Of a stretch of DNA of 64,000 nucleotides, positions 1 to 64,000 are shown piece by piece (within the stretch, counting starts at the first letter, position 1; every line of letters starts with the position of its first letter). The DNA lies in the NCBI GenBank assembly GCA_903955385.1, contig CAJBNH010000193.1:1-64000 (forward strand). Reading direction: 5' to 3'. Both the position numbers and the translations under genes were made by a program. The notes beneath the pieces were generated by a model. The model made no database searches, was not told the DNA's origin, and saw only the letters and a list, made by a program, of their open reading frames with translations. This DNA is from an uncultured Myxococcales bacterium (lineage in GTDB: Bacteria; Myxococcota_A; UBA9042).

Positions 1-104
1 AAGCTGGCGAGCGAGTCGATCGCCCACTGCTTGCTCCACAGGTCGAGCACGACCACCACAAGGGCGAGGGTCAGCGCCGTCCAGCGCAGGGAACGAAGGG
101 GCAT
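1..104 (-). CDS. lspA: Lipoprotein signal peptidase (signal peptidase II), 5' part only
   Basis: LspA is the inner-membrane aspartyl peptidase that removes the signal peptide from diacylated prolipoproteins. Only the first 34 or so codons lie in the window; the rest continues past the left edge. The visible N-terminus is basic, then a hydrophobic first membrane helix runs into VVVLDLWSKQWAIDSL, which matches the conserved Asp-x-x-(T/S)-Lys segment at the end of helix 1 in LspA. The ATG (102-104) is preceded at short distance by AAAGGAG, a strong ribosome binding site. The catalytic Asp pair lies outside the window. The family call rests on this one motif and is fairly secure. Several predicted lipoproteins in this window would be substrates. 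Confidence 0.8.
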   Translation of the reverse strand, partial: MPLRSLRWTALTLALVVVVLDLWSKQWAIDSLAS

Positions 105-203
105 CCGCGGGGCTCCTTTGGCGGCGGGGGGACCACCGGTCGGCACTCTAAGGGCGAACGTGGGGTTCGTCCACCGCAAGCGCTCGCACATCCGGGCCGC
201 AGC

Positions 204-233
204 TTGCGTTTCCGGCGGGGCGGGTCCTAGGCT
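204..233 (+). promoter_or_regulatory. Predicted sigma-70-type promoter of the radical SAM/HxsD operon
   Basis: TTGCGT (204-209) and TAGGCT (228-233) are separated by 18 bases. The predicted transcription start is near 240, about 25 bases before the GTG at 265. Motif reading only. Confidence 0.4.
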
Positions 234-264
234 GTCGGCCCTACGCCGCAAGTACCGGAGCGCC

Positions 265-1194
265 GTGCTCGTTCACCTGCTCACCGCCAGCGCCTGCCCG
301 CACGTCGACTCGCCGCTGGTCTGCCCGGTGTGCGAGGTGCGGGGACCGCAGGCACGGCAAACGCCTGAGGTCGACGCCGACCGCCTCGCCGCTTGGCTGC
401 GACAGACCCGCGACGTGGGGGCCAGCCGCGCCACGTTGCGCGACGGCGACCTGCTGACGCGGCCCGAGGCGCTGGAACTTCTTGAGCTGACTCAGCAACT
501 CGCCTTCAACGCGGTGGAGGTCTGGACGAGCGGCCTCGCGTTGGTGCGGCCCGAGTCGGTCGCTCGGGTGCGGGAGGCTGGTGCGACCCACGTGGCAGTG
601 CCGCTGTACGGTGACTCGGCCGAGGCGCACGACCTCGTGACCGCGCACGAAGGTCACTTTCAGCGTGTGATCAGGGGCTTGCGAACGGCCCGTGCGGCAG
701 GGCTGCGGACTACGGTGCTGGCCCCCGTGCTGCGGCCCACGTTTCGCCAGCTGCCCCGGCTGGTCGCGGGCGCGCTGTCGCTGGGAGCGAGCGCAGTGCG
801 GTTCTCGCTGGCCGAGACGGACGACCGCGAGGCCCACCCGCTGCTGCCGCACCCCGGGCTGGCGGCGCCGTTCGTCCGGGCGGCGGTGCGTCAGGCAAGG
901 ACTGCCGGTCTGCGTGCCACAACCGCCGGCATCCCCCCGTGTCTGTTGGAGGATCTGGCGACGACAGCGTGGCGCCCACCGCCGTGGACGGTCGATGCGC
1001 GGGCGACCGGCGTGGCCGGCGAGGTCCAGGGGCCTGCCGCAGCGCCGCCCGGCCAGCACGGCCGCCCCTGTCAGACCTGTACGTGGCGCGACCTGTGTGC
1101 CGGGGTGGCACCGCCTGTGGTCGCGCGACACGGCTGGGGGTGGGTGGTGCCGCGCGACGACGCCCCACCGGCGCGAAAAGACGCCGTGGAATAG
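265..1194 (+). CDS. Radical-SAM-fold protein with aberrant N-terminal cysteine spacing (309 aa)
   Basis: First gene of a five-gene operon. The GTG at 265 is chosen because upstream in-frame codons run into lspA antisense and because a CGGAG lies just before it; an ATG at 31 is possible but unlikely. The middle of the protein reads like a radical SAM partial TIM barrel: a glycine/acid motif LRDGDLL in place of GGE, a VWTSG strand, and later VLAPVLRP. The usual CX3CX2C cluster motif is absent. Instead Cys11, Cys20 and Cys23 give CX8CX2C. Near the C-terminus CQTCTWRDLC gives CX2CX5C, a SPASM/twitch-type auxiliary-cluster motif that recurs in the next two genes. It may be an active variant, a divergent non-catalytic partner, or a protein holding only auxiliary clusters. 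Function unknown. Confidence 0.6.
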   Translation: MLVHLLTASACPHVDSPLVCPVCEVRGPQARQTPEVDADRLAAWLRQTRDVGASRATLRDGDLLTRPEALELLELTQQLAFNAVEVWTSGLALVRPESVARVREAGATHVAVPLYGDSAEAHDLVTAHEGHFQRVIRGLRTARAAGLRTTVLAPVLRPTFRQLPRLVAGALSLGASAVRFSLAETDDREAHPLLPHPGLAAPFVRAAVRQARTAGLRATTAGIPPCLLEDLATTAWRPPPWTVDARATGVAGEVQGPAAAPPGQHGRPCQTCTWRDLCAGVAPPVVARHGWGWVVPRDDAPPARKDAVE

Positions 1195-1270
1195 CGCCTT
1201 GCGATGCCCGGCTGCACCCGTGCCACAGATCTGCCAGACTTCGGCCCCTTGCCCACCGGAGCGTTTCGCC

Positions 1271-3196
1271 TTGTCCTCCCCGCCCGACACCGACACCCTT
1301 GACCGCGAGATGCAACGGCTCGTGACGCAAGGCGTTCTTTCGCGCGACGAGGCCGCGGCGCTGCTCGACGCCACCCGCTCTGGGCAGTCCCGCAGCGAGG
1401 CCCTGCCGTCGGGCATGGACGACAAGGACCGCGTCAAGGAGCAGGCGGCCCGCGACAAGCGCCACTGGGTCCGCACCACACGCGTCTGCAACCAACGCTG
1501 CACGTTCTGCCTTGACTCGATGAACCAGGACGGCACGCGCATCGAAACGGCGGCGCTGAAGACCTACATCGCGCTGGGGCGTCGGCTGGGTCGGGAGCGT
1601 CTGATCCTGTCGGGCGGCGAGGCGACGGTCCACCCGGAATTCCTCGAGCTCGTGCGTTATGGCCGCGAGGTCGGCTACGACTGGATCCAGGTGGTGACCA
1701 ACGGAATGATGTTCTCGTACAAGGGGTTCGCTCGCGCAGCGGCGAGGGCGGGCCTGAACGAGGCGACCGTTTCGATGCACGGCCACACGGCCCAGCTGCA
1801 CGACAAGCTGACGGGCACCCCAAGCGCGTTCGTCACGGGGCTGCAGGGCATCCGCAACTTGCAGGCGACGGGTCAGGTCGTCGTGAACATCGACATCGTG
1901 CTGAACAAGCAGAATTACCGTGTGCTGCCCGAGATGCTGGCGTTTTGGTTCGGCCACGGCATCCGCGAGTTCGACTTGCTGCATCTGGTGCCATTCGGTC
2001 GCGGCTTCGACGAGCACCGGGCGTCGCTATTCTTCGACCTGAACGACGCCGTGCCCTATTTCCGCCGGGCGTTTGCCTGGGCCGACCAGCCGGGCGTGTA
2101 CCTTTGGACCAACCGGATGCCTGTGACCTATCTGGAGGGTTTCGAGCGCCTGATCCAGGAACCCCACAAGCTGCAATCGGAATTCGACGGCGGTCGGCAC
2201 AACTTCGAGGGCTGGTTGCGCACCGGCGTCAAGCCCGACTGCTGGGGAGAACGGTGCGACTACTGTTTTCTCGAGGGTCCCTGCCGCGCAACGCTGCTGC
2301 CGTACCGCGAGCGGCTGCTGCAGGGCGAATTCGCGTCGGTGCGGGTCGACAGCCGTCTCGCATGGCCGGGCGACGCTGCGCAACGGGCATTCCGGTCCCA
2401 GCGGCCGACACGGCTGCGGGTGACGGCACCGGACGCGACGACGGCGACCGAAACGTTGAAAGATCTGGCGTTTCCCCTTGCGCGACGGGATGTTGCGCTG
2501 GCAGACGGAGCAGACCCGACGGCGCTGCTGGGCCAAGCCGATCGCTTCGTGGTGTCGACCCTCGCCCAAGCCCACGCGTACCTGCTGGGTGCCCCCGCGC
2601 TGCCCGCAGACGTCGAGATTGAGGTCGCGTTGACCCGTGAGCTGGCCGGGTGGCTGCTGGACCACCCAGAGGTCTGTCGGGCTCGCGGCCACCGCCTGAT
2701 CGCTGCGCTGCAAACCCACGAGTTCCGCAGCGGGGTGGTCGACCACGACCCGGATCCCCAGATGCTGCAACGACTTGCCCAAGCTGGCGTGCGTCTCAAG
2801 GCGGTGCCGCGCTGCATCGCGGGGGCCGAGGTCGAGCCAGCCGACCGCCCCCACCTCGACGCGGCGCTGCTGGACGGCGCGGGCCACCTCGATCTGGACC
2901 GATTCGTCCACCACTACATCGTCCACGAATACCGCGTGAAGTCGCTGCGCTGTGTCCGGTGCGCAGAGGTTGACCACTGCGACGGGCTGCACATCAACTA
3001 CCTGCGCGAGCACGGGTTTGGCGTGATGATGCCGCAGGACGCCGACGGCCGCCCCCTGTCCGACGCGACGTCGTTCGAGACCCTGACCGAGGCGCTGCGT
3101 GAAACCAACGCCCGCCGCAGCCGGGAAGACCTCAAGCGGCTGGTGGGGCGACACCGTCCCGAGGCACGGGCACAAGACGACGCACCCGAAGTCTAG
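1271..3196 (+). CDS. Radical SAM protein with two auxiliary-cluster-like motifs (about 641 aa)
   Basis: Radical SAM enzymes cleave S-adenosylmethionine at a [4Fe-4S] cluster to make a 5'-deoxyadenosyl radical. The canonical CX3CX2C is present as CNQRCTFC, followed by the GGE motif (SGGEATVHPEF). Two further cysteine groups follow: CWGERCDYCFLEGPC (CX4CX2CX5C) and, near the C-terminus, CVRCAEVDHCDG (CX2CX5C), typical of SPASM/twitch auxiliary clusters in peptide-modifying enzymes. Between them lies an unrecognised domain of roughly 200 residues. The start is uncertain: TTG at 1271 has GGAG nine bases upstream, while ATG at 1310 would give 628 aa. The gene follows the first by 76 bases and precedes the third by 13. 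Its partner is probably the HxsD-like proteins downstream; substrate not identified. Confidence 0.75.
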   Translation: MSSPPDTDTLDREMQRLVTQGVLSRDEAAALLDATRSGQSRSEALPSGMDDKDRVKEQAARDKRHWVRTTRVCNQRCTFCLDSMNQDGTRIETAALKTYIALGRRLGRERLILSGGEATVHPEFLELVRYGREVGYDWIQVVTNGMMFSYKGFARAAARAGLNEATVSMHGHTAQLHDKLTGTPSAFVTGLQGIRNLQATGQVVVNIDIVLNKQNYRVLPEMLAFWFGHGIREFDLLHLVPFGRGFDEHRASLFFDLNDAVPYFRRAFAWADQPGVYLWTNRMPVTYLEGFERLIQEPHKLQSEFDGGRHNFEGWLRTGVKPDCWGERCDYCFLEGPCRATLLPYRERLLQGEFASVRVDSRLAWPGDAAQRAFRSQRPTRLRVTAPDATTATETLKDLAFPLARRDVALADGADPTALLGQADRFVVSTLAQAHAYLLGAPALPADVEIEVALTRELAGWLLDHPEVCRARGHRLIAALQTHEFRSGVVDHDPDPQMLQRLAQAGVRLKAVPRCIAGAEVEPADRPHLDAALLDGAGHLDLDRFVHHYIVHEYRVKSLRCVRCAEVDHCDGLHINYLREHGFGVMMPQDADGRPLSDATSFETLTEALRETNARRSREDLKRLVGRHRPEARAQDDAPEV

Positions 3197-3209
3197 TGGA
3201 GTTCAACGC

Positions 3210-4373
3210 TTGGCCAATCTCGGCTACATCCAGATGGTGCGGCACTGCAACCAGAACTGCGGATTCTGCTCGAATCCGGAGACGCCATTCTTTTACGATC
3301 TCGAGCAGTACCGCACGATCATCGACGACTTTGCCGCGCGCGGTTACTTCGGCGTGATCCTGACGGGCGGCGAGCCGACGCTGTCGCCGGTGCTGCCCGA
3401 AGCCATCGCCTACGCGAGGTCGCGCGATCTGCATGTCCGCCTGATCACCAACGGTCAGAAGATGGCCGATGCCGTATATACAAAAACTTTGATGGACGCA
3501 GGGTTGCAGCACGTTCACCTGAGCCTGCACACCCACCGCGCCAAGGTCGAGGACTTCCTGACCGGCACGCCCGGGTCGCTGCGCTGGGCTGAACAGGCGC
3601 TGGATCACTTGGGCGCTTCTCCGGTCGTGGTGAACCTGAACACGGTGATCAACCGCTACAATTGCGACCACCTGCACGAGACTGTCGACTGGATGATCGA
3701 CCGGTTTCCCTTCATCCGTCACGTCGTCTGGAACAACCTGGACCCCAGCATCGGCCGCGCGACCGCCAACACCTTCTTCACGGCGAGGTTGGGCGATCTC
3801 GAATACAGTCTTGCCCTTGCGATGCGCCGCCTGCACGACAGCGGCCGCACCTTTCGGGTCGAGCGCGTGCCGCTTTGCTACATGACCGACTTCGCCCACT
3901 GCTCGACCGAGACGCGCAAGATCGTCAAGGGTGAGGAGCGGATCGTGCACTTTCTGGACGACAAGGGCACCGTGCGCCAGACCGCTTGGGGCCACCTGTA
4001 CGCCGACGTGTGCACGACCTGCTCGCTGCGCCTGATCTGCGGCGGCCTGTTCGACCGCGGCGACGCCTACGACCCGGCCGAGCTGTCGCCCGTCTATCTC
4101 GACCCGCGCCCCATCGTGCAGCGCATCGTGCAAGACGAAGCCAGCGACCCGTCGTGGCGGCCGGATCCCGCCCGTCTGGCCCAGTTGGTCCCCGCCGCCG
4201 CGCCGCGGCCCGCGCACCCCAGCGCCCCCAATGGCAGTCGTCTGGTGCAGCCCAGCACCGACCCACGCCGCCGCCACGACCCAGAAGCCCGCGACTGGCA
4301 ACCCACCGCCGAGACTGCGAAAGACACCTCGGTGGATGAGGGCGCGCTTGCTGGCCCGCGACGCCCGGGGTAG
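3210..4373 (+). CDS. Radical SAM/SPASM-type protein, HxsC/HxsB-like (387 aa)
   Basis: The N-terminus carries CX3CX2C (CNQNCGFC, Cys13, 17 and 20) and GGEPTLSP. The C-terminal part has an isolated Cys pair (CYMTDFAHC) and CTTCSLRLICGG, a CX2CX5C auxiliary motif. A TTG start at 3210 is selected: GGAG lies eight bases upstream and the translation then begins nine codons before the cluster motif, as is usual. The longer frame from 3099 would overlap the preceding gene by almost 100 bases. Gap to the preceding stop is 13 bases and to the next gene 34, so the genes are probably cotranscribed. The next two genes encode HxsD-like proteins, so by analogy with the His-Xaa-Ser system (two radical SAM enzymes plus HxsD acting on the repeat peptide HxsA) this is likely a peptide- or protein-modifying enzyme. 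That role is inferred. Confidence 0.75.
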   Translation: MANLGYIQMVRHCNQNCGFCSNPETPFFYDLEQYRTIIDDFAARGYFGVILTGGEPTLSPVLPEAIAYARSRDLHVRLITNGQKMADAVYTKTLMDAGLQHVHLSLHTHRAKVEDFLTGTPGSLRWAEQALDHLGASPVVVNLNTVINRYNCDHLHETVDWMIDRFPFIRHVVWNNLDPSIGRATANTFFTARLGDLEYSLALAMRRLHDSGRTFRVERVPLCYMTDFAHCSTETRKIVKGEERIVHFLDDKGTVRQTAWGHLYADVCTTCSLRLICGGLFDRGDAYDPAELSPVYLDPRPIVQRIVQDEASDPSWRPDPARLAQLVPAAAPRPAHPSAPNGSRLVQPSTDPRRRHDPEARDWQPTAETAKDTSVDEGALAGPRRPG

Positions 4374-4407
4374 AAGCCGCGCACCACTGATCGACCCCAG
4401 GAGCCCC

Positions 4408-4866
4408 ATGACCTCGCCCGAGCTCGAGCATTTCGACCCCGCCAAGGGCCAGATGACGCTGTCGCTGGATGCCGGCCTGTACCCGATCGAGGTGCTGTAC
4501 GGGGCGGCCTTCGTGCTGCTGGACCGCGCGTATGTGCTGCTGGACCGCGACGGCGAGGAAGGGCGCAACAGCCGCTATCTGGTGCACCTGCGCGCCAAGT
4601 CGCCCCTGGACGAGGCGGGGCTGCGCGCACTTGCGGGAGAATTCGGCAACGAGCTGCTGACCCAGGCGCTGCGGCGGCTGATCGTCAAGCAGAACGGCAA
4701 CTTGATCGAGGACATCACCACCCGCGCCTTGGCCGGGGCCGCGGGCGGCTCGGCGCCGGTCGACTTTCTGGAGGATGACGACGGTCTGGACTTTCTGGAC
4801 GACCCGCTGGGGATCGCCGTGCCTTGGGAGGAGAAATACCCCAAGAAGGGCGGAGGCAACCCGTGA
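4408..4866 (+). CDS. HxsD-like small protein with acidic C-terminal tail (152 aa)
   Basis: Residues 1-110 or so resemble HxsD of the His-Xaa-Ser radical SAM system: an LYPIEVLYGAAFVLLDRAY segment, a predicted beta strand ending in RYLVHLRAK, then EFGNELLTQALR, a helical segment usual for this family. The remaining 40 residues are unlike HxsD: a Gly/Ala linker, a repeated acidic stretch (DFLEDDDGLDFLDD) and a Lys/Gly-rich end (KKGGGNP). The ATG is preceded by CAGGAG. The stop overlaps the next start by four bases (GTGA). HxsD proteins are thought to accompany radical SAM maturases, but their exact role is unclear. The tail might be a modified segment or a docking peptide; that is speculation. 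Confidence 0.7.
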   Translation: MTSPELEHFDPAKGQMTLSLDAGLYPIEVLYGAAFVLLDRAYVLLDRDGEEGRNSRYLVHLRAKSPLDEAGLRALAGEFGNELLTQALRRLIVKQNGNLIEDITTRALAGAAGGSAPVDFLEDDDGLDFLDDPLGIAVPWEEKYPKKGGGNP

Positions 4867-5096
4867 CCACCGCCACCACCGTGCGCCTGCACAAGGCGTT
4901 GTACCTGCCCGCGGCGATTCAACAGGCTGCGGAGGACTTCAAGGACTTCGCCAAGTTCCACGTCGAGCTGGACGGTGATCACCACGTCGTGACCTTGACC
5001 GATCCGGACCCTGAGGCCGACGGCGACATCGCCGCCGAGTTCTGCAACTTCGCGTTGGCCCACACCGCCGCCCGCAAGCGTCGCAAGCCCGGCTGA
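4863..5096 (+). CDS. Second, minimal HxsD-like protein (77 aa)
   Basis: Starts with GTG inside the stop of the preceding gene (GTGA overlap), so translation is probably coupled. It aligns by eye with the previous protein across the whole HxsD core: LYLPAAIQQAAEDFKDFAK corresponds to LYPIEVLYGAAFVLLDRAY, then an acidic DGD turn, a VVTLTDPDP strand, and AAEFCNFALAHTA aligned with AGEFGNELLTQAL. It lacks the acidic tail and ends in a short basic segment (ARKRRKPG). The pair probably arose by duplication and may form a heterodimer. Too short for confident family assignment without a profile search. Confidence 0.65.
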   Translation: MTTATTVRLHKALYLPAAIQQAAEDFKDFAKFHVELDGDHHVVTLTDPDPEADGDIAAEFCNFALAHTAARKRRKPG

Positions 5097-5150
5097 GTCC
5101 GCCGCGTGAATCGCGTCGTCGCCGGCGCGTCTGGTCCGGCGTGGCCTTGC

Positions 5151-5178
5151 TTTGCACACCGCCGGGCTCTGCTACACT
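5151..5178 (+). promoter_or_regulatory. Predicted promoter of the secreted paralogue pair
   Basis: TTTGCA (5151-5156) and TACACT (5173-5178) are 16 bases apart, leaving a leader of about 75 bases before the ATG at 5260. This would separate transcription of the secreted pair from the radical SAM operon. Confidence 0.4.
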
Positions 5179-5259
5179 GGCGCTCTCATCCGGTCGCCCC
5201 GGGTGCTCGCCGTCGCGGACCCGCCGTCTTCGGGGTCCACCCTTTGCGGAGAACGCCTC

Positions 5260-6003
5260 ATGTTGTCGACCCTTCGACCGTCCCGCGTGCTGCTGTGCGT
5301 CTGCGCCGTGTTGTTCGCCCGAACAGCGGCCGCTCAGCCCATGGAACCGCCCCCAGCTGCGCCACTTCCCGCGCAACCGGCAGAAGCGACTCAGCCCCCA
5401 GCACCTCCAACAGCACCCGTCGCCGAACCGCCGCCCGCCGCCCTGCCCCCGGCACCGGCCCCATACCCCGCCTCGTCCGACGGCCCGAGCACCCAGTCGA
5501 ATCTGCACGGGTTGGGCTTCTCAGGCGGCTTCACCACCGGCAGCGGCTTCTCGTACCGCCGCTATTTCGGCGACACCGCAGCGCAGCTCAACGGCATCGC
5601 GATCGTCAGCGACTACGGCAACGACGCGCTGGTGTTCGGCGGCCTGTCCGTGATCCAGTACTTGATGATCTGGCACCAAGCCAGCTCGCGCGGCCTGCTG
5701 CCCAGCGTCACGGCCCTGCGTCTGGTCGGCGGCGCGACGTACTTCTACTCACGGCAGACCAACCTCAATTCCGTGCCCGACCCCTCGTGCGGCATCAACG
5801 AATTCTGCACCTGGATCGACGAGGAAACCGTCTCGACCGACAGACTGTTCGGCTTGGGTGCAGGCATCGGCTTCGAGTTTGGCGCGATCATGCACCCCGG
5901 GTTCTCCGTGAATCTGGACCTGATGCTGACGGCCGCGTTCGACGAGGCCGGACTGTCGTTCATCCTGCCGCTGCCCACCGCGGGCCTGATGTACAGCTGG
6001 TGA
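5260..6003 (+). CDS. Secreted, probable outer-membrane protein, paralogue 1 (247 aa)
   Basis: A Sec signal peptide (residues 1-25, ending AAAQP) is followed by a Pro/Ala-rich linker to about residue 75 and then a repetitive Gly/aromatic domain. That domain contains GFSYRRYFGDTAAQLNGIAI, later GFEFGAIMHPGFSVNLDLML, and ends in MYSW. A C-terminal aromatic residue and alternating hydrophobic strands suggest a small outer-membrane beta barrel. The next gene encodes a clear paralogue with the same landmarks. GCGGAG precedes the ATG by nine bases. Function unknown; placement behind the radical SAM/HxsD operon may or may not be meaningful. Confidence 0.65.
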   Translation: MLSTLRPSRVLLCVCAVLFARTAAAQPMEPPPAAPLPAQPAEATQPPAPPTAPVAEPPPAALPPAPAPYPASSDGPSTQSNLHGLGFSGGFTTGSGFSYRRYFGDTAAQLNGIAIVSDYGNDALVFGGLSVIQYLMIWHQASSRGLLPSVTALRLVGGATYFYSRQTNLNSVPDPSCGINEFCTWIDEETVSTDRLFGLGAGIGFEFGAIMHPGFSVNLDLMLTAAFDEAGLSFILPLPTAGLMYSW

Positions 6004-6053
6004 TCGGACGCAGTGCCGCGCGGCCCCCGAAGCCGCCGCACGTGGAGCAACCT

Positions 6054-6704
6054 ATGCATTTCACAGCTCGTCTCTCGTGTCTCGCGGTGGTCCTCGCCAC
6101 CGGCCTTGGTGTCCTGACCCCGTTGTCGGCGCACGCGCTGGCCCCCACCACACCGTCGAAGACCGGCATGCTGCGCGGCCATGAGGGGCAGGTGCAGCGC
6201 AACCGCTTCGGCATCGGCCTGACCGGCGGCGTCGACGGCAGCACCGGCTTCGCCTACCGTCAGTACTTCGGCAACTCTGCCTTGCAGGTCAACCTGTTGC
6301 CGATCGTCGCCGACCGCGGCAACTACGTCGCCGTCTTCCTTGGCGCACAGTACATCGACTACATGTTGGTGTGGGCCCAAGGCTCTCGCAGCCGCGCGCT
6401 GGCCCCCTCGACGACCGCGCTGCGTCTGGTGGCCAACACGTCCGTGCACCTCAGCAGCGACGACAGCTCGATGAACATCGACTGCGGAACCGACCCGACG
6501 CCCGAGTGCAAGGCGCTGCAGCAGGTCGGAACCGAGACCACCGCCTACACGTCCGCCGGCGTCGGCTTCGGCTTCGAGTTCGGCGCCGTGCAACGCCCCG
6601 GATTCTCGGTCGCGCTGGACCTTGTGATGACGGCACGGTGGGAAAACACCCGGTTCTACGCGGCCTATCCGCTGCCGCACGCCACGATGATGTATTCCTG
6701 GTAG
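6054..6704 (+). CDS. Secreted, probable outer-membrane protein, paralogue 2 (216 aa)
   Basis: The signal peptide spans about residues 1-29 (cleavage after AHA). The mature part mirrors the preceding protein: GFAYRQYFGNSALQVNLLPI, ALRLV followed by a variable loop with two Cys, then GFGFEFGAVQRPGFSVALDL and a terminal MMYSW. It lacks the Pro-rich linker of its neighbour. The 50-base gap and shared orientation suggest one transcript. The variable loop between the ALRLV and GFEFGA segments contains a Cys pair in both paralogues, possibly a surface loop with a disulfide. No known function recognised. Confidence 0.65.
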   Translation: MHFTARLSCLAVVLATGLGVLTPLSAHALAPTTPSKTGMLRGHEGQVQRNRFGIGLTGGVDGSTGFAYRQYFGNSALQVNLLPIVADRGNYVAVFLGAQYIDYMLVWAQGSRSRALAPSTTALRLVANTSVHLSSDDSSMNIDCGTDPTPECKALQQVGTETTAYTSAGVGFGFEFGAVQRPGFSVALDLVMTARWENTRFYAAYPLPHATMMYSW

Positions 6705-6705
6705 G

Positions 6706-7680
6706 TCAGCGTCCGTCGCGCGTCCGCAGGGCCGTCTTCAGCTCCCGCCAGTCGACGAGGTCGCCCGTCCACAGCCGCCAAACGCGCGCCGCCTGCGCCG
6801 CCAGCATCGCCTCGCCGCTGCCCAGCAACACGCCGCGCGGCGCCACTTGCGCCTCGTCACCCAGCAGCTGTCGGCCCGCCGGGATGCCGTGGGCCAGCGC
6901 CAACGCCTGAAAGCGGGTGGGCGACGCGCCGTACACCAAGTCGGCCACGACGGTGCCGCGGCCGCGCCACGCCGACCATGGCAGCCAATCCCACGCGACA
7001 ACGTCAGCGCGATCATAGGGTTGCCCTTCGCCGTGACCAAATCGCGTCGCGTGAACGACCCCATCGATCGTCAGGTCGGGCACGCGCTGACCCCAAGGCA
7101 ATACCCGCACTTCCACGCCCGGGCCGATTCGCGACAGGTGGACGACCAACGCTTGCGCGCGGTCCTGCGCCCGATTCGCAACCCACAGCCCGGCGGCGCC
7201 CGCGGCCAGCAGCTCTGGCGCCACTGCCGCACCGGCCCCGCCTGCGCCCAGCAGCAGCACGCGAGCACCGCGGAGGTCGACGTCGGCTGCGGCAAGGGCA
7301 TCCAGGAGTCCGGGGCCGTCCGTCGAGCCGCCGCACAACTGCCCGTCGCGCATGGCAAGCGTGTTCACCGGACGGTCCGGGGGACCTGGCAGCACCCGCC
7401 CCACCGCGTCCAGCCCGAACGCACACTGCGCCGCCGCCCACGGTTTCCAGGGGGTCGTGACGTTGAGGCCGTCCAACTCGCCGGCGCGCAACCGCTGCAC
7501 CACGGCCTGCGCCTGCGCTTCGCTCTCGGCCTCGAACAGTTCGTAGGTCCCCTTGCGTCCCAGTGTCTGCAGTGCTGCCCGGTGCAGGTGCGGCGAACGC
7601 GAGTGGCCAATGCCCGCGCCCAGCAGGCCCAGGCGCAGGTCGCGCGTCGCTGCACCATTGGCTGGATCGCGAGTCGCCAT
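6706..7680 (-). CDS. aroE: Shikimate dehydrogenase (324 aa)
   Basis: AroE reduces 3-dehydroshikimate to shikimate with NADPH in aromatic amino acid synthesis. Shikimate-site motifs are present: GIGHSRSPHLH near the N-terminus, NVTTPWK with the catalytic Lys (Lys79), and STDGPG with the catalytic Asp (Asp121), where Ser replaces the usual Asn. The Rossmann motif GAGGAGAAV follows, then ANR, as expected for NADPH binding. At 324 aa it is longer than the typical 270-290 aa, mostly from an N-terminal extension and an insertion near residues 210-235. It stops two bases from the convergent secreted-protein gene and begins three bases after the ribF stop, so ribF-aroE is likely one transcript. aroA lies 2.7 kb away on the same strand. 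Confidence 0.85.
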   Translation of the reverse strand: MATRDPANGAATRDLRLGLLGAGIGHSRSPHLHRAALQTLGRKGTYELFEAESEAQAQAVVQRLRAGELDGLNVTTPWKPWAAAQCAFGLDAVGRVLPGPPDRPVNTLAMRDGQLCGGSTDGPGLLDALAAADVDLRGARVLLLGAGGAGAAVAPELLAAGAAGLWVANRAQDRAQALVVHLSRIGPGVEVRVLPWGQRVPDLTIDGVVHATRFGHGEGQPYDRADVVAWDWLPWSAWRGRGTVVADLVYGASPTRFQALALAHGIPAGRQLLGDEAQVAPRGVLLGSGEAMLAAQAARVWRLWTGDLVDWRELKTALRTRDGR

Positions 7681-7683
7681 CGG

Positions 7684-8628
7684 TTAGGGCACCCTCGCTT
7701 CAGACCGCCAGGCCGTCAGCACCCGCCCGGCCTCGGCAACGTCGCGTTGGATCTGCTCGATCAGAGCGCCCGGGCTTGCGAATTTTCGTTCATCGCGCAC
7801 CCGCGACACAAAGTGCAGGTGCACCTGCCGACCGTAGAGGTCGCCATGCCAGTCGAGGACGTGCGCTTCAATCTGCGGTCCCGCGTTCGCAAAGGTCGGT
7901 CGGCGCCCCGCGTTGGTCACGGCGTCCAGCAGCTGACCGTCGACTTCGAGCACGCACGCGTACACGCCCGGGGCCGGCTGGACCTGCCCCGATGCCGCCA
8001 GATTCGCCGTCGGAAACCCCAGCGTGCGACCACGCTTGTCGCCCTCGACCACCGCGCCACGCAGACAGAACGGCCTGCCCAGCAGCTCAGCAGCGTCCGC
8101 CACGTCGCCCCGCTGCACCGCCGCACGCACCCGCGACGACGAGACGATGCCGCCGCGCACCGTCACACCAGGAAAAACGGCCACTTGGCGCCCCATCTCT
8201 TCGCCGATCGCTTTCAGCAGCGCCACGTCCCCCTGCCCGGCGCGGCCAAAGCGCGTGTCGGGACCGGTCAGCAGCACCCGCGCCCCGAGCGTCTGGAACA
8301 GCACTTCGCGGGCAAACCACTCTGCGGGTCGGGCCGCCAACGCAAGGTCAAACGGCAGCACCAACGCGCGATCAACGCCGCACGCTTGCAGAGCCCGCAA
8401 CCGACCTTCCAGCGTGTCGATGGCGGGCGGAGCGGCTTGCGGGCGCAGCACTTGCAGCGGGTGCGGGTCGAAGGTGACGACGGTGACGGGACCTCCCATC
8501 CGGTCGGCAGCGGCTCGCAGCTGGCCCAGCAACGCTTGGTGTCCGACGTGCACGCCGTCGAAATTGCCGAAGCCGACGGCGGCGGGCCGGGGCTCGGTCT
8601 GGTCGGGAAGCTGGCGCAGGGTCTCCAA
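7684..8628 (-). CDS. ribF: Bifunctional riboflavin kinase/FAD synthetase (314 aa)
   Basis: RibF phosphorylates riboflavin to FMN and adenylylates FMN to FAD in the cytoplasm. The N-terminal FAD-synthetase half has GFGNFDGVHVGH (residues 19-30), then TFDPHP and VVSSSRVR-type signatures (here IVSSSRVRAAV). The C-terminal riboflavin kinase half has GDKRGRTLGFPTANL. A TTG at 8628 is chosen: GAGG lies nine bases before it and the resulting 314 aa matches family length; the open frame extends far upstream without family similarity. A good -35 box lies about 70 bases upstream of the start. Confidence 0.87.
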   Translation of the reverse strand: METLRQLPDQTEPRPAAVGFGNFDGVHVGHQALLGQLRAAADRMGGPVTVVTFDPHPLQVLRPQAAPPAIDTLEGRLRALQACGVDRALVLPFDLALAARPAEWFAREVLFQTLGARVLLTGPDTRFGRAGQGDVALLKAIGEEMGRQVAVFPGVTVRGGIVSSSRVRAAVQRGDVADAAELLGRPFCLRGAVVEGDKRGRTLGFPTANLAASGQVQPAPGVYACVLEVDGQLLDAVTNAGRRPTFANAGPQIEAHVLDWHGDLYGRQVHLHFVSRVRDERKFASPGALIEQIQRDVAEAGRVLTAWRSEARVP

Positions 8629-8673
8629 GGACGGGGCCTCGCTGCGGACCGGTTGGCCGCGGAAATGGCGCCG

Positions 8674-8702
8674 ATGGCATCGCAGACGGTGGCCGTTGTC
8701 AA
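8674..8702 (-). promoter_or_regulatory. Possible ribF-aroE promoter
   Basis: A perfect TTGACA (complement of 8697-8702) is followed after 17 bases by a poor -10 candidate, TGCCAT (complement of 8674-8679). The -35 match is strong and the -10 weak. Confidence 0.3.
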
Positions 8703-8753
8703 ACGCCAGCGGGGCTTGTGGACCCTTTCGTCGCTGTGTCGATCCGGGGGCCT

Positions 8754-8781
8754 TTTGCACCGCTTCCCCATCTGCTATAAG
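8754..8781 (+). promoter_or_regulatory. Predicted promoter of the PHP-like gene
   Basis: TTTGCA (8754-8759) and TATAAG (8776-8781) lie 16 bases apart. The predicted start near 8788 leaves a leader of about 260 bases before the GTG at 9051. Confidence 0.45.
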
Positions 8782-8787
8782 GTTCGG

Positions 8788-9050
8788 CTGCGAGGAGATC
8801 GGACCAGAGGTCCCCTTCCTCCGGCATTCACCGCACGGCCGCAGCAAACAGCGTCGTTTCGCCTCCAAACCGGGCGATCGGACCGTGCGGGGGATCGACT
8901 CAGGTTCGATCCTTGGTGGGTTTGCCACTCGAACGCACCGTTCATTGCCCGAACGCCTCGAACGAGACCCGGTCCTGGACCGATGCCGCTCGACGTCCGC
9001 CGCAACCTTTCCCTTACCGCTGACCCGTTGGAACCATGCAAGGAGATCGC
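8788..9050 (+). other. Long structured 5' leader, possible cis-regulatory RNA
   Basis: Between the predicted promoter and the PHP-like gene there is no convincing open frame, but four short perfect stems occur. They are GGACC/GGTCC at 8801-8813, nested inside GAGGA/TCCTC (8792-8821); GGATCGA/TCGATCC with a 7-base loop (8892-8912); GAACG/CGTTC (8931-8943); and CGGTC/GACCG (8970-8982). No known riboswitch class is recognised and there is no tRNA fold. GC-rich DNA makes short stems common, so the regulatory reading is tentative. Confidence 0.3.
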
Positions 9051-10388
9051 GTGATCCCCGCACTCATTGACCTGCACGTACGGCCGATGCCGAACGAACA
9101 GGGCCGTCAGGACATCGAACTGCTTGCCGTTCAGGCGCGCGATCAGGGCTTGGATGGGCTGGTCGTGATCGGAGACGACACGGCAGTCGACTTGGGCGAG
9201 ACCTCGGCCGTGTCGGACGCCACCGGCATCCAGCTCTTCTCCGGTGTCGCACTCGACTCGGACTTGGGCCAGCTGCTGTGCTATCCGCGCGAGATCGACG
9301 ACTGGTTCCGTGGCTGCGGCTGGCGCACCCTGGAACACTCCAACGGTGGCGAGCGGGCCGTGTACCGCGGTGCCGACGTCCTGCGTGCCTTTGCTGAGCG
9401 CGGCGGCGCCGTGGTGATGGGCGCACCGGATACGGCGAAGGTCCTGGAGCCGGTGGTCGACGACTCTGCGCGTCCGATTGGGGTCGCCGGTATTGTCGTC
9501 ACGGGCAGCTTGGACCCTGCCAGCGCGATCGACGATCGCACGCTGCTGTGGGCCCAAGGCGCGCGCATCGCCTGCGTGGGCGGCTCGGCGTCGGCGCCCG
9601 GTCAGGACCGCTTCGGCACCGTCGCCACCCTGTTCGCGGCGCCGCCGACCAATCAGGAAGCAATGGTCGAGGGCCTGCGCTCCGGTCGGGTGTGGCCCGT
9701 CGAGCTCGGACACGATCTCGCCCTGCGCAACACCGCTCCGGCCGCCCCTCGCAAGCCGGACAAGCCCGTCCTGCGTCCGGAAGAGGGCAACGTGCAGCCG
9801 CGGCCAGCCGTCGAGGCCCGCCAACTGCCGCTCGGCGTCGATGGCAACGTCGCGAATCGCCCGGTCAAGCCCGCCTTCGAGCAGCGCCCCAAGGAGGCTC
9901 GGCCGGTTCAGCCCGCCCCCGCCCCCAAGACCGAGAAGCGAGGCAAGGTCGATCCGTTCGAGCGCCCCGGCGACAACCGCGGCAACCGCCTGAACCGCGA
10001 AGAGGTCCGCCGCCAGCTCTTCGAGCCCACCGTCGAGGAAGCGCAGCCCACCTTCGACCCCGTCGCGGCGATGTACGGTCTGGACGGACGCCGCGCGCTG
10101 CGCAACTCGCACAAGACCGATACCGAACTGGATCGCATCAACGGCAATCGCTCGCGCGGGCCGGATCCGAATGTGATGTTCTCTCCCATTTTCGACGACA
10201 TGCGGCCAGAGCGGCAGATGATCTCGCTGCTGTTCTCACCCGCTGAGGAAAAGCGCGACCTCGAGGACAGCGTTGCACTGCGCTTTGCCCTGACGCACTT
10301 CAAGTCGGGCAACCTGCCGCCGCGCGATTCGGGTCCTGAGAAGCGCCGCGGGGGCGGTCGTCCGGTCCCGCGCCGTCGCGGTCGCTAG
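9051..10388 (+). CDS. PHP-like protein with Pro/Lys-rich linker and basic tail (445 aa)
   Basis: Residues 1-215 resemble the PHP phosphoesterase fold: an initial IDLHV motif (Asp7, His9), a GLDGLVVIGDD strand, and a region ending in GRVWPVEL. Most metal-ligand His residues of active PHP enzymes are missing, so catalysis is doubtful. Residues 220-310 form a low-complexity Pro/Lys/Arg/Glu linker. The remaining 130 residues are unrecognised and end in a strongly basic RRGGGRPVPRRRGR stretch that could bind nucleic acid. The GTG start at 9051 is chosen over the ATG at 9036 because AAGGAG sits five bases before it. The stop overlaps the convergent aroA stop by four bases. Confidence 0.6.
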   Translation: MIPALIDLHVRPMPNEQGRQDIELLAVQARDQGLDGLVVIGDDTAVDLGETSAVSDATGIQLFSGVALDSDLGQLLCYPREIDDWFRGCGWRTLEHSNGGERAVYRGADVLRAFAERGGAVVMGAPDTAKVLEPVVDDSARPIGVAGIVVTGSLDPASAIDDRTLLWAQGARIACVGGSASAPGQDRFGTVATLFAAPPTNQEAMVEGLRSGRVWPVELGHDLALRNTAPAAPRKPDKPVLRPEEGNVQPRPAVEARQLPLGVDGNVANRPVKPAFEQRPKEARPVQPAPAPKTEKRGKVDPFERPGDNRGNRLNREEVRRQLFEPTVEEAQPTFDPVAAMYGLDGRRALRNSHKTDTELDRINGNRSRGPDPNVMFSPIFDDMRPERQMISLLFSPAEEKRDLEDSVALRFALTHFKSGNLPPRDSGPEKRRGGGRPVPRRRGR

Positions 10389-11704
10389 CTCAACGACTCG
10401 CCTAGCTCGGCAAACCCGGGAAACGACGTCGCAACGGCCGACCAGCCCGTCACGTCGACCCGTTCTGCCCCCACCCAGCCCGCAACCGCCGCCGTCATCG
10501 CCATGCGGTGATCCAGGCCAGCGTCAAACGCCGTCGCTTGCAGCAACGCTGCCGACCCCAGGCCGTGGATCGTCAGTTCTTCTGCGCCTTCCTCGACCTG
10601 CACGCCCAGTGACTGCAGCAGGTGCGCTGTGCGCGCGAGTCGGTCGGACTCCTTGACGCGCAGCTCAGCCAGCCCGCGAAAACAGCTGACGCCTTCCGCA
10701 CCTGCAGCCGCCAGCGCCAGGATCGGCAGCTCGTCGATGGTCCCCGGCACCTCGTCGGGGTCGAGATCGGTCGCGTGCAGCGCCGAGGTCCGCGCCCACA
10801 GCGACCCCACCGGCTCGCCCCCCACCTCGCTGTGCGGATCGACCTCCACGCGCGCGCCCATGCGCTCGAGCACGCGCAGAAAGCCCACGCGCCCGGGATT
10901 CAGGCACACGCCGTTGACCCTGAGGTCGCCCCGAGGGTGCAGCAGCGCGGCGACGATCAGGAAGGCCGCGCTCGACGGGTCGCCTGCGACGGCGTAGCGA
11001 CCCAACGGCGACAGCTCTGCGCGACGGATGCGATGGATGGTGCCGCGCGACTCGATCGGCGCTCCCATCGCCCGCAACATCCGCTCGGTGTGGTCGCGGC
11101 TGAGGTACGGCTCGCGCACGACCGTCTCGCCATCGGCCTGCAACCCCGCAAGCAGCAAGGCCGTTTTGACCTGGGCGCTGGCAACCGGCAGGTCGTGGTG
11201 CCGCCCTGTGAGCTCGGTGGCGATCACGGTCAAGGGAGCGCGGTCCCCGGGTCCCAAGTCGATCCGCGCGCCCATCTCTCGCAGGGGTCGCGCCACGCGC
11301 CCCATCGGCCGGCTGCGCAACGACTCGTCACCGGTAAGCACCGCGCGCAGCCCGCCCTGATCCAGACCGGCACCCGCCAGCACGCCGGTCAACAAACGCA
11401 GCGTGGTTCCTGAGTTGCCGCAGTCCAGCGGCTCGGTAGGCGTGTGCCACAACCTGGGCGAACGGCCGGAGACCCGCGTGACAGGGCCGCCGGAAGCGTG
11501 GGGCAAGAACTGAATGTCTACGCCCAGCGCGCGCAAGGCGGCGGCCGTGGATCGAACGTCACCACCTGTTCCCAAGCCGGTCACGTCGGTCGGGCCGTCA
11601 GCAAGGGCAGACAGCAGCAAGGCGCGGTGGGACAGGGACTTGTCGCCGGGCACGGTGGCGGTGCCTTCCAGACGGAGAAGCGGCCGGAAGGTGTGGACCG
11701 TCAT
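10385..11704 (-). CDS. aroA: 3-phosphoshikimate 1-carboxyvinyltransferase (EPSP synthase, 439 aa)
   Basis: AroA joins PEP to shikimate-3-phosphate to give EPSP, the sixth step of the shikimate pathway. Signature elements are in order: GDKSLSHRALLLSALADG, DCGNSGTTLRLL, TGDESLRSRPM, SAQVKTALLLAGL, and the catalytic DELPILALAAA. Length is normal. The start lies only 49 bases downstream of the predicted 3' end of the RNase P RNA gene on the same strand, with no obvious promoter between, so aroA may be transcribed by read-through from rnpB. The gene overlaps the convergent PHP-like gene by four bases at the stops. Confidence 0.93.
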   Translation of the reverse strand: MTVHTFRPLLRLEGTATVPGDKSLSHRALLLSALADGPTDVTGLGTGGDVRSTAAALRALGVDIQFLPHASGGPVTRVSGRSPRLWHTPTEPLDCGNSGTTLRLLTGVLAGAGLDQGGLRAVLTGDESLRSRPMGRVARPLREMGARIDLGPGDRAPLTVIATELTGRHHDLPVASAQVKTALLLAGLQADGETVVREPYLSRDHTERMLRAMGAPIESRGTIHRIRRAELSPLGRYAVAGDPSSAAFLIVAALLHPRGDLRVNGVCLNPGRVGFLRVLERMGARVEVDPHSEVGGEPVGSLWARTSALHATDLDPDEVPGTIDELPILALAAAGAEGVSCFRGLAELRVKESDRLARTAHLLQSLGVQVEEGAEELTIHGLGSAALLQATAFDAGLDHRMAMTAAVAGWVGAERVDVTGWSAVATSFPGFAELGESLS

Positions 11705-11753
11705 GCGCAGTGGCCCTGGCGCGATGGCGGGCGCGCCGAAGGAGGGAGAATTT

Positions 11754-12175
11754 GCGAGCCGCGGGTGGCCGTAAGCCGGGTTCTGTTCCGCGCATTCGTC
11801 GCCGAACGTGCGGTGGTGACCATTCGTCTACGAACGCTGTTGCCAGCGCCCTCTAGCGGTCTACCCGCAGGCTCGGACGGGCCGCCCTCCAGCCGCTTGC
11901 GCGGCGTATGCCTGCGATGGGACCTTGCTCCGGATGGGGTTTACCGAGAGCGACGTTACCGCCGCAATCCGTGCGCTCTTGCCGCACGCTTTCACCCTTG
12001 CGTCGCGGGCCACACCGAAGTGCAGCCGGGAACGCGGTTTGCTTTCTGTGGCACTTTCCCTGGGGTTACCCCCGCCGGCCGTTGACCGGCATCCCGCCCG
12101 GTGGAGCCCGGACTTTCCTCTGGCGGCACGGGACGAACCCGACCGCCAGCGGCCACCTGTCCACCCGCGACTCGC
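11754..12175 (-). ncRNA. rnpB: RNase P RNA, bacterial class A
   Basis: The reverse strand carries the conserved 5' core GAGGAAAGTCCGGGCTCC and near its end the 3' core ACAGAACCCGGCTTA. The terminal segments GCGAGTCGCGGGTGG and CCACCCGCGGCTCGC pair over 15 positions with one G-U pair, forming helix P1 and fixing both ends within a few bases. The length, about 422 nt, suits a class A RNA from a GC-rich genome. A candidate -10 box TTACCT (complement of 12184-12189) lies eight bases upstream of the predicted 5' end. The RNA is the catalytic part of RNase P, which trims tRNA 5' leaders. Confidence 0.95.
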
Positions 12176-12224
12176 AGCACGCAAGGTAACACGACGGCGG
12201 TCTGCGGGCGAGCGAGCAACGGCC

Positions 12225-13313
12225 TCAGGAGCACGCGTTCTGGGCTGCGGCGCAGTAGGTGTTCATGCAGGACGTGCACTGCGGCGTGTCGTACTGGCAG
12301 TAGGAGCCGCACTTCTGCGACTGGCACTGCACCAGCGTGTCGATGGCTTGCTGAGCCTGTGTCGTGCCTTTCGCCTTGCACGCTTGGGCGCACTCGGTGG
12401 TCGTGCACTTGGCGGCGCAGGTGAGGATCCCTTGGCAGGACAAGCCGGTAGACGTACCGCCGAAACACTTCTGCCACGAGGGGTTGCAGTAGGTTTGGGC
12501 GCACGTGTTCTGCGCGCTGCCGGTCTGCGCGCCGCACTTCAACGCCACGCAAGCCATCAGGCCGTAGTAGTCGGTGGCGGCTGCGACGCTGGCTTGGGCA
12601 TGGCAATTTGTGTTGCAGACCGCACTGGTCCCGCAGCCGCCCAAGCACGAGTTCAGCTGGGAACAGGTGCCAGAGCCCGAGCCCATGCACGCCGCCTGCT
12701 CCGCACCGCAGTAGGTGTACAGGCAGAACATCGTCTCGCTGTACTGGCCCGAGTCGTAGATCGCCTTGCAGGTCGCGGTGATGCAGGTGGTCAGGGTCGA
12801 TAGCTGCAGCTGCGCTGTCGCCGTTCCCTGCGAGAGACAAAGGTCCTTGCACGCGGTCGCCCCGACAGGGCACTGACCGATGCAGCCCGTGATCTGGGCA
12901 CACGTCAGCGTCCCGGTCGGCGCGGCGGTGTCGGTATCGACAACCTCTGCCACGTCTTGGGCATTCGCGTCGACGTCGGGGGTGTCTGCTGGCGTGAAGG
13001 CATCCTCGACGTCGGGGATGTCCGCTGGCGTCGGCACATCGTCCGTCGCAGCTGCATCGGGCGTCTCCGCACTGTCGACCGCGTCGGTGTCGAAACCGAA
13101 ATGCACGTCGGTGGGCGCGCAGGCGATGACCTTGCAGCTGATCGGGTCGACGCAGACGACAGCGCCCAGACAGGCGCCGCACTGCCCGGTCGAGGGGTCC
13201 GTGCAGACGATCCCCCCGTTGCCCTGCAGCTGCTCTGAGCAGGCGAGTGCTCCGAACGCAACGGCGCAGGCGACCAACACGGCGGTGGGCGGGCGGACCT
13301 GACGCGCGGGCAT
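12225..13313 (-). CDS. Cys-rich secreted lipoprotein with Asp/Pro repeat linker (362 aa)
   Basis: The N-terminal signal ends in a lipobox-like FGALAC, so the mature protein is probably a lipoprotein processed by LspA. After a short Cys-rich segment, residues 73-130 or so form an Asp/Thr/Pro/Ala-rich stretch containing near-repeats (TPADIPDVED, TPADTPDVDA). The C-terminal 230 residues hold about 30 of roughly 39 cysteines in a spacing suggesting tandem small disulfide-rich units. Such architectures are typical of surface lipoproteins in Myxococcota and relatives. The ATG at 13313 has only a weak AGG upstream. No enzymatic motif is visible and the function is unknown. Confidence 0.7.
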   Translation of the reverse strand: MPARQVRPPTAVLVACAVAFGALACSEQLQGNGGIVCTDPSTGQCGACLGAVVCVDPISCKVIACAPTDVHFGFDTDAVDSAETPDAAATDDVPTPADIPDVEDAFTPADTPDVDANAQDVAEVVDTDTAAPTGTLTCAQITGCIGQCPVGATACKDLCLSQGTATAQLQLSTLTTCITATCKAIYDSGQYSETMFCLYTYCGAEQAACMGSGSGTCSQLNSCLGGCGTSAVCNTNCHAQASVAAATDYYGLMACVALKCGAQTGSAQNTCAQTYCNPSWQKCFGGTSTGLSCQGILTCAAKCTTTECAQACKAKGTTQAQQAIDTLVQCQSQKCGSYCQYDTPQCTSCMNTYCAAAQNACS

Positions 13314-13449
13314 GGCAGGACCTGGGTGAGAGACGGTGAAAAGCGGAGCGCCAGCGGCGAACACCCAGCATAACGGACGTGGCAGATCCCGACAACGCCG
13401 CTTGGGACAAGCACTTCCTCCCGCGCAGCCGGGGGCGCAGGGGCAAGCG

Positions 13450-13478
13450 CCGACAAGTCGCTGCGGGTGCGGTATCCT
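13450..13478 (+). promoter_or_regulatory. Predicted promoter of the pseudouridine synthase operon
   Basis: CCGACA (13450-13455) and TATCCT (13473-13478) are 17 bases apart, about 66 bases before the GTG at 13545. Confidence 0.4.
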
Positions 13479-13544
13479 GCGCGCCGTCTGGCCGACCAGA
13501 CGACAAGCCCGACGGGTCATGTGCCACCGAACTCGAGGAAGCGC

Positions 13545-14231
13545 GTGCAGATCCTGTTCGACGACAACCACTTGTTGGTGGTCTACAAGCCCGGTGGGCT
13601 GCCCGTGCAGGCCGATGCGACCGGCGACCCCGACCTGCTGACGCTGGGCAAGCAGTGGGTAGCACAGCGATTCGCCAAGCCCGGCAACGTGTATCTGGGC
13701 TTGGTGCACCGGCTGGACCGCCCGGCGCGCGGCGTGGTGGTGCTGGCGCGCACGTCCAAGTCGGCCTCGCGGCTGTCCGAGCAGTTTCGCACCCGCTCGG
13801 TCGAGAAGACCTATCAGATCGTGGTGTTGGGGCGTCCGCGCGAGGACGAGGGCAAGCTCGAGCACTGGCTGGTCCCCGGCGAGTCCGGCACACGCGTGGG
13901 TCGAACGGGGGAAGGCCAGCGGGCCGAGCTGGACTACCGTGTGGTCGAGACGCGCGGCGAAACGACGCTATGCGAGGTCCGCCTGCACACCGGCCGAAAG
14001 CATCAGATCCGCGTGCAGTTTGCCGCGATCGGTTGCCCGGTGCTGGGCGATCTGCGCTATGGCGCCCCGGCCCCGCTGCCCGACCGCTGCATCGCGCTGC
14101 TGGCGGCCCGCCTCTCGTTTGACCACCCGACCACCCGCGAACGCCTGACCTTCTCTGCACCTGAGCCGCCCGGCTGGCCTTGGCACCCGGACGAGACCGC
14201 GCAACGCAACGCCACGACAGGAGTTTCATGA
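13545..14231 (+). CDS. RluA-family RNA pseudouridine synthase (228 aa)
   Basis: Members isomerise specific uridines in rRNA or tRNA to pseudouridine. The hallmark HRLDRPARGVVVLA contains the catalytic Asp (Asp58). An N-terminal ILFDDNHLLVVYKPGGLPVQ and a later RKHQIRVQFAAIGCPVLGD complete the RluA-type core. There is no S4 domain, so this is a short RluA/RluC-D-like member and the target site cannot be told. The GTG at 13545 has GAGGAA just upstream; an in-frame GTG at 13521 lacks such a site. The stop overlaps the CitE-like gene start (ATGA). Confidence 0.85.
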   Translation: MQILFDDNHLLVVYKPGGLPVQADATGDPDLLTLGKQWVAQRFAKPGNVYLGLVHRLDRPARGVVVLARTSKSASRLSEQFRTRSVEKTYQIVVLGRPREDEGKLEHWLVPGESGTRVGRTGEGQRAELDYRVVETRGETTLCEVRLHTGRKHQIRVQFAAIGCPVLGDLRYGAPAPLPDRCIALLAARLSFDHPTTRERLTFSAPEPPGWPWHPDETAQRNATTGVS

Positions 14232-15466
14232 GCGAGTTCGAGTCTTTGCGCGACGAGATCCGCCAAGCCCAAGCGCGCCACCGGGCCATCCCCGAGCACG
14301 TCCGCGGCCTGCATGTGCCGTATTCGCGGCGAGGCGAGCTGTCGATTCCGGCCTTCAAGATGGCGGCGGGCGGCAACCCCGCGACCGACGGACGGGCGAC
14401 CAGCCTGAAGCTGATGGCCAAGGCCTCCCAGCTTCCCGTGGACTTCTTCTTCTACGATCTCGAGGACGCCGCCCCCGACCAGCCGGAGTACAAGCGCTGG
14501 GCCCGCCAGTTCGTCGTCGAGGCCTTGCGAACCCACGACTTCGGCGAGCGCGTGGTGGCTTTTCGCCCCAACAACATCCGCACCGCCTACTTCGAGGACG
14601 ACGTCGTCGAGGTGCTGCGCGGCGCGGGCGACCGCCTTCACGCTCTCGTCATTCCGAAGAGCGAGACCGCGGAAGAGGTTGCGGACGTCGCGCGGATTGT
14701 GCGCCGGGTGCAGGAGAAGTGCGGTCACGCCAACCGCCTGCGTCTGGAGGTGCTGATCGAGAGCCCGAGGGCCCTGATGCAGGCGCAACAGATCGCGGCG
14801 GTGCCCGAGGTTGCAGCCCTTGCATTCGGCGCTTGGGACTTCGCGCGCACCGTCGGCGGCGAGGTCGATGCCCAGACTTGGCTTCGGGATCAGGCGGTTG
14901 CCCGTCAGCTGCTGCCGATCGTGGCCGCGTCGGAGGGCAAGGAGGCCGTCGACGCCGTGACGGGCACGCTGCCGATCCGCCCGACCAAGCCCCAAGGGCT
15001 CAGCGACGCGGACTACCAGGCGGCCCTGGATTCCCCTGCCCCCGAGAGGTTGGACAACTGGCGCTACCCTGCTGAATTCTTGGACAAGGCAAGAGCTCGC
15101 CGTGACGCCCTGGACCTGTGCGCGCGCGACGCGCACGACGCGCGTGCGGTCGGCTTTGCCGGCAAGTGGATCCTGCACCCAGACCAAATTGACGCGATTC
15201 AAGGCGCTTGGGTGCCGACGCGCGACCGGGCTCTTGCGGCGCTGGCACTGGCGGTTGCCTACACACGGGCGGCGCTGCACGGCTCTGGTGCTGAGCTGGA
15301 CGGCGGACGACTGGCCGACAAGGCCGTCGTCGGCACCGACTGGTGGATCGTGCAGAACGCCCTGAAGGGCGGGGTGTTGCGAGACGCGGACTTCGCCGCC
15401 AGCGGCTTCACGCTGGAGCAGTTGCGGCGCACGGTCGTCACCCGCGACGAGCAGTTGGGCGCCTGA
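14228..15466 (+). CDS. HpcH/HpaI aldolase/citrate lyase beta (CitE)-like protein (412 aa)
   Basis: This superfamily cleaves or forms carbon-carbon bonds of CoA thioesters and related acids at a metal-bound pyruvate/acetyl enolate. Visible family features are FYDLEDAAPD (metal region), VIPKSETAEEV, LIESPRALM with a conserved Glu, LAFGAWDFA, and near the end GKWILHPDQIDAI, characteristic of CitE and malyl-CoA lyase types. At 412 aa it is longer than CitE (about 290 aa), with extra segments at both ends. Translationally coupled to the pseudouridine synthase by a four-base overlap. Substrate unknown; malyl-CoA, methylmalyl-CoA or citramalyl-CoA are possible. Confidence 0.75.
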   Translation: MSEFESLRDEIRQAQARHRAIPEHVRGLHVPYSRRGELSIPAFKMAAGGNPATDGRATSLKLMAKASQLPVDFFFYDLEDAAPDQPEYKRWARQFVVEALRTHDFGERVVAFRPNNIRTAYFEDDVVEVLRGAGDRLHALVIPKSETAEEVADVARIVRRVQEKCGHANRLRLEVLIESPRALMQAQQIAAVPEVAALAFGAWDFARTVGGEVDAQTWLRDQAVARQLLPIVAASEGKEAVDAVTGTLPIRPTKPQGLSDADYQAALDSPAPERLDNWRYPAEFLDKARARRDALDLCARDAHDARAVGFAGKWILHPDQIDAIQGAWVPTRDRALAALALAVAYTRAALHGSGAELDGGRLADKAVVGTDWWIVQNALKGGVLRDADFAASGFTLEQLRRTVVTRDEQLGA

Positions 15467-15470
15467 CGAG

Positions 15471-15510
15471 GCGGAGGCGCCAGGCCCGCGCTGAGGGCCC
15501 GCCGCTCCGC
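15471..15510 (+). terminator. GC-rich stem-loop after the CitE-like gene
   Basis: GCGGAG (15471-15476) pairs with CTCCGC (15505-15510), enclosing GGCCC/GGGCC with a 7-base loop. There is no T-run, so an intrinsic terminator is uncertain; it may instead protect the mRNA 3' end. Confidence 0.3.
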
Positions 15511-15562
15511 ACAAAGACTCCACGTGTTTCCAAGATGTTACCTGCGTTGACCAAGCGGCGGG

Positions 15563-15592
15563 TTGCGAGGCGGGCGCGGGGCGGTGCATGCT
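15563..15592 (+). promoter_or_regulatory. Predicted promoter of the SpeD-like gene
   Basis: TTGCGA (15563-15568) and CATGCT (15587-15592) with an 18-base spacer, about 30 bases before the ATG at 15626. Confidence 0.4.
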
Positions 15593-15625
15593 CTTGCCCC
15601 CCAACGCCCTTGGACTGGTGAACCG

Positions 15626-16441
15626 ATGCAGCACTTTACGATGGACGGCTTTGGCGGCCACCGCTCACGCTTCGACGACATCCGCTTGGTGCATGAGCTG
15701 GTCGACGAGCTGCCTGCGCGTCTGGGGCTGCCCGCCGCAATGCCGCCGATGCTGCTGCCGTACTACAACGGAGTGGACCCGGACGACTGCGGCATCTCTG
15801 CCTTCCTGTTTCTGGCGGGCGGCCACCTGACGCTGCACACGTTCTCGTTCCGCGAGTGCTATTTCGCCGACTTGGTCGTGCCCGACGCCTTTGATCCGCT
15901 GGAGGCCGAGCGTCTGCTGCGGACGGCGCTGCCCGTGCATCAGGCCGACATCCACTTCGTGCGGCGCCCGCAGGCCGCGTTCCCCGAGATCGCCGTCCAG
16001 CCCGAAGAGGACTTTGGTCCACACCTGCTTGTCAATATTGAGGATTACTCTGGCCCGCAGGACATGGACAGCCTGTTCGCCCGCTTCGACGAGCTGCCGC
16101 ACCGCATCGACATGACGCCGATCATGCGCCCCTACGTCCTGCGCTCGCGACGCCCCGACGGCAGCCGCTGGCTCAGCGCCATGACGATGATCGCCGAGAG
16201 CCACATCGCGCTGCACATCGAAGAGTCCTGCGGCCGCGCGTACTTCGACCTGTTTTCCTGCAAGTTCTTCGACACGTCGCTGGTGCTGCCGGAGCTGCTG
16301 TCGGCCTTTCCCGGCGCCAAGCAGACGACCCAACTGATTTCGCGTGGTTGCGGCTATCGTACCCGGCGCACCGAACGCGAGTACGAGCACGCCCGCACCA
16401 AGGCCTGGCTTGCCACCCGTCCGCAGCGAGGCGGCGAGTGA
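15626..16441 (+). CDS. Two-domain S-adenosylmethionine decarboxylase-like protein (271 aa)
   Basis: AdoMet decarboxylase (SpeD) supplies the aminopropyl donor for spermidine synthesis and self-cleaves to make a pyruvoyl cofactor. The C-terminal half matches the short bacterial/archaeal SpeD: AESHIALH contains the self-cleavage site Glu191/Ser192, with His197 five residues and Cys212 twenty residues after the Ser, exactly the spacing of the catalytic Ser/His/Cys. The N-terminal half has a similar pattern (GGHLTLH) but Gly replaces Ser and Pro replaces Cys, so it looks like a degenerate duplicate. The fused two-half layout recalls eukaryotic AdoMetDC. No spermidine synthase gene is adjacent. 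The ATG has only a weak ribosome binding site. Confidence 0.75.
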   Translation: MQHFTMDGFGGHRSRFDDIRLVHELVDELPARLGLPAAMPPMLLPYYNGVDPDDCGISAFLFLAGGHLTLHTFSFRECYFADLVVPDAFDPLEAERLLRTALPVHQADIHFVRRPQAAFPEIAVQPEEDFGPHLLVNIEDYSGPQDMDSLFARFDELPHRIDMTPIMRPYVLRSRRPDGSRWLSAMTMIAESHIALHIEESCGRAYFDLFSCKFFDTSLVLPELLSAFPGAKQTTQLISRGCGYRTRRTEREYEHARTKAWLATRPQRGGE

Positions 16442-16481
16442 GGTCGGGGCCTCCGGCAACACCAGCATCCTCTTGCAGAAC

Positions 16482-16511
16482 TTGCGGGTCGCGGGGGGCA
16501 ACAGGCACAAT
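16482..16511 (+). promoter_or_regulatory. Possible promoter of the methyltransferase gene
   Basis: TTGCGG (16482-16487) and CACAAT (16506-16511), spacer 18, about 33 bases before the ATG at 16545. Confidence 0.3.
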
Positions 16512-16544
16512 CCCCTGCCCATCTGCCGCACCGGGGAAACGCCC

Positions 16545-17291
16545 ATGATGACCCCAGACGCCCGCCGCTCCCTCACTTGCGCCGTGCTGGTCTTGGCCAC
16601 CGTCTCGTTTGCGTGCGCCAGCCGCCGCCCCGCGCGACTGTTCAGCCCCGCGTCTGCCGCCAAGCTGGACGCTCCAGAGCGCGATTCCTGGCAGAAGCCG
16701 CAGGTGCTGATCGACACGCTGCGCATACGTGCGGGCATGACCGTGGTCGATCTGGGCGCGGGCTCGGGCTACCTGATGCCCTGGCTGTCCAGGGCGGTGG
16801 GGCCCAGCGGCCGGGTCTACGCTGTCGAGATTCAGCCTGAATTCGTGCAGATGCTGAAGAAGCGCGTCGAGACCGAGAAGCTGGACAACGTGACCGTCGT
16901 ACAGTCGACCGCCGTCGACGTGCCCCTCGACGAGCTGGCCGACCGCGTGGTGCTGCTGGACACCTACCGCGAGCTGGAAGAGCCCGTGGCGATGCTCAAG
17001 ACCATCAAAACGTTGCTGAAGCCGACCGGTAGGCTGGTGGTGGTCGACACCCGGCCGGAGGAAGCGATCCCCGGGCCACCGCTGAGCGAGCGCGTGGAGG
17101 TGGAGACCGTCGAGGCTGAGGCGCGAGGGGCTGGCTTTGTGGCCACGCTGCAGTTCGACGTCCTGCCGCGGCAATACTGCCTGGTGTTCGTGAACGCCGA
17201 GGAGATCGAGGCGACCACGGACATCGATCACACCAAGGTCCCCCCTCAGGAGACCGAGCCCGCGCCCCCCACTGCGGCGCCGGCCCCCTAG
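16545..17291 (+). CDS. Exported, lipoprotein-like SAM-dependent methyltransferase (248 aa)
   Basis: Residues 1-25 form a basic-then-hydrophobic signal ending VSFACAS, a lipobox-like site with Cys24. The mature part is a class I methyltransferase: VVDLGAGSGYLMPWL is motif I, YAVEI ends strand 2, and LLKPTGRLVVVD is the later core strand. The C-terminal tail is Pro/Ala/Glu-rich. A SAM-binding enzyme outside the cytoplasm would be odd because SAM is cytoplasmic, so either the signal is a membrane anchor facing inward or the fold does not bind SAM. Two ATGs (16545, 16548) are equivalent; GGGGAA precedes them. A lamin-tail lipoprotein gene follows 28 bases later. Confidence 0.65.
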   Translation: MMTPDARRSLTCAVLVLATVSFACASRRPARLFSPASAAKLDAPERDSWQKPQVLIDTLRIRAGMTVVDLGAGSGYLMPWLSRAVGPSGRVYAVEIQPEFVQMLKKRVETEKLDNVTVVQSTAVDVPLDELADRVVLLDTYRELEEPVAMLKTIKTLLKPTGRLVVVDTRPEEAIPGPPLSERVEVETVEAEARGAGFVATLQFDVLPRQYCLVFVNAEEIEATTDIDHTKVPPQETEPAPPTAAPAP

Positions 17292-17319
17292 CACGCTTTC
17301 GAGAAAGCCAAGGAAAGAC

Positions 17320-17937
17320 ATGAAGATGCGGAATTCGCTTGGAGCCCTCGCCCTTGTCGCGCTTGTCGGCGTGTGGTCCGGATGCGACAGCGCAACGTCC
17401 AGCGGCGACGACGGCTCGACCGCCGACGTGACGACCGACACCACCGGCGGCGACATCTCGGGCGATACGAGCGTCGATGCCACCGACACGTCCGGCGACA
17501 CAAGCCCTGCGGTCCAGCCGCTGTTCGTCAACGAGATCGTGGCCAAGGGCACCATCACCGCCGACAACCCGACCGGGTCCGACTGGGTCGAGCTGTACAA
17601 TGCCGGCACGCAGACCGTGGATCTGGCTGGCTATCTGATCGGCGACAAGATCGGCGACACGGCCGAAGCGCTGCCTCTGCCCACCGGCGTCACCATCGCC
17701 GCCAAGGGCTTCGTGGTCGTGTTCTTCAACCACGCCGGAGCCGGATTCCCGGTGGTGGACAAGGCCTTGGGCAAGGGAGAGCAGGCCGCGCTCTTCGCCC
17801 CCGACGGTACGCCGATCGACGGATTCAACTGGGCAGCAGGCGACAGCCCTGAGGGCGGCAGCTACGGCCGCTTCCCCGACGGATCGCCCACGTTCAAGTC
17901 GTTCTCAGCCCCGACCTTTGCCGCGCCCAACAAGTGA
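17320..17937 (+). CDS. Lamin-tail-domain lipoprotein (205 aa)
   Basis: The signal peptide ends in a clear lipobox (VWSGC). An Asp/Thr/Ser-rich low-complexity linker runs to about residue 65. The rest reads as a lamin-tail (LTD) immunoglobulin-like domain: LFVNEIVAKG, SDWVELYNAGTQTVDLAGY, then LPTGVTIAAKGFVVVFFNH. Bacterial LTD domains occur in secreted proteins and are thought to bind or stabilise surface partners; no enzymatic role is suggested. Outer-membrane anchoring is expected. The rpe start follows eight bases after the stop. Confidence 0.75.
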   Translation: MKMRNSLGALALVALVGVWSGCDSATSSGDDGSTADVTTDTTGGDISGDTSVDATDTSGDTSPAVQPLFVNEIVAKGTITADNPTGSDWVELYNAGTQTVDLAGYLIGDKIGDTAEALPLPTGVTIAAKGFVVVFFNHAGAGFPVVDKALGKGEQAALFAPDGTPIDGFNWAAGDSPEGGSYGRFPDGSPTFKSFSAPTFAAPNK

Positions 17938-17944
17938 TGTGTCC

Positions 17945-18613
17945 ATGCACCCGATTGCCATCGCCCCCTCGGTCCTGAGCGCCGACTTCGCCCATTTGGC
18001 CGACGAGGCCCGTGCCGTTGCCGACGCAGGGGCCGACTTCCTGCACGTCGATGTGATGGACGGCCGCTTTGTGCCGAACCTGACGCTCGGACCGCCCGTC
18101 GTGGCGGCGTTGAAGCGGGTGACGAGCCTGCCGCTCGACTGCCACCTGATGATCGTCGAGCCCGACCACCTGCTGGCGGACTTCGCCAACGCGGGAACCC
18201 GGTGGCTCAGCGTCCACATCGAAGCCTGCCCGCACCTGCACCGCACCGTGCAGCGCATCCGGGATCTGGGGATGTCGCCCGGCGTCGCGCTGAACCCGCA
18301 CACGGCCTTTGCGACCTTGGAACCGATTCTGCCAGAGCTCGACTTCGTCCTGATCATGAGCGTAAATCCGGGGTTCGGTGGTCAGACCTTCCTGCCTGCG
18401 GTGCTGGACAAGGTACGCTCCATCGAAGCGTGGCGCCGCCAACACCGGCCAGAGCTGCGCATCCAGATCGACGGCGGCATCACGGTCGACACCATCGGTC
18501 AAGCCCGGCAAGCGGGCGTCGATTGGTTCGTGGCGGGCTCTGCGGTGTTTGGCCGTCCCGATCGCAGGGCTGCCATCGACGACCTCCGGGCCGCCGCGCA
18601 GGGCCCCGCCTGA
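17945..18613 (+). CDS. rpe: Ribulose-phosphate 3-epimerase (222 aa)
   Basis: Rpe interconverts ribulose-5-phosphate and xylulose-5-phosphate in the pentose phosphate pathway. The (beta/alpha)8 signatures are intact: IAPSVLSADFAHL at the N-terminus, HVDVMDGRFVPNLTLGP with metal-binding His and Asp, CHLMI, VLIMSVNPGFGGQTF, and IQIDGGI with the second catalytic Asp. The ATG at 17945 gives the standard N-terminus; TTG and GTG codons just upstream would overlap the lipoprotein stop. The aldo/keto reductase start lies eight bases after the stop. Confidence 0.92.
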   Translation: MHPIAIAPSVLSADFAHLADEARAVADAGADFLHVDVMDGRFVPNLTLGPPVVAALKRVTSLPLDCHLMIVEPDHLLADFANAGTRWLSVHIEACPHLHRTVQRIRDLGMSPGVALNPHTAFATLEPILPELDFVLIMSVNPGFGGQTFLPAVLDKVRSIEAWRRQHRPELRIQIDGGITVDTIGQARQAGVDWFVAGSAVFGRPDRRAAIDDLRAAAQGPA

Positions 18614-18621
18614 CCGAGTCC

Positions 18622-19773
18622 ATGACCCAGGAGCCCCCCACGACCGCCGACTTCGCCACCGCAGCCGGTACCCAGCGGTTCGCCGCACGCCATCGGGCAC
18701 ACACTGCGGCCGACGCTTACGGCCCGGCGGGTGACCTGACGGTGTCCTCGGTCGGCATGGGCACGTATCTCGGCCGCGCCGACGACGCCACCGACAAGGC
18801 CTACGTTCAGGCACTGGTCGACGCCGTGCGGCTGGGCGTCAACGTGCTCGACACCGCCACCAGCTACCGCTGCCAGCGGTCTGAACGTTCCGTCGGCCGG
18901 GCGCTGGATCTGCTGATTCAGGCTGGCGAAATCACCCGCGACGAGCTGGTCGTCACGTCGAAGGCTGGGTTCGTGCCCTACGACGGCAAGACCCCGGCGA
19001 ACCCGCTGCAGTGGGCGCACGAACGAACGGTGCAACAAGGGCTTTGTACGGCCGACGAGCTGTGGGGCGGCTGCCACTGTCTGGCTCCCGACTTCGTGAC
19101 GGCGATGGTCGCACAGAGTCTGCAGAATCTGGGCATTCGCACCCTGGATGTCTACTTCCTGCACAACCCCGAGGCGCAGCTGCAGACCGTCGATCCGGCG
19201 CTGCTGGAAGACCGCTTGCGCCGGGCGTTTGCTTCGCTGGAGGCCGCGGCCGATGCGGGTCACCTGCAGGCGTATGGCGTGGCCACCTGGTCCGGCCTGC
19301 GCGCGCTGCCGGGGGAACGCGACCACCTCTCGCTCGAGCGTCTGGTCCGCTGCGCGCACGACGTGGCGGGCGACCGACACCGCCTGCGCGCCGTGCAGCT
19401 GCCGATCAGCCTGGGGGGGCCAGAGGCGCTGGTGCGACGCGATCAGCTGGTCCAAGGAGAGGCCGTGTCGGCGCTGCAGGCCGCGGCGCGTCTGGGTCTG
19501 ACGGTCTTTGCTGCCGGTCCGCTGCTGCAGGGGCGTCTGGCCCGCACCGGACTGCCAAGCGGCGTGGTCGCCCAGGGTCCGGCCTCCCACCTGTCTGCCG
19601 CCGCGCTGGCCCTGCACTTCGCGCGGTCCGTGCCGGGTGTCGCAACGGCCTTGGTCGGGACCTCCGACCGTCGGCATGTGGTCGAAAATGCTGGCCTTCT
19701 TCGTCTGGACAAAGCCAGCCGCGCGTGGGTCGACGAGGCCGCTCGCGTGCCGGTCGGGGCCAGGCTGCCATGA
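18622..19773 (+). CDS. Aldo/keto reductase (383 aa)
   Basis: AKR enzymes reduce carbonyls with NADPH in a (beta/alpha)8 barrel. The catalytic tetrad is readable: Asp77 and Tyr82 in DTATSYR, Lys114 in VVTSKAGF, and His181 in YFLHNPE. The C-terminal VPGVATALVGTSDRRHVVENA matches the cofactor phosphate-binding loop. It is longer than most AKRs (about 320 aa), with extra N-terminal residues and a Cys-containing insert (WGGCHCLAPDF) near residue 150. Substrate unknown. It ends in a four-base overlap with the next small gene. Confidence 0.82.
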   Translation: MTQEPPTTADFATAAGTQRFAARHRAHTAADAYGPAGDLTVSSVGMGTYLGRADDATDKAYVQALVDAVRLGVNVLDTATSYRCQRSERSVGRALDLLIQAGEITRDELVVTSKAGFVPYDGKTPANPLQWAHERTVQQGLCTADELWGGCHCLAPDFVTAMVAQSLQNLGIRTLDVYFLHNPEAQLQTVDPALLEDRLRRAFASLEAAADAGHLQAYGVATWSGLRALPGERDHLSLERLVRCAHDVAGDRHRLRAVQLPISLGGPEALVRRDQLVQGEAVSALQAAARLGLTVFAAGPLLQGRLARTGLPSGVVAQGPASHLSAAALALHFARSVPGVATALVGTSDRRHVVENAGLLRLDKASRAWVDEAARVPVGARLP

Positions 19774-20126
19774 CCTCCCGAACCGCCGCTTTGCCCGTCA
19801 GCGCCCGAAAGCCGGCGCTGGGAAGCGCTCTGTGGCTGGACCGCCCAGAGGGAACGCTGCTGGTGACCCCACTGACGGCGGACCGCGACTTGCTGTGGAC
19901 GGCAGTGCCGGCCGCCTCGCTGTCGCGGACCGACCGGCCGGTCGACCCGCGGACGCTGGACGGTGAGGTCGTGCTGCGCGATGGCCGCCACCTGACCCTG
20001 CAAGCCGCGGGGTTGTGTCCGCAGATCCGGCAAGGTCGTCTGGCGTTGCGGGTGGTGCGGCGCGGCATCGACTGGTGCGAGCAGGCGCCGGGTGGCCGAC
20101 TGGAGCTGCGATCGCCGCCGGCCTGA
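19770..20126 (+). CDS. Small protein of unknown function (118 aa)
   Basis: Start overlaps the aldo/keto reductase stop (ATGA), so it is translationally coupled. No signal peptide or membrane helix is evident. The sequence looks like a small beta-rich domain (ALWLDRPEGTLLVTPL, then VVLRDGRHLTLQ), with two Cys in the C-terminal half. It could be a PilZ-like or other small barrel, but no diagnostic motif is present. The main support for a real gene is its coding-like composition and tight coupling. Confidence 0.55.
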   Translation: MTSRTAALPVSARKPALGSALWLDRPEGTLLVTPLTADRDLLWTAVPAASLSRTDRPVDPRTLDGEVVLRDGRHLTLQAAGLCPQIRQGRLALRVVRRGIDWCEQAPGGRLELRSPPA

Positions 20127-20142
20127 ACCCCTCGAACGCCTT

Positions 20143-21255
20143 TCAGAATTTCGCGTGCTCGACGATGTGGGCGGTCTGTCGCAGCCCCTGCACCAGCCGC
20201 CGATCCTCCAGATACTGGCGGCGGACGGTCAGCGTGCGGCGAATCTCTGCACGAACCTCTGCATAGGGGCGCACGCGCTCGTCATTCTTCTCCAGCAGGC
20301 GCAGGACGTAGAAGCCCCAGCGGGTCCGCACCGGCTCCGACACCGCGCCCAGCTTCAGAGCAAACGCCACGGTCTCCAGCTCCGACTCCGACGACCCTCG
20401 CACCAGCTGAATGGGCGGCAGAGCGCCCGAACCGTGGCGGGACGCGACCTGCTCGAAGTCCTCGCCCTTGCGCAACGCCCGCACTACCTCGCGCGCCTTG
20501 GCTTCGGCTTCGGCCACCTGTTCCGGCGTCGCCCGGGGCGCAACGCGCACCAGCACCGGCCGCACCATCCGGGACGCGGGTTGCTGCCACGCCGACGGGT
20601 TGCGGTCGTAAAAAGCCCGCAGATCTGACTCCTTGACCTCCACCTTGCCCTGACGCTCGACCAGCTTGCGGGCCAGCCGCAGGTCGCGCACGTGCCCTCG
20701 CAGCTCCTCCGCTGTGGTGTGGGTGCGGGCGAGGTCGGCCTGAAACCGCACGTCGTCGAACCGACCCTCCGAACTGGTCCAGCGGGCCGTATGCTCGCGC
20801 CACGCTTCGTCGAACTCCTCGTCGGTCAGCGTAAGGCCCTCGGCCCGCACCGCTTGGGCGCGAAGCTCCTGATCCACCAGCCGATTCAGCAGGTTGCGTG
20901 CAATCTTGCGCAGCCGTTCCGAGGGGATGCGACCGCCCGTGCCGACCAGACGGTCGAACTCGCTGTTGAACTTCTCGGCCGCGATGTCGCGTCCATTCAC
21001 GGTGGCCACGGGTCCGGTGGGCCGAACGAAGGCGTTGTCCGCAGCGTCGGTCGTCGTCGCTGCAGCCGGCAAGGGCGCCGGGGCAGGGGTCAGCGACGGC
21101 AGCGAGGACTTGGGCGCGGCCCGACTGGCCGAGCTGGGCGACGTCGACTCGGTACGCGTGCAGCCCAACGCCAGCGGCAGCCCCAAGCCAAGCAAGGCGA
21201 GACCGATCCTGACGGTAGCGGGCGGCGGCGGGCTGGGGCGACGGGTCCGGGTCAT
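20143..21255 (-). CDS. SurA/PrsA-like peptidyl-prolyl isomerase lipoprotein (370 aa)
   Basis: A signal peptide with a good lipobox (LPLALGC) is followed by a Ser/Pro/Ala linker, a SurA_N-type chaperone region (ATVNGRDIAAEKFNSEFDRL, NRLVDQELR) and a parvulin-type rotamase domain (KAREVVRALRKGEDFEQVAS, LGAVSEPVRTRWGFYVLRLL). Such lipoproteins help fold or escort outer-membrane proteins in the periplasm. The ATG at 21255 gives the natural signal peptide; an upstream start would add 20 residues. It lies downstream of the outer-membrane barrel gene on the same strand but behind a strong terminator. Confidence 0.8.
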   Translation of the reverse strand: MTRTRRPSPPPPATVRIGLALLGLGLPLALGCTRTESTSPSSASRAAPKSSLPSLTPAPAPLPAAATTTDAADNAFVRPTGPVATVNGRDIAAEKFNSEFDRLVGTGGRIPSERLRKIARNLLNRLVDQELRAQAVRAEGLTLTDEEFDEAWREHTARWTSSEGRFDDVRFQADLARTHTTAEELRGHVRDLRLARKLVERQGKVEVKESDLRAFYDRNPSAWQQPASRMVRPVLVRVAPRATPEQVAEAEAKAREVVRALRKGEDFEQVASRHGSGALPPIQLVRGSSESELETVAFALKLGAVSEPVRTRWGFYVLRLLEKNDERVRPYAEVRAEIRRTLTVRRQYLEDRRLVQGLRQTAHIVEHAKF

Positions 21256-21377
21256 GGGCTCTCGCAGGCGATAGCGCGGCGGGGCAGTGTGGGGTTGGGC
21301 CACGCGGCGTGTCAAACGCGCCCCGCCCCCCGCCTGCCTGCAACATCGCGGTCGTCCCGATTCTTCCCGCGACCACG

Positions 21378-21418
21378 CAAAAACGCCGACGCCCCGGAAG
21401 GGGTTGCCCTCCGAGGCG
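21378..21418 (-). terminator. Intrinsic terminator of the outer-membrane barrel gene
   Basis: On the reverse strand CGCCTCGG (complement of 21411-21418) pairs with CCGGGGCG (complement of 21390-21397) with one G-U pair, followed by six bases and a TTTTT run (21379-21383). It lies 35 bases after the stop of the gene at 21453. Confidence 0.7.
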
Positions 21419-21452
21419 CCGACAGGATCAGCTCAACCGGGTCCGCGAAGGA

Positions 21453-22682
21453 CTACCAGTCGTACGACAGGGCGAAGTCGGTGGCGAAGCCAGCCGTCGG
21501 CGTACCCGAGACCGCATCGATGCCGTTGTTGATGAACGCGGGGTTCACGTTCAGGTCGAGGTTCCAACCCATCAACTGGAAGCCAGCGCCGACGCAGACC
21601 GTGTTCAGCACGCCAGAGGTGTGGCTCTCGTTGGTGGCGGGCGGGGTCATCGTGTTGGCAAAGCTGGTCTTGACGATGGTCTGGCGGGCGCCCAAGCGCA
21701 GCGTCATCCAGTCGAACGCCTTGGCCTCAGCCGCAAAGCCGTAGAACGGCACGAGCGCGCTGGAGTCCTCGATCGTCAGGGCCTGCGCGCCGGCGGCGGA
21801 GTTGCCATCGAGCACGGTGCCGACGTAGGACAGACCGAGGCCGGGCTGCACGAGCACGCCCTCAACGGGGGTGATGGCCAGGTCGGCGCCAAGCGAGACG
21901 GTGGTCGTGTTCAGCTTGCCACGCTGGGTCTCGGCACCAGTCGTGTCCTGACGGAACGCGTGGGCGACGCCGCGGGTGTCATAGTCGAACGCGAAGTACG
22001 GGACGACCTTGGCGATCTGGTGCACCTGGAACTCGCCCTTGGCCAGCAGGCCGAGGCCGAAGATGCCGTCGGGGATGAACATGTCGCCCTGAGTGCCCTT
22101 GACGTCGGAGAACGTGCCGAAGCGCAGGTTCAGGCCGAAGTCCAACGAGTTGGTCTCGTTGAGGTCCAAGCCCAGACCGGTGTTCAGGTCGAAGAACTTG
22201 TTGTTGTTCTGGTTGGTGCCGTCGCCGTCGTTGCGGGACGCGCCAAACGACAGCGTGGCGCCCACGCGCATCGACTCGCTGGCCTTCATGCCAAAGCCGA
22301 TGCCGAACTGGTGGTTGGTCGGGTCAGCCGAGCCGGGGGTGAAACCGGCGGCGGTGGCCGGATTGGCTCCACCAAGGCTCTTGGTGCTGACAACCGACTC
22401 CCAGGGCGAGCTCTTGCCGAACAGCAGCAGGACCGAGTCGTCCGACAGGGCGTAGCGGATGTTCATCGTGCCATAGGTGGCGCCGTTGGTCGCGTCGACG
22501 TCGACGCTGTTCTTGTAGTTCACCATATACTGGGGAAGGACGTAGATGTTGGCGCTGTCGTGTACCGTGAACGCCTTCTCTCCGCCCGACAGGCTGTTGA
22601 TGCGGGTGTCGGTCGCGAACGCCGACGTGGCCATCGCCAGGCCGACTACGGTCGCGAGCGCTGCCGTAAGCAATCTCTTCAT
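21453..22682 (-). CDS. Outer-membrane beta-barrel protein (409 aa)
   Basis: A Sec signal peptide (residues 1-24, ending SAFAT) leads into a protein made of alternating polar/aromatic beta-strand patterns with many Asn/Gly turns. It ends in FALSYDW, an aromatic C-terminal residue as recognised by the BAM complex. Base composition is lower in GC than the neighbours, as expected for Asn/Thr/Phe-rich barrels. AGGAGTT lies just before the ATG. Early segments (INSLSGGEKAFTVHDSANIY) recall FadL/TodX-like or related transport channels, but no specific family is firm. It has its own promoter, a palindromic site in the leader and a strong terminator, so it is monocistronic and probably well expressed. 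Confidence 0.75.
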   Translation of the reverse strand: MKRLLTAALATVVGLAMATSAFATDTRINSLSGGEKAFTVHDSANIYVLPQYMVNYKNSVDVDATNGATYGTMNIRYALSDDSVLLLFGKSSPWESVVSTKSLGGANPATAAGFTPGSADPTNHQFGIGFGMKASESMRVGATLSFGASRNDGDGTNQNNNKFFDLNTGLGLDLNETNSLDFGLNLRFGTFSDVKGTQGDMFIPDGIFGLGLLAKGEFQVHQIAKVVPYFAFDYDTRGVAHAFRQDTTGAETQRGKLNTTTVSLGADLAITPVEGVLVQPGLGLSYVGTVLDGNSAAGAQALTIEDSSALVPFYGFAAEAKAFDWMTLRLGARQTIVKTSFANTMTPPATNESHTSGVLNTVCVGAGFQLMGWNLDLNVNPAFINNGIDAVSGTPTAGFATDFALSYDW

Positions 22683-22702
22683 TACGGAACTCCTGTGTGA
22701 AG

Positions 22703-22718
22703 TCGCCCACGTGGGCGA
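22703..22718. promoter_or_regulatory. 16-base perfect palindrome in the leader of the barrel gene
   Basis: TCGCCCAC followed directly by GTGGGCGA, with a central CACGTG, centred 29 bases before the ATG of the outer-membrane protein and overlapping no gene. It could be an operator or, if transcribed, a hairpin next to the ribosome binding site. Confidence 0.45.
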
Positions 22719-22792
22719 TGTCTGACGGTTCGAAGGGTGTCGCCGAGCGACGGTTCCCGTGTTGGATGTCGCGGCAACGGATTCAGATGCGC

Positions 22793-22821
22793 GGTCTAGC
22801 ACAGCTTGACAAGGACGTGAA
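22793..22821 (-). promoter_or_regulatory. Possible promoter of the outer-membrane barrel gene
   Basis: TTCACG (complement of 22816-22821) and TAGACC (complement of 22793-22798), spacer 17. This gives a leader of about 100 bases containing the palindrome. Confidence 0.3.
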
Positions 22822-22930
22822 GGTCACAACGAGCCGCAGTGTCTTTCTGGTACCACGTCGGAGTGTCGCCAGAGGCAAGCAACTGTCAAGTTCTTCGTGG
22901 CTTGCAAGAATTGCCGGGCAGCAGCCGGAC

Positions 22931-22960
22931 TTGTCGCCGCTTGGGGCGCTGTGCTACGGT
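22931..22960 (+). promoter_or_regulatory. Predicted ftsE promoter, probably leaderless transcript
   Basis: TTGTCG (22931-22936) and TACGGT (22955-22960), spacer 18. The ATG at 22971 begins 11 bases after the -10 box and no ribosome binding site precedes it, so transcription probably starts within a few bases of the ATG. Confidence 0.45.
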
Positions 22961-22970
22961 GCGCCCCGCC

Positions 22971-23756
22971 ATGATTCAGCTCTACCACGTCCACAAACGC
23001 TTCCCCAACGGCTGCGACGCGCTGTCAGACGTCACGCTGCGGGTGCGCGAGGGCGAGTTCGTCTTCCTGACCGGCCCCAGCGGCGCGGGCAAGTCGACGC
23101 TGCTGAAATTGCTGCTGGTGATGGAGCGGGTGACCGACGGCCAAATCCTGATTGGCGGCCGCAACATCCACGTGCTCCGGGACGCCTCAGTGCCGTTTCT
23201 GCGCCGCAACATCGGTGTCGTGTTTCAGGACTTTCGCCTGGTGCCGCGCCGCACGGTGTTCGACAATGTCGCGATCTCTTTGGAGATCATGGGCTTGGGG
23301 CGCAAGGAGATCGAGCGCCGCGTCAACCAACTGCTGGAGGGCCTGCGTCTGGTCCACCGCGCTCAGGCCTATCCCGGCGACCTGTCGGGCGGTGAGCAGC
23401 AGCGTGTGGCGATTGCCCGTGCCTTGGTCAACGAGCCCGCGATCCTGCTGGCCGACGAGCCCACCGGCAACCTGGACCCCGATCTGGCCAACGACATCAT
23501 GAACCTGCTGCTGGACGTCAACCGCCGCGGCACCACCGTTGTCGTCGCCACCCACGACGTCGCGCTGCTGGAGCGCCACGGTCTGCGCACGCTGGTGCTG
23601 TCGCGCGGGTCGCTGGTCGAGGACCGCCCGCGGGTGGTTCGCCCCAACGAGCGGCTTTCACAGCCGATTCCGATTCAGGCCCTGCGCGCGGCCGACCCGC
23701 TGGCGGGCCGCAGCACCCAGCCCTTGTCGCGCGACACCGCCGGGGAGGAGCCATGA
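22971..23756 (+). CDS. ftsE: Cell division ATP-binding protein FtsE (261 aa)
   Basis: FtsE is the ATPase of the FtsEX complex, which gates septal peptidoglycan hydrolases through a periplasmic partner. Walker A (GPSGAGKST), Q-loop (VVFQDFRLVP), signature (LSGGEQQRVAIARAL), Walker B (ILLADEPTGNLD) and the H-loop (VVVATHDV) are all intact. The FtsE-typical YHVHKRFPNG start is present. The protein is about 35 residues longer than usual, with a Pro/Arg-rich C-terminal tail. ftsX overlaps by four bases and an EnvC-like gene follows, giving a complete ftsE-ftsX-envC unit. Confidence 0.92.
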   Translation: MIQLYHVHKRFPNGCDALSDVTLRVREGEFVFLTGPSGAGKSTLLKLLLVMERVTDGQILIGGRNIHVLRDASVPFLRRNIGVVFQDFRLVPRRTVFDNVAISLEIMGLGRKEIERRVNQLLEGLRLVHRAQAYPGDLSGGEQQRVAIARALVNEPAILLADEPTGNLDPDLANDIMNLLLDVNRRGTTVVVATHDVALLERHGLRTLVLSRGSLVEDRPRVVRPNERLSQPIPIQALRAADPLAGRSTQPLSRDTAGEEP

Positions 23757-24655
23757 GACACGGCCCCCGCCCAGAGTACGTCGTGCGTCAGGCGGCCCAG
23801 CTTGTCCGCGGTTCGCCGTGGCTGACGGGTGTCAGCGCCCTGACGATTGCGCTTGCGCTGACGCTGGTCGGTCTGTTCGCGATGATCCTGTTCAACGCGG
23901 GCAAGATGATGCACGAGCTGGGGCAGTCGCTGACGCTGTCGGTCTACGTGCAGGACGCCACGACGCCGGCTGAGCTTGCCGCGCTGGACAAGCAGGTGCG
24001 GGCGCACGAGGGCGTGAAGTCCGTCACGATGCTGACGCGCGAGATGGACCGCGAGCGCAACCGCAAGCTGCTGGACCCCGAGCTGCTCAAGGGGCTGGAC
24101 GAAGCGGCGCTGCCGGGTCAGCCCGTGCTCGAGGTCGAAATCGACGCGGATCTGGCTTCGCGCGGCGACGTGCAGGAGCTGGTCGAGTGGACGCGCTCGG
24201 TCAAGGGCGTGCAGTCGGTCGAGGACGTCGAGTTCGGTGCTGAAAAGCTCCGGCTTTTGTTCGCGATTGTCGAGATCGCCCGGACCGTTGGGCTGGTGCT
24301 GTCGATCGTCCTGCTGTCCAGCGCGATGTTCTTCGTGTTCTCGACGATCCGGCTTGCTGTGTTCTCGCGCCGCGACGAGATCGAGATCCTGTCGCTGGTC
24401 GGCGCCACCCCCGGCTTCATCCGCCTGCCGTTCCTGGTCGAGGGTGCGCTGCAGGGTCTGGCAGGCGCATTGGTGGCGATGCTGCTGCTGGGGCTGTTGC
24501 ACCTGGAGCTGCGAAGTCTGGTGCGCGACGTCTACATGCTGAATGCCACGTGGTCGCTGCTGCCGCCGGGAATGATCCTGTGGTTGATCCTCGGCGGTCC
24601 CGCTGTCGGCTTGGCGGCCAGTGCGATGAGCGTCGGCCGCTACCTGAAGGTGTGA
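23753..24655 (+). CDS. ftsX: Cell division membrane protein FtsX (300 aa)
   Basis: FtsX is the membrane half of FtsEX. The layout is normal: a cytoplasmic N-terminus, TM1 near residues 25-46, a periplasmic domain (about 50-165) with SLTLSVYVQDATTPAEL and a helical Lys/Glu/Arg-rich part, then three TM helices around 170-200, 220-245 and 268-290. FSRRDEIEILSLVGATPGFI is the conserved loop between TM2 and TM3. It overlaps ftsE (ATGA) and is followed four bases later by the EnvC-like gene, whose coiled coil probably docks on the FtsX periplasmic domain. Confidence 0.9.
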   Translation: MRHGPRPEYVVRQAAQLVRGSPWLTGVSALTIALALTLVGLFAMILFNAGKMMHELGQSLTLSVYVQDATTPAELAALDKQVRAHEGVKSVTMLTREMDRERNRKLLDPELLKGLDEAALPGQPVLEVEIDADLASRGDVQELVEWTRSVKGVQSVEDVEFGAEKLRLLFAIVEIARTVGLVLSIVLLSSAMFFVFSTIRLAVFSRRDEIEILSLVGATPGFIRLPFLVEGALQGLAGALVAMLLLGLLHLELRSLVRDVYMLNATWSLLPPGMILWLILGGPAVGLAASAMSVGRYLKV

Positions 24656-24659
24656 CGCG

Positions 24660-25781
24660 ATGGCGCCCGCGCGAACCCTGCTCGCCGCGACCCTGCTCCT
24701 CGCCACCCTTGGGGCTGGCCACGCGGACGCGCAGCCGCGCTTGGACGCCGTGTCGCGCAAGGACCTCGACTCCCGCTACGGTCAGGCGCTGCAGGCCGAA
24801 TTGGGGCTGCTGCAGGCATTGGACAAGCTGGACCGCGATGCCTCCGACATCGACGCCCAGATCCTGCGCTTGGGTCTGGAGCGCGCCCACGCCACCGATG
24901 TGCTGACCCAAGCTGAGGACCGCCGGGCCAAGGCCGAGCACGAGCTCGACGGCATGCGTCAGGCGGTGCGGTCGCGGCTGCGGGCCATCCTGCGTATCGC
25001 CCGGCAGCCCCAGCTGGAATTCGCGTTGTCGCCCAAGGCGTTCGCCAAGTCTGTGACCAAGGACCGCGTGCTGCGGCAGCTGCTGGCCGCAGACCGCGAG
25101 CGGCTGGCGGCCTATCGGCAAAAGCTGACCGATCTCGAGCGACTGACCCACGAACGCGACGCAGCGCTGAAGCACCTGGACGAGGTCGACCTGCAGCTGC
25201 ACGACGAAAAGGCGCGCGGCGAGCAGGAGCGGCAGGACAAGCTCGCGCTGATTGCCCGCATCGAGGAAGACCGTAAATTCCACGACCGCGCGGTGCGCGA
25301 TCTGGACGCCGCCAACAAGCAGCTGAGCGCCCAAATCGCCACGCTGAAGGAGTGGCAGGAGCGCAAGTACACGTTCGCGATGACGGTCGGCAAGCTGCTG
25401 CCCCCGGTATCGGCTGCGGTCGGAACGGGCTTTGGCGAGATCCGCCACCCGCGCTTTGGCACCGTGACGCTGCACCGGGGTCTCGCGTTTCGCCCAGTGT
25501 CGGGTCCCGGCGCCGCGGTACGCGCGGTGTTTTGGGGTCGCGTCGCCTATGTCGGCTGGCTGACAGGCTACGGCGAGACCGTGATTCTGGACCACGGCCG
25601 CGGCTGGCACTCGGTGTACGCCCACTTGGAGGAAGTCCGCGTCAAGGTTGGCGACGTGGTTCCCGCGCGCGTGCGCATCGCCGACACGGGAGCGTCGGGG
25701 TCCCTGAAGGGCCGCCACCTGTACTTCGAGATCCGCCGCAACGGCGAGCCCGTCGACCCCGCACCTTGGTTTCATCGCTAG
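24660..25781 (+). CDS. envC: EnvC-like murein hydrolase activator with degenerate LytM domain (373 aa)
   Basis: A signal peptide (residues 1-24) precedes a long coiled coil (about 35-230) and a C-terminal LytM/M23 domain. The zinc-ligand motif HxGxD is replaced by HRGLAF and the final HxH by LYF, so the domain should be catalytically dead, as in E. coli EnvC. The end (GRHLYFEIRRNGEPVDPAPW) is very EnvC-like. FtsEX-bound EnvC activates periplasmic amidases at the septum; direct linkage to ftsEX supports the same role here. No amidase gene is adjacent. Confidence 0.85.
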   Translation: MAPARTLLAATLLLATLGAGHADAQPRLDAVSRKDLDSRYGQALQAELGLLQALDKLDRDASDIDAQILRLGLERAHATDVLTQAEDRRAKAEHELDGMRQAVRSRLRAILRIARQPQLEFALSPKAFAKSVTKDRVLRQLLAADRERLAAYRQKLTDLERLTHERDAALKHLDEVDLQLHDEKARGEQERQDKLALIARIEEDRKFHDRAVRDLDAANKQLSAQIATLKEWQERKYTFAMTVGKLLPPVSAAVGTGFGEIRHPRFGTVTLHRGLAFRPVSGPGAAVRAVFWGRVAYVGWLTGYGETVILDHGRGWHSVYAHLEEVRVKVGDVVPARVRIADTGASGSLKGRHLYFEIRRNGEPVDPAPWFHR

Positions 25782-25836
25782 ATTTTCCATTCCTCGCGGA
25801 CTTCCCCCCCCATCTTTTCGCGAGTCAGAGGTCCAG

Positions 25837-27501
25837 ATGGTCCAGTCGCTCATCTCCACGGCGGCGCCGGTCGCCCCCGGTTTCTCGTGCCCGCCGCTGC
25901 CGCTCGACCCGGCGCGCGTGGCGCGAGCCCGCGAGCTGGCAGGCAAGATCGCCCAGGAAGTCCAGACGTTTACCGAGACGCGGTCCACCGTCGCTGTGGA
26001 GCGCACGGTGCTGCGGCTGTTCGGCGTAGACGGAGCCAATGAGGAGGGCGTGCCGCTGGTCAATGCGTGCGTCGACCGTCTGATGGCGGTGGGGCTGCTG
26101 CGCGACGGCGTGGCGCGACCTTTCTGCCTCGCGATGCACGACACGGGGCTGACCCCGACCCAGCTTGCCCAGCGCATCGCCGACGGGAACTTGGACCTGA
26201 CCACCTATGCCGAGACCGTACCGGACGCGCAATGGGCAGCGGTGGACGCACTGGGCCGCAAGCTGGCGCGGGCGGGCGTCGATCGCATCCTCGCGCAACG
26301 GAACGCGCGTGCCGAAAAGCTTGGCCGCTTGGGTTGCGGCGTTCAGCCGCTGAAGTACGTGATCGTCGCCAGCGGCAACATCCACGAGGACATCGTGCAG
26401 GCGCGGGTGGCGGCGCGGCAGGGTGCCGACGTGATCGCCGTGATCCGCTCGACCGGCCAGTCGCTGCTGGACTACATGCCCGACGGCGCAACGACCGAAG
26501 GGTTTGGCGGCACGTTCGCGACGCAAGAAAATTTCCGCTTGATGCGTGCGGCGTTGGACGAGGTCGGCGAGGAGCTGGGGCGCTACATTCGCCTGTGCAA
26601 CTACGCGTCCGGCCTGTGCATGCCGGAGATCGCGTGTACCGGGGCGTTCGAGCGTCTGGACATGATGCTGAACGATGCGCTGTACGGCATCCTGTTCCGC
26701 GACATCAACATGCAGAGAACGCTGTGTGATCAACGGGTCAGCCGCCGTCTGAGCGCGCTTTCCGGCCTGATCATCAACACGGGCGAGGACAATTACCTCA
26801 CGACCGCTGACGCGGTCGAGGCGGCGCACACCGTGGTGGCGTCGACCCTGGTCAACGAGGCGTTGGCCCGCGCGTGCGGCCTGCAGACCGACCAGTTGGG
26901 GTTGGGCCACGCGATGGAGATCGACCCGACGATTGAAAACTCGATCCTGTACGAGATCGCCAACGCCATGTTGATTCGCACGCTGTTCCCCGGCGCTCCG
27001 CTCAAGTTCATGCCGCCTACCAAGCACATGACGGGCAACGTGCTGCGGGGCCACGTGCAGGACGCGCTGTTCAATCTGGTGGGCATTACGACCGGTCAGG
27101 GCATCCAGCTGCTGGGCATGCCGACCGAGGCGATGCACACGCCGCACATCCACGACCGCTATCTGTCGCTGGAAGCGGCCAGTCTGGTGTTCGCGGGCGC
27201 GCGCGCGCTGGGCAGCGAATTGCTGTTGCGGCCCGGCGGGTTCATCGAGACTCGTGCCATCGCAACCTTGGAGGCCGCGATCGGTCTGCTGGACGAGATC
27301 GCGGGCGAGGGCCTGATGACGGGCCTGTCGCGCGGCCACTTTGCCGACATCCGCCGGTCACCCACGGGCGGTCGTGGCCTCGACGGCGTATTCGAGCGCG
27401 GCGACCGGTACTGGGACCCCTGCGAGGATCTGGTGACGGCAGAGCTGCAGCGACTGGGCCAGCTGGATGCGCAAGGCCGGGCAGTGGGAGGTGCTGTATG
27501 A
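25837..27501 (+). CDS. kamD: Lysine 5,6-aminomutase, alpha subunit (554 aa)
   Basis: KamDE moves the terminal amino group of D-lysine or L-beta-lysine from C6 to C5 using adenosylcobalamin and PLP, a step of anaerobic lysine fermentation. The sequence shows the aminomutase-alpha TIM-barrel layout: VIVASGNIHEDIVQARVAA, VIRSTGQSLLDY, GLIINTGEDNYL, GHAMEIDPTIENS, PPTKHMTGN and GLLTGQGIQLLGM-like (here GITTGQGIQLLGM). Assignment is strengthened by the coupled downstream beta subunit (ATGA overlap). At 554 aa it is slightly longer than the characterised alpha subunits (about 516). A GAGGT site precedes the ATG. No kamA, kdd or kce genes are next to it. Confidence 0.88.
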   Translation: MVQSLISTAAPVAPGFSCPPLPLDPARVARARELAGKIAQEVQTFTETRSTVAVERTVLRLFGVDGANEEGVPLVNACVDRLMAVGLLRDGVARPFCLAMHDTGLTPTQLAQRIADGNLDLTTYAETVPDAQWAAVDALGRKLARAGVDRILAQRNARAEKLGRLGCGVQPLKYVIVASGNIHEDIVQARVAARQGADVIAVIRSTGQSLLDYMPDGATTEGFGGTFATQENFRLMRAALDEVGEELGRYIRLCNYASGLCMPEIACTGAFERLDMMLNDALYGILFRDINMQRTLCDQRVSRRLSALSGLIINTGEDNYLTTADAVEAAHTVVASTLVNEALARACGLQTDQLGLGHAMEIDPTIENSILYEIANAMLIRTLFPGAPLKFMPPTKHMTGNVLRGHVQDALFNLVGITTGQGIQLLGMPTEAMHTPHIHDRYLSLEAASLVFAGARALGSELLLRPGGFIETRAIATLEAAIGLLDEIAGEGLMTGLSRGHFADIRRSPTGGRGLDGVFERGDRYWDPCEDLVTAELQRLGQLDAQGRAVGGAV

Positions 27502-28373
27502 AGGGCGAAGTGACGCTGCGACCCCACGTGACCGAGGCCGACATCGAGGCGCACGGCGTCGATCCGCAGCTGGGACCCGGGTTTGTGCCGGTCAAGGGCG
27601 AACCGGGGGCGCAGGGACCGCGCGGCGTGGACCTGACGGCGGTGCGCGCCTACGGCGACACGCTGGACGACGGTCAGGTGATGCTGTCGTTCTCGCTGCC
27701 GGTGCCGTTCGGCGACGAGGCAAAGGAAGCGGGCCGCCAGCTGTGCCGCCAGATGGGTCTGGAGCAGCCGGCCGTGTACCACGCGCACGATCTCGGCGAG
27801 GGCTTCACCTATCTGGTTGTCTACGCGCGGTCGCCGTATGCCGTTGATTTCACCAAGATCTCCGTTCCCAAGGTGACTTCGCACCGCTTGGACAAGCACG
27901 CCGTCGAGCATCTGGCCGCCGAGCACTTCACCCGCAAGCTGCGGGTGCTGGGCGCGTGCACGGGCGACGACGCGCACACCGTGGGCATCGACGCGATCCT
28001 GAACGTGAAGGGTTACAGCGGCGAGAAGGGACTGGAGGCCTACAAATGCTTCGAGGTCCGCAACATGGGCGCGCAGGTGCCCAACGAGGTGCTGCTGCGC
28101 GAGGCCCGCGAGTTCCAGGCCGACGCCATCCTGGTGTCACAGGTCGTGACGCAAAAGGACTGCCATCGCACCAATCTGGCGGCGCTGATCGACCTGGCGG
28201 AGGCCGAGAACCTGCGGTCGGGCATCGTGTTCGTGGCTGGCGGACCGCGCCTGTCGCACACGATCGCGCTGGAGCTGGGCTTTGACGCCGGCTTCGGCCC
28301 CGGGACGCTGCCTCCCGACGTCGCCTCGTTCCTGATCCAAGCGTTGGTCGCCCGGCAGACGGCCGCGCAATAG
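27498..28373 (+). CDS. kamE: Lysine 5,6-aminomutase, beta subunit (291 aa)
   Basis: The beta subunit carries both cofactors. DAHTVGIDAILNVKG contains His160, equivalent to the cobalt-ligating His, and Lys171, eleven residues later as in the known enzyme, where the Lys forms the PLP Schiff base. The Rossmann cobalamin-binding part follows (VPNEVLLREAREFQADAILV, SQVVTQKD, VAGGPR, LGFDAGFGPGT). The N-terminal dimerisation region precedes (PYAVDFTKISVPKV). Length is close to the family norm. Overlaps kamD by four bases. Confidence 0.9.
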   Translation: MKGEVTLRPHVTEADIEAHGVDPQLGPGFVPVKGEPGAQGPRGVDLTAVRAYGDTLDDGQVMLSFSLPVPFGDEAKEAGRQLCRQMGLEQPAVYHAHDLGEGFTYLVVYARSPYAVDFTKISVPKVTSHRLDKHAVEHLAAEHFTRKLRVLGACTGDDAHTVGIDAILNVKGYSGEKGLEAYKCFEVRNMGAQVPNEVLLREAREFQADAILVSQVVTQKDCHRTNLAALIDLAEAENLRSGIVFVAGGPRLSHTIALELGFDAGFGPGTLPPDVASFLIQALVARQTAAQ

Positions 28374-28416
28374 CGCCCGTCTACTCTGGAACGAACTGAT
28401 TTCTTTGATGGAAACG

Positions 28417-28926
28417 CTAGGCCTTGTGCCCGTGGTCCGGGTCGCCCAGCTCTGTCAGGGTCAGCGGCGCCGGACGCGGCTCGAACGCGCCTGGCGTGAA
28501 GGCGTGAGGCAGCAGCTCGCTCAGGCGCACGCGGTAGGCCGGGCCCTGACGACCGATGACCGTCACCCACAAGTCCACACCGAACTCGGCGAGCATTTGA
28601 CGGCACAGACCGCACGGAGCCGCGGGTTCTGCGGCGTCGGTGACGACCGCGACCTCATCGAACTCGCGCTCGCCCTGCGTCACGGCGGCGACCAAGGCGG
28701 AGCGCTCGGCACAGATCGTCACGGGAAACGAGGCGTTCTCGACGTTGACGCCGGTGAAGATCCGGCCCGACTTCGTGCGCAGCGCGGCCCCGACCAGAAA
28801 GCCGGAGTACGGCGCATAGGCGTGACGACGGACGTCGACAGCGGCTTTGACGACCTCGGCCAAGTCGGGTCGATCGCGCAGCAATTGCTGGATCGCGAGC
28901 TCGGCGGTCTCTTCGGGTGTGCTCAT
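28417..28926 (-). CDS. cdd: Cytidine deaminase (169 aa)
   Basis: Cdd deaminates cytidine and deoxycytidine to uridines in nucleoside salvage. The zinc site is complete: Cys72 and the proton-shuttling Glu74 in CAERSA, and Cys105/Cys108 in PCGLCRQ. The substrate region YSGFLVGAAL and NVENASFP is typical of homotetrameric cytidine deaminases. It is about 35 residues longer than the usual 130-135 aa, mostly at both ends. The start overlaps the punA stop by four bases, so the two are cotranslated. Confidence 0.92.
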   Translation of the reverse strand: MSTPEETAELAIQQLLRDRPDLAEVVKAAVDVRRHAYAPYSGFLVGAALRTKSGRIFTGVNVENASFPVTICAERSALVAAVTQGEREFDEVAVVTDAAEPAAPCGLCRQMLAEFGVDLWVTVIGRQGPAYRVRLSELLPHAFTPGAFEPRPAPLTLTELGDPDHGHKA

Positions 28927-29780
28927 GGGACCCTCCGGTGCAACGGCAGCTCCGGCAGGGCTTCGACGACGCCGGCCAGCAGGTTGATCATGCGCACGGT
29001 CGCACGGCCGGCGACCTCCTTGACGTGGGAGTGGTCGAGCAGACCCTCGCCAAGTCCGGCGCCCAGATTGGTGATGCAGGACAGCCCCAGCACCCGCACG
29101 CCCATGTGACGCGCCACGATGACCTCAGGCACGGTGGACATGCCCACGGCATCGGCACCCAGCGCCGCAAGCATGTGGATCTCGGCAGGTGTCTCGTAGC
29201 TGGGACCCAGCAGACCGGCGTACACGCCCTCATGCACCGGCGCGCCCTGACGATGGGCGATCTCGAGGCACAGCTCGCGCAGGTGGCGGTCGTAGGCCTC
29301 CGTCATGTCGGGAAAGCGGCGACCCAGACTGTCGTCGTTCTCTCCCACCAGCGGATTGCCACCGGTCAGGTTCAAGTGGTCGCGGATGACCATCAGGTCG
29401 CCCGGCGCCATCCGGTTGTGTGCAGCCCCGGCGGCGTTCGTCACGATCAGGGCATCGATGCCCAACGCGCCGAGCAACCGCACAGGAAGAGAAACTTGTT
29501 TGAAGTCATGCCCTTCGTACGCATGGACACGCCCTGCCAACACGATCACTTCGTGCTTGTGCCAGCGACCGACGACCAGCTGACCGGAGTGCCCGGCCAC
29601 GGTCGACGGAGCCAGATGCGGCAGGTCGGCGTAGGAAACCTTGCGTGCGTCTTCGATCTCGTCGGCGATTTCGCCCAAGCCCGAGCCCAGCACGAGCCCC
29701 AGCGGCGCACGGACCGGCCCTACGGCCTGCTCGACAGCGCTGACGAGTTCGCGGAGGGCGGCCACGGTGGTGAGCCCCAT
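28923..29780 (-). CDS. punA: Purine nucleoside phosphorylase (285 aa)
   Basis: This trimeric PNP splits purine (deoxy)nucleosides with phosphate. The family motifs are LVLGSGLGEIAD (phosphate loop), GHSGQLVVG with the phosphate-contact His, GRVHAYEGHD, TNAAGAAH, and AVGMSTVPEVIVARH, followed by SCITNLGAG. AAGGAG lies five bases before the ATG at 29780; longer frames upstream overlap the divergent asnB leader. Coupled to cdd, making a nucleoside salvage pair. Confidence 0.92.
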   Translation of the reverse strand: MGLTTVAALRELVSAVEQAVGPVRAPLGLVLGSGLGEIADEIEDARKVSYADLPHLAPSTVAGHSGQLVVGRWHKHEVIVLAGRVHAYEGHDFKQVSLPVRLLGALGIDALIVTNAAGAAHNRMAPGDLMVIRDHLNLTGGNPLVGENDDSLGRRFPDMTEAYDRHLRELCLEIAHRQGAPVHEGVYAGLLGPSYETPAEIHMLAALGADAVGMSTVPEVIVARHMGVRVLGLSCITNLGAGLGEGLLDHSHVKEVAGRATVRMINLLAGVVEALPELPLHRRVP

Positions 29781-30047
29781 CTTTCTCCTTGCAGGGGGTC
29801 GCAATCCGGCGACGGACTGGCCGTCGGGGGGAGTCGGCCCTGAGCCTCGCGCGTTGGAAAGCCTTGCACGAGGGGGCCGTATGATGGCCGCGACTGGGCG
29901 TGGGTGCAACTTCCCCGGCCGTTTCGGCCGCAGCGTTCACGTCGCAGCCGGCGCAGCGGTGGCGACGACGCAGCCGAAGGGAGGCATCCGGCGCCGTTGC
30001 GTGCTACGATCGCGCTCCGTTCCCCAGTGGGCGGCCGGCGGGTAGCG

Positions 30048-31943
30048 ATGTGCGGAATCCTTGGGTTGTTGGATGAGGAACGGCGATCGGCCGGTGCGTC
30101 GTGGTCGGACAGCGACCTGCGTGAGGCCGAGCAAGCCCGCGACGAGATGGTGCACCGCGGGCCGGACGGCTCGGGCCTGTGGCACACACCGGGCCTGATC
30201 TTCGCGCACCGACGTCTGGCGATTCTGGACCTGAGCCCGGGGGGCCACCAGCCGATGCTCGCCCCAAGCGGCGGAGCGCTGACCTTCAACGGCGAGATCT
30301 ACAACTACCTGGAGCTCAAGGAAGATTTGGCCCGCGCGGGCGCGTCGTTCCGCTCGACCGGGGACACCGAAGTCCTGCTGACGGCGCTGGAGATCTGGGG
30401 CCTCGACACAACGTTGGCCCGCCTGCGCGGCATGTTCTCCTTCGCGTGGTGGGATGCCCGCACGCAAGTCCTTCATCTGGCTCGTGATCCCGTCGGCAAG
30501 AAGCCGCTGTACTACGCCGTCGCTGGCCGGCGAATCGCCTTTGCGTCCGAATTGCGACCGCTGGCGCGTTGGCTGCGAAGGCTTGGTGTGCCGCTTGAAG
30601 TGGATCCGGTGGCGATCGAGCACCACCTGGCCGGCGGCTACATCCCCGCCCCGCGCACGGTCTGGCAGCAAGTGAGCAAGCTAAGTGCGGGCCAGGACGT
30701 TAGCTTTCAAGGTGGTGTGCTGTCGGTGCACGAGCCGCGCGGGCTGCCGGCGGTCCCGGCCCCACTGTCGCTCACCAAGACCGGCTTGGACCACCTGGAC
30801 GCGCTGCTGCAGACGGCCGTGGAGCGCCGATTGCGGTCGGACGTACCGGTCGCCACCTTCCTGAGCGGCGGCTTGGATTCGACGCTGGTCACCGCCGTCG
30901 CCGCACGCCTGCAACCAGGCATCACGGCCTACACGGTGCGCACGGCCGGCCGCAATCTGGACGAGCTGGACGTCGCACGTCGCGTGGCCCGACACACCGG
31001 CGTGCGGCACGTCGAGCTCGAGGTCGACACGGCACATCTGGACCGTCTGTCTGAGCTGGTGCGGCACTACGGCGAGCCCTTCGGCGACTCGTCGGCGCTT
31101 CCCACGCTGCTGATTGCCGAGGCGGCCGGTCGCGAGCACCGGGTCGTCCTGACCGGCGACGGCGGCGACGAGGTTCAGGGCGGCTACTCCTCGGGGCGCC
31201 TGTTCGCGCTGCGACGCTTGCTGCATGAGGACTTGCGGATACCGACGCTGGCCGCGGCCTCCCGACTGGGAACTGCGGGGACCGGACGGGGGGGCCGTCT
31301 TCACGCCTTGCGCTTCACGGCGATGCGGTTGCTGGCGAGCGCGGCCGACGCCGTGTCGGCCCAACACGACGACCTGCACGCGCTGCACAACCTATTCGAC
31401 CCGGAGCTGCGGCCCCTGCTGGCGACACAGGGCTGGAAGGGCCTGATGCGAGAGCGGTTTCTGGCACTGCCGGCAAGCGACGAGCTGGACCGGATGCTGC
31501 GTCTGGACTTCGCGCTGTACCTGCCCGAAGACCTGTGCGTGAAGGTCGACGTCGCCAGCATGGCCCGGTCCGTCGAGACGCGCTCGCCGCTGCTGGACCT
31601 GGATTTCGTTCTGGCGTCTGCGCAGATCCGCGCGGCAGACCGGGTGCGACCCTGGGAGTCCAAGCGGGTGATCCGCGGCCTACTGCACCGCCACCTGCCA
31701 GCGGATTGCGTGTTGGGGCGCAAGCAGGGGTTCTCTATCCCGTTGGACCGCTGGATGGGCGGCGACGAGGCGGTGGACCGCATCGCCGACCGCTACCGCA
31801 ACGGCCTGCCCGGCTTGCCTTTTCTGAACGGTCCTGCCGTGGGAGAAACGCTGCGTCGCCGCCGGGCCCGGGGTCAGGACAATGGCGTGCTGCTCTGGCG
31901 CCTGCGGTTCCTGGCTGACTGGGCTGAGGACATGCGCGCCTAG
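30048..31943 (+). CDS. asnB: Asparagine synthase, glutamine-hydrolysing (631 aa)
   Basis: AsnB makes asparagine from aspartate, ATP and glutamine. The N-terminal Ntn amidotransferase begins MCGILG with Cys2 as nucleophile; RLAILDLSPGGHQPM and FNGEIYNYLEL follow. The synthetase domain has FLSGGLDSTLV (PP-loop) and LTGDGGDEVQGGY. Near the C-terminus VDVASMARSVETRSPLLD and GRKQGFSIPLDRWM fit the exopolysaccharide/asnB-like group rather than E. coli AsnB, so a role in modifying a secreted polymer or peptide is also possible. A TACGAT -10-like box occurs at 30005-30010. It is convergent with the metallopeptidase gene, with nine bases between. Confidence 0.88.
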   Translation: MCGILGLLDEERRSAGASWSDSDLREAEQARDEMVHRGPDGSGLWHTPGLIFAHRRLAILDLSPGGHQPMLAPSGGALTFNGEIYNYLELKEDLARAGASFRSTGDTEVLLTALEIWGLDTTLARLRGMFSFAWWDARTQVLHLARDPVGKKPLYYAVAGRRIAFASELRPLARWLRRLGVPLEVDPVAIEHHLAGGYIPAPRTVWQQVSKLSAGQDVSFQGGVLSVHEPRGLPAVPAPLSLTKTGLDHLDALLQTAVERRLRSDVPVATFLSGGLDSTLVTAVAARLQPGITAYTVRTAGRNLDELDVARRVARHTGVRHVELEVDTAHLDRLSELVRHYGEPFGDSSALPTLLIAEAAGREHRVVLTGDGGDEVQGGYSSGRLFALRRLLHEDLRIPTLAAASRLGTAGTGRGGRLHALRFTAMRLLASAADAVSAQHDDLHALHNLFDPELRPLLATQGWKGLMRERFLALPASDELDRMLRLDFALYLPEDLCVKVDVASMARSVETRSPLLDLDFVLASAQIRAADRVRPWESKRVIRGLLHRHLPADCVLGRKQGFSIPLDRWMGGDEAVDRIADRYRNGLPGLPFLNGPAVGETLRRRRARGQDNGVLLWRLRFLADWAEDMRA

Positions 31944-31952
31944 CCGACAGAA

Positions 31953-33692
31953 CTACTGCACTTGCGAAGGGTTGGGAGTCGTCGCACCGCCTGAGCCGCC
32001 GACGGGCGTCGCCGCGGGCAAGGTGGGCGTCAGGTTGGCGGGCACGGTGGGCGCGGCCACGCGATTGCTCATCGCGTCGCTCGCCGGCTCAGCCCGCACC
32101 TGGATGTGACGGAACTTCACCCGGGCCCGGTACAGGTACATCCCGAACAGCGAGAAGCGATCGCGGTCGACGCGAGACGACAGGGCCTCGCGGCCGTTCA
32201 CAAACAGGCGCAGCGTCTGGTCGATCACCTGCACGCGCAACCGCACCCACTCTCCCAGCGGCATCTCGGCGTAGGCCTGCAACACGGGCTCGATCTGGCT
32301 GGATGAGTGCGCCCGCCGCAGCATCACGGCGTCGCGCGCCACGTCGATCAGGTAGTGGTAGGGGTACTCGCCGTGGTAGTTGTTGCCGAGGATCAGACCG
32401 GCGGTGCCGCGCTGCAGCAGCAGGTCCACCTCGTACGAGAAGTCGGTCAGCGGCAGCTCGCTCTTGATCAGGTAGTTGTAGTTGCGGTCACCGGCGCCGG
32501 AGATCTCGCCGTGACCTGCGCGCCACTGGCCACCCTCGTGGATGGTCCAGTCGTCAATGCTCTCTCCCGAGAACAGCTGCACCCAGCCCGTGGCCGGCTG
32601 CGCCGCACGCTGCACGTGAGCTCGCCACGCCGTGTCCAGCGCCGCCAGATCGTCGCCGAAGCTCGCCCGGAACGCCGCGATCCCGTCATCGCCTGAGCGA
32701 ATCTTGCGGAAAAACACAGCCATGCGCCCACGCAACGCTGGCGTAGACAGCAGGTAGTCGAACAGCCCCCAGGCCTCGGCGTAATAGATGTTCATGGACG
32801 CGCCGGAAAACTTGTCGGCCGGGGCGCGCAGCAGCGACGCGAGATCGACATACGCGTCGTGGGCGATCGCGTTGGTCAGGTAGGCGAGCTTGCCCTTGTT
32901 GGCTGCGGGAATGACGATCCCCTGACCGCGCACCTCGAACGAGCCCAAGTACTCGCTCATCCCTTCGTCGAACCAGATCGGCCAGTTGCGCCGGGTGTAC
33001 CGCGAGAAGTGGTGGTCGCCGAACTGCTCGCCCATCATCGCGTGCACAAGCTCGTGAAAGTACAGCTGCATCGAGTTGTTGAAGCGGTAGGTGACGACCG
33101 TACGCATCCCGCCGTCGTAGTAGCCTCCGTTGTTCACGAGGCCGGGGGCATTTTGCCGCGCGTGCTCCTGATAACGCTCCTGCGTCTCGAACACGATGAT
33201 CTGCGTCTGCCGCAGCGAGCCCTCGGTCTCGAGGATGCGCGCCATGTTCGCGTTCGCTTGGGCGATGAACGAATCCAGCTTGGCCAGCAGCGCTGTCGCA
33301 TACTCGTCGCGGGTGTCGGTCAGCAGCACGATCGACTGGCCCACGTAACGCCGCAGCGGCGACCGCACCCCAGAGTCCCCGTCATCGAAGGGTGAGGGCG
33401 AACCCGTACCGGCCGGGAAGGTACCTGCGACAATGGACGGCGTGTCGAGAGAGCCGTAAGCCGCCGACTGCGAAGCTGAAGCTTGGGAAGCGGAAGGCCG
33501 CGCGGCGGACGTCGGCGCGAACACCAGCCAAACCGACAGCGCCGCCGACGCACCGACGCCACCGGCCAGCAGCACGGCCAGTCCTCTGCGCAACAACGGG
33601 GCGAAAGGTCGGGGCAAACGAAGCCTCGGCTCGGCAAAGCGGGACAACGACACAGCGCAGGCGCACTTCCCGAACAACGGTCGGCGCGACAT
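31953..33692 (-). CDS. Membrane-anchored gluzincin metallopeptidase fused to a DUF1080-like domain (579 aa)
   Basis: After a basic N-terminus a single hydrophobic segment (about residues 37-59) anchors or exports the protein. A Ser/Ala-rich linker leads into a peptidase MA-like domain: HELVH (His213, Glu214, His217) and, about 25 residues later, FDEGMSEYL with the third zinc ligand Glu. Residues 380-545 resemble the 3-keto-disaccharide hydrolase (DUF1080) beta-jelly-roll, starting with VQLFSGESIDDWTI. A Pro/Thr-rich tail closes the protein. The combination suggests a cell-surface protease with a glycan-binding module. The predicted promoter places transcription start only about four bases before the ATG. 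Confidence 0.75.
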   Translation of the reverse strand: MSRRPLFGKCACAVSLSRFAEPRLRLPRPFAPLLRRGLAVLLAGGVGASAALSVWLVFAPTSAARPSASQASASQSAAYGSLDTPSIVAGTFPAGTGSPSPFDDGDSGVRSPLRRYVGQSIVLLTDTRDEYATALLAKLDSFIAQANANMARILETEGSLRQTQIIVFETQERYQEHARQNAPGLVNNGGYYDGGMRTVVTYRFNNSMQLYFHELVHAMMGEQFGDHHFSRYTRRNWPIWFDEGMSEYLGSFEVRGQGIVIPAANKGKLAYLTNAIAHDAYVDLASLLRAPADKFSGASMNIYYAEAWGLFDYLLSTPALRGRMAVFFRKIRSGDDGIAAFRASFGDDLAALDTAWRAHVQRAAQPATGWVQLFSGESIDDWTIHEGGQWRAGHGEISGAGDRNYNYLIKSELPLTDFSYEVDLLLQRGTAGLILGNNYHGEYPYHYLIDVARDAVMLRRAHSSSQIEPVLQAYAEMPLGEWVRLRVQVIDQTLRLFVNGREALSSRVDRDRFSLFGMYLYRARVKFRHIQVRAEPASDAMSNRVAAPTVPANLTPTLPAATPVGGSGGATTPNPSQVQ

Positions 33693-33702
33693 CGAGGGCG
33701 GC

Positions 33703-33731
33703 AGTCTAGAAGGCCACCGCAACGGGGTCAA
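33703..33731 (-). promoter_or_regulatory. Strong predicted promoter of the metallopeptidase gene, probably leaderless
   Basis: TTGACC (complement of 33726-33731), 17-base spacer, TAGACT (complement of 33703-33708). The ATG begins at 33692, eleven bases after the -10 box, and there is no ribosome binding site. Confidence 0.55.
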
Positions 33732-33779
33732 TTGCCACGCTCTGGGAGTTTCTTTGCAAATCCGTCTGGTTACACGCGA

Positions 33780-33788
33780 TTATCCACA
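33780..33788 (+). promoter_or_regulatory. Perfect DnaA box
   Basis: TTATCCACA matches the DnaA consensus exactly and lies about 50 bases upstream of the metallopeptidase promoter, in an unusually AT-rich patch for this window. No second perfect box or dnaA gene is nearby, so this is not an origin; a DnaA titration or regulatory site, or chance, are the options. Confidence 0.3.
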
Positions 33789-33838
33789 GATCGCCTGTGC
33801 TGGCGCGGAGTTGTCCCGCGGGCCAGATCGGGCGGCTG

Positions 33839-34615
33839 TCAGCGACGGCGACGGGAGTGAGCGGCGCGCCCTTCGGCCTCGTCGGGAGGTCCAGATGCCG
33901 TTGCCGCTTGCGGATCCTGGCCCGGGTCGGCAACGGCGGCGGGTCCCGCGTGGAGGGTGTCGGAGCAGCCGCAGCCGAGATCGGTCTGGCTGGAGCAACG
34001 ATCGCCCTGCGCCGCGCCGCACCCGGATCGGGGGGCAAGCGCCTGCAAGTCCTGCACGATGTCGTCGGGATCGTCGTCGATGGGCGCGCGCATCGGGTCA
34101 CCCCAAGGTGCGGCGTAGTCGGTGGGATGGTAGCCGCCCACTGCCATCACGGCGGGGAAACCGACGTTGTTCAGCTCGCCCAGCATCGCCTCGAACAGCA
34201 GCGCGAACGACTCGCCGTCCAGCAGATCCAAGGCAACCGCGGCGTGCAGCGTCAGCTCAGCCGGCGGCCCGGGGACGTACAGCAGCTGGCCGAGGGCAAG
34301 CTGGCGATTGGCGCGGTCAACGGCCCCCAGCGCGGCGGTCTCGCGGTCCATGCCGCGGCACAGCACGGCCGTCAACGTCAGGACCGGACCGGTCGGGCGC
34401 TCCGTCAACCCGATGCCGATCAGAGAGTTGCGCAGGGCAATCGAGTACCCCACCAGCCCCGCGTCTTCGCTGAGCGTGGGTTCGAACGGCAGCTGCAGGC
34501 CCTGCAGCCACCCGCGCAGGGCGCGCCAGCAGGCGTCGGACACGGGCGAGGACAGATCGATCGCCTCGCAGGCGCAGTCGTGGTCCGGAGTGGAGGTGCG
34601 AATCACCGTCGCCAT
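33839..34615 (-). CDS. YbjN/type III chaperone-like protein with disordered tail (258 aa)
   Basis: Residues 30-170 have the alpha/beta pattern of small CesT/YbjN-type chaperone folds: GWLQGLQLPFEPTLSEDAGL, IGIGLTERPTGPVLTLTAVL, LLYVPGPPAELTLHAAVALD, and a final helix FALLFEAMLGELN. The last 60 residues are low-complexity and Cys/Gly/Ala/Arg-rich. GAGGAG precedes the ATG by six bases. The gene 12 bases upstream encodes a protein of the same apparent fold, so they may form a heterodimer. Function and client unknown. Confidence 0.55.
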   Translation of the reverse strand: MATVIRTSTPDHDCACEAIDLSSPVSDACWRALRGWLQGLQLPFEPTLSEDAGLVGYSIALRNSLIGIGLTERPTGPVLTLTAVLCRGMDRETAALGAVDRANRQLALGQLLYVPGPPAELTLHAAVALDLLDGESFALLFEAMLGELNNVGFPAVMAVGGYHPTDYAAPWGDPMRAPIDDDPDDIVQDLQALAPRSGCGAAQGDRCSSQTDLGCGCSDTLHAGPAAVADPGQDPQAATASGPPDEAEGRAAHSRRRR

Positions 34616-34627
34616 GGCGGCTCCTCG

Positions 34628-35119
34628 TCAGCCCGGTTGGGCCGAACCCTTGCCTGTGCGCAGCACTTCCAGCCACGTCACCGCGCGGGTGCGCAGCGTC
34701 AGCTCAATGCCGAACACCACGGCTTCGTTACAAAATCTCTGCCACTCGCGAACCAGCCGTTCGCGGTCCAAGTGCGGGGCCGGCAGCTCCATCGCGTAGG
34801 TCAACCGCGGTGGGTCGCGCTGCAGAAACCACCGGCCGCGCTCGATCTGCGAGTTGGCTTGCGCCAGCAGCGGCAGGACGTCGCGGCGGCGGCGCGGAAA
34901 CGCGCAAAAGGTCGTCTCGAGCACCACCAGCGGCAGCGGCAATCGGTCCTGAATCCTCAGCTGCTGCAGGTGGGTGGGATACGTCACGGCCAAGCCGTCG
35001 GGGTGGCCGACCGGTCCCGTCCACTCGATGTCGGTCTGAAGCGCCTCGGCCAGCCACTGGCGGACCAGCGGCAAGTCCAGACGTTGCGCCGGAACCGACG
35101 TGGGCTGCAGATCGGCCAT
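34628..35119 (-). CDS. YbjN/CesT-like small protein, partner of the next gene (163 aa)
   Basis: Starts MADLQPTS; an in-frame extension upstream lacks a good start. The pattern resembles the following protein: VRQWLAEALQTDIEWTGPVG, LPLPLVVLETTFCAFP, ANSQIERGRWFLQRDPPRLT, and a terminal helix REWQRFCNEAVVFG. This is the alpha/beta-sandwich order of type III secretion chaperone-like proteins. GGAGG lies about 11 bases before the ATG. No secretion genes are in the window, so a generic chaperone or regulatory role is more likely. Unrecognised beyond fold-level resemblance. Confidence 0.55.
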   Translation of the reverse strand: MADLQPTSVPAQRLDLPLVRQWLAEALQTDIEWTGPVGHPDGLAVTYPTHLQQLRIQDRLPLPLVVLETTFCAFPRRRRDVLPLLAQANSQIERGRWFLQRDPPRLTYAMELPAPHLDRERLVREWQRFCNEAVVFGIELTLRTRAVTWLEVLRTGKGSAQPG

Positions 35120-35255
35120 ATCGAACGTTCCCTCCCCGGATGTTTCGATCGGCCGCTCCCAACGGCCACCACGCGAAGGTACCAAATCCACTTGCAGAGG
35201 ATAGCGAGACGTCCCAAGCACGCGAAGAATCGGGAGATCCGGCCCGTGACGGGGA

Positions 35256-36236
35256 TCAGCTTCGGGGGGCACCGGGCGGCACGAGGGCGAGGCGCTGCAT
35301 GACCTGCTGCAGGTCGCCCCAGACCTCACGCTTCAGCTCCGGGCGAAGCAGCACGTCCTCTGGCGCGTGGGTCGCGATCGTCGGCACCCCCACCAGCGTC
35401 TGCCATTGGCCGCGCAGGGCACCGATCGGCGCGGCGCTGCGGAACAGGAAGCGGGCGACAGGCTCGCCGAACGCAAGCAGCACCTCGGGTTGCACCGTCT
35501 GCAGCTGGGTCCGCAGGAACCGACTGCACGCCTCGAGCGCCACGGCATCGGCCAGACCATCGCCCGGCACGCGGCACAGGGTCAGCGGCGCGATCCACAG
35601 GTCGGAGCGCTGCAAGCCCATCGCGGTGAGCATCCGGTCGACCAGCTGGCCGGCCTCTCCCTGAAGCAGCAGACCCGCAGCGTCCTCCGCAGGGCCAGGC
35701 GGCGGCGTCACGATCATCAGGCGAGCCGCGGGGTTGCCATAGCCGTGGACGATGTGTGTGCGTCCCGACGCGTGCGAGCAGCGCTGACAGTCGCCGATGC
35801 GGGTCCGCAGGGCGTCGAGCGCCGTCTGGGCCTCGATCAGGGACAGGCGGGGCGGCCGCACCGTGGTCTGCGGGGCAGAGGCCGCGCCGGGACGGGACGG
35901 CGGCAGCGTCGGCGTCGGGGCGATCGGTGCGGTCACTCGGCCAATCGGACCCGTCGCGCGTGCCACTGCGGGCGCGCGCGCGGGCAAGCTGGATGCGGGT
36001 GGCCGCGGCGGCAGGTGCGGCGGCGCCGGGGTGACCGGCTGGGCGACCGGGCGGGGCGCAGGTGGCGCGACTTGCACCGGCGGCGGCGCCGGCAGCGGCG
36101 AGGCCCAGCCGCGATCGACGACGTCGGCCCCATTCCACCGCGCGGTACGCAGGGCTGTGGCCACCGCGCGCAGCAGATCGGCGCCCTCGAGCTCAGGCGC
36201 TGCGACATCGGTTGGGGTGGGAGGGGGTGCGTCCAT
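35256..36236 (-). CDS. Family 4-like uracil-DNA glycosylase homologue with Pro-rich N-terminus (326 aa)
   Basis: Residues 1-130 are low-complexity Pro/Ala. The C-terminal 195 residues resemble iron-sulfur uracil-DNA glycosylases: Cys150 and Cys153 (CQRC), then Cys221 (LCRVPG) and Cys237 match the four [4Fe-4S] ligands, and GEAGQLVDRMLTAMGL is a clear family motif. The active-site regions diverge: the usual GEAPGxxED reads TPPPGPAEDAAG and the HPS loop reads THAPEDV. It may remove a different damaged base, act in another role such as polymerase-associated UDG domains, or be inactive. GAGGAT lies ten bases before the ATG. Confidence 0.65.
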   Translation of the reverse strand: MDAPPPTPTDVAAPELEGADLLRAVATALRTARWNGADVVDRGWASPLPAPPPVQVAPPAPRPVAQPVTPAPPHLPPRPPASSLPARAPAVARATGPIGRVTAPIAPTPTLPPSRPGAASAPQTTVRPPRLSLIEAQTALDALRTRIGDCQRCSHASGRTHIVHGYGNPAARLMIVTPPPGPAEDAAGLLLQGEAGQLVDRMLTAMGLQRSDLWIAPLTLCRVPGDGLADAVALEACSRFLRTQLQTVQPEVLLAFGEPVARFLFRSAAPIGALRGQWQTLVGVPTIATHAPEDVLLRPELKREVWGDLQQVMQRLALVPPGAPRS

Positions 36237-36324
36237 GGCGGCACGATCCTCGCACGGTCGACCCGTCGGGGCCAAGCGTACACGCAGCAGGCCACGGAAG
36301 AAGTCGTCGACCCTGCCGACGGAA

Positions 36325-36353
36325 TGGACAGGCCGCGCAGCAGGTTTCATGCT
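36325..36353 (+). promoter_or_regulatory. Predicted dapF promoter
   Basis: TGGACA (36325-36330), 17-base spacer, CATGCT (36348-36353). The leader is about 20 bases and includes GGAGG before the ATG at 36379. Confidence 0.5.
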
Positions 36354-36378
36354 CTGGCACCTTGGAGGCACCGCCGCG

Positions 36379-37242
36379 ATGCGCATCGACTTCGTCAAAT
36401 ACCACGGCTTGGGCAACGACTTTGCCGTGATCGACGCCCGGGATCTGGCCATCGACCTGGGCGGCGAACCTGGACGGCGGCTGTGCGACCGCTTCACGGG
36501 TCTGGGGGCCGACGGCGTGCTGCTGTGGCGGGGCTCGCTTGCGCACCCCGAGATGGTGGTGGTGAACGCCGACGGGTCGATCGCCGAGATGTGCGGCAAC
36601 GGCCTGCGCTGCTTCGTCAAACACCTGGCCGACACCCACGACCGCAACATGGGCCAGCTGGTGGTTCGCACGGCTGCAGGGCCGCGGCGCTGCACCGTCG
36701 AGCGTGACGCGCAGGGCGACGTAACGCACGTGACGGTGGAGATGGGTCGCCCCAGTCTGGACCCGCGGCGCGTACCGACTTCACGCGCGGAACCGACTGT
36801 CGATCAAGCCTTTTTGGTCGCCGGACGCACCGTGCACTTGACCGCCATCCACACCGGCAATCCGCACGGTGTCGTCTTCGACACGCTAACGGCCGAGGAG
36901 CGCCGGGAGCTGGGGCCGCTGCTGGGTCGGCACGAATTGTTCCCCGCACAGGCCAACATCGAGTTCGTCGAGCGACTGCCGGATGGTCCCGACGGCGCCC
37001 CCCGACTGGGCGTCGAGGTCTTCGAACGGGGCTGCGGTTGGACGCGCGCCTGTGGCACCGGAGCGACCGCGGCGGCTGCCGCAGCGTTGCACTTGGGTGT
37101 CGTACCGGGCGGTGCGCCCGTTGAGGTGCGGCTGCCGGGCGGCTGGCTGACCATTCAGCTGGACGGCGACGGCGTGGCGCACATGCGCGGCCCGGCGGTG
37201 CGGGTCTACCAAGGCGCATTTGATCTCGAAGACTTCCAGTAA
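36379..37242 (+). CDS. dapF: Diaminopimelate epimerase (287 aa)
   Basis: DapF converts LL- to meso-diaminopimelate for lysine and peptidoglycan synthesis. The two catalytic cysteines are present: Cys72 in EMCGNGLRC and Cys225 in RACGTGA. Other signatures are FVKYHGLGNDFAVID at the start, GLGADGVL, and GNPHGVVF. The ATG at 36379 gives the standard N-terminus and is preceded by GGAGG at 36364-36368. It ends 17 bases from the convergent clpB stop. Confidence 0.94.
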   Translation: MRIDFVKYHGLGNDFAVIDARDLAIDLGGEPGRRLCDRFTGLGADGVLLWRGSLAHPEMVVVNADGSIAEMCGNGLRCFVKHLADTHDRNMGQLVVRTAAGPRRCTVERDAQGDVTHVTVEMGRPSLDPRRVPTSRAEPTVDQAFLVAGRTVHLTAIHTGNPHGVVFDTLTAEERRELGPLLGRHELFPAQANIEFVERLPDGPDGAPRLGVEVFERGCGWTRACGTGATAAAAAALHLGVVPGGAPVEVRLPGGWLTIQLDGDGVAHMRGPAVRVYQGAFDLEDFQ

Positions 37243-37259
37243 CCCACGGACCTCGCGGG

Positions 37260-39860
<2,601 letters not shown>

Positions 39861-40009
39861 CGGCGGTTCCTCGGGTCAAGCGAACGCACGTCGGCGCGTC
39901 CTTCGCAGTCACGTGCAAAAGAGTGCAGTTCCGTCGGGTTCTGTGCGGCGGAGACAGGGAAACGAAAGGAGGAACCGCGGCGCGTGTCAAGACGAAACGG
40001 ACAGGCCGC

Positions 40010-43000
40010 TTACCGCGCGATCGCCTTGTAGTACTGCTGCAATCGGTCGCGCCAAGCGCCTGGCGCGCGCTGCTGCATCGCCCGCAAGACGTCCTGCCGG
40101 AAAGTCTCGACAGCGTCGCCTTGGTTGCCCGAGCGCAGCTGCACCTCGCCCTCAGCTCCATCGGCACCCGCCCGTTCGGCGGCCGGCGACTGCCCTTCGC
40201 GCGGGTCGCCCTGGTTCTCCAGCATCGCCGCGGCGCGGTCCAAGGCGTCCAAGGTCTCGGCTGTCTGCTGGAAGGCCCGCTGTGCGTCGTAACGCTGCAG
40301 CGCGTCTTGGGTTTCGCGCATCGTCTGCAGCGCGTGGTCCAGACGATCGCCCACTTGCCGCTGCAGCGCCGGATGCGCACGGCCGCCTTGACTCAGCCGT
40401 TGTCGCGCCTTGTCCAAGGCGTGGCGTACCTGCTCCTGCTGCATCGCGTTTTGATCCAAGCGCTGCCGCGTGGGCGAGGGCAGCAGCGACTGCGGCGACG
40501 GCAAGGCATCGCGCAGCTTCTGCGACGCGCGCTGCGCCTTTTCGGTAGCGACATCCAGACGCCGACCGTCCGCGGCAAACGACCGGCGGTTGGCGACCGC
40601 TTCCTCGGTCTCCTCGGCTTCCGCAAGTGTGCGACGTGCGACCATCAACAGGTCCTCCGCCTCCATCAGCGCCTGCAGCGTGGCGTCGATCTGCCCCAAG
40701 TCCAGCGCTCCCAGCGCGGTTGCCAGCGCCGCCCGCGCGCCTGCCAGACCGCGGTGACCGTGCAGCAGCGCCGTCGCCAGCCGCTGCGGTCGCACCTCGT
40801 CGCGGGCGGCCTGGATCAGCTCGACCACGCCTGGCAACACGGTTTGCCGGGCCGCCCGAAGGTGGTCGGCGGTCGCCCGTTCCTGGTCTTCACTGCTGTG
40901 GCGCAGATCGTCGCGCAGCCGCCCTTCGCCTTGCTGGGCCCGCGCGATGCTCCGACGCAGATCGGCCACAAGCCGCCCCAGCGCCTCTTCTTCCGCGGTC
41001 CGCTGCCGATCGACGCCCTGCTGCACGTCGCCCAGCACGCCCGCCATCGCTTGCTGGATCTGCCGCATCCGGTCCAGCGCCTCGCGCCCCTTGCCCGCGC
41101 GCAGCAGCTGCCGCACCTCGGCCAGCGCCTGTCGGTGATCGCCCAGATCGCGGTTCAAGCCGGTGGCATCGATGCCACGCTGGTTGATGTGCTCGTAAGG
41201 CACGATCCGCATCTGCTTCTGGGCCGCCGCCGCCATCCGATCCAGCTGCTGCTCGACGTTGTCCAATAGTCGTTCGGCCTCGGACGACAGCGGCTGCGTC
41301 CCTGCCTCGGCCAGCTTCTCCAGCGTCGTCATCAGCTGCCGTTCAGCGTCGGCCAGCGAGGCCCCGTCACGCGCCAAAGCCCCCTGATGCTCGGCCGATG
41401 CAAGCGCCGCCAGCAAAGTCACCGCGTGCTCCTGACTGGCCAACACCAGCGCGTGCTGCCGCTGCAACGCGTACAGGTCGCGCACCGCCGCATAGCCCGT
41501 CGTCTCGGCAACGATCCGTGTCGAAACGCGGGTCTCGTCGGCCAGGTGATCTCCAAGCAATTGCTCGAGTTCCAGCAGGTCGGCCACCGTCTTCGACCGG
41601 CTCAGCAGGTCCTCGGTCAGCTGCAGCCGCAACGTCCGCAGGTCCTCCAGACCGCGCTGTTCCTGCTCCGCCAGCTCGCCTCGGTTGCGAAGGGCCCAGG
41701 GCAGGTCGGCCTGACGCTGCGTCGGATCGAGCTCAAGCCGGTCGGCCAAACGAAAGGCCCAGAACTCGGTCAGTTGCGCCATCGCATCGAGGTTGCTGGC
41801 GTGGTGGCGTTCTGCCGAGTACATGCGAATCCGCAGCTTGTCAGAGCTGGCCCGCTGGTTGCCGTCCAGCGGATTGTTGTCGGCCGCCTCCAGGTTCACG
41901 AGGGCGACCTCGCCCGGACGCAGCTGCAGGGCATCGACAGCAATCTTCTCGCGCACTTCGACCAGCACGTCGCTGGGGGCCAGCGCCACGGGACGACGCT
42001 CGACACCGGACGCCGGCCGGGCGATCACCAGATTGACGAGAGACAGCCCCAAGTCGTCGGAGACCTGACCCTCGATCGTCACCGACTGACCGGCGCGCAC
42101 CTCGATCTCCTCGGAAGGGGTGCGAATTTCCGCGCGGGGCGCCGCATCGCGCCGGGTCTGCAGCGTCCGCCACGCTCCCTCGCGCACGGGCAGCCCCTCT
42201 TGGTCCAGCCCCCGGTAGCGGTACCGGGAGGGTTCCATCGCCGTCCGACTCCAGCGCAACGACCCGCTGGGACCCGGCTCCAGACGCACGGTCTCCGTGC
42301 GCGTTCCCGGCGCAGCCTCCAGAGGCTCGATCTCGACTTCGCGCACGTCCTGGTCGGGCAACGGCAGGGCGTCGAGCTGCACCCGCGACCCACGCAGCAC
42401 CGTCGCCTCCGCAGTCTCCTCCTCGCGCGGCTCCACTCTGGCCTTGGCGTAGGGCGGCGGGTCGATGCGCAGCCGCGTGTCGCCGACCAACGTCCCCACC
42501 TCGCGCGGCGGCGGCGCCACGCTGGGGCTGGGGTCGACAAACTCGCGCCACGTCGCCGGAGCCGCCACCGCCGTCGCCAGCCAAGCCGCCGTCGCCCCCA
42601 TCAGGGCAAACCCATAGCGCCGCAAGCGGTTGCGAAGGCGCTGCCTGGACAAGTCCAGCGTCGCCACGTGCTGCCCGGCCTGGGCCAGCGTCAGGTGAAC
42701 GAGCTGGGGAGACCCCAGGCCTACTGCGGCCGGCAGTCGCGCCGGGCCACGCTGCAGCGACGCCGCGGCGATCTCCAGCGCCGATCGAAGGAATTCTGCG
42801 TGGTCGGCGTGCCGTTCTTGGGCCGCGAGTCTGGCCGCCCAGCGCCCCAGATGACGCGACCCCCGCAGCCGGGAGACGAGCACCCACGTCGCGGCCGCCA
42901 CGCCGGCCAGCGCGCCCGCCCACAGCACCCACCGGGCCGCGCCGGTAGCGGAACTCAAACCGGCCAGAACCCAAGCGCTCACGACCGTCACGCCCAGAAA

Positions 43001-43153
43001 CACGACCAGTGCCAGCAGCCCAGCCTCGGCGGTGACCTGACGCTGCCACTCGGCCCGGCGCGCCTCGACGTGGTCCACCAAACGCGCGGCGTCGCCCGCC
43101 TCAGCCGGGGCAGCGGCAACCGGTAGGGGCAATAGCGTCAGCGGCCGGGACAT
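40010..43153 (-). CDS. Large DUF4175-type membrane protein with long coiled coil (1047 aa)
   Basis: The N-terminus has two hydrophobic segments near residues 43-65 and 72-92, then another near 188-210. A periplasmic-looking region with Ig-like strands follows ([40 protein letters not shown]). The C-terminal 600 residues are almost entirely Gln/Arg/Leu/Asp-rich helix with repeated QRL/LRQ heptads. This is the arrangement of DUF4175 proteins of delta-proteobacteria and alphaproteobacteria, whose function is unknown. GGAG lies five bases before the ATG. A perfect TTGACA lies upstream. Gene is alone between clpB and the divergent atp genes. Confidence 0.75.
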
Positions 43154-43174
43154 CGGGGCTCCGTATGGCGCCGC

Positions 43175-43203
43175 ACGATGCGGAGCGCGCCGGATCTTGT
43201 CAA
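43175..43203 (-). promoter_or_regulatory. Possible promoter of the DUF4175-type gene
   Basis: TTGACA (complement of 43198-43203), spacer 17, CATCGT (complement of 43175-43180). Strong -35, weak -10. Confidence 0.35.
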
Positions 43204-43288
43204 ACCTTTCACCCCCTACGGGGGCCCCGCCGCGTCCCCGATGGGCTGTCGCCGTCGCGGGTTGGCGCGCGGCAACCCGGGTTCCGCC

Positions 43289-43318
43289 TTGACCGGTCGC
43301 GCGGCTGCGTGGTAGGAA
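43289..43318 (+). promoter_or_regulatory. Predicted promoter of the F0 operon
   Basis: TTGACC (43289-43294), 18-base spacer, TAGGAA (43313-43318), giving a leader of about 120 bases before atpI. The rest of the 295-base divergent gap shows no other feature. Confidence 0.4.
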
Positions 43319-43448
43319 GCGCGCCCAAACGGCCGGCCAACAGAGGCGGTTCGCTGAGAAACTTCTGTGGTTTCGCTGCTTCGCCCCTGAATCAGACATC
43401 GCCCCGCGCTCCGCTGCCAACCAGCCGAGCCCAGACCGCTTCGGACCC

Positions 43449-43901
43449 ATGCCACAGACCCACACGCCATCGATTGTCGCCCAGGTCGAGCGCCTCCACG
43501 CCGTGGTGGGCGTTGCGGTGTTTGCGGCGGCCTGGGCGTTCGCCTCTACCGACGTGTGGAGCGGCGTACTGACGGGCCTGTTGATCGGCGCGCTGAACTT
43601 CTGGTTGCTGGGCATGGTCACGGTCCGGCTGGTGGCCGGCGAGACCCGGACACGCAACTCGGCCATCGGCTGGTTCGTCGTCAAGTTCGCCCTGTTGGGT
43701 GGCAGCATCGGCTTCGTCACCCAAGTGCTGGTTCCGGATGCGTTGGGACTGCTGGGCGGACTGTCGCTGGCACCTGCCTGTCTGGTTGTCGTGCTGCTAT
43801 GGCGGCGCGGCCATGAGACTCCCGCCGGGTCGTCGCAGCCCGCAGCGACTGCGCCCCCGCCCGTCCCCACCGGACGCTCCACCCCCCACGAGGCGCACTG
43901 A
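43449..43901 (+). CDS. atpI: ATP synthase subunit I (AtpI) (150 aa)
   Basis: AtpI is a small membrane protein that helps assemble the c-ring. Four hydrophobic segments fit the family: around residues 17-34, 38-56, 70-90 and 96-116, with GLLIGALNFWLLG in the second being typical. The C-terminal 30 residues are Pro/Ala/Thr-rich and soluble. Position directly before atpB, with stop and start sharing one base (TGATG), supports the call. Confidence 0.8.
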   Translation: MPQTHTPSIVAQVERLHAVVGVAVFAAAWAFASTDVWSGVLTGLLIGALNFWLLGMVTVRLVAGETRTRNSAIGWFVVKFALLGGSIGFVTQVLVPDALGLLGGLSLAPACLVVVLLWRRGHETPAGSSQPAATAPPPVPTGRSTPHEAH

Positions 43902-44833
43902 TGTCCCGGTCCTTCCGTCGCGCCTTCTCGGTGCTGGCGATCGCAACTTTCTGCATGGCAAGCGCAATTCCCGCGCTGGCGGAAACCGCTGCTCCCAGCC
44001 ACGGCGAAGGCGCACACGTCGGCCACGCTGAGCTCTTCAGCTGGATGACCCTGTTCGTCGGGCCTGAAAACCAAAATGCGCTGAAGAACTGGCTTGCGGA
44101 CAACGTCGCGCCCACCACCTTCATCGACAAGGCCGACTACCGCACCGCCGGCCACCTGTCGCACGTCTTCATGGCGTTCGTGGCCCTGCTGATCGTGCTC
44201 GCCACCGCCATCGCCGCTCGCCGCGCGCTGGCCCGCGATGCCGACGCTGGCGTACTGCCGTCGCGCAAGATCGGGCCGCTGCTGGTCTTCGAGATCGTCG
44301 TGGGCTCGGTGTGGAACCTGATGAAGGACATGATGGGCGCGGACGAGGCACGACGGCACTTCCCGATCGTCGCCACGCTCGCCATCTACATCTTCACGAT
44401 GAACATCCTCGCGTTGATTCCGGGCGGCCTGCCCCCGACCGACAACCTGAACACCAACGTCGTGATGGCGCTGACCGTGTTCTTCGCCACCCACATCTCG
44501 GGCATCCGCGTCCAGGGGCCGATCGGCTACCTGAAGCACTTCGCCGGACCCATCGTCGCGCTGGCGCCCCTGATGATCGTCATCGAGATCATCAGCCACT
44601 TGGTGCGCCCCGTCTCCCTTTCGCTGCGTCTGCTCGGCAACATGACGGGAGACCACAAGGTGATGGAGATCTTCCTGGGCTTCCAGGTGCCTCTGCTGCC
44701 TTTGCCTGTCATGTTCCTCGGGCTGCTCGTGGCCACTGTCCAGACCCTTGTCTTCGTGTTGCTGTCCACGGTGTACCTGTCGATGGCGACGGCCCACCAG
44801 GACCACGGTGACGAGGCGCACGACCATCACTGA
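43901..44833 (+). CDS. atpB: ATP synthase subunit a (310 aa)
   Basis: Subunit a forms the proton or sodium half-channels of F0 next to the c-ring. Conserved features are NLMKDMMG, FTMNILALIPGGLPPTDNLN, the SLSLRLLGNMTGDHK segment with the essential Arg, and a C-terminal double helix ending in a His/Asp-rich tail. The N-terminus reads like a cleavable signal (ending PALAE), which is unusual for subunit a but also seen in the c subunit here. Coupled to atpI; atpE follows after 42 bases. The F1 genes are not in the window, so F0 and F1 genes are probably split. Confidence 0.92.
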   Translation: MSRSFRRAFSVLAIATFCMASAIPALAETAAPSHGEGAHVGHAELFSWMTLFVGPENQNALKNWLADNVAPTTFIDKADYRTAGHLSHVFMAFVALLIVLATAIAARRALARDADAGVLPSRKIGPLLVFEIVVGSVWNLMKDMMGADEARRHFPIVATLAIYIFTMNILALIPGGLPPTDNLNTNVVMALTVFFATHISGIRVQGPIGYLKHFAGPIVALAPLMIVIEIISHLVRPVSLSLRLLGNMTGDHKVMEIFLGFQVPLLPLPVMFLGLLVATVQTLVFVLLSTVYLSMATAHQDHGDEAHDHH

Positions 44834-44875
44834 ACCGGCGGGAGCGTCCGGCTTTTTTCCTTGGAGGATTCTTTC

Positions 44876-45220
44876 ATGAACCTGAAGCGTATTGGGACGG
44901 CCGCGGTGGCCTTCGTGTCCGTGATGCTCGCGTTTGTCAGCTCGGCCTTCGCCCAGACGGCCGGCGCCGAAGCCGGTTCCAACGAGTGGTCGTTCAAGGC
45001 CGCCGTCGCCATCGCGATCGGCCTGGGCCTCGGCATCTCCGTCATCGGCGGCGCACTCGCGCAGGGCCGGGCGGCTGCCGCGGCGCTCGAGGGTATCGGC
45101 CGTAACCCGGCCGCCAGCAAGGAGATCTTCACTCCCCTGCTGCTGTCGCTCGCGCTGATCGAGTCTCTGGTCATCTACTCGCTCGTCATCGCGTTCATGC
45201 TGCTGGGCAAGCTGGGCTAG
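44876..45220 (+). CDS. atpE: ATP synthase subunit c (114 aa)
   Basis: A Sec-like signal sequence (residues 1-26, ending SAFAQ) precedes the helical hairpin. Helix 1 carries the Gly repeat (AIGLGLGISVIGG) and AQGRAAAAALEG, the polar loop is GRNP, and helix 2 holds the ion-binding Glu in LALIESLVIYSLVIA. The Gln thirteen residues before the loop Arg, and the Ser and Tyr after the Glu, sit at the positions used for sodium binding in the Ilyobacter ring, although the Thr that follows there is Leu here. Sodium coupling is therefore possible but unproven. GGAGG lies eight bases before the ATG. No F1 genes follow. Confidence 0.92.
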   Translation: MNLKRIGTAAVAFVSVMLAFVSSAFAQTAGAEAGSNEWSFKAAVAIAIGLGLGISVIGGALAQGRAAAAALEGIGRNPAASKEIFTPLLLSLALIESLVIYSLVIAFMLLGKLG

Positions 45221-45278
45221 ACCCGGCGTCTCCTTACCCTGACGCACGCGTGGACCGGCGCGGCCGCGGGCGGACATT

Positions 45279-45307
45279 TTGCCCGTAACCGTGCCGTGTG
45301 CCATGCT
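45279..45307 (+). promoter_or_regulatory. Predicted promoter of the pseudo-receiver gene, probably leaderless
   Basis: TTGCCC (45279-45284), 17-base spacer, CATGCT (45302-45307). The ATG at 45316 follows after eight bases without a ribosome binding site. Confidence 0.45.
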
Positions 45308-45315
45308 GGCGATTC

Positions 45316-47205
45316 ATGCCTTTGCCCTCGCCCCAGCCCCAGGTCGTCGTCGTTGCGGATGACCCGATCGAAGCCGGGATGCTTGCCTTGGATCTCGTCC
45401 AAGCCGGCATCCCCGCCCAAGCGGTTCGCGACACGGCCGCCGTCTACCAACAGGTTCAGGCCTCGCCGCGCGACTACGTGGTGGTGGCCGCTCACCGCGA
45501 TCTGGCGCAGACGGCAGAGGTCTACCGCAGCCTGACGGCGCGCGGCACCGACCCCGCCTTCGTCGCCGTGGTGTTGCGGGTGCAGCGTGAGGCGGCCGAA
45601 GGGTTGGCGCGCGAGGCTGGCTGGGCAGGCGTCGCCGTGCGGCCGGTCAATGCCGACGAGCTGGTCGGTATCGTGCAACACGCGGCCGCTCGCGGGCGGC
45701 CGGAGCCAGACCGAACGTCTCGCGCCGGTTCGCTCGTCACGGAGCCGCTGCCGATCGTGCTTGCCGCCTTCCTGGACCGTCACCCCAAGGCAGGCTCGGG
45801 CCGGACGGTGCTGGTGCGGCTGGAGTCGGAGGGGCGGCGCGGTCTGGTCGCTGTGGTCGACGGCGAGCTGGTGCACGCAGAGGTGGACGGCGAGCGGGGA
45901 CGGCACGTTCTGGAGCGACTGTGCTCGTGGCGGGAGGGATCGTACGAGTGCGAACCCGCTCGCTACGAGGGCGCGGCTTCGTTGACAGGCTCGTCGCTGG
46001 GTCTGCTCGCGGTGGCGCAGGAGTATGCGCGGCGCGTTGCAGAGGCGCGCCAGAGCCTTCCGGACATCGACTGCGTGTGGACGGTGCGGTGGGAGCGCGT
46101 GCGGCCGCTGCCCGTGGTAGCCGAGTCGCTGTTCCGCCGCATCGCCTCCGGCGTGGTGTTGGGCGACGCACTGTCCGGTGACGGCGACGATGAACTCGAA
46201 GCTTTCGCCGCACTTGAGGCCCGCATCAAGCGGGGAGCCGTGGTGCCCAAGATCGACTCGGCGCCGAGGCCGCCTCCCGGTGAAGCGCCGGCCCGAGTCA
46301 CGACGCCGATACCTAGAGTACATCGAAACTCTTCCGGATTCTCGATCCCTGCGCCCGTTGAGACGCCGATCTCGCTCGGGGACCACCGACGCCACCCCAC
46401 GACCATCATTTATCGTACGGGCGACGAGCGTCTGGCCCCCAGCTTTGAGGTGCGCCCCAGCGAGCCCAGCTTCTCGGCCCCGTCGTCGGACTTGCCGCCG
46501 GAGCTGCCCAAGCGTCCGCTGTCGGGTGCGTTTCGTCCGCCCACCCCGGTGTCCGGCTGGTTCGGCCTGCAGGTCGGTGACGAGGGAGAGTCCGTAGACC
46601 TGCGTCACGATGGGGGGTTGCGCGGTGCGGTGCGAGCCGATGGGCGAGAGCGGCTGGTCGCACCGTCCCATCGGGTTCCTTCGGGCATCACGTCGCCTTC
46701 TCTGGGAGAGCCGATCCGCGAGACTTCCAGTCCGTACGCTTGGGTGCCGCCGTCGCCGGGTCCCGCCATCGATGACGAGGACGACGAGCCGCTGCCTCGC
46801 GTCAGTCCGCGCCGCTGGCCCTGGTTGGTCGCCGCCGCCCTGCTCAGTGCCGGTATTGCCGTGCTGCTGTGGCCGGTGGCCCCCCCGCCCGCCGTCGCTG
46901 AAGACCCCAAGCTGCGCGCCTACTTGCGGGCCAACGCCCTGATCGATGCCGGCCAAACCACGGAAGCCGCAGCACTGCTGCGCGAGCTGATGCGCCAACC
47001 CGACGTCGAGCCCGAAGCTGGTTTGCAGCTGGGCGTGCTGGAGGCTCAGGCCGGTCAGTTCGAGGCAGCGCGGGCGCACCTGCTGGCCTATCTGGCGATT
47101 CCGGACGCCCGCCACGCTGGCCGCGCCCGTGCGGTGTACCAGCACTTGTTCGGGTCGTCCGCCACCGCGCAGGCGTCGGGCCCGCCCGGGGCGGCAGCGC
47201 CATGA
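45316..47205 (+). CDS. Pseudo-receiver/DUF4388 protein with membrane anchor and TPR-like tail (629 aa)
   Basis: Residues 7-115 have the alpha/beta rhythm of a response-regulator receiver, but the phospho-acceptor strand reads YVVVAAHRDL with no Asp, so phosphorylation is unlikely. Residues 130-250 resemble a PatA-like DUF4388 domain (GLVAVVDGELVHAEVDGERG). A long Pro/Ser-rich linker follows, a single transmembrane helix near residues 501-521, then a short TPR-like repeat region (LRANALIDAGQTTEAAALLR, LLAYLAI). Typical of Myxococcota signalling scaffolds. tsaD overlaps by four bases. Confidence 0.65.
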   Translation: MPLPSPQPQVVVVADDPIEAGMLALDLVQAGIPAQAVRDTAAVYQQVQASPRDYVVVAAHRDLAQTAEVYRSLTARGTDPAFVAVVLRVQREAAEGLAREAGWAGVAVRPVNADELVGIVQHAAARGRPEPDRTSRAGSLVTEPLPIVLAAFLDRHPKAGSGRTVLVRLESEGRRGLVAVVDGELVHAEVDGERGRHVLERLCSWREGSYECEPARYEGAASLTGSSLGLLAVAQEYARRVAEARQSLPDIDCVWTVRWERVRPLPVVAESLFRRIASGVVLGDALSGDGDDELEAFAALEARIKRGAVVPKIDSAPRPPPGEAPARVTTPIPRVHRNSSGFSIPAPVETPISLGDHRRHPTTIIYRTGDERLAPSFEVRPSEPSFSAPSSDLPPELPKRPLSGAFRPPTPVSGWFGLQVGDEGESVDLRHDGGLRGAVRADGRERLVAPSHRVPSGITSPSLGEPIRETSSPYAWVPPSPGPAIDDEDDEPLPRVSPRRWPWLVAAALLSAGIAVLLWPVAPPPAVAEDPKLRAYLRANALIDAGQTTEAAALLRELMRQPDVEPEAGLQLGVLEAQAGQFEAARAHLLAYLAIPDARHAGRARAVYQHLFGSSATAQASGPPGAAAP

Positions 47206-48263
47206 CCTTCGGGCCGGTGCTGGGCATCGAGACCTCTTGCGACGAGACAGCCGTCGCCGTCGTGCAGCACGGCATCGTGCGCGGCAGCCGCATCGCCACC
47301 CAAGTACCGATCCACCTGCGCTTTGGCGGCGTGGTGCCTGAGATCGCCGCACGCAACCACCTGCTGACGATTCTGCCAACGCTGGAGGCCGCGCTGGACG
47401 ATGCCCAGCTGACCCCTCAACAGTTGGGCGGACTTGCCGTTACGCACCGTCCCGGGTTGGTGGGCGCACTGCTCGTCGGCATTCAGACGGCGCGAACGCT
47501 GGCCCTCGCTTGGCACCTGCCGTTGGTCGGCATCGACCACATCGAAGCGCACGTCTGGGCTGCAATGCTGCGACCGCCCAAGGTGGAAGGCAGCGCTTGG
47601 CCCAAACCCAGCCTGCCGTTTCTGGCGCTGGCGGTCTCTGGCGGCCATACCAGCCTGTACCGCGTGGAAGGTCCCGGAAGTTCGATTCTTCTTGGCCGGA
47701 CCCTGGACGACGCGGCGGGCGAGGCCTTCGACAAGTTCGCCAAGCTTGCCGGGCTGCCCTACCCCGGTGGGCCGTCGGTCGACCAAGGCTCCGAAGGCGG
47801 CGATCCGCATCGGTTCGTGCTGCCGCGCGGAATGCTGGGGCGAGACGACGCGGCGTTCTCCTTCTCGGGTCTGAAGACGGCGATGCGGTTGAAGATCGAG
47901 GCGTTGCGGGCCGAAGGACAGGTGCTGGAGGGCCAGCTGCTCAAGGACCTGTGCGCCTCCTTTCAGCACGCCGCTTGCGAACAGCTGGTGCGCGTGACAC
48001 TGCGAACTGCCCGCGCGCACGGCCTGCGCCATGTCGTGGTGGCTGGTGGCGTAGCGGCCAACCGCGAGCTGCGTCGGCAGATGGGCGCGGCCTGCGAAGC
48101 AGCGGGCCTGCGCTTCTGGCCGGTTCCCATGGCCTACTGCACCGACAATGCCTCGATGATCGCGGGGTTGGGAGAGGCGCTTCTGCTCGCCGGCCGCCGG
48201 GACGACCCTCACAGCTTGGACGCGGTGCCGACCGGCCTCGCGCGCCGCGGAACCTCCGCCTGA
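47202..48263 (+). CDS. tsaD: tRNA N6-threonylcarbamoyladenosine transferase (TsaD, 353 aa)
   Basis: TsaD transfers the threonylcarbamoyl group to A37 of ANN-decoding tRNAs. The metal site HIEAH (His113, His117) is preceded by GIETSCDETAVAV and followed by LALAVSGGHTSLY, the nucleotide-binding segments; DDAAGEAFDKFAKLAGL, FSFSGLKTA and NASMIAGLGEALL are further hallmarks. Start ATG overlaps the previous stop (ATGA). rsmA follows after 49 bases. Confidence 0.95.
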   Translation: MTFGPVLGIETSCDETAVAVVQHGIVRGSRIATQVPIHLRFGGVVPEIAARNHLLTILPTLEAALDDAQLTPQQLGGLAVTHRPGLVGALLVGIQTARTLALAWHLPLVGIDHIEAHVWAAMLRPPKVEGSAWPKPSLPFLALAVSGGHTSLYRVEGPGSSILLGRTLDDAAGEAFDKFAKLAGLPYPGGPSVDQGSEGGDPHRFVLPRGMLGRDDAAFSFSGLKTAMRLKIEALRAEGQVLEGQLLKDLCASFQHAACEQLVRVTLRTARAHGLRHVVVAGGVAANRELRRQMGAACEAAGLRFWPVPMAYCTDNASMIAGLGEALLLAGRRDDPHSLDAVPTGLARRGTSA

Positions 48264-48312
48264 CCGACCGGAGCGGGCCTGTGCCGCGACTCCGCCCCCC
48301 CCGAGGTACCCC

Positions 48313-49155
48313 GTGGACCGCGCTCGCATCGCCCCCAAGAAATCGCTTGGACAGAACTTCCTGCACGATCAGAACGTGTTGCGCCGCATAGCCGAGCTGT
48401 CTCTGCCACCCGCCGGCAGCGACCTGATCGAGATCGGCCCCGGCACCGGCAACCTGACCGAGCACCTGCTGGCCGTCCGCGCCACCCGCGGTGAGGCCCT
48501 GGGCCCGCTGCGAACCATCGAGCGCGACCGCCGCATGCGCGAGGTCCTTGCAGAGCGGTTCGGCGACGCTGTGTCCGTACAGGAAGCCGACGCGGCGGAC
48601 GTCGACTGGCCCACGCTGCTGGCACCGTGCGGTCCCCGGCCCACAGTAGTGGGAAACCTTCCGTATTACGCGGCGTTGCCGATCCTGTTCTCGCTGCTCG
48701 AGACCTCGCGACAGCCCGCCCGACTGGTGATCATGGTGCAGAAGGAGGTGGCCGACCGTCTGGCCGCCCGCCCCAGCACGCCCGACTACGGTCAGGTTTC
48801 GGTCAAGGTGCAGCTTCGTTGTGACGTGCGGCTTGCCTTCAAGGTCGGCCGCGGCGCCTTCACGCCCGCGCCCAAGGTCGAGAGCGCCGTGGTGGTGCTG
48901 GAACCCCTTGCCCAGCCCAGGTTTGCCGTGCCCGACTTGGGACGGTTTTCGGCCTTGGTCACGGCTGGATTCGCCCAACGCCGCAAGACGCTGTCGAACA
49001 GCCTGACCTCGACGACGAAGCTGTCGGCGACGACGATCCGCCAGGCACTGGGCGTCCTTGGGCTGGACGAGCGGATCCGGGGTGAGGCGCTGTCGGTCGC
49101 GCAGTGGGCGGCTCTGGCCCGCGAGCTGGACCCGGCGCTGACCGTCAACGGATAG
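48313..49155 (+). CDS. rsmA: 16S rRNA dimethyladenosine transferase (RsmA/KsgA, 280 aa)
   Basis: RsmA dimethylates two adjacent adenosines near the 3' end of 16S rRNA during 30S maturation. KKSLGQNFLHDQNVLRRI is the diagnostic N-terminus; EIGPGTGNLTEHLL is SAM motif I; VVGNLPYYAALPILF is the catalytic NLPY motif. The C-terminal rRNA-contact region includes FTPAPKVESAVV and RRKTLSNSL. GTG start at 48313. Ends ten bases from the convergent HAD phosphatase gene. Confidence 0.94.
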   Translation: MDRARIAPKKSLGQNFLHDQNVLRRIAELSLPPAGSDLIEIGPGTGNLTEHLLAVRATRGEALGPLRTIERDRRMREVLAERFGDAVSVQEADAADVDWPTLLAPCGPRPTVVGNLPYYAALPILFSLLETSRQPARLVIMVQKEVADRLAARPSTPDYGQVSVKVQLRCDVRLAFKVGRGAFTPAPKVESAVVVLEPLAQPRFAVPDLGRFSALVTAGFAQRRKTLSNSLTSTTKLSATTIRQALGVLGLDERIRGEALSVAQWAALARELDPALTVNG

Positions 49156-49164
49156 AAGTCCTCG

Positions 49165-49833
49165 TCACCACGGCAGAATCGTCCACCCTCGACGCCATGC
49201 GACCCACCGCAACCGGGGGTCCGGGCGCACGACACACGGGTGTGCCACCTGCTCCAGCAGCGGCAAGTCACTGTGGCTGTCGGTGTAGAACCACGCCGAG
49301 GACAGATCGAACCCCTGCGCCTGCGCAAATTCCTTCGCACGCCGCAGCTTGGCGACGCCGAAGCACGCCTCGCGCGCCAGCCGACCGGTGAAGCGGCCGT
49401 CGGCGACCTCCAGATCGGTCGCCAGCAAGTGCGCCACCCCAAGCTCTGCCGCCAACAGCCGGGCGATGTAGGGCGTCGAGGCAGTCAGGATCGCCACGCA
49501 GTCGCCCGCGCGCTGGTGCTCGCGCAGGGCGGCGCGCGCGTGGGGGCAGATCAGCCCACGGACCTGACGCTCAAAAACGCGCACACACAAGGCGTGGACG
49601 TCCGCCTCCAGCGTCCCGGCTGCTTGCTGGGCGGCGGTGCGCGACAGGGCCTCCATGTCCACAAGATCCAAGCGGTACGCGGCCATCGACCACGCGACGC
49701 GCGCCAACTGGCGACGACCCACCATGCCGGCGCGGTACTGTTCCTGAAAGTACAGGGTCGCAGTGTTGCGACGAACGAGCGTGTCGTCCATGTCGAAAAA
49801 CACAAGTGCGGGTGCAGGCTTGGGTGTCTCCAC
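49165..49833 (-). CDS. HAD-IB-type phosphatase, SerB-like (222 aa)
   Basis: Cytoplasmic HAD hydrolases of subfamily IB use an Asp nucleophile on phosphomonoesters such as phosphoserine. FFDMDDTLVRRNTATLYF supplies DxDxT motif I, ILTASTPYIARLLAAELG motif II, and FYTDSHSDLPLLEQV the acidic motif IV; the Lys of motif III is in the GVAKLRRAKEF region. The GTG at 49833 is selected because earlier in-frame sequence belongs to low-complexity antisense; GAGGG lies nine bases upstream. Last gene of a reverse-strand operon. Confidence 0.78.
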   Translation of the reverse strand: METPKPAPALVFFDMDDTLVRRNTATLYFQEQYRAGMVGRRQLARVAWSMAAYRLDLVDMEALSRTAAQQAAGTLEADVHALCVRVFERQVRGLICPHARAALREHQRAGDCVAILTASTPYIARLLAAELGVAHLLATDLEVADGRFTGRLAREACFGVAKLRRAKEFAQAQGFDLSSAWFYTDSHSDLPLLEQVAHPCVVRPDPRLRWVAWRRGWTILPW

Positions 49834-49853
49834 GGCGGTGGGCCCTCGTGCGG

Positions 49854-50795
49854 CTACGGTCTGGTTTGCGGCACCGCCGTTGGTTCGGACTGCGCGTCCA
49901 GTCGCCCCAACTCCAGCAGAAGTCCCTGCGAGGCCGCCACCCGACGCCGTTCGGCCGCCGACCGCCACGCCTGCGCGCCGTTGCGGATATTGCCGACGTA
50001 GTACCGCAAGCCCACGCCCAGCGCCAGCAGCGACGCGTCCAGTGCTGCGCCCTCGACCAGCAGCGCCGCCGTGCCTGCTTCCCAGCCGCCGTTGACCAGC
50101 AGCGCCATCGCGCCGTCGCCCGGGTCACCGCCCGTCGACTGACCCAGCCCCGGCAGCAGCCCGGACAGCCAACCGCCTATCGTCGCACGCGCTTCCGGGT
50201 CCAAGGCCAGCTCGTCGAGCTGCTGGGTCACCGCCTTCGGCAGCGGACCGTGCCACGCCTCCGCCACGCAAGTCCTGGAGAGCGTCGCGTCGTGCGCGTA
50301 GACGTGCGCCAGACACTGCAGACGCTCAGCCAGCCCTTGCAGCCCCGGAGTCGCCCCGAAGGCCGCGACGCGCCCAAGCAGGTGCAGCGCCTCCGGATAG
50401 CCCTGGTGCCGCAGTCGCAGTAACGCCAGACGCACCCGGAGCTCGTCCGCCCGCTCGGGGCTCGGCTCGCGTTCGACCGCCACCGACCAGACCCGCGCCG
50501 CCGTTTCCGGGTGGCCGGCCTCCACCAGTCGCTGCGCCAGCTGGTCGAGCCCCGCGGCCGACAGCGCGGCGGTTGGCTGCGCGACGTCAAGACGGTCGGA
50601 CTCGGCGGCGGCTTCCTCCAGCAGGCCCAGATCCGACAGATAGCCAGTGAATCCAGACGCATCCCCAGAGGCGGCGGCAGGTGCGATCGGCGACGGACCG
50701 GGGTCCGCCGTCGCCAACTCCGGCGCCGCCAGCAGCGAGGTCACCAGAAGGATGGCAAGGCGGCGGTCAGCGATCGAGGCGTTCAGCCAGGGCAC
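49854..50795 (-). CDS. Exported TPR/membrane protein, paralogue B (313 aa)
   Basis: GTG at 50795 has a strong GAGGAGGT and gives a normal signal peptide (cleavage after LATAD). Residues 35-205 look like TPR/alpha-helical repeats (AAGLDQLAQRLVEAGHPETAARV, LRHQGYPEALHLLG). The C-terminus has hydrophobic segments starting with GWLSGLLPGLGQSTGG and LLVNGGWEAGTAALLVEG. This (S/G)xLPGLGQ segment recurs in the upstream gene, so the two are paralogues. It overlaps that gene by 29 bases. Such proteins often neighbour yidD and may act in envelope assembly; function unknown. Confidence 0.6.
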   Translation of the reverse strand: MPWLNASIADRRLAILLVTSLLAAPELATADPGPSPIAPAAASGDASGFTGYLSDLGLLEEAAAESDRLDVAQPTAALSAAGLDQLAQRLVEAGHPETAARVWSVAVEREPSPERADELRVRLALLRLRHQGYPEALHLLGRVAAFGATPGLQGLAERLQCLAHVYAHDATLSRTCVAEAWHGPLPKAVTQQLDELALDPEARATIGGWLSGLLPGLGQSTGGDPGDGAMALLVNGGWEAGTAALLVEGAALDASLLALGVGLRYYVGNIRNGAQAWRSAAERRRVAASQGLLLELGRLDAQSEPTAVPQTRP

Positions 50796-51654
50796 GGCGC
50801 ACCTCCTCGCGAAACTCCGCTTGGACGCGATCGTTTTCCACACCCGCCCCCACCGCCGACCCGTAGACGTTGCCCAGATACAGGACGCCGGCGAGGGTGC
50901 CTGTCAGCCAGCCGCGCACCGAGCTCGTGCCGTTGCGGTCGAAACCGGACCACGCGAAGTACGCCGGCACGCCAACGAGCGGCAGCGTCATCAGCCCGTC
51001 CTGCCACCGCCCCACGTACACGCGACCCAGTCCGGGCACGATCGCCGACAGCGTCCCCGCAAGCCAGGCACGGTGGTAGGGCAGCTCGCGCGCACGCGCC
51101 GCGCGCTGCAAATCCTCTCGCGCCCAAGCGTCAACGGTAGCGTGCAGCGGCCGCGGCAGGGCGGCGACGCGAGCTTCGACGGCAGACCAGTCGCTGCCCC
51201 AAGCGGCGTGCAACACCGGGGCGTAGCTCGCCAGCGCAAGGGCCGCTGCGGTTTCCGGGTCTTCGGCGGCGGCAGCGTCTTGGGCGGTGCAGGCCGTCGG
51301 CAGCGGCGTTGGCGCTTGGGCGACGGCGGCAAGACACAGCTGGGCGAGACTTGCTGCGGGTAGATGACCTTGGGCGTCGCGGGCGCGGGGGTCTTCCAAC
51401 AGGCGACGGGCGGCAGCGGCGCGGCCAGCGCGGGAAAGGCAGCGTGCGGCAAGGGCAAACGCTGCGGGCCCATCGGCCGGCGTCTGATACGCGTGACGCA
51501 ATGCCTCGACCGCACACGCGTCGAAACGACCGAGCAACCGCAGTTCCTCGGCCAGAGCCAGAGGAGTCGCGGGACTTGGCTGAGCGGCGACCGGACCGCC
51601 TGCGACCAGCGCAGAGGCAACGGCGACGCACATCGCGACGAGCACGCGGGTCAC
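50767..51654 (-). CDS. Exported TPR/membrane protein, paralogue A (295 aa)
   Basis: GTG start overlaps the yidD stop by four bases. A signal peptide (1-24, ending VAAQ) precedes helical repeat-like sequence with six Cys in the N-terminal 130 residues, some likely paired. C-terminal hydrophobic segments begin LAGTLSAIVPGLGRVYVGRW and then GLMTLPLVGVPAYFAW, a pattern found in small membrane proteins of the TM2/DUF5683 type. Similar to the next gene in its C-terminal half. Likely an inner-membrane or periplasmic component of an envelope-assembly operon. Confidence 0.6.
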   Translation of the reverse strand: MTRVLVAMCVAVASALVAGGPVAAQPSPATPLALAEELRLLGRFDACAVEALRHAYQTPADGPAAFALAARCLSRAGRAAAARRLLEDPRARDAQGHLPAASLAQLCLAAVAQAPTPLPTACTAQDAAAAEDPETAAALALASYAPVLHAAWGSDWSAVEARVAALPRPLHATVDAWAREDLQRAARARELPYHRAWLAGTLSAIVPGLGRVYVGRWQDGLMTLPLVGVPAYFAWSGFDRNGTSSVRGWLTGTLAGVLYLGNVYGSAVGAGVENDRVQAEFREEVRRALAERLDR

Positions 51655-52091
51655 GGCGCCCCCCGAAGCTCAGGGTCGGGCGGGTCGACAAGGCGCCCCG
51701 TGTCCAGGTCCACCGGGTAGTGGCCAACGGCAAAGGCGTGGTCGCGCAGCAGTCGGTCCGCACCCATCAGCACGCCCCGCAGCAGGCCGTGACGGGCGAT
51801 GGCACGTTCTGCGTAGCGCGAACAGGTCGGCTGAAAGGCGCACGTCGCCGAGTCCTGCGGCGACAGCACCCGGCGATAGAAACCGAAGAGCGCACGCAGG
51901 GTTCCCGACGCCAGCCCACCGTCCCATCGCGACGGTTGGGACTCGGCAGCGGCCGTCGGCGCGGCCTCCGGGGTCTGCAGCAGGAAGGCAACGGCCTGAG
52001 CCGGAGTCGGCGGCGCGGCACTCGCGGAGGAGGAAAGCGACGCGATCGCGACGGCGCACATCCCGGCAATGACGGCTGCCCGGCGGATCAC
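51651..52091 (-). CDS. yidD: YidD-family membrane protein insertion factor with signal peptide (146 aa)
   Basis: YidD proteins assist the YidC insertase. The family core YRRVLSPQDSATCAFQPTCS and RYAERAIARHGLLRGVLMGA is intact, with the CxxxPTCS cysteines. Unlike ordinary YidD (about 70-85 aa, amphipathic and unprocessed), this one has an N-terminal signal-like hydrophobic stretch, an Ala/Pro/Ser linker and a C-terminal tail. It is also not beside rnpA/yidC. GTG at 52091 has GAGGTGA upstream and overlaps the LolA-like stop by four bases. It may be a secondary, exported YidD paralogue. Confidence 0.8.
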   Translation of the reverse strand: MIRRAAVIAGMCAVAIASLSSSASAAPPTPAQAVAFLLQTPEAAPTAAAESQPSRWDGGLASGTLRALFGFYRRVLSPQDSATCAFQPTCSRYAERAIARHGLLRGVLMGADRLLRDHAFAVGHYPVDLDTGRLVDPPDPELRGAP

Positions 52092-52855
52092 CAGGTCACC
52101 TCGCGGATGCGAGCTCCGGGGGCGGGACGGGCGCAGGCGGCCATCGACGGGTCGGCTGCGGTGGGGGCTCGCATGTCCTTGAGCGTCCACGATTCCTGTC
52201 GGGCGATTGCGCCGCCCTTCGCCCTTCGGTAGACGGCCTGCACGCGCAGCGGCACCGTGACGGCCCCGAGTCGCTGGCGCCCGGAAAAGGCATAGCTGCG
52301 CAGTTCCAATCCCTTGACGTCGCGAAACACCACCTTGCGGGCACCCTCTACCCCTTCGGAGATGGCCACCTCGGCCCCCAGCCCTGAGGCTTGCGGCAGC
52401 TGCCAGCGCGAGACCAGCACATCGCCGACACGCTTCTGCTCCACCAACCGGGACGAGGAAGGTAGGGCGCGCGCCGGCGACGCGAGCCCTGCTACCAGAG
52501 CATCCAGCATCGGGGGCAACCCTTGGTCGCGGACGCCGGAGCGGGCAAGCAGACCCTCGTCGAGGTAGAGCACCGTCAACCCATTGGCGCGCATCGCGAA
52601 TTCCTGTCGCTGAGGATGGTCCACCCGCAGACAGGCCTCGCCGTCGCTGCCAAACAACAACCGTCCCGACGAGCGGTCGATGGGTGTGTTCGGACCACCA
52701 GAGACTTCGAGAGCAAAGTGGGCGACGAACGATGGCCCCGCCGGCAGGGCGCGCGACGGCTCAGCGGCATGGGCAGAAGCGGAGGCTCCGGCCAGCAGCA
52801 TCACCGACAGGACCGACAAGGCCTCGTTTCGCAAAGCGAACTCCAGTTGCGCCAT
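52088..52855 (-). CDS. LolA-like periplasmic carrier protein (255 aa)
   Basis: A signal peptide (residues 1-30, ending AHAAE) precedes a beta-rich domain with the LolA pattern: SGRLLFGSDGEACLRVDHPQ, EFAMRANGLTVLYLDEG, VVFRDVKGLELRSYAFSG and VPLRVQAVYRR. LolA ferries lipoproteins through the periplasm; many LolA-like proteins instead serve local clusters. The C-terminal Cys/Pro tail is extra. It starts four bases after the small membrane protein stop and overlaps yidD, so it sits in the middle of the operon. Confidence 0.6.
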   Translation of the reverse strand: MAQLEFALRNEALSVLSVMLLAGASASAHAAEPSRALPAGPSFVAHFALEVSGGPNTPIDRSSGRLLFGSDGEACLRVDHPQRQEFAMRANGLTVLYLDEGLLARSGVRDQGLPPMLDALVAGLASPARALPSSSRLVEQKRVGDVLVSRWQLPQASGLGAEVAISEGVEGARKVVFRDVKGLELRSYAFSGRQRLGAVTVPLRVQAVYRRAKGGAIARQESWTLKDMRAPTAADPSMAACARPAPGARIREVTW

Positions 52856-52859
52856 CTTT

Positions 52860-53291
52860 CTAGAGGCCCGACTGGGGCGTTGCCGTCAGGGCGGCCGTCA
52901 ACAGGATGACGCCTCCCCACGACAGGCACCCGATGTACGCGGCCGATGTTTGCATCTGCAGCGCGGTGTCGCGGTAGGCGTCGGCATAGGCACGGGCGTA
53001 GGTGCTGGATTTCCCCGCCAGTCGCGCCGGCGGTGGGCTGGGCTCAACGGCGTAGGCCATCAGGACGCCGATCCACGTCAGCATGCAACCGGCGGCAAAC
53101 CACAGCGCGGCCTGCACATCGGCGTCCGCGTCGGCTTCTCCATCTGCCACCGCTTGTTGGGCGTCCTCAGCCTCGAGGGGCACTGGCTCTGCGAGCGGCG
53201 GGTACTGCTGTGCCATGGCCTGTGCGGCGGGCATGACGCCGATCCAGGCGGCCAGCAGGCAGCCGGTCCAGCGAGCTGGGGCGTGAGGCAT
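52860..53291 (-). CDS. Small exported membrane protein of unknown function (143 aa)
   Basis: Starts MPHAPARWTGC with a signal-like segment to about residue 28 (ending AMAQ), then an acidic linker, a hydrophobic helix near residues 60-82, and a second near 114-135. Tyr/Ala-rich TYARAYADAYRD lies between. It looks like a small two-helix inner-membrane or lipid-associated protein. It is the first gene of the LolA-like/yidD operon; alr lies 91 bases upstream. No family recognised. Confidence 0.55.
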   Translation of the reverse strand: MPHAPARWTGCLLAAWIGVMPAAQAMAQQYPPLAEPVPLEAEDAQQAVADGEADADADVQAALWFAAGCMLTWIGVLMAYAVEPSPPPARLAGKSSTYARAYADAYRDTALQMQTSAAYIGCLSWGGVILLTAALTATPQSGL

Positions 53292-53382
53292 GGGGTCTCC
53301 TCGGCGAGGTCAGGTCCGTGCGTGCGCGGGCGCGCAACCGCCACTGTCGCAAGCACGCAGCTTCCCCGCAAGTCGCGGTGGC

Positions 53383-54588
53383 TCAGGCGACCACGCGTCG
53401 CTCCAGCCGCTCGGCAATACGCGTCACGACCTCGTAGTGGATCGTGCCGACCCAGCCGGCCAGCTCCTCAGCGCTGATTCGGTCGCCTTCACCGCCGTCT
53501 GGTGCGGCCTGACTGCCCAACAGAACGACCTCGTCGCCTGCCCGCACCCCTGGCGCATCGGTGACGTCGATCATCGTCATGTTCATTGCGACTCGACCGA
53601 CCACGGCGGCCCGTTGCCCACCGATCAGCACCTTGGCGACATTGGACAACCCGCGATCGTAGCCGTCCGCATAGCCGACCGGCAGCACCGCCACCCGCGT
53701 CTCGCGCACCGTGCGGAAGGTCCGGCCGTAGCCGACGTATTCGCCGGGCGGCACTGCACGCACCTGCGCCACGGTTGTCTTCCACGTCAGAACTGGCCGC
53801 AGCTCCATGGGTTTGTGCCCCAGCTCGCACACCGACAGCCAAGTTTCCTTCGACGGCCACAGCCCATAGGCGCCAATGCCGCACCGCACAAGTCCTCCGC
53901 ACACCTCTGGCCACAGCAGCAGGGCCGCCGTGTTGCTGGCATGGGCAAGCAGGCGGTCGTCGGGATGACCGGCGGGCGGCAAGTGCAGCGCGTCACGCAC
54001 GGCTTGAACGCAAGCCTGAAAGCGGGCGAGCTGATTGCGCGCAAAGCGATGGTCGGTGGTGTCCTCGATGTCCGCGAAGTGGGTCGATATGCCCTCGAGC
54101 TGCAGGTGCGGGTCCGCGCCGATCACCCGTGCCAGCTCGACCGCCGCGTCGTGTCGCAACCCCTGACGATTATTCCCTGTCTCGATCTTCAGGTGCAGCC
54201 GTGCCACCATTCCCAGACGCGCTGCGGCGACCGAAGCCGCCTGGACCACATCCGCGTCGTACACGACAAAGCGCGCGCCGTAGCCGATCGCCGCCTCTAC
54301 CTGATGCGGAGGCAAGTAGCTGACGACGTACAGGGAATGGTCGATGCCCGCCTCGCGCAGGGAGCGAATCTCCGCCAGATCGGCCACGCCCAACCAGTCG
54401 ACGCCCGCAGCGGCGAATTCCCGCGCTGCAGCAACCAGTCCGTGGCCATAGGCGTTGCCCTTGACCATCACGCACAGCAGCGGCGGGCGACCGCCCTGAT
54501 GCAGAGCTCCCGCACGCAGGACAGCGACGTTGTGGCGCAGGGCGGCCTTGTCGAGCTCGATCCAGGCCAAGGGTGCGGAAGAGTCCAT
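53383..54588 (-). CDS. alr: Alanine racemase (401 aa)
   Basis: Alr makes D-alanine for peptidoglycan. PLP-binding Lys43 is in VMVKGNAYGHG; the catalytic Tyr is in GEYVGYGRTF. Further signatures are AWIELDKAALRHNVAVLR, HLKIETGNNRQGL and VGRVAMNMTMIDVTD. Length is normal once the start is set at the ATG at 54588. It lies 31 bases after the stop of the transglutaminase-like gene, so the two may be cotranscribed. Confidence 0.93.
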   Translation of the reverse strand: MDSSAPLAWIELDKAALRHNVAVLRAGALHQGGRPPLLCVMVKGNAYGHGLVAAAREFAAAGVDWLGVADLAEIRSLREAGIDHSLYVVSYLPPHQVEAAIGYGARFVVYDADVVQAASVAAARLGMVARLHLKIETGNNRQGLRHDAAVELARVIGADPHLQLEGISTHFADIEDTTDHRFARNQLARFQACVQAVRDALHLPPAGHPDDRLLAHASNTAALLLWPEVCGGLVRCGIGAYGLWPSKETWLSVCELGHKPMELRPVLTWKTTVAQVRAVPPGEYVGYGRTFRTVRETRVAVLPVGYADGYDRGLSNVAKVLIGGQRAAVVGRVAMNMTMIDVTDAPGVRAGDEVVLLGSQAAPDGGEGDRISAEELAGWVGTIHYEVVTRIAERLERRVVA

Positions 54589-54619
54589 AGCATGTCCAAC
54601 CAGTTCAAGAGGAGGGGCG

Positions 54620-56380
54620 TCACCGGGCGGAGGAGTCACTGGGGAGGTGTCGGGCGTCGCCGGCGAATCGGGCGACCAGATCGTAGGCCTGCAGGTCGGC
54701 CTCGGCGGGAATGCCCAGACGGGAGCGGAAGACCCCGTTGCCATCCGTGACGGCAAAACCCAACAGCCGTCCTTGCAAGGGGCGAGCGGGATCGATCAGC
54801 CAGATCTCGATCGGTTGCCTGCCCAGACGACCGCCCGGGGCGGTGCGGAAGGCGCCCGCGACCTCCAGCGTTTCTCCGACCCACGCAAGCGGGGCCGCGG
54901 TGGACAGGTCTGTGGCCGTGGCCTTGCGGCGGTCGTCGCGACCGGGCGCCGAAGGCGGACCGAACGTCGGCGGCCGGATCGGCGCAGCCAACCGCTCTGC
55001 CCGCTGCCGCAGCCACGCCCGACGCGCCTCAGCCTGGGTTGCCGTTCCCGTGCCGGTGTTGCCGATGCCCGGTGACGACGCCGACCCCGACAAGCCTCCT
55101 GGGGCACCTTGGGCTGACGCTGAGCGGGCATCGGGTCCCAGCATCTGTTCGGCGCCCCGCACCTGACGCGCACCAGCCCACGAGCCGACCGGCTGACCAT
55201 CGGCGGTCACACGCCCCGACCCTGAGGTGTAGGCAGGCGGCCGCGGGAATGGGTCGCCATAGGCCGGCTGGTGCAAGTGCTTGTTTCGCGCCGCGTGCAG
55301 CTCCAGCGAGTCCGAGCCACCGCCCAAGTCGATGCGTTGCCACGCCCCGTCACCGTTGGCGCCCGGCGTCCATGCCTCGATGAAGGCGTGGGCATCGTTC
55401 ATCACGTAATGCGCAGGAATGCCGAGCGAATGCGCCATCACCAGAAAGCCGAGCGAGCGGTGCCGACACACCCCCTTCCGCGCGAGGATCAGGTCGGCCA
55501 GCGGGTCGTCGCCGGGCAGGCCCGGGGTGCCTGGCTCAAAAGAGCGGAACCACTCGGTCAGCTTCATCAATTGCTGGGTCCGCGGCTGTGAGGGCGAGAC
55601 CGCCATCGGTTCCCACAACGCCTTGGCGCGCGCTTGCAGCCCCGCGTCCAGAGTCGGCCGTTCCGGGTCGTCGCGTCGCTGGGTCAGGCCGACCGGGGCG
55701 CCAAAATAGTCCGACGGCGCGTCCATCAGGAATCGCAAATCGACCTCTGCAGCTTGCGGCGACGCCACTGAGAAGTTGCCGGCCGCGTCGCGCCACAGCT
55801 CCAACGGCACCGAGGGGCTGGCCTGCCACTCCAGCACCCGAGAGGTCGGCGCCACCGACGGCAGGGGCGACCGCTCGCCCGGCGTGACCACCAGGCGCAC
55901 GTGACCCCAAAAAAGCTCGCGCCCCGGTTGCGGCTGCGACGGCCCGATGGTCACGCGCTGCAGACCCCGACCACTCTGGGCCAGCGTGATGTCAGGGCGC
56001 ACGGTGTCGAACGCGAGCTCGCGCTTGAACGGAGCCACCGAAGGGTCGAACACGACGGTGTAGTGCAGCTCGCTGTCGGCGCCCGTGCGGCGGTCCAGCC
56101 CGACCCGCGGTGTCGGGGACGGTCGATAAACGGGCGTATCGTCGCCGGGTTTGGCCGGCTCGGGCCGCGCGACCGTGCCAGAGGCGGTCTGGATCGAGCT
56201 TGGCAAGCCACTCGAGTCGCTGGAGCGAGTCACCTTGTCGGACCGCACATCGGGCGCTCCGGGCGGTAACGGCTCGTGCAGGATCGGCCCCGCCGACTGG
56301 GAGCGGGCCACCGCGCAGGGCAGCGCCAGGACGACGATCGCCCAGCCCCAGACCCGAATTGCGCGCCGCCATCCCGACAT
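54620..56380 (-). CDS. Secreted transglutaminase-like protein (586 aa)
   Basis: A signal peptide (residues 1-28, AVARS) precedes a Pro/Ser-rich linker. Residues 100-220 are a beta-sandwich-like domain. The transglutaminase-like fold contains GVCRHRSLGFLVMA (Cys305), NDAHAFIEAW (His331) and RIDLGGG (Asp351), a full Cys/His/Asp triad. After a Gly/Ser/Ala linker a C-terminal Ig-like domain (WVGETLEVAGAF, IEIWLIDPARPLQGRLLG, FRSRLGIPAEADLQAYDLVA) ends the protein. Such proteins can crosslink or hydrolyse peptides; the triad suggests activity. GGGAG lies nine bases before the ATG at 56380. Confidence 0.75.
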   Translation of the reverse strand: MSGWRRAIRVWGWAIVVLALPCAVARSQSAGPILHEPLPPGAPDVRSDKVTRSSDSSGLPSSIQTASGTVARPEPAKPGDDTPVYRPSPTPRVGLDRRTGADSELHYTVVFDPSVAPFKRELAFDTVRPDITLAQSGRGLQRVTIGPSQPQPGRELFWGHVRLVVTPGERSPLPSVAPTSRVLEWQASPSVPLELWRDAAGNFSVASPQAAEVDLRFLMDAPSDYFGAPVGLTQRRDDPERPTLDAGLQARAKALWEPMAVSPSQPRTQQLMKLTEWFRSFEPGTPGLPGDDPLADLILARKGVCRHRSLGFLVMAHSLGIPAHYVMNDAHAFIEAWTPGANGDGAWQRIDLGGGSDSLELHAARNKHLHQPAYGDPFPRPPAYTSGSGRVTADGQPVGSWAGARQVRGAEQMLGPDARSASAQGAPGGLSGSASSPGIGNTGTGTATQAEARRAWLRQRAERLAAPIRPPTFGPPSAPGRDDRRKATATDLSTAAPLAWVGETLEVAGAFRTAPGGRLGRQPIEIWLIDPARPLQGRLLGFAVTDGNGVFRSRLGIPAEADLQAYDLVARFAGDARHLPSDSSAR

Positions 56381-56640
56381 CCGACTTTCTCCCTCGCGCC
56401 AAGCGGCAAGGCTAGCCTCGTTGACGCGCGAACGCACCTTTTCGGTCCTCGCGGCGTCTGCCGGACGAAGGCTCGTGTGCGCCGCGGCCAGGCCCGACCA
56501 CGCGTTGCGTCGGTCCCCTCTGCCACACCCGATGTCGCCGAAGGGGGCCACCAAACCCCAGAACCGCCTTGTGCTCACGTGTACGGTGGCGGCACTCCTC
56601 CCGAGTCGATACGCTTCGCCCGCTCCATCTGGAGGAGTGC

Positions 56641-58407
56641 ATGTCGTTTCGGTCCTATTCCCCGCAAGTCCGTCGCCCCCACGCGGGCTTGCCGCTCGCG
56701 TTCGCCCTTGCGCTTTGGGCCGCGACGACGCTTGGCGCGACCGCAGCGTCCGCTTCCGTGCCCCCCGACCACCAGCGTCCGTTGCTGACACCCGCCGAAG
56801 AGGCCGCCTGGCTGGCCCAGTTGGTCGATGAGAGCCCCCACCGCCGGATGCTAGCCGAGGCCCAAGCGCTGGGGCTGCTGCCACCAGCCGAACCGGCCAA
56901 CCAGCCGAATTCTCTACACTTCGCGCCGCCACCACCGTCGCAGGCCCAGCCTGCCAAGCCCGGCCGTCAGGTGCTGGGCTACCTGCCGTACTGGACGATG
57001 AAGACCGCCGTGCTGCCTTGGGACCAGCTGACGCAGCTGGGCTACTTCTCCGCCGGCCTGAACGGCAACGCCACGATCGGCACGACCCAGAACTGGGGTG
57101 GCGCGAACGCCAAGGCGCTGATCGCCGAGGCGCACTCGCACGGCGTGCAGGTGGTGCTGACGATCACGCAGTTCGACTCAGCCTCAATCTCCCAGATCCT
57201 GTCGACCGCCGCGACGCGGACCAAAGCCGTCAGCGCCATCGTCGATCTGGTGATAGCGGGCGGCGGCGACGGCGTGAACATCGATTTCGAAGGCCTGCCC
57301 AAGGCCGACCGCGACAAGATGAACGCGTTCATCGCCGAGCTGACGACGGCCTTCCACGCTCAGCTGCCCTACTCCGACGTGACCCTCGCAACCCCCGCCG
57401 TCGACTGGTCTGGCGCGTGGGACTACCAGTATCTGGCCGAGCACTCCGATGGCCTGATGGTCATGGCGTACGGTCTGCACTGGACGGGAGGAGATCCCGG
57501 CCCCAACTTGCCGATGGGCGCTCAATCACCTTGGAAACACAAGACGTTGCAGTGGATCATCGACGACTACATCGCCTACGCCAAGCCGCAAAACACGCAC
57601 AAACTGCGCATCGGCCTGCCGCTGTACGGCCAACAATGGCTGGCCAACTCCGACAAGACCGGCGCGGCCAAGGTCGCCAAGGGCAACTCGATCTTCTTCG
57701 ACAACGGCATGACGCTGGCCGAGTCGCTCGGCGGCTGGCAGTGGGACGACGCAAGCCAGAGCTCGTGGGTCGTCCAGAAACAATCGCCCTGCAGCGTCTC
57801 TGGGGCAGCGACCTGCTGGCTGCAAACGTGGTCTGACAACCTGCAGGCGTTCCAGCTTCGCGCCGACTACCTGGACCAGCGCGACGTGCACATGGGCCTG
57901 TGGGCCCTCGGCTACACCGACAAGCACCCGCAAGTCTTCGAGATCATCGACGCTTGGCAGGCCAAGGGCGACCCGGTAGTGGCCGACCCCGGCCCAGACG
58001 TCAGCAGCGATGTGGACCCCGACACGGTCGACACGCCCGACATCCCGGCCGAAGTGGTCGCGGACATCACCCCAGACGTTGCCCCCGACCTGCCGCCAGA
58101 CGCGGTCGACGTGACGCAGCCGGACGCTGTTCCGGATCTGCCGCCCGACGCCCCGCAGGACGTCGCCCCCGACGGGCCGAAGGACGCCACTACGACCGCC
58201 GATGGCGGAGAAGGCGACAACCCGTTCCGCTACTGGCCCGACATCGTCAAGGACACGGCGCCGAACGTGAAGATCGTGTACGTCGCCGCCCCCGGGGGCT
58301 GCTCCGCCGGGTCGACGGGCGGCACGACCGCAGGCTACGGCGCCGGGCTGCTGCTCTTGGCCTTCGCCCTGCGCCGCCGACGCGCTCCTGGGCCGTCCCG
58401 CCGCTGA
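56641..58407 (+). CDS. Secreted GH18 chitinase-like protein with MYXO-CTERM-like tail (588 aa)
   Basis: A signal peptide (1-39) and short linker lead to a GH18 barrel: GYLPYWTM, GGDGVNIDFEGLP (Asp210 to Glu217, DxxDxDxE motif with catalytic Glu), MVMAYGLHW and KLRIGLPLYGQQW. Residues 460-545 form an Asp/Pro/Val linker. The C-terminus has APGGCSAG, then a Gly/Thr linker, a hydrophobic helix GLLLLAFALRRRR and a basic end: a Cys, a TM helix and an Arg cluster, as in MYXO-CTERM tails. Those are processed by a myxosortase and can anchor proteins to the outer surface. GGAGGAG precedes the ATG. Catalysis on chitin or on peptidoglycan-like polymers is possible. Confidence 0.85.
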   Translation: MSFRSYSPQVRRPHAGLPLAFALALWAATTLGATAASASVPPDHQRPLLTPAEEAAWLAQLVDESPHRRMLAEAQALGLLPPAEPANQPNSLHFAPPPPSQAQPAKPGRQVLGYLPYWTMKTAVLPWDQLTQLGYFSAGLNGNATIGTTQNWGGANAKALIAEAHSHGVQVVLTITQFDSASISQILSTAATRTKAVSAIVDLVIAGGGDGVNIDFEGLPKADRDKMNAFIAELTTAFHAQLPYSDVTLATPAVDWSGAWDYQYLAEHSDGLMVMAYGLHWTGGDPGPNLPMGAQSPWKHKTLQWIIDDYIAYAKPQNTHKLRIGLPLYGQQWLANSDKTGAAKVAKGNSIFFDNGMTLAESLGGWQWDDASQSSWVVQKQSPCSVSGAATCWLQTWSDNLQAFQLRADYLDQRDVHMGLWALGYTDKHPQVFEIIDAWQAKGDPVVADPGPDVSSDVDPDTVDTPDIPAEVVADITPDVAPDLPPDAVDVTQPDAVPDLPPDAPQDVAPDGPKDATTTADGGEGDNPFRYWPDIVKDTAPNVKIVYVAAPGGCSAGSTGGTTAGYGAGLLLLAFALRRRRAPGPSRR

Positions 58408-58454
58408 TTTCCGCCTGGTCCCGCCTGCCCGGCGGCGGATCCGCGGTCTGTCCA

Positions 58455-58483
58455 TCGACTTGCGCCACGTCGTTGCCTACCAT
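58455..58483 (+). promoter_or_regulatory. Possible promoter of prepilin peptidase gene, leaderless
   Basis: TCGACT (58455-58460), 17-base spacer, TACCAT (58478-58483); GTG start at 58492, eight bases later. Moderate match. Confidence 0.35.
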
Positions 58484-58491
58484 GGCGAGCC

Positions 58492-59352
58492 GTGGAAGCC
58501 TCCCTCACCACCGTACTTGCCGTCGTCGCCGTCTGGGGTGCCCTGTGGGGCTCGTTCCTCAACGTCGTGGTGTACCGCCTGCCCCGCGGCCGCAGCGTGG
58601 TCCGTCCGGGTTCCGCCTGCCCGTCCTGCGCCAAGCCGATCGCGCCTTGGCACAACGTCCCCGTGCTGGGATTCCTTTGGCTGCGCGGCCGCTGCGCCCA
58701 CTGCCGACAGCCCATCTCTTGGCGATATCCGGCGGTCGAGGCGCTGTTCGCCCTGCTGTGCGTCGGTCTCGCGCTGCCCTACGTTCAGGCCGTCCTGATC
58801 GACGGCGCGGCCTGGCGGCCGGCACTGACCGCAGCCTTGGGCGAGCAGGGATTCGCCTTTGCGCTGATGGCCTTGGCGCTCATCGATGCCGAAACATTCC
58901 AGATCCCCGACGCGCTCAGCCTGCCGCTGCCGCTGCTGGGCCTTGCAATCGCCGTGGGTGTGGGCGACCTGCGCGGCGTTTCCTGGGCCTCGTCGGCGAG
59001 CGGCGCATTGGTGGGTGCCGGAGGGCTGTTTGCGCTGCAGTGGGGCTATGCCGCCGCCACCGGACGCGAGGGCTTGGGCACCGGAGACGTCAAGCTGCTG
59101 GCGGGCATCGGCGCCTTCGTCGGTCTGACGGCGCTGCCACTGGTGCTGCTGGCCGGGGCGCTGCAGGGCTTGGCATTCGGACTCGCCTACGCCTTTGCCA
59201 CCCGCGGCCGTGCCGTGTCTCAGCGGGGCCTTGCGTCACTGCGCTACCTGGCCCTGCCGTTTGGCCCGTTTCTGGCGCTGGCCGCGCTGCAGTGGCTGCT
59301 GCTGCATCGGTCGATCGAGCCGGTGGTCGTGCGGTGGCTCTCCGGGTCATGA
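58492..59352 (+). CDS. pilD: Prepilin peptidase (type IV leader peptidase, 286 aa)
   Basis: An inner-membrane aspartyl protease that cleaves and N-methylates type IV pilin and pseudopilin leaders. The N-terminal domain has GSFLNVVVYRLPRGRS and the zinc motif CPSCAKPI with the second CXXC in CAHCRQPISWRYP. The catalytic Asp pair lies in LALIDAETFQIPDALSL and GLGTGDVKLLAGIGA. Eight hydrophobic helices fit. GTG start has no good ribosome site, consistent with a leaderless transcript. No pilin gene is adjacent. Confidence 0.9.
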   Translation: MEASLTTVLAVVAVWGALWGSFLNVVVYRLPRGRSVVRPGSACPSCAKPIAPWHNVPVLGFLWLRGRCAHCRQPISWRYPAVEALFALLCVGLALPYVQAVLIDGAAWRPALTAALGEQGFAFALMALALIDAETFQIPDALSLPLPLLGLAIAVGVGDLRGVSWASSASGALVGAGGLFALQWGYAAATGREGLGTGDVKLLAGIGAFVGLTALPLVLLAGALQGLAFGLAYAFATRGRAVSQRGLASLRYLALPFGPFLALAALQWLLLHRSIEPVVVRWLSGS

Positions 59353-59449
59353 CCCGCTGCGCGTCCAATCCGGCGGCCGCGAGCCCAGGAATCGACGCCG
59401 TCAGCCCCACTTCCGGCCGCGAAGACCCGCGCGTGAAGCGTCTGCAACA

Positions 59450-59478
59450 TTGACCGTGCGGGTCGCCTTTGCTATACC
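59450..59478 (+). promoter_or_regulatory. Predicted yajC-secDF promoter
   Basis: TTGACC (59450-59455), 17-base spacer, TATACC (59473-59478), with a leader of about 105 bases before yajC. Confidence 0.55.
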
Positions 59479-59590
59479 CGCCCGGCCCCATACCCGGCAC
59501 AGGGCATTGGTTTGGCTTTGTTATGCAAATTCAACGGTCTAGCCGCCGGCCCGGCCCTCTGGCCACCCGGCGCGACCGACAGGCGAGACG

Positions 59591-60016
59591 ATGACTGACC
59601 TCTTGTTGAACGGCGCGATGCGTGTAGGCGGCTGGCTGGCACAAGGCGACGCCAACAGCGCGGTGGCGGATGCGGCGGCACCTGCGGGTGGCCCGGCAAG
59701 CGCCGCTCCGACCGGCAGCAGCGCCGGCGGGTTCGCGCAAATCCTTATTTTCGTGGGCATTTTCGTGGTGTTCTATCTGTTGGTGCTGCGGCCCCAGCAG
59801 AAGCGCGCCAAGCAGCACGGTGCCTTCCTGAGCGATCTGAAGGTCGGCGTCCGCGTCGTCACCACCGGCGGGATGTTCGGCAAGATCGTCTCGCTCGAAG
59901 GCAACGAGGCCAAGATCGAGATCGCCGACAAGGTGGTCATCCGCATCCTGAAGAGCCAGATCGCTGGCGCCGAAGCCAACGCTGCCGAGGCTGTCGCCAA
60001 CACCACCGCCCGCTAG
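59591..60016 (+). CDS. yajC: Preprotein translocase subunit YajC (141 aa)
   Basis: YajC is an accessory of the SecDF complex. A single TM helix (ILIFVGIFVVFYLLVLRPQ) is followed by KRAKQHGAFLSDLKVGVRVV, TTGGMFGKIVSLEGNEAKIE and KVVIRILKSQI, the standard YajC cytoplasmic domain. The N-terminal 45 residues are Ala/Gly-rich, longer than usual. secD and secF follow. Confidence 0.93.
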   Translation: MTDLLLNGAMRVGGWLAQGDANSAVADAAAPAGGPASAAPTGSSAGGFAQILIFVGIFVVFYLLVLRPQQKRAKQHGAFLSDLKVGVRVVTTGGMFGKIVSLEGNEAKIEIADKVVIRILKSQIAGAEANAAEAVANTTAR

Positions 60017-60121
60017 CTGTACCCGGCTGACGCCCGGCGCCGATCGCGGCGACCGCCGCGGCAGCCCACCCGAGGGAAGGCGCCCCCACCGGCCGCGCCA
60101 ACCGTCCCGGAGCCACCGCAC

Positions 60122-61945
60122 ATGGACAAGAAATTCAACTGGAAGGTCTGGACCACCGTCGGGTTCGCCGTGATCGCGATCCTGCAGCTGCTGCCGACGT
60201 TCGTGCCGGGTCTGCCGGATTTCTACACGAACGTGTTCGACAAGCAGCTGAGCTACGGCCTCGACCTGAAGGGCGGCCTCGAGCTGCGCTACACCGTCGA
60301 CTACAAGCGGGCCATCGGCGACAACACGCTGCGTCTGCGCGACGGCCTGACCGAACGGCTGGGCGAGGCACACGCAAAGACCAAGAAGCTCGACTGGGCG
60401 ACGCTTTCGCAGGCGCAGAAGGACGAGATCCAGAAGCGCTTCGACATCACGCGCATCGACTTCACCACGCTCAACGTGGCGTTCAAGAACAAGGAAGACG
60501 TCGAGCTGTTGAACGGCGACCTGATGAACACCATCAGCGGCGACTTCAACATCGCTGGCGCAGGCGATCAGGCCAAGCGCGTCTCGATGTCGGACAAGAA
60601 GGTCCTCGAGCTGAAGAAGACCATCATCGAACAGACGCTGCAGGTGATCCGCAAGCGCGTGGATGCGTTCGGTCTGGTCGAGCCCGACGTCCGCCACTCG
60701 GGCGACGCCGACGTCGACTTGCAGCTGCCCGGCCTGTCCGATCGGCAGATGCGTATGGTCCGCGAGCGCGTTGGCCAGGCTGCCCAGCTGACCTTCCGCA
60801 TGGTGGTGCGCGAGGCCAAGCCGTTTGACGACAAGGGCCAAGACATGGAGGCCTTCAAGGCCGCCAACGCCGAACAGGCCAAGACGCTGGCGCTGGTCCC
60901 CGGCTCCGAAGGCGCCTACCTGCGGGCCGAGAAGAAGAGCGAACTCGTCCGCTTTGTTCGCAGCCTGCAAGAGAAGGACCCCGCGTGGGGTACCAACCTG
61001 ATGATCGGCTACGAGTTCATCGAGAACAAAGACCAGCTGACCGGCCAGGTGACCGAAAAATACTGGCGAACCTGGAACCTGACGCAGCGCGCAGAGCTCA
61101 GCGGCGACAACCTGGCACGCGCCAACCTCGGCTTCGGCGAGAAGGGCGAGCCCGTCGTCAACCTCGAGTTCGACGCCGCCGGTGGCCGCATCTTCGGCGA
61201 CCTGACCGAGAAGAACGTCGGCAACCTGATGGCCATCATGCTGGACGAAGACGTCAGCTCGGCGCCCGTCATCCGCGAGCCAATCCGCGGCGGTCGCGCC
61301 CAGATCACGCTCGGCAAGGGTGCATCGGCCCAGGTCATGCAGGACGAGGCCCGCGCGCTGGTCACCGTGCTGAACAACGGCGCCTACAAGGCCCCGGTCA
61401 TCAAGGTCCACGACATCGAGGTCGGTCCGTCGCTGGGCGCCGACGCCGTGGCTTCCGGTCTGCTGTCGATGGCGGTGGGCGTCCTGCTCATCATCGCCTT
61501 CATGATCTTCTACTACCGTCAGGGTGGCCTGATCGCCGACTTCGCGCTGCTGCTGAACATCCTGCTGCAGCTGGGCCTGCTGGTGGCGTTCAACGCCGCG
61601 CTGACCCTGCCCGGCATGGCTGGCCTTGCGCTGGTGACGGCGATGGCGGTCGACGCGAACATCCTGATCTTTGAGCGCATCCGCGAGGAATTGCGGTTGG
61701 GTCGCAGCGTTCGCGCGGCCGTTGAGCTGGGCTACGGCCACGCCTTCTGGACGATCTTCGACTCCCACTTGACCGCCGGCATGGCTGGTCTCGTCTTGAT
61801 GATGTACTCGTCGGGCGCCATCTACGGCTTTGCGGTCACGCTGCTCATCGGCATCGTCACCTCGATGTTCACGTCGATCGTCGCTACCCGAGTCATCTAC
61901 GACTACCTGCTCGACCACGGCAAGCTCAAGCATCTGTCCGTCTAG
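60122..61945 (+). CDS. secD: Protein translocase subunit SecD (607 aa)
   Basis: SecD uses the proton motive force in late protein export. TM1 near residues 7-25 precedes GLDLKGGLELRY and the large periplasmic region (P1) with IRKRVDAFGLVEPDV and GRIFGDLTEKNVGN. The C-terminal six-helix part contains VGPSLGADAVASGL, MIFYYRQGGLIADFAL and VTAMAVDANILIFERIREEL. Length matches E. coli SecD. The next gene starts 60 bases after the stop. Confidence 0.95.
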   Translation: MDKKFNWKVWTTVGFAVIAILQLLPTFVPGLPDFYTNVFDKQLSYGLDLKGGLELRYTVDYKRAIGDNTLRLRDGLTERLGEAHAKTKKLDWATLSQAQKDEIQKRFDITRIDFTTLNVAFKNKEDVELLNGDLMNTISGDFNIAGAGDQAKRVSMSDKKVLELKKTIIEQTLQVIRKRVDAFGLVEPDVRHSGDADVDLQLPGLSDRQMRMVRERVGQAAQLTFRMVVREAKPFDDKGQDMEAFKAANAEQAKTLALVPGSEGAYLRAEKKSELVRFVRSLQEKDPAWGTNLMIGYEFIENKDQLTGQVTEKYWRTWNLTQRAELSGDNLARANLGFGEKGEPVVNLEFDAAGGRIFGDLTEKNVGNLMAIMLDEDVSSAPVIREPIRGGRAQITLGKGASAQVMQDEARALVTVLNNGAYKAPVIKVHDIEVGPSLGADAVASGLLSMAVGVLLIIAFMIFYYRQGGLIADFALLLNILLQLGLLVAFNAALTLPGMAGLALVTAMAVDANILIFERIREELRLGRSVRAAVELGYGHAFWTIFDSHLTAGMAGLVLMMYSSGAIYGFAVTLLIGIVTSMFTSIVATRVIYDYLLDHGKLKHLSV

Positions 61946-62005
61946 CCCAGGCCAGCGGCCCCCCACTCGAGCCCCTTGCGCGACCCGTTCCGGAGCACTC
62001 CAGCC

Positions 62006-63367
62006 ATGCAGCAGCAGCACAAGCACTTCACCCTGTTCAACCCCGATGCCAACTTCGACTTCGTCGGAAGGCGTCGCTTCTTCTACGCACTGACGGGCAT
62101 CGGCATGCTCGTGTCGCTGGTGTCGCTTTCGACCATCGGCTTCAACAAGGGCATCGACTTCAAGGGCGGCACCAAGCTGATCGTTTCGTTCACGAACGAG
62201 GCCCAGGTCACCCGCGTCGGACTGCGCGCCGACATGGAGAAGGCGCTGACCGCGGCCTTGGGCCACGAAGCCGGTCAGGTCGAGGTGCAGGAGTTCGACA
62301 CCGGTTCCGGCGGCTCCCGCGATCGCCAGCACTTCGTCGTCGTGACGGAAGTGACCTCGCTGGTCGCCAAGACGGCCAAGGAAACGCTGAAGAAGCAGAT
62401 CGTCACCGCGTTCGGCCCCAACACGATGGTCAACTGGGCCGTCGAGGGCGAGGACCGCGCCGACATCCAGCTTGCCGAGAAGAAGCCCATCCCCGCGACC
62501 TACGAGACGCTGAAGAAGATGTTCGCGGACGCCGGCTTCCCGCAGGTCACCGCCAGCTCTGGTGTCGAGCAGGTGCTGGACAACGAGCTGTACCGCCAGC
62601 TCGAGATGAGCCAGACCGAAGAGAAGAAGACCCAGACCCAGCTGGCGACGGAGGAGAAGAACCTGCGCGCCGCCAAGGTGCAGAAGCTGCAGACCGAAAA
62701 CGACATGAATTACACGGTGGTCGTGCAGGAGTTCCGCTCGAAGCTCGAGAACACGGTGCGCGAGAAGTACGGCAAGGCCTTCATCGGCGTCGAGTCGTCC
62801 ACGTCGGTTTCGCCCTCCGTCGCCGGTGACATGCTGGCCCAGGGTCTGGTGGCGATCCTCTACTCGCTGATCGGCATCGTGCTGTACATCGTGCTGCGGT
62901 TCGACGTCCGCTATGCCCCCGGCGCGTTCATCGCCCTTGCCCACGACGTGCTGTTGGTCATCGGCGCGTTCTCGCTCGCACAGGTCAAGTTCTCGATGCC
63001 CGTCATCGCCGCCGTGCTGACGGTCGCCGGCTACTCGATCACCGACACCATCGTTGTGTTCGACCGCATCCGCGAGAACCAGAAGCAGTTCCCCGGCGTG
63101 CCGATCGAAACCGTGATCAACGCCGCCATCAACTCCACGATGTCGCGTACCGTGCTGACGTCGTTGACCACGATGCTGGTGTCCGGCGCGATCTTCCTGT
63201 TCGGCGGCGGTCTGATCCGCGACTTCGCCTTCGCGATGGTCATCGGCGTCATCGTCGGCACGTTCTCGTCGATCTGCATCGCCTCGCCGATCTACTTGTT
63301 CTTGCACCATCGGATGGAGAAGAAGGCTTCCGTCAAGCCCTCCAGCCCGGCCGCCGCGCGCGCCTAG
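62006..63367 (+). CDS. secF: Protein translocase subunit SecF with enlarged periplasmic domain (453 aa)
   Basis: SecF partners SecD. GIDFKGGTKLIVSF is the SecF counterpart of the SecD motif; the TM region has VAILYSLIGIVLYIVLRFDV, VLTVAGYSITDTIVVFDRIRE and the NSTMSRTVLTSLTTML motif. At 453 aa it is 120-150 residues longer than most SecF proteins. The extra is a Lys/Glu/Gln-rich, coiled-coil-like stretch at about residues 165-265, between the first TM and the conserved periplasmic end. GGAG lies nine bases before the ATG at 62006. Confidence 0.93.
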   Translation: MQQQHKHFTLFNPDANFDFVGRRRFFYALTGIGMLVSLVSLSTIGFNKGIDFKGGTKLIVSFTNEAQVTRVGLRADMEKALTAALGHEAGQVEVQEFDTGSGGSRDRQHFVVVTEVTSLVAKTAKETLKKQIVTAFGPNTMVNWAVEGEDRADIQLAEKKPIPATYETLKKMFADAGFPQVTASSGVEQVLDNELYRQLEMSQTEEKKTQTQLATEEKNLRAAKVQKLQTENDMNYTVVVQEFRSKLENTVREKYGKAFIGVESSTSVSPSVAGDMLAQGLVAILYSLIGIVLYIVLRFDVRYAPGAFIALAHDVLLVIGAFSLAQVKFSMPVIAAVLTVAGYSITDTIVVFDRIRENQKQFPGVPIETVINAAINSTMSRTVLTSLTTMLVSGAIFLFGGGLIRDFAFAMVIGVIVGTFSSICIASPIYLFLHHRMEKKASVKPSSPAAARA

Positions 63368-63421
63368 ACCCGCAACCTCTCTTCCACGCCGCCCTTCTTC
63401 CCGGCGCCAACGGACCTGCCG

Positions 63422-64000
63422 ATGGTGGCCTCGCCGCTGCGTTGGATTCTGGTCGAGCCCGACCCGCGGGCCGTCACGGCGCTGGTCGACACGCTGGGGC
63501 TGGACCCGCTGCTGGCGCGGCTGCTGGTCAACCGCGGTCACGCCACGCCTGAGGCGGCGCAGGCGTTTCTTGCCCCATCGCTGCGCGACCTTCCCGACCC
63601 GATGACGATGGCCGACGCCCAAACCGGCGCCGACTGCATCGCCCAGGTGATCCAGCGCGGCGGTCGCATCTGCATCTACGGCGACTACGACGTGGACGGC
63701 ATCAGCGCGTCGGCCCTGCTGCACGAGTTCTTTCTGCTGCTGGGGGTCGAGACCCGCGTGTTCCTGCCCGACCGCTTCCGCGACGGCTACGGCCTGAACG
63801 GCGACCGGCTGCGTGAGCTGGCGGACGAGGGCGTCGACCTGGTCATCGCGGTCGACTGCGGCTCTCGCTCCGTCGACGAGATCGCGGCAGTGCGAGCGCG
63901 CGGCATCGAGTTCGTCGTGTGCGACCACCACGCGTTGGGGCCAGAGCACCCGCCGGCCACTGCATTCCTGAACCCGCACCGACTGGATTGCCGCTATCCG
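63422..64000 (+). CDS. recJ: Single-stranded-DNA exonuclease RecJ, 5' part only
   Basis: RecJ degrades single-stranded DNA 5' to 3' in recombination and mismatch repair. The DHH-phosphoesterase motifs seen so far are ICIYGDYDVDGISASALL (motif I), VIAVDCGSRSVDEI (motif II) and VVCDHHALGPEHPPA (motif III). The N-terminal VASPLRWILVEPD region and FLAPSLRDLPDPMTMADA fit RecJ. The gene runs off the right edge after about 190 codons. ATG at 63422 follows secF by 54 bases. Confidence 0.9.
   Translation, partial: MVASPLRWILVEPDPRAVTALVDTLGLDPLLARLLVNRGHATPEAAQAFLAPSLRDLPDPMTMADAQTGADCIAQVIQRGGRICIYGDYDVDGISASALLHEFFLLLGVETRVFLPDRFRDGYGLNGDRLRELADEGVDLVIAVDCGSRSVDEIAAVRARGIEFVVCDHHALGPEHPPATAFLNPHRLDCRYP

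Follow-up and report, generated by a model that had tools for sequence, protein, structure and literature searches.

The classical His-Xaa-Ser system was reportedly described by Haft and Basu in 2011, a study among the references of PMC9062424, as hxsD-hxsB-hxsC-hxsA, these systems being predicted ones. As a classical example, the K. pneumoniae plasmid CP067827 has four genes, among which are those for one HxsD of 90 amino acids without a tail and an HxsA of 211 amino acids with a short internal His-Xaa-Ser run. Another group, composed of HxsA4, HxsC4, and an HxsD-like protein, is represented by the profiles NF038313, NF038332, and NF038315. In the literature that we searched, no characterised product of a His-Xaa-Ser system was found. 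In the PQQ and mycofactocin systems, furthermore, a radical SAM/SPASM enzyme is accompanied by a small partner protein, and there is a conserved peptide motif at the C terminus. Here, we describe a variant of the His-Xaa-Ser system in an uncultured Myxococcales bacterium, which came to notice in a stretch of DNA of 64 kb (hereafter, the window).

The five-gene operon

Five genes (g1 to g5) are located on the + strand of the window at positions 265–5096, with successive gaps of 76, 13, 34, and −4 bases. The three large proteins g1, g2, and g3 match Pfam Radical_SAM (PF04055) above its cut-off, with scores of 37, 55, and 67 bits, respectively, and have a C-terminal CX2CX5C cluster in common. Namely, g1 (265–1194; 309 amino acids, GTG start) is a pseudo-radical-SAM protein, in which CX3CX2C is replaced by C-X8-C-X2-C and the C-terminal cluster, CQTCTWRDLC, is kept; its orthologues are found in most loci of the family that reach that far, and the C-terminal but not the N-terminal Cys residues are conserved. 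The radical SAM enzyme g2 (1271–3196; 641 amino acids, with an uncertain TTG start) possesses CNQRCTFC and two of the C-terminal clusters, CVRCAEVDHC and CDYCFLEGPC, and its structural model (pLDDT 87) predicts a radical SAM fold over residues ∼60–310. The C-terminal half of g2 was also considered as a putative new domain; the search with the whole-chain structure matched mainly the radical SAM barrel. The other radical SAM enzyme, g3 (3210–4373; 387 amino acids, TTG start), is equipped with CNQNCGFC and CTTCSLRLIC. The best profile matches of g2 and g3 are HxsC/HxsC4 but fall far below every NCBIfam cut-off (111 bits against 500 of NF038332 for g2 and 90 bits against 268 of TIGR03977 for g3). 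In the phylogenetic tree, each of them forms a clade of its own (support 100) apart from both the HxsC4 clade and classical HxsC, and the g2 clade spans several phyla. The enzymes g2 and g3 represent two cross-phylum families distinct from HxsC/HxsC4.

The remaining two proteins are small. The HxsD-like protein g5 (4863–5096; 77 amino acids, GTG start) scores 71.9 bits with NF038315, over the cut-off of 41. In g4 (4408–4866; 152 amino acids, ATG start), an HxsD domain is followed by a long C-terminal tail; the whole domain was aligned with TIGR03976 (HxsD) at 41.1 bits (E 1.7e-10), which is below the cut-off of 50. The model of g4 (pLDDT 85) is predicted to be folded at residues 5–111 with the topology b-b-a-b-b-a-a and disordered in the tail. 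A PqqD-like recognition element was considered for g4 and seems improbable: no winged helix was seen in the model, and the Foldseek/VIA matches listed were only RPB11/ferredoxin-like and weak (Z about 7); this resemblance may be a common arrangement. Among 38 loci selected through g5, no part of the protein is better conserved than the tail, LDFLDDPLGIAVPWEEKY at 4786–4839 (+ strand) with the consensus (D/E)DPLGIA(V/I)PWE(E/D)K. An exact copy occurs once in each of 39 of the 90 related genomes, and the tail is retained in lineages as far apart as Myxococcota, Patescibacteria, and Woesearchaeota but absent from the classical HxsD with which it was compared. The tail carries the reactive residues Trp, Glu, Lys, and Tyr. 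It also occurs at loci where HxsB is the only adjoining radical SAM gene, and one relative (L064) has a second, degenerate copy. A supposed likeness of DFLDDPLG in the tail to DFLSSEEG in the HxsA leader was discarded with a column permutation p of 0.46.

Much of what a preliminary description had read from the letters of the window was thus reproduced: namely, the five genes with their coordinates and gaps, the CX2CX5C cluster shared by g1, g2, and g3, an additional radical SAM protein that is degenerate (g1, without CX3CX2C), two HxsD-type proteins (g5 over the NF038315 cut-off and g4 matching TIGR03976 below it), and a gene composition different from the classical hxsD-hxsB-hxsC-hxsA operon. 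In the profile check that it had proposed with HxsB, HxsC, and HxsD, g5 exceeded the HxsD-like cut-off and g4 stayed under that of HxsD; g2 and g3 turned out to be neither HxsB nor HxsC. Because of the family matches and the orthologous operons in relatives, this operon is real and beyond chance.

The HxsA4 peptide and other parts elsewhere in the genome

The preliminary description had also found no His-Xaa-Ser repeats in the window and supposed an unknown substrate. Indeed, our pattern search for three consecutive His-Xaa-Ser units gave no matches in the 64 kb, and a substrate inside the window was dismissed. The same assembly, however, contains an HxsA4 gene on a different contig, outside the DNA first read (G000:C122:62409–62717, equal to L203:9410–9718). 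The encoded peptide of 102 amino acids scores 86.9 bits with NF038313 (cut-off, 55) and is composed of a leader with the pattern P-x-x-K-K-...-D-F-L-S-x-E-E-G and 16 His-Xaa-Ser units of the His-Gly-Ser type with Trp at the end of the array. HxsA4 is present in all 22 genomes of the same family, and the length of 16 units is kept in 18 of the 21 complete arrays despite synonymous turnover. Before HxsA4 came up, small neighbours of the operon (a downstream paralogue pair and, in one genus, a gene lying on the opposite strand where g2 and g3 adjoin) had been considered as the substrate and were set aside; the DDPLGIAVPWE tail had also been considered.

HxsB is encoded on the contig C16 (L072:1501–2976, − strand) with intact CNHTCQYC and 520.8 bits against the TIGR03978 cut-off of 370. 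Two enzymes on C59 and C145 belong to the HxsC4 clade (support 99), the better of which scores 183 bits with NF038332 (cut-off, 500) and 102 with TIGR03977 (cut-off, 268); this clade includes enzymes encoded beside HxsA4 in CPR, one of which, L100_6, likewise fails to reach the cut-off. With HxsA4, HxsB, and the HxsC4-clade enzymes in the same assembly, therefore, the bacterium has an HxsA4-type His-Xaa-Ser system, the parts of which are scattered over at least five contigs. The suspected link to the His-Xaa-Ser system is hence borne out by three proteins over curated cut-offs (HxsA4, HxsB, and the HxsD-like g5). Neither HxsA4 nor HxsB is linked to the operon, and no single operon with HxsA exists in this genome. 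Such a lack of linkage is uncommon among maturation systems and counts against the explanation that we favour below, as do the scores of g4 and of the HxsC4-clade enzymes under their respective cut-offs.

As to the surroundings of these parts, cytochrome c maturation genes come immediately downstream of HxsA4 in one family, two proteins rich in haem motifs are encoded close to the HxsB of this genome, and an HxsC4-HxsB pair is flanked by cytochromes in one genus. A general enrichment of cytochromes was rejected, with a several-CXXCH protein only at L077 among 97 gene-called loci.

Across the 90 related genomes, g2, g3, g5, and the repeat array co-occur almost perfectly even where they are unlinked. 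The counts of genomes with both, only the first, only the second, and neither are 49/2/4/35 for g5 and the array, 49/2/2/37 for g3 and g5, and 48/1/3/38 for g2 and g5, all inflated by shared ancestry. The gene for g3, present in 51 of the 90 genomes, tracks the HxsD-like protein and the repeat array; completeness is no more than 58% and 68%, respectively, in G012 and G051, the two genomes with g3 without g5. In other classes, g2, g3, and g5 are all found in the same 7 genomes and are absent from the remaining 31. Orthologous operons occur in relatives, and HxsB directly follows g5 in most of 40 loci from these. HxsC4, g2, and g3 adjoin one another in many genomes of the class, maturation genes are linked to HxsA in G068, G072, and CPR relatives, and HxsD, HxsD-like, HxsB, HxsA, g2, and g3 lie in one cluster at L215 and L216. 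Also, g2 and g3 are clustered with HxsD/HxsB in Parcubacteria, Desulfobacterales, Spirochaetes, and other Myxococcota; the core recurs in Patescibacteria, Omnitrophota, and Spirochaetes, where it frequently has a His-Xaa-Ser peptide next to it, and g4 and HxsB are also present together in Woesearchaeota.

Proposed role and alternatives

The identity and intactness of the parts, their co-occurrence across genomes, and the clustering of most of them in relatives, all of which were computed, make it probable that the operon is a part of an HxsA4-type maturation machinery with the remaining parts scattered over the genome; the role of g2/g3 is a predicted one. In such machinery, g4 and g5 would pair up as an adaptor, taking up the HxsA4 leader and presenting the 16-unit, Trp-ending core to HxsB, HxsC4, g2, and g3; by these enzymes, the repeats might be given more than one radical modification or a succession of them. 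The g4 tail, invariant and flexible, would dock onto one of these radical SAM enzymes, and g1 would be a catalytically dead partner.

Alternatively, the substrate of g1–g3 might be the g4 tail itself, processed like the PQQ or mycofactocin precursor with the HxsD domain as a built-in leader. The conservation of the tail at a disordered C terminus, its single copy per genome, its reactive residues, and the second copy in L064 would be consistent with this, but a docking motif accounts equally for the conservation, and the tail is present even where HxsB is the sole neighbouring radical SAM gene. Moreover, a separate substrate already exists, because nearly all genomes with the HxsD pair carry a His-Xaa-Ser array, and we consider this alternative very unlikely. 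Even less probable is that g1–g3 serve another pathway and accompany the His-Xaa-Ser system by common descent only. While g2-g3 are on a contig apart from HxsD and HxsA in many genomes of the class, and g1–g3 score far below the HxsB/HxsC equivalog cut-offs, that unlinked piece includes HxsC4, g2 and g3 share a cluster with HxsD/HxsB in the four lineages mentioned above, and in other classes they accompany the HxsD-like gene without exception (7/7 versus 0/31).

An ordinary His-Xaa-Ser operon, in which g2 and g3 are merely diverged HxsB and HxsC, would explain why their closest profiles are HxsC/HxsC4; nonetheless, an HxsB over the cut-off and two HxsC4-clade enzymes are encoded separately in the genome, and the fully supported clades of g2 and g3 lie outside the HxsC4 clade and classical HxsC. 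We consider this the least credible of the three. More speculatively, either the g4 tail could be a radical-SAM substrate or the system could make a widespread redox or metal/haem-handling peptide with ∼16 modified His-Gly-Ser units, tied to c-type cytochromes; we regard this broader proposal as unlikely.

Compared with the classical system, this HxsA4-type machinery shares the HxsD family, HxsB, and a His-Xaa-Ser repeat substrate but has two HxsD-type proteins, at least five radical SAM enzymes, and a long C-terminal array with Trp at its end. It resembles the HxsA4/HxsC4/HxsD-like group in having HxsA4, HxsD-like, and HxsB proteins over the cut-offs together with HxsC4-clade enzymes, and differs from that group by the extra families g2 and g3, the pseudo-radical-SAM g1, the invariant tail of g4, the dispersal over at least five contigs, and an array of near 16 units. 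A radical SAM/SPASM enzyme, a small partner, and a conserved C-terminal peptide motif are reminiscent of PQQ and mycofactocin, whereas no PqqD-like winged-helix domain was seen in the g4 model and a repeat peptide substrate is present. While the type of system is already known, the extra enzyme set, the tail (D/E)DPLGIA(V/I)PWE not found in classical HxsD, and the conserved 16-unit length of the array are new.

In conclusion, a near-complete list of parts is now available for a widespread variant of the His-Xaa-Ser system, namely HxsA4, HxsB, HxsC4, g2, g3, the pseudo-enzyme g1, and two HxsD-type proteins. The product of this variant is subject to two testable constraints, which are the 16-unit array with a terminal Trp and the invariant tail on the adaptor. 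The variant is near-universal in one family of Myxococcota and common to candidate-phylum bacteria, and its g4-HxsB core extends to archaea.

The operon and its relatives

The five forward-strand genes, g1 to g5, have the arrangement, spacing and motifs given in the preliminary description. The first three proteins, g1 (265-1194), g2 (1271-3196) and g3 (3210-4373), all exceed the Pfam Radical_SAM cut-off and carry a C-terminal CX2CX5C motif; CX3CX2C is intact in g2 and g3, and g1 has C-X8-C-X2-C instead. Because its orthologues vary in the N-terminal cysteines and retain the C-terminal cluster, g1 is best interpreted as a pseudo-radical-SAM protein. Of the two small proteins, both described as HxsD-like, g5 passed the NCBIfam profile NF038315 for "HxsD-like protein" (71.9 vs a cut-off of 41), and g4 matched that of HxsD, TIGR03976, below its cut-off (41.1 vs 50). 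Downstream of the operon are two tandem paralogous secreted proteins, possibly of the outer membrane (5260-6003 and 6054-6704), with counterparts after HxsB in about eight family genomes.

In most of 40 loci fetched by match to g5, g4-g5 is followed, with a short gap or overlap, by an HxsB-like enzyme of about 500 residues, which is absent at that position in the window. The trio g1-g2-g3 lies upstream of g4 in most family loci extending far enough; other loci are cut off by a contig end or have part of the trio elsewhere. Two otherwise normal loci have degenerate HxsB homologues that lost the radical SAM cysteines (L037:11174-12673 and L043:528-1913). When one genome per species (84,980 species) was scanned with the g4 alignment, 88 relatives were found, titled Myxococcota, Bradymonadales, Patescibacteria, Omnitrophota, Spirochaetes, Elusimicrobia, Desulfobacterales and Woesearchaeota. 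Most of them are bins from metagenomes, and certain titles must be incorrect, such as one that names Klebsiella. The core adjoins an HxsA4-type His-Xaa-Ser repeat peptide in eleven of the 88, and g2, g3, HxsD, HxsD-like, HxsB and HxsA form a single cluster in two genomes of other classes (loci L215 and L216). Also, a protein of 133-184 residues is encoded directly upstream of HxsD where the system is one cluster (L215:6762-7256, L216:12520-12921 and L152:9420-9974), with a twin-arginine-like signal in two of the three cases.

In a 97-row tree (quick IQ-TREE run, SH-aLRT support), g2 grouped with relatives from Parcubacteria, Spirochaetes, Elusimicrobia and Desulfobacterales (support 100), and g3 with those from the same groups except Elusimicrobia (support 100); the window genome's own enzymes on contigs C59 and C145 fell in a third, HxsC4-like clade (support 99), while classical HxsC of a Klebsiella plasmid was placed apart from all three. 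By this phylogeny, g2 and g3 each represent a family of their own. In many genomes of the class, HxsC4, g2 and g3 are mutually adjacent, and HxsD is on a different contig (e.g., the trio at G030:C75, G040:C115 and G048:C91); in the window's family, g1 takes the position of HxsC4. The predicted structure of g2 has a radical SAM barrel at residues ~60-310, its best structural matches being SkfB, viperin and BlsE (Z about 20-21).

The probable substrate and its array

As the preliminary description had noted, His-Xaa-Ser repeats are missing from the 64-kb window, where no run of three units was found. The probable substrate of the operon's enzymes, left open there, is encoded in the same assembly (G000): the single site with four consecutive units (G000:C122:62568-62710) lies in an HxsA4 gene of 102 residues (G000:C122:62409-62717, i.e., L203:9410-9718; NF038313, 86.9 vs 55, passed) reading MKKALPKLNRTAADFLSSEEGAISDKQEATLATLGDLSGPEPLFPDAQDMRAE, HCS, fifteen HGS units and a terminal W. 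An intact HxsB is found on contig C16 (TIGR03978, 520.8 vs 370), and the C59 and C145 enzymes, 89% identical to each other, are both within the HxsC4 clade. Judged by these matches, therefore, the genome appears to carry all parts of an HxsA4-type system, spread over at least five places. HxsA4 is present in 22 of 22 family genomes. L230 (G002:C103) has two tandem HxsA4 genes of 19 and 16 units.

Another peptide of 112 residues is encoded 127 bp 3' of the C59 enzyme (L267:4155-4493, forward strand; also L248:2383-2841). Its N-terminus resembles a signal sequence, and it contains about six (V/I)Y.E.TKAFAD-type repeats. It had no match in an NCBIfam search and, among the relatives examined, no counterpart next to HxsC4; it is possibly a second repeat substrate.

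Presence or absence of the HxsD-like gene matches that of a His-Xaa-Ser array in 84 of 90 related genomes (49 with both, 35 with neither; exceptions, 2 and 4), and g2 and g3 each agree with the HxsD-like gene in 86; several exceptions are bins 58-82% complete. Of the 38 genomes from other classes, the same seven have all of g2, g3 and g5, and the remaining 31 have none of the three. Fisher p values (1e-16 to 1e-20) are inflated by shared ancestry and thus descriptive only.

Exactly 16 units are found in 18 of the 21 complete arrays of the window's family, the others having 12, 12 and 19; in another family 16 is also common, with a few arrays of 7, 20 or 32. In the DNA, the alternation of serine codons follows higher-order patterns of 18 or 27 bases that differ among genomes. 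This indicates that the arrays were turned over while their length went back to 16, which would point to selection on length.

The g4 tail, cytochrome neighbours and proposed mechanism

Unlike classical HxsD (90 residues), g4 continues from its HxsD domain through a variable acidic linker to a tail, (D/E)DPLGIA(V/I)PWE(E/D)K (4786-4839, forward strand). This is the best-conserved part of g4 in loci that were picked for their g5 and not for the tail, and exactly one exact copy per genome occurs in 39 of 90; in the 88 later relatives, its conservation is partly due to selection of the sample, because the motif was used to find them. In the AlphaFold model, confidence is high at residues 5-111 (b-b-a-b-b-a-a) and low in the tail, which is probably disordered. 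The simplest reading is a docking motif, while it is conceivable that the tail is itself modified.

Three neighbourhoods touch c-type cytochromes. The genome's own HxsB on contig C16 has a Crp/Fnr-like regulator upstream and, starting no more than about 6 kb away, two proteins that each contain nine CXXCH motifs (region L077:9624-15664). In one genus (L258, L259 and L264), HxsC4 and a second HxsB share a 4-base overlap, and c-type cytochrome proteins flank the pair. In another family of the class (L204:10590-17628 and L205-L208), HxsA4 immediately precedes a gene cluster for cytochrome c maturation, by sequence ccmE, ccmF, ccmA, ccmB, ccmC and ccmD. Because L077 was the only one of 97 gene-called loci with a multi-CXXCH neighbour, the cytochrome tie is a lead only.

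HxsB and HxsC are putative maturases, as attributed to Haft and Basu (2011) in PMC9062424, and no description of the His-Xaa-Ser product was found in the literature searched. By analogy with other radical-SAM peptide systems, it is most likely that the HxsD-type pair would recognise the HxsA4 leader and that HxsB, HxsC4, g2 and g3 would modify its repeats. The operon, in conclusion, belongs to an HxsA4-type His-Xaa-Ser system, in which the extra enzymes, the invariant g4 tail and the near-fixed array length are new.
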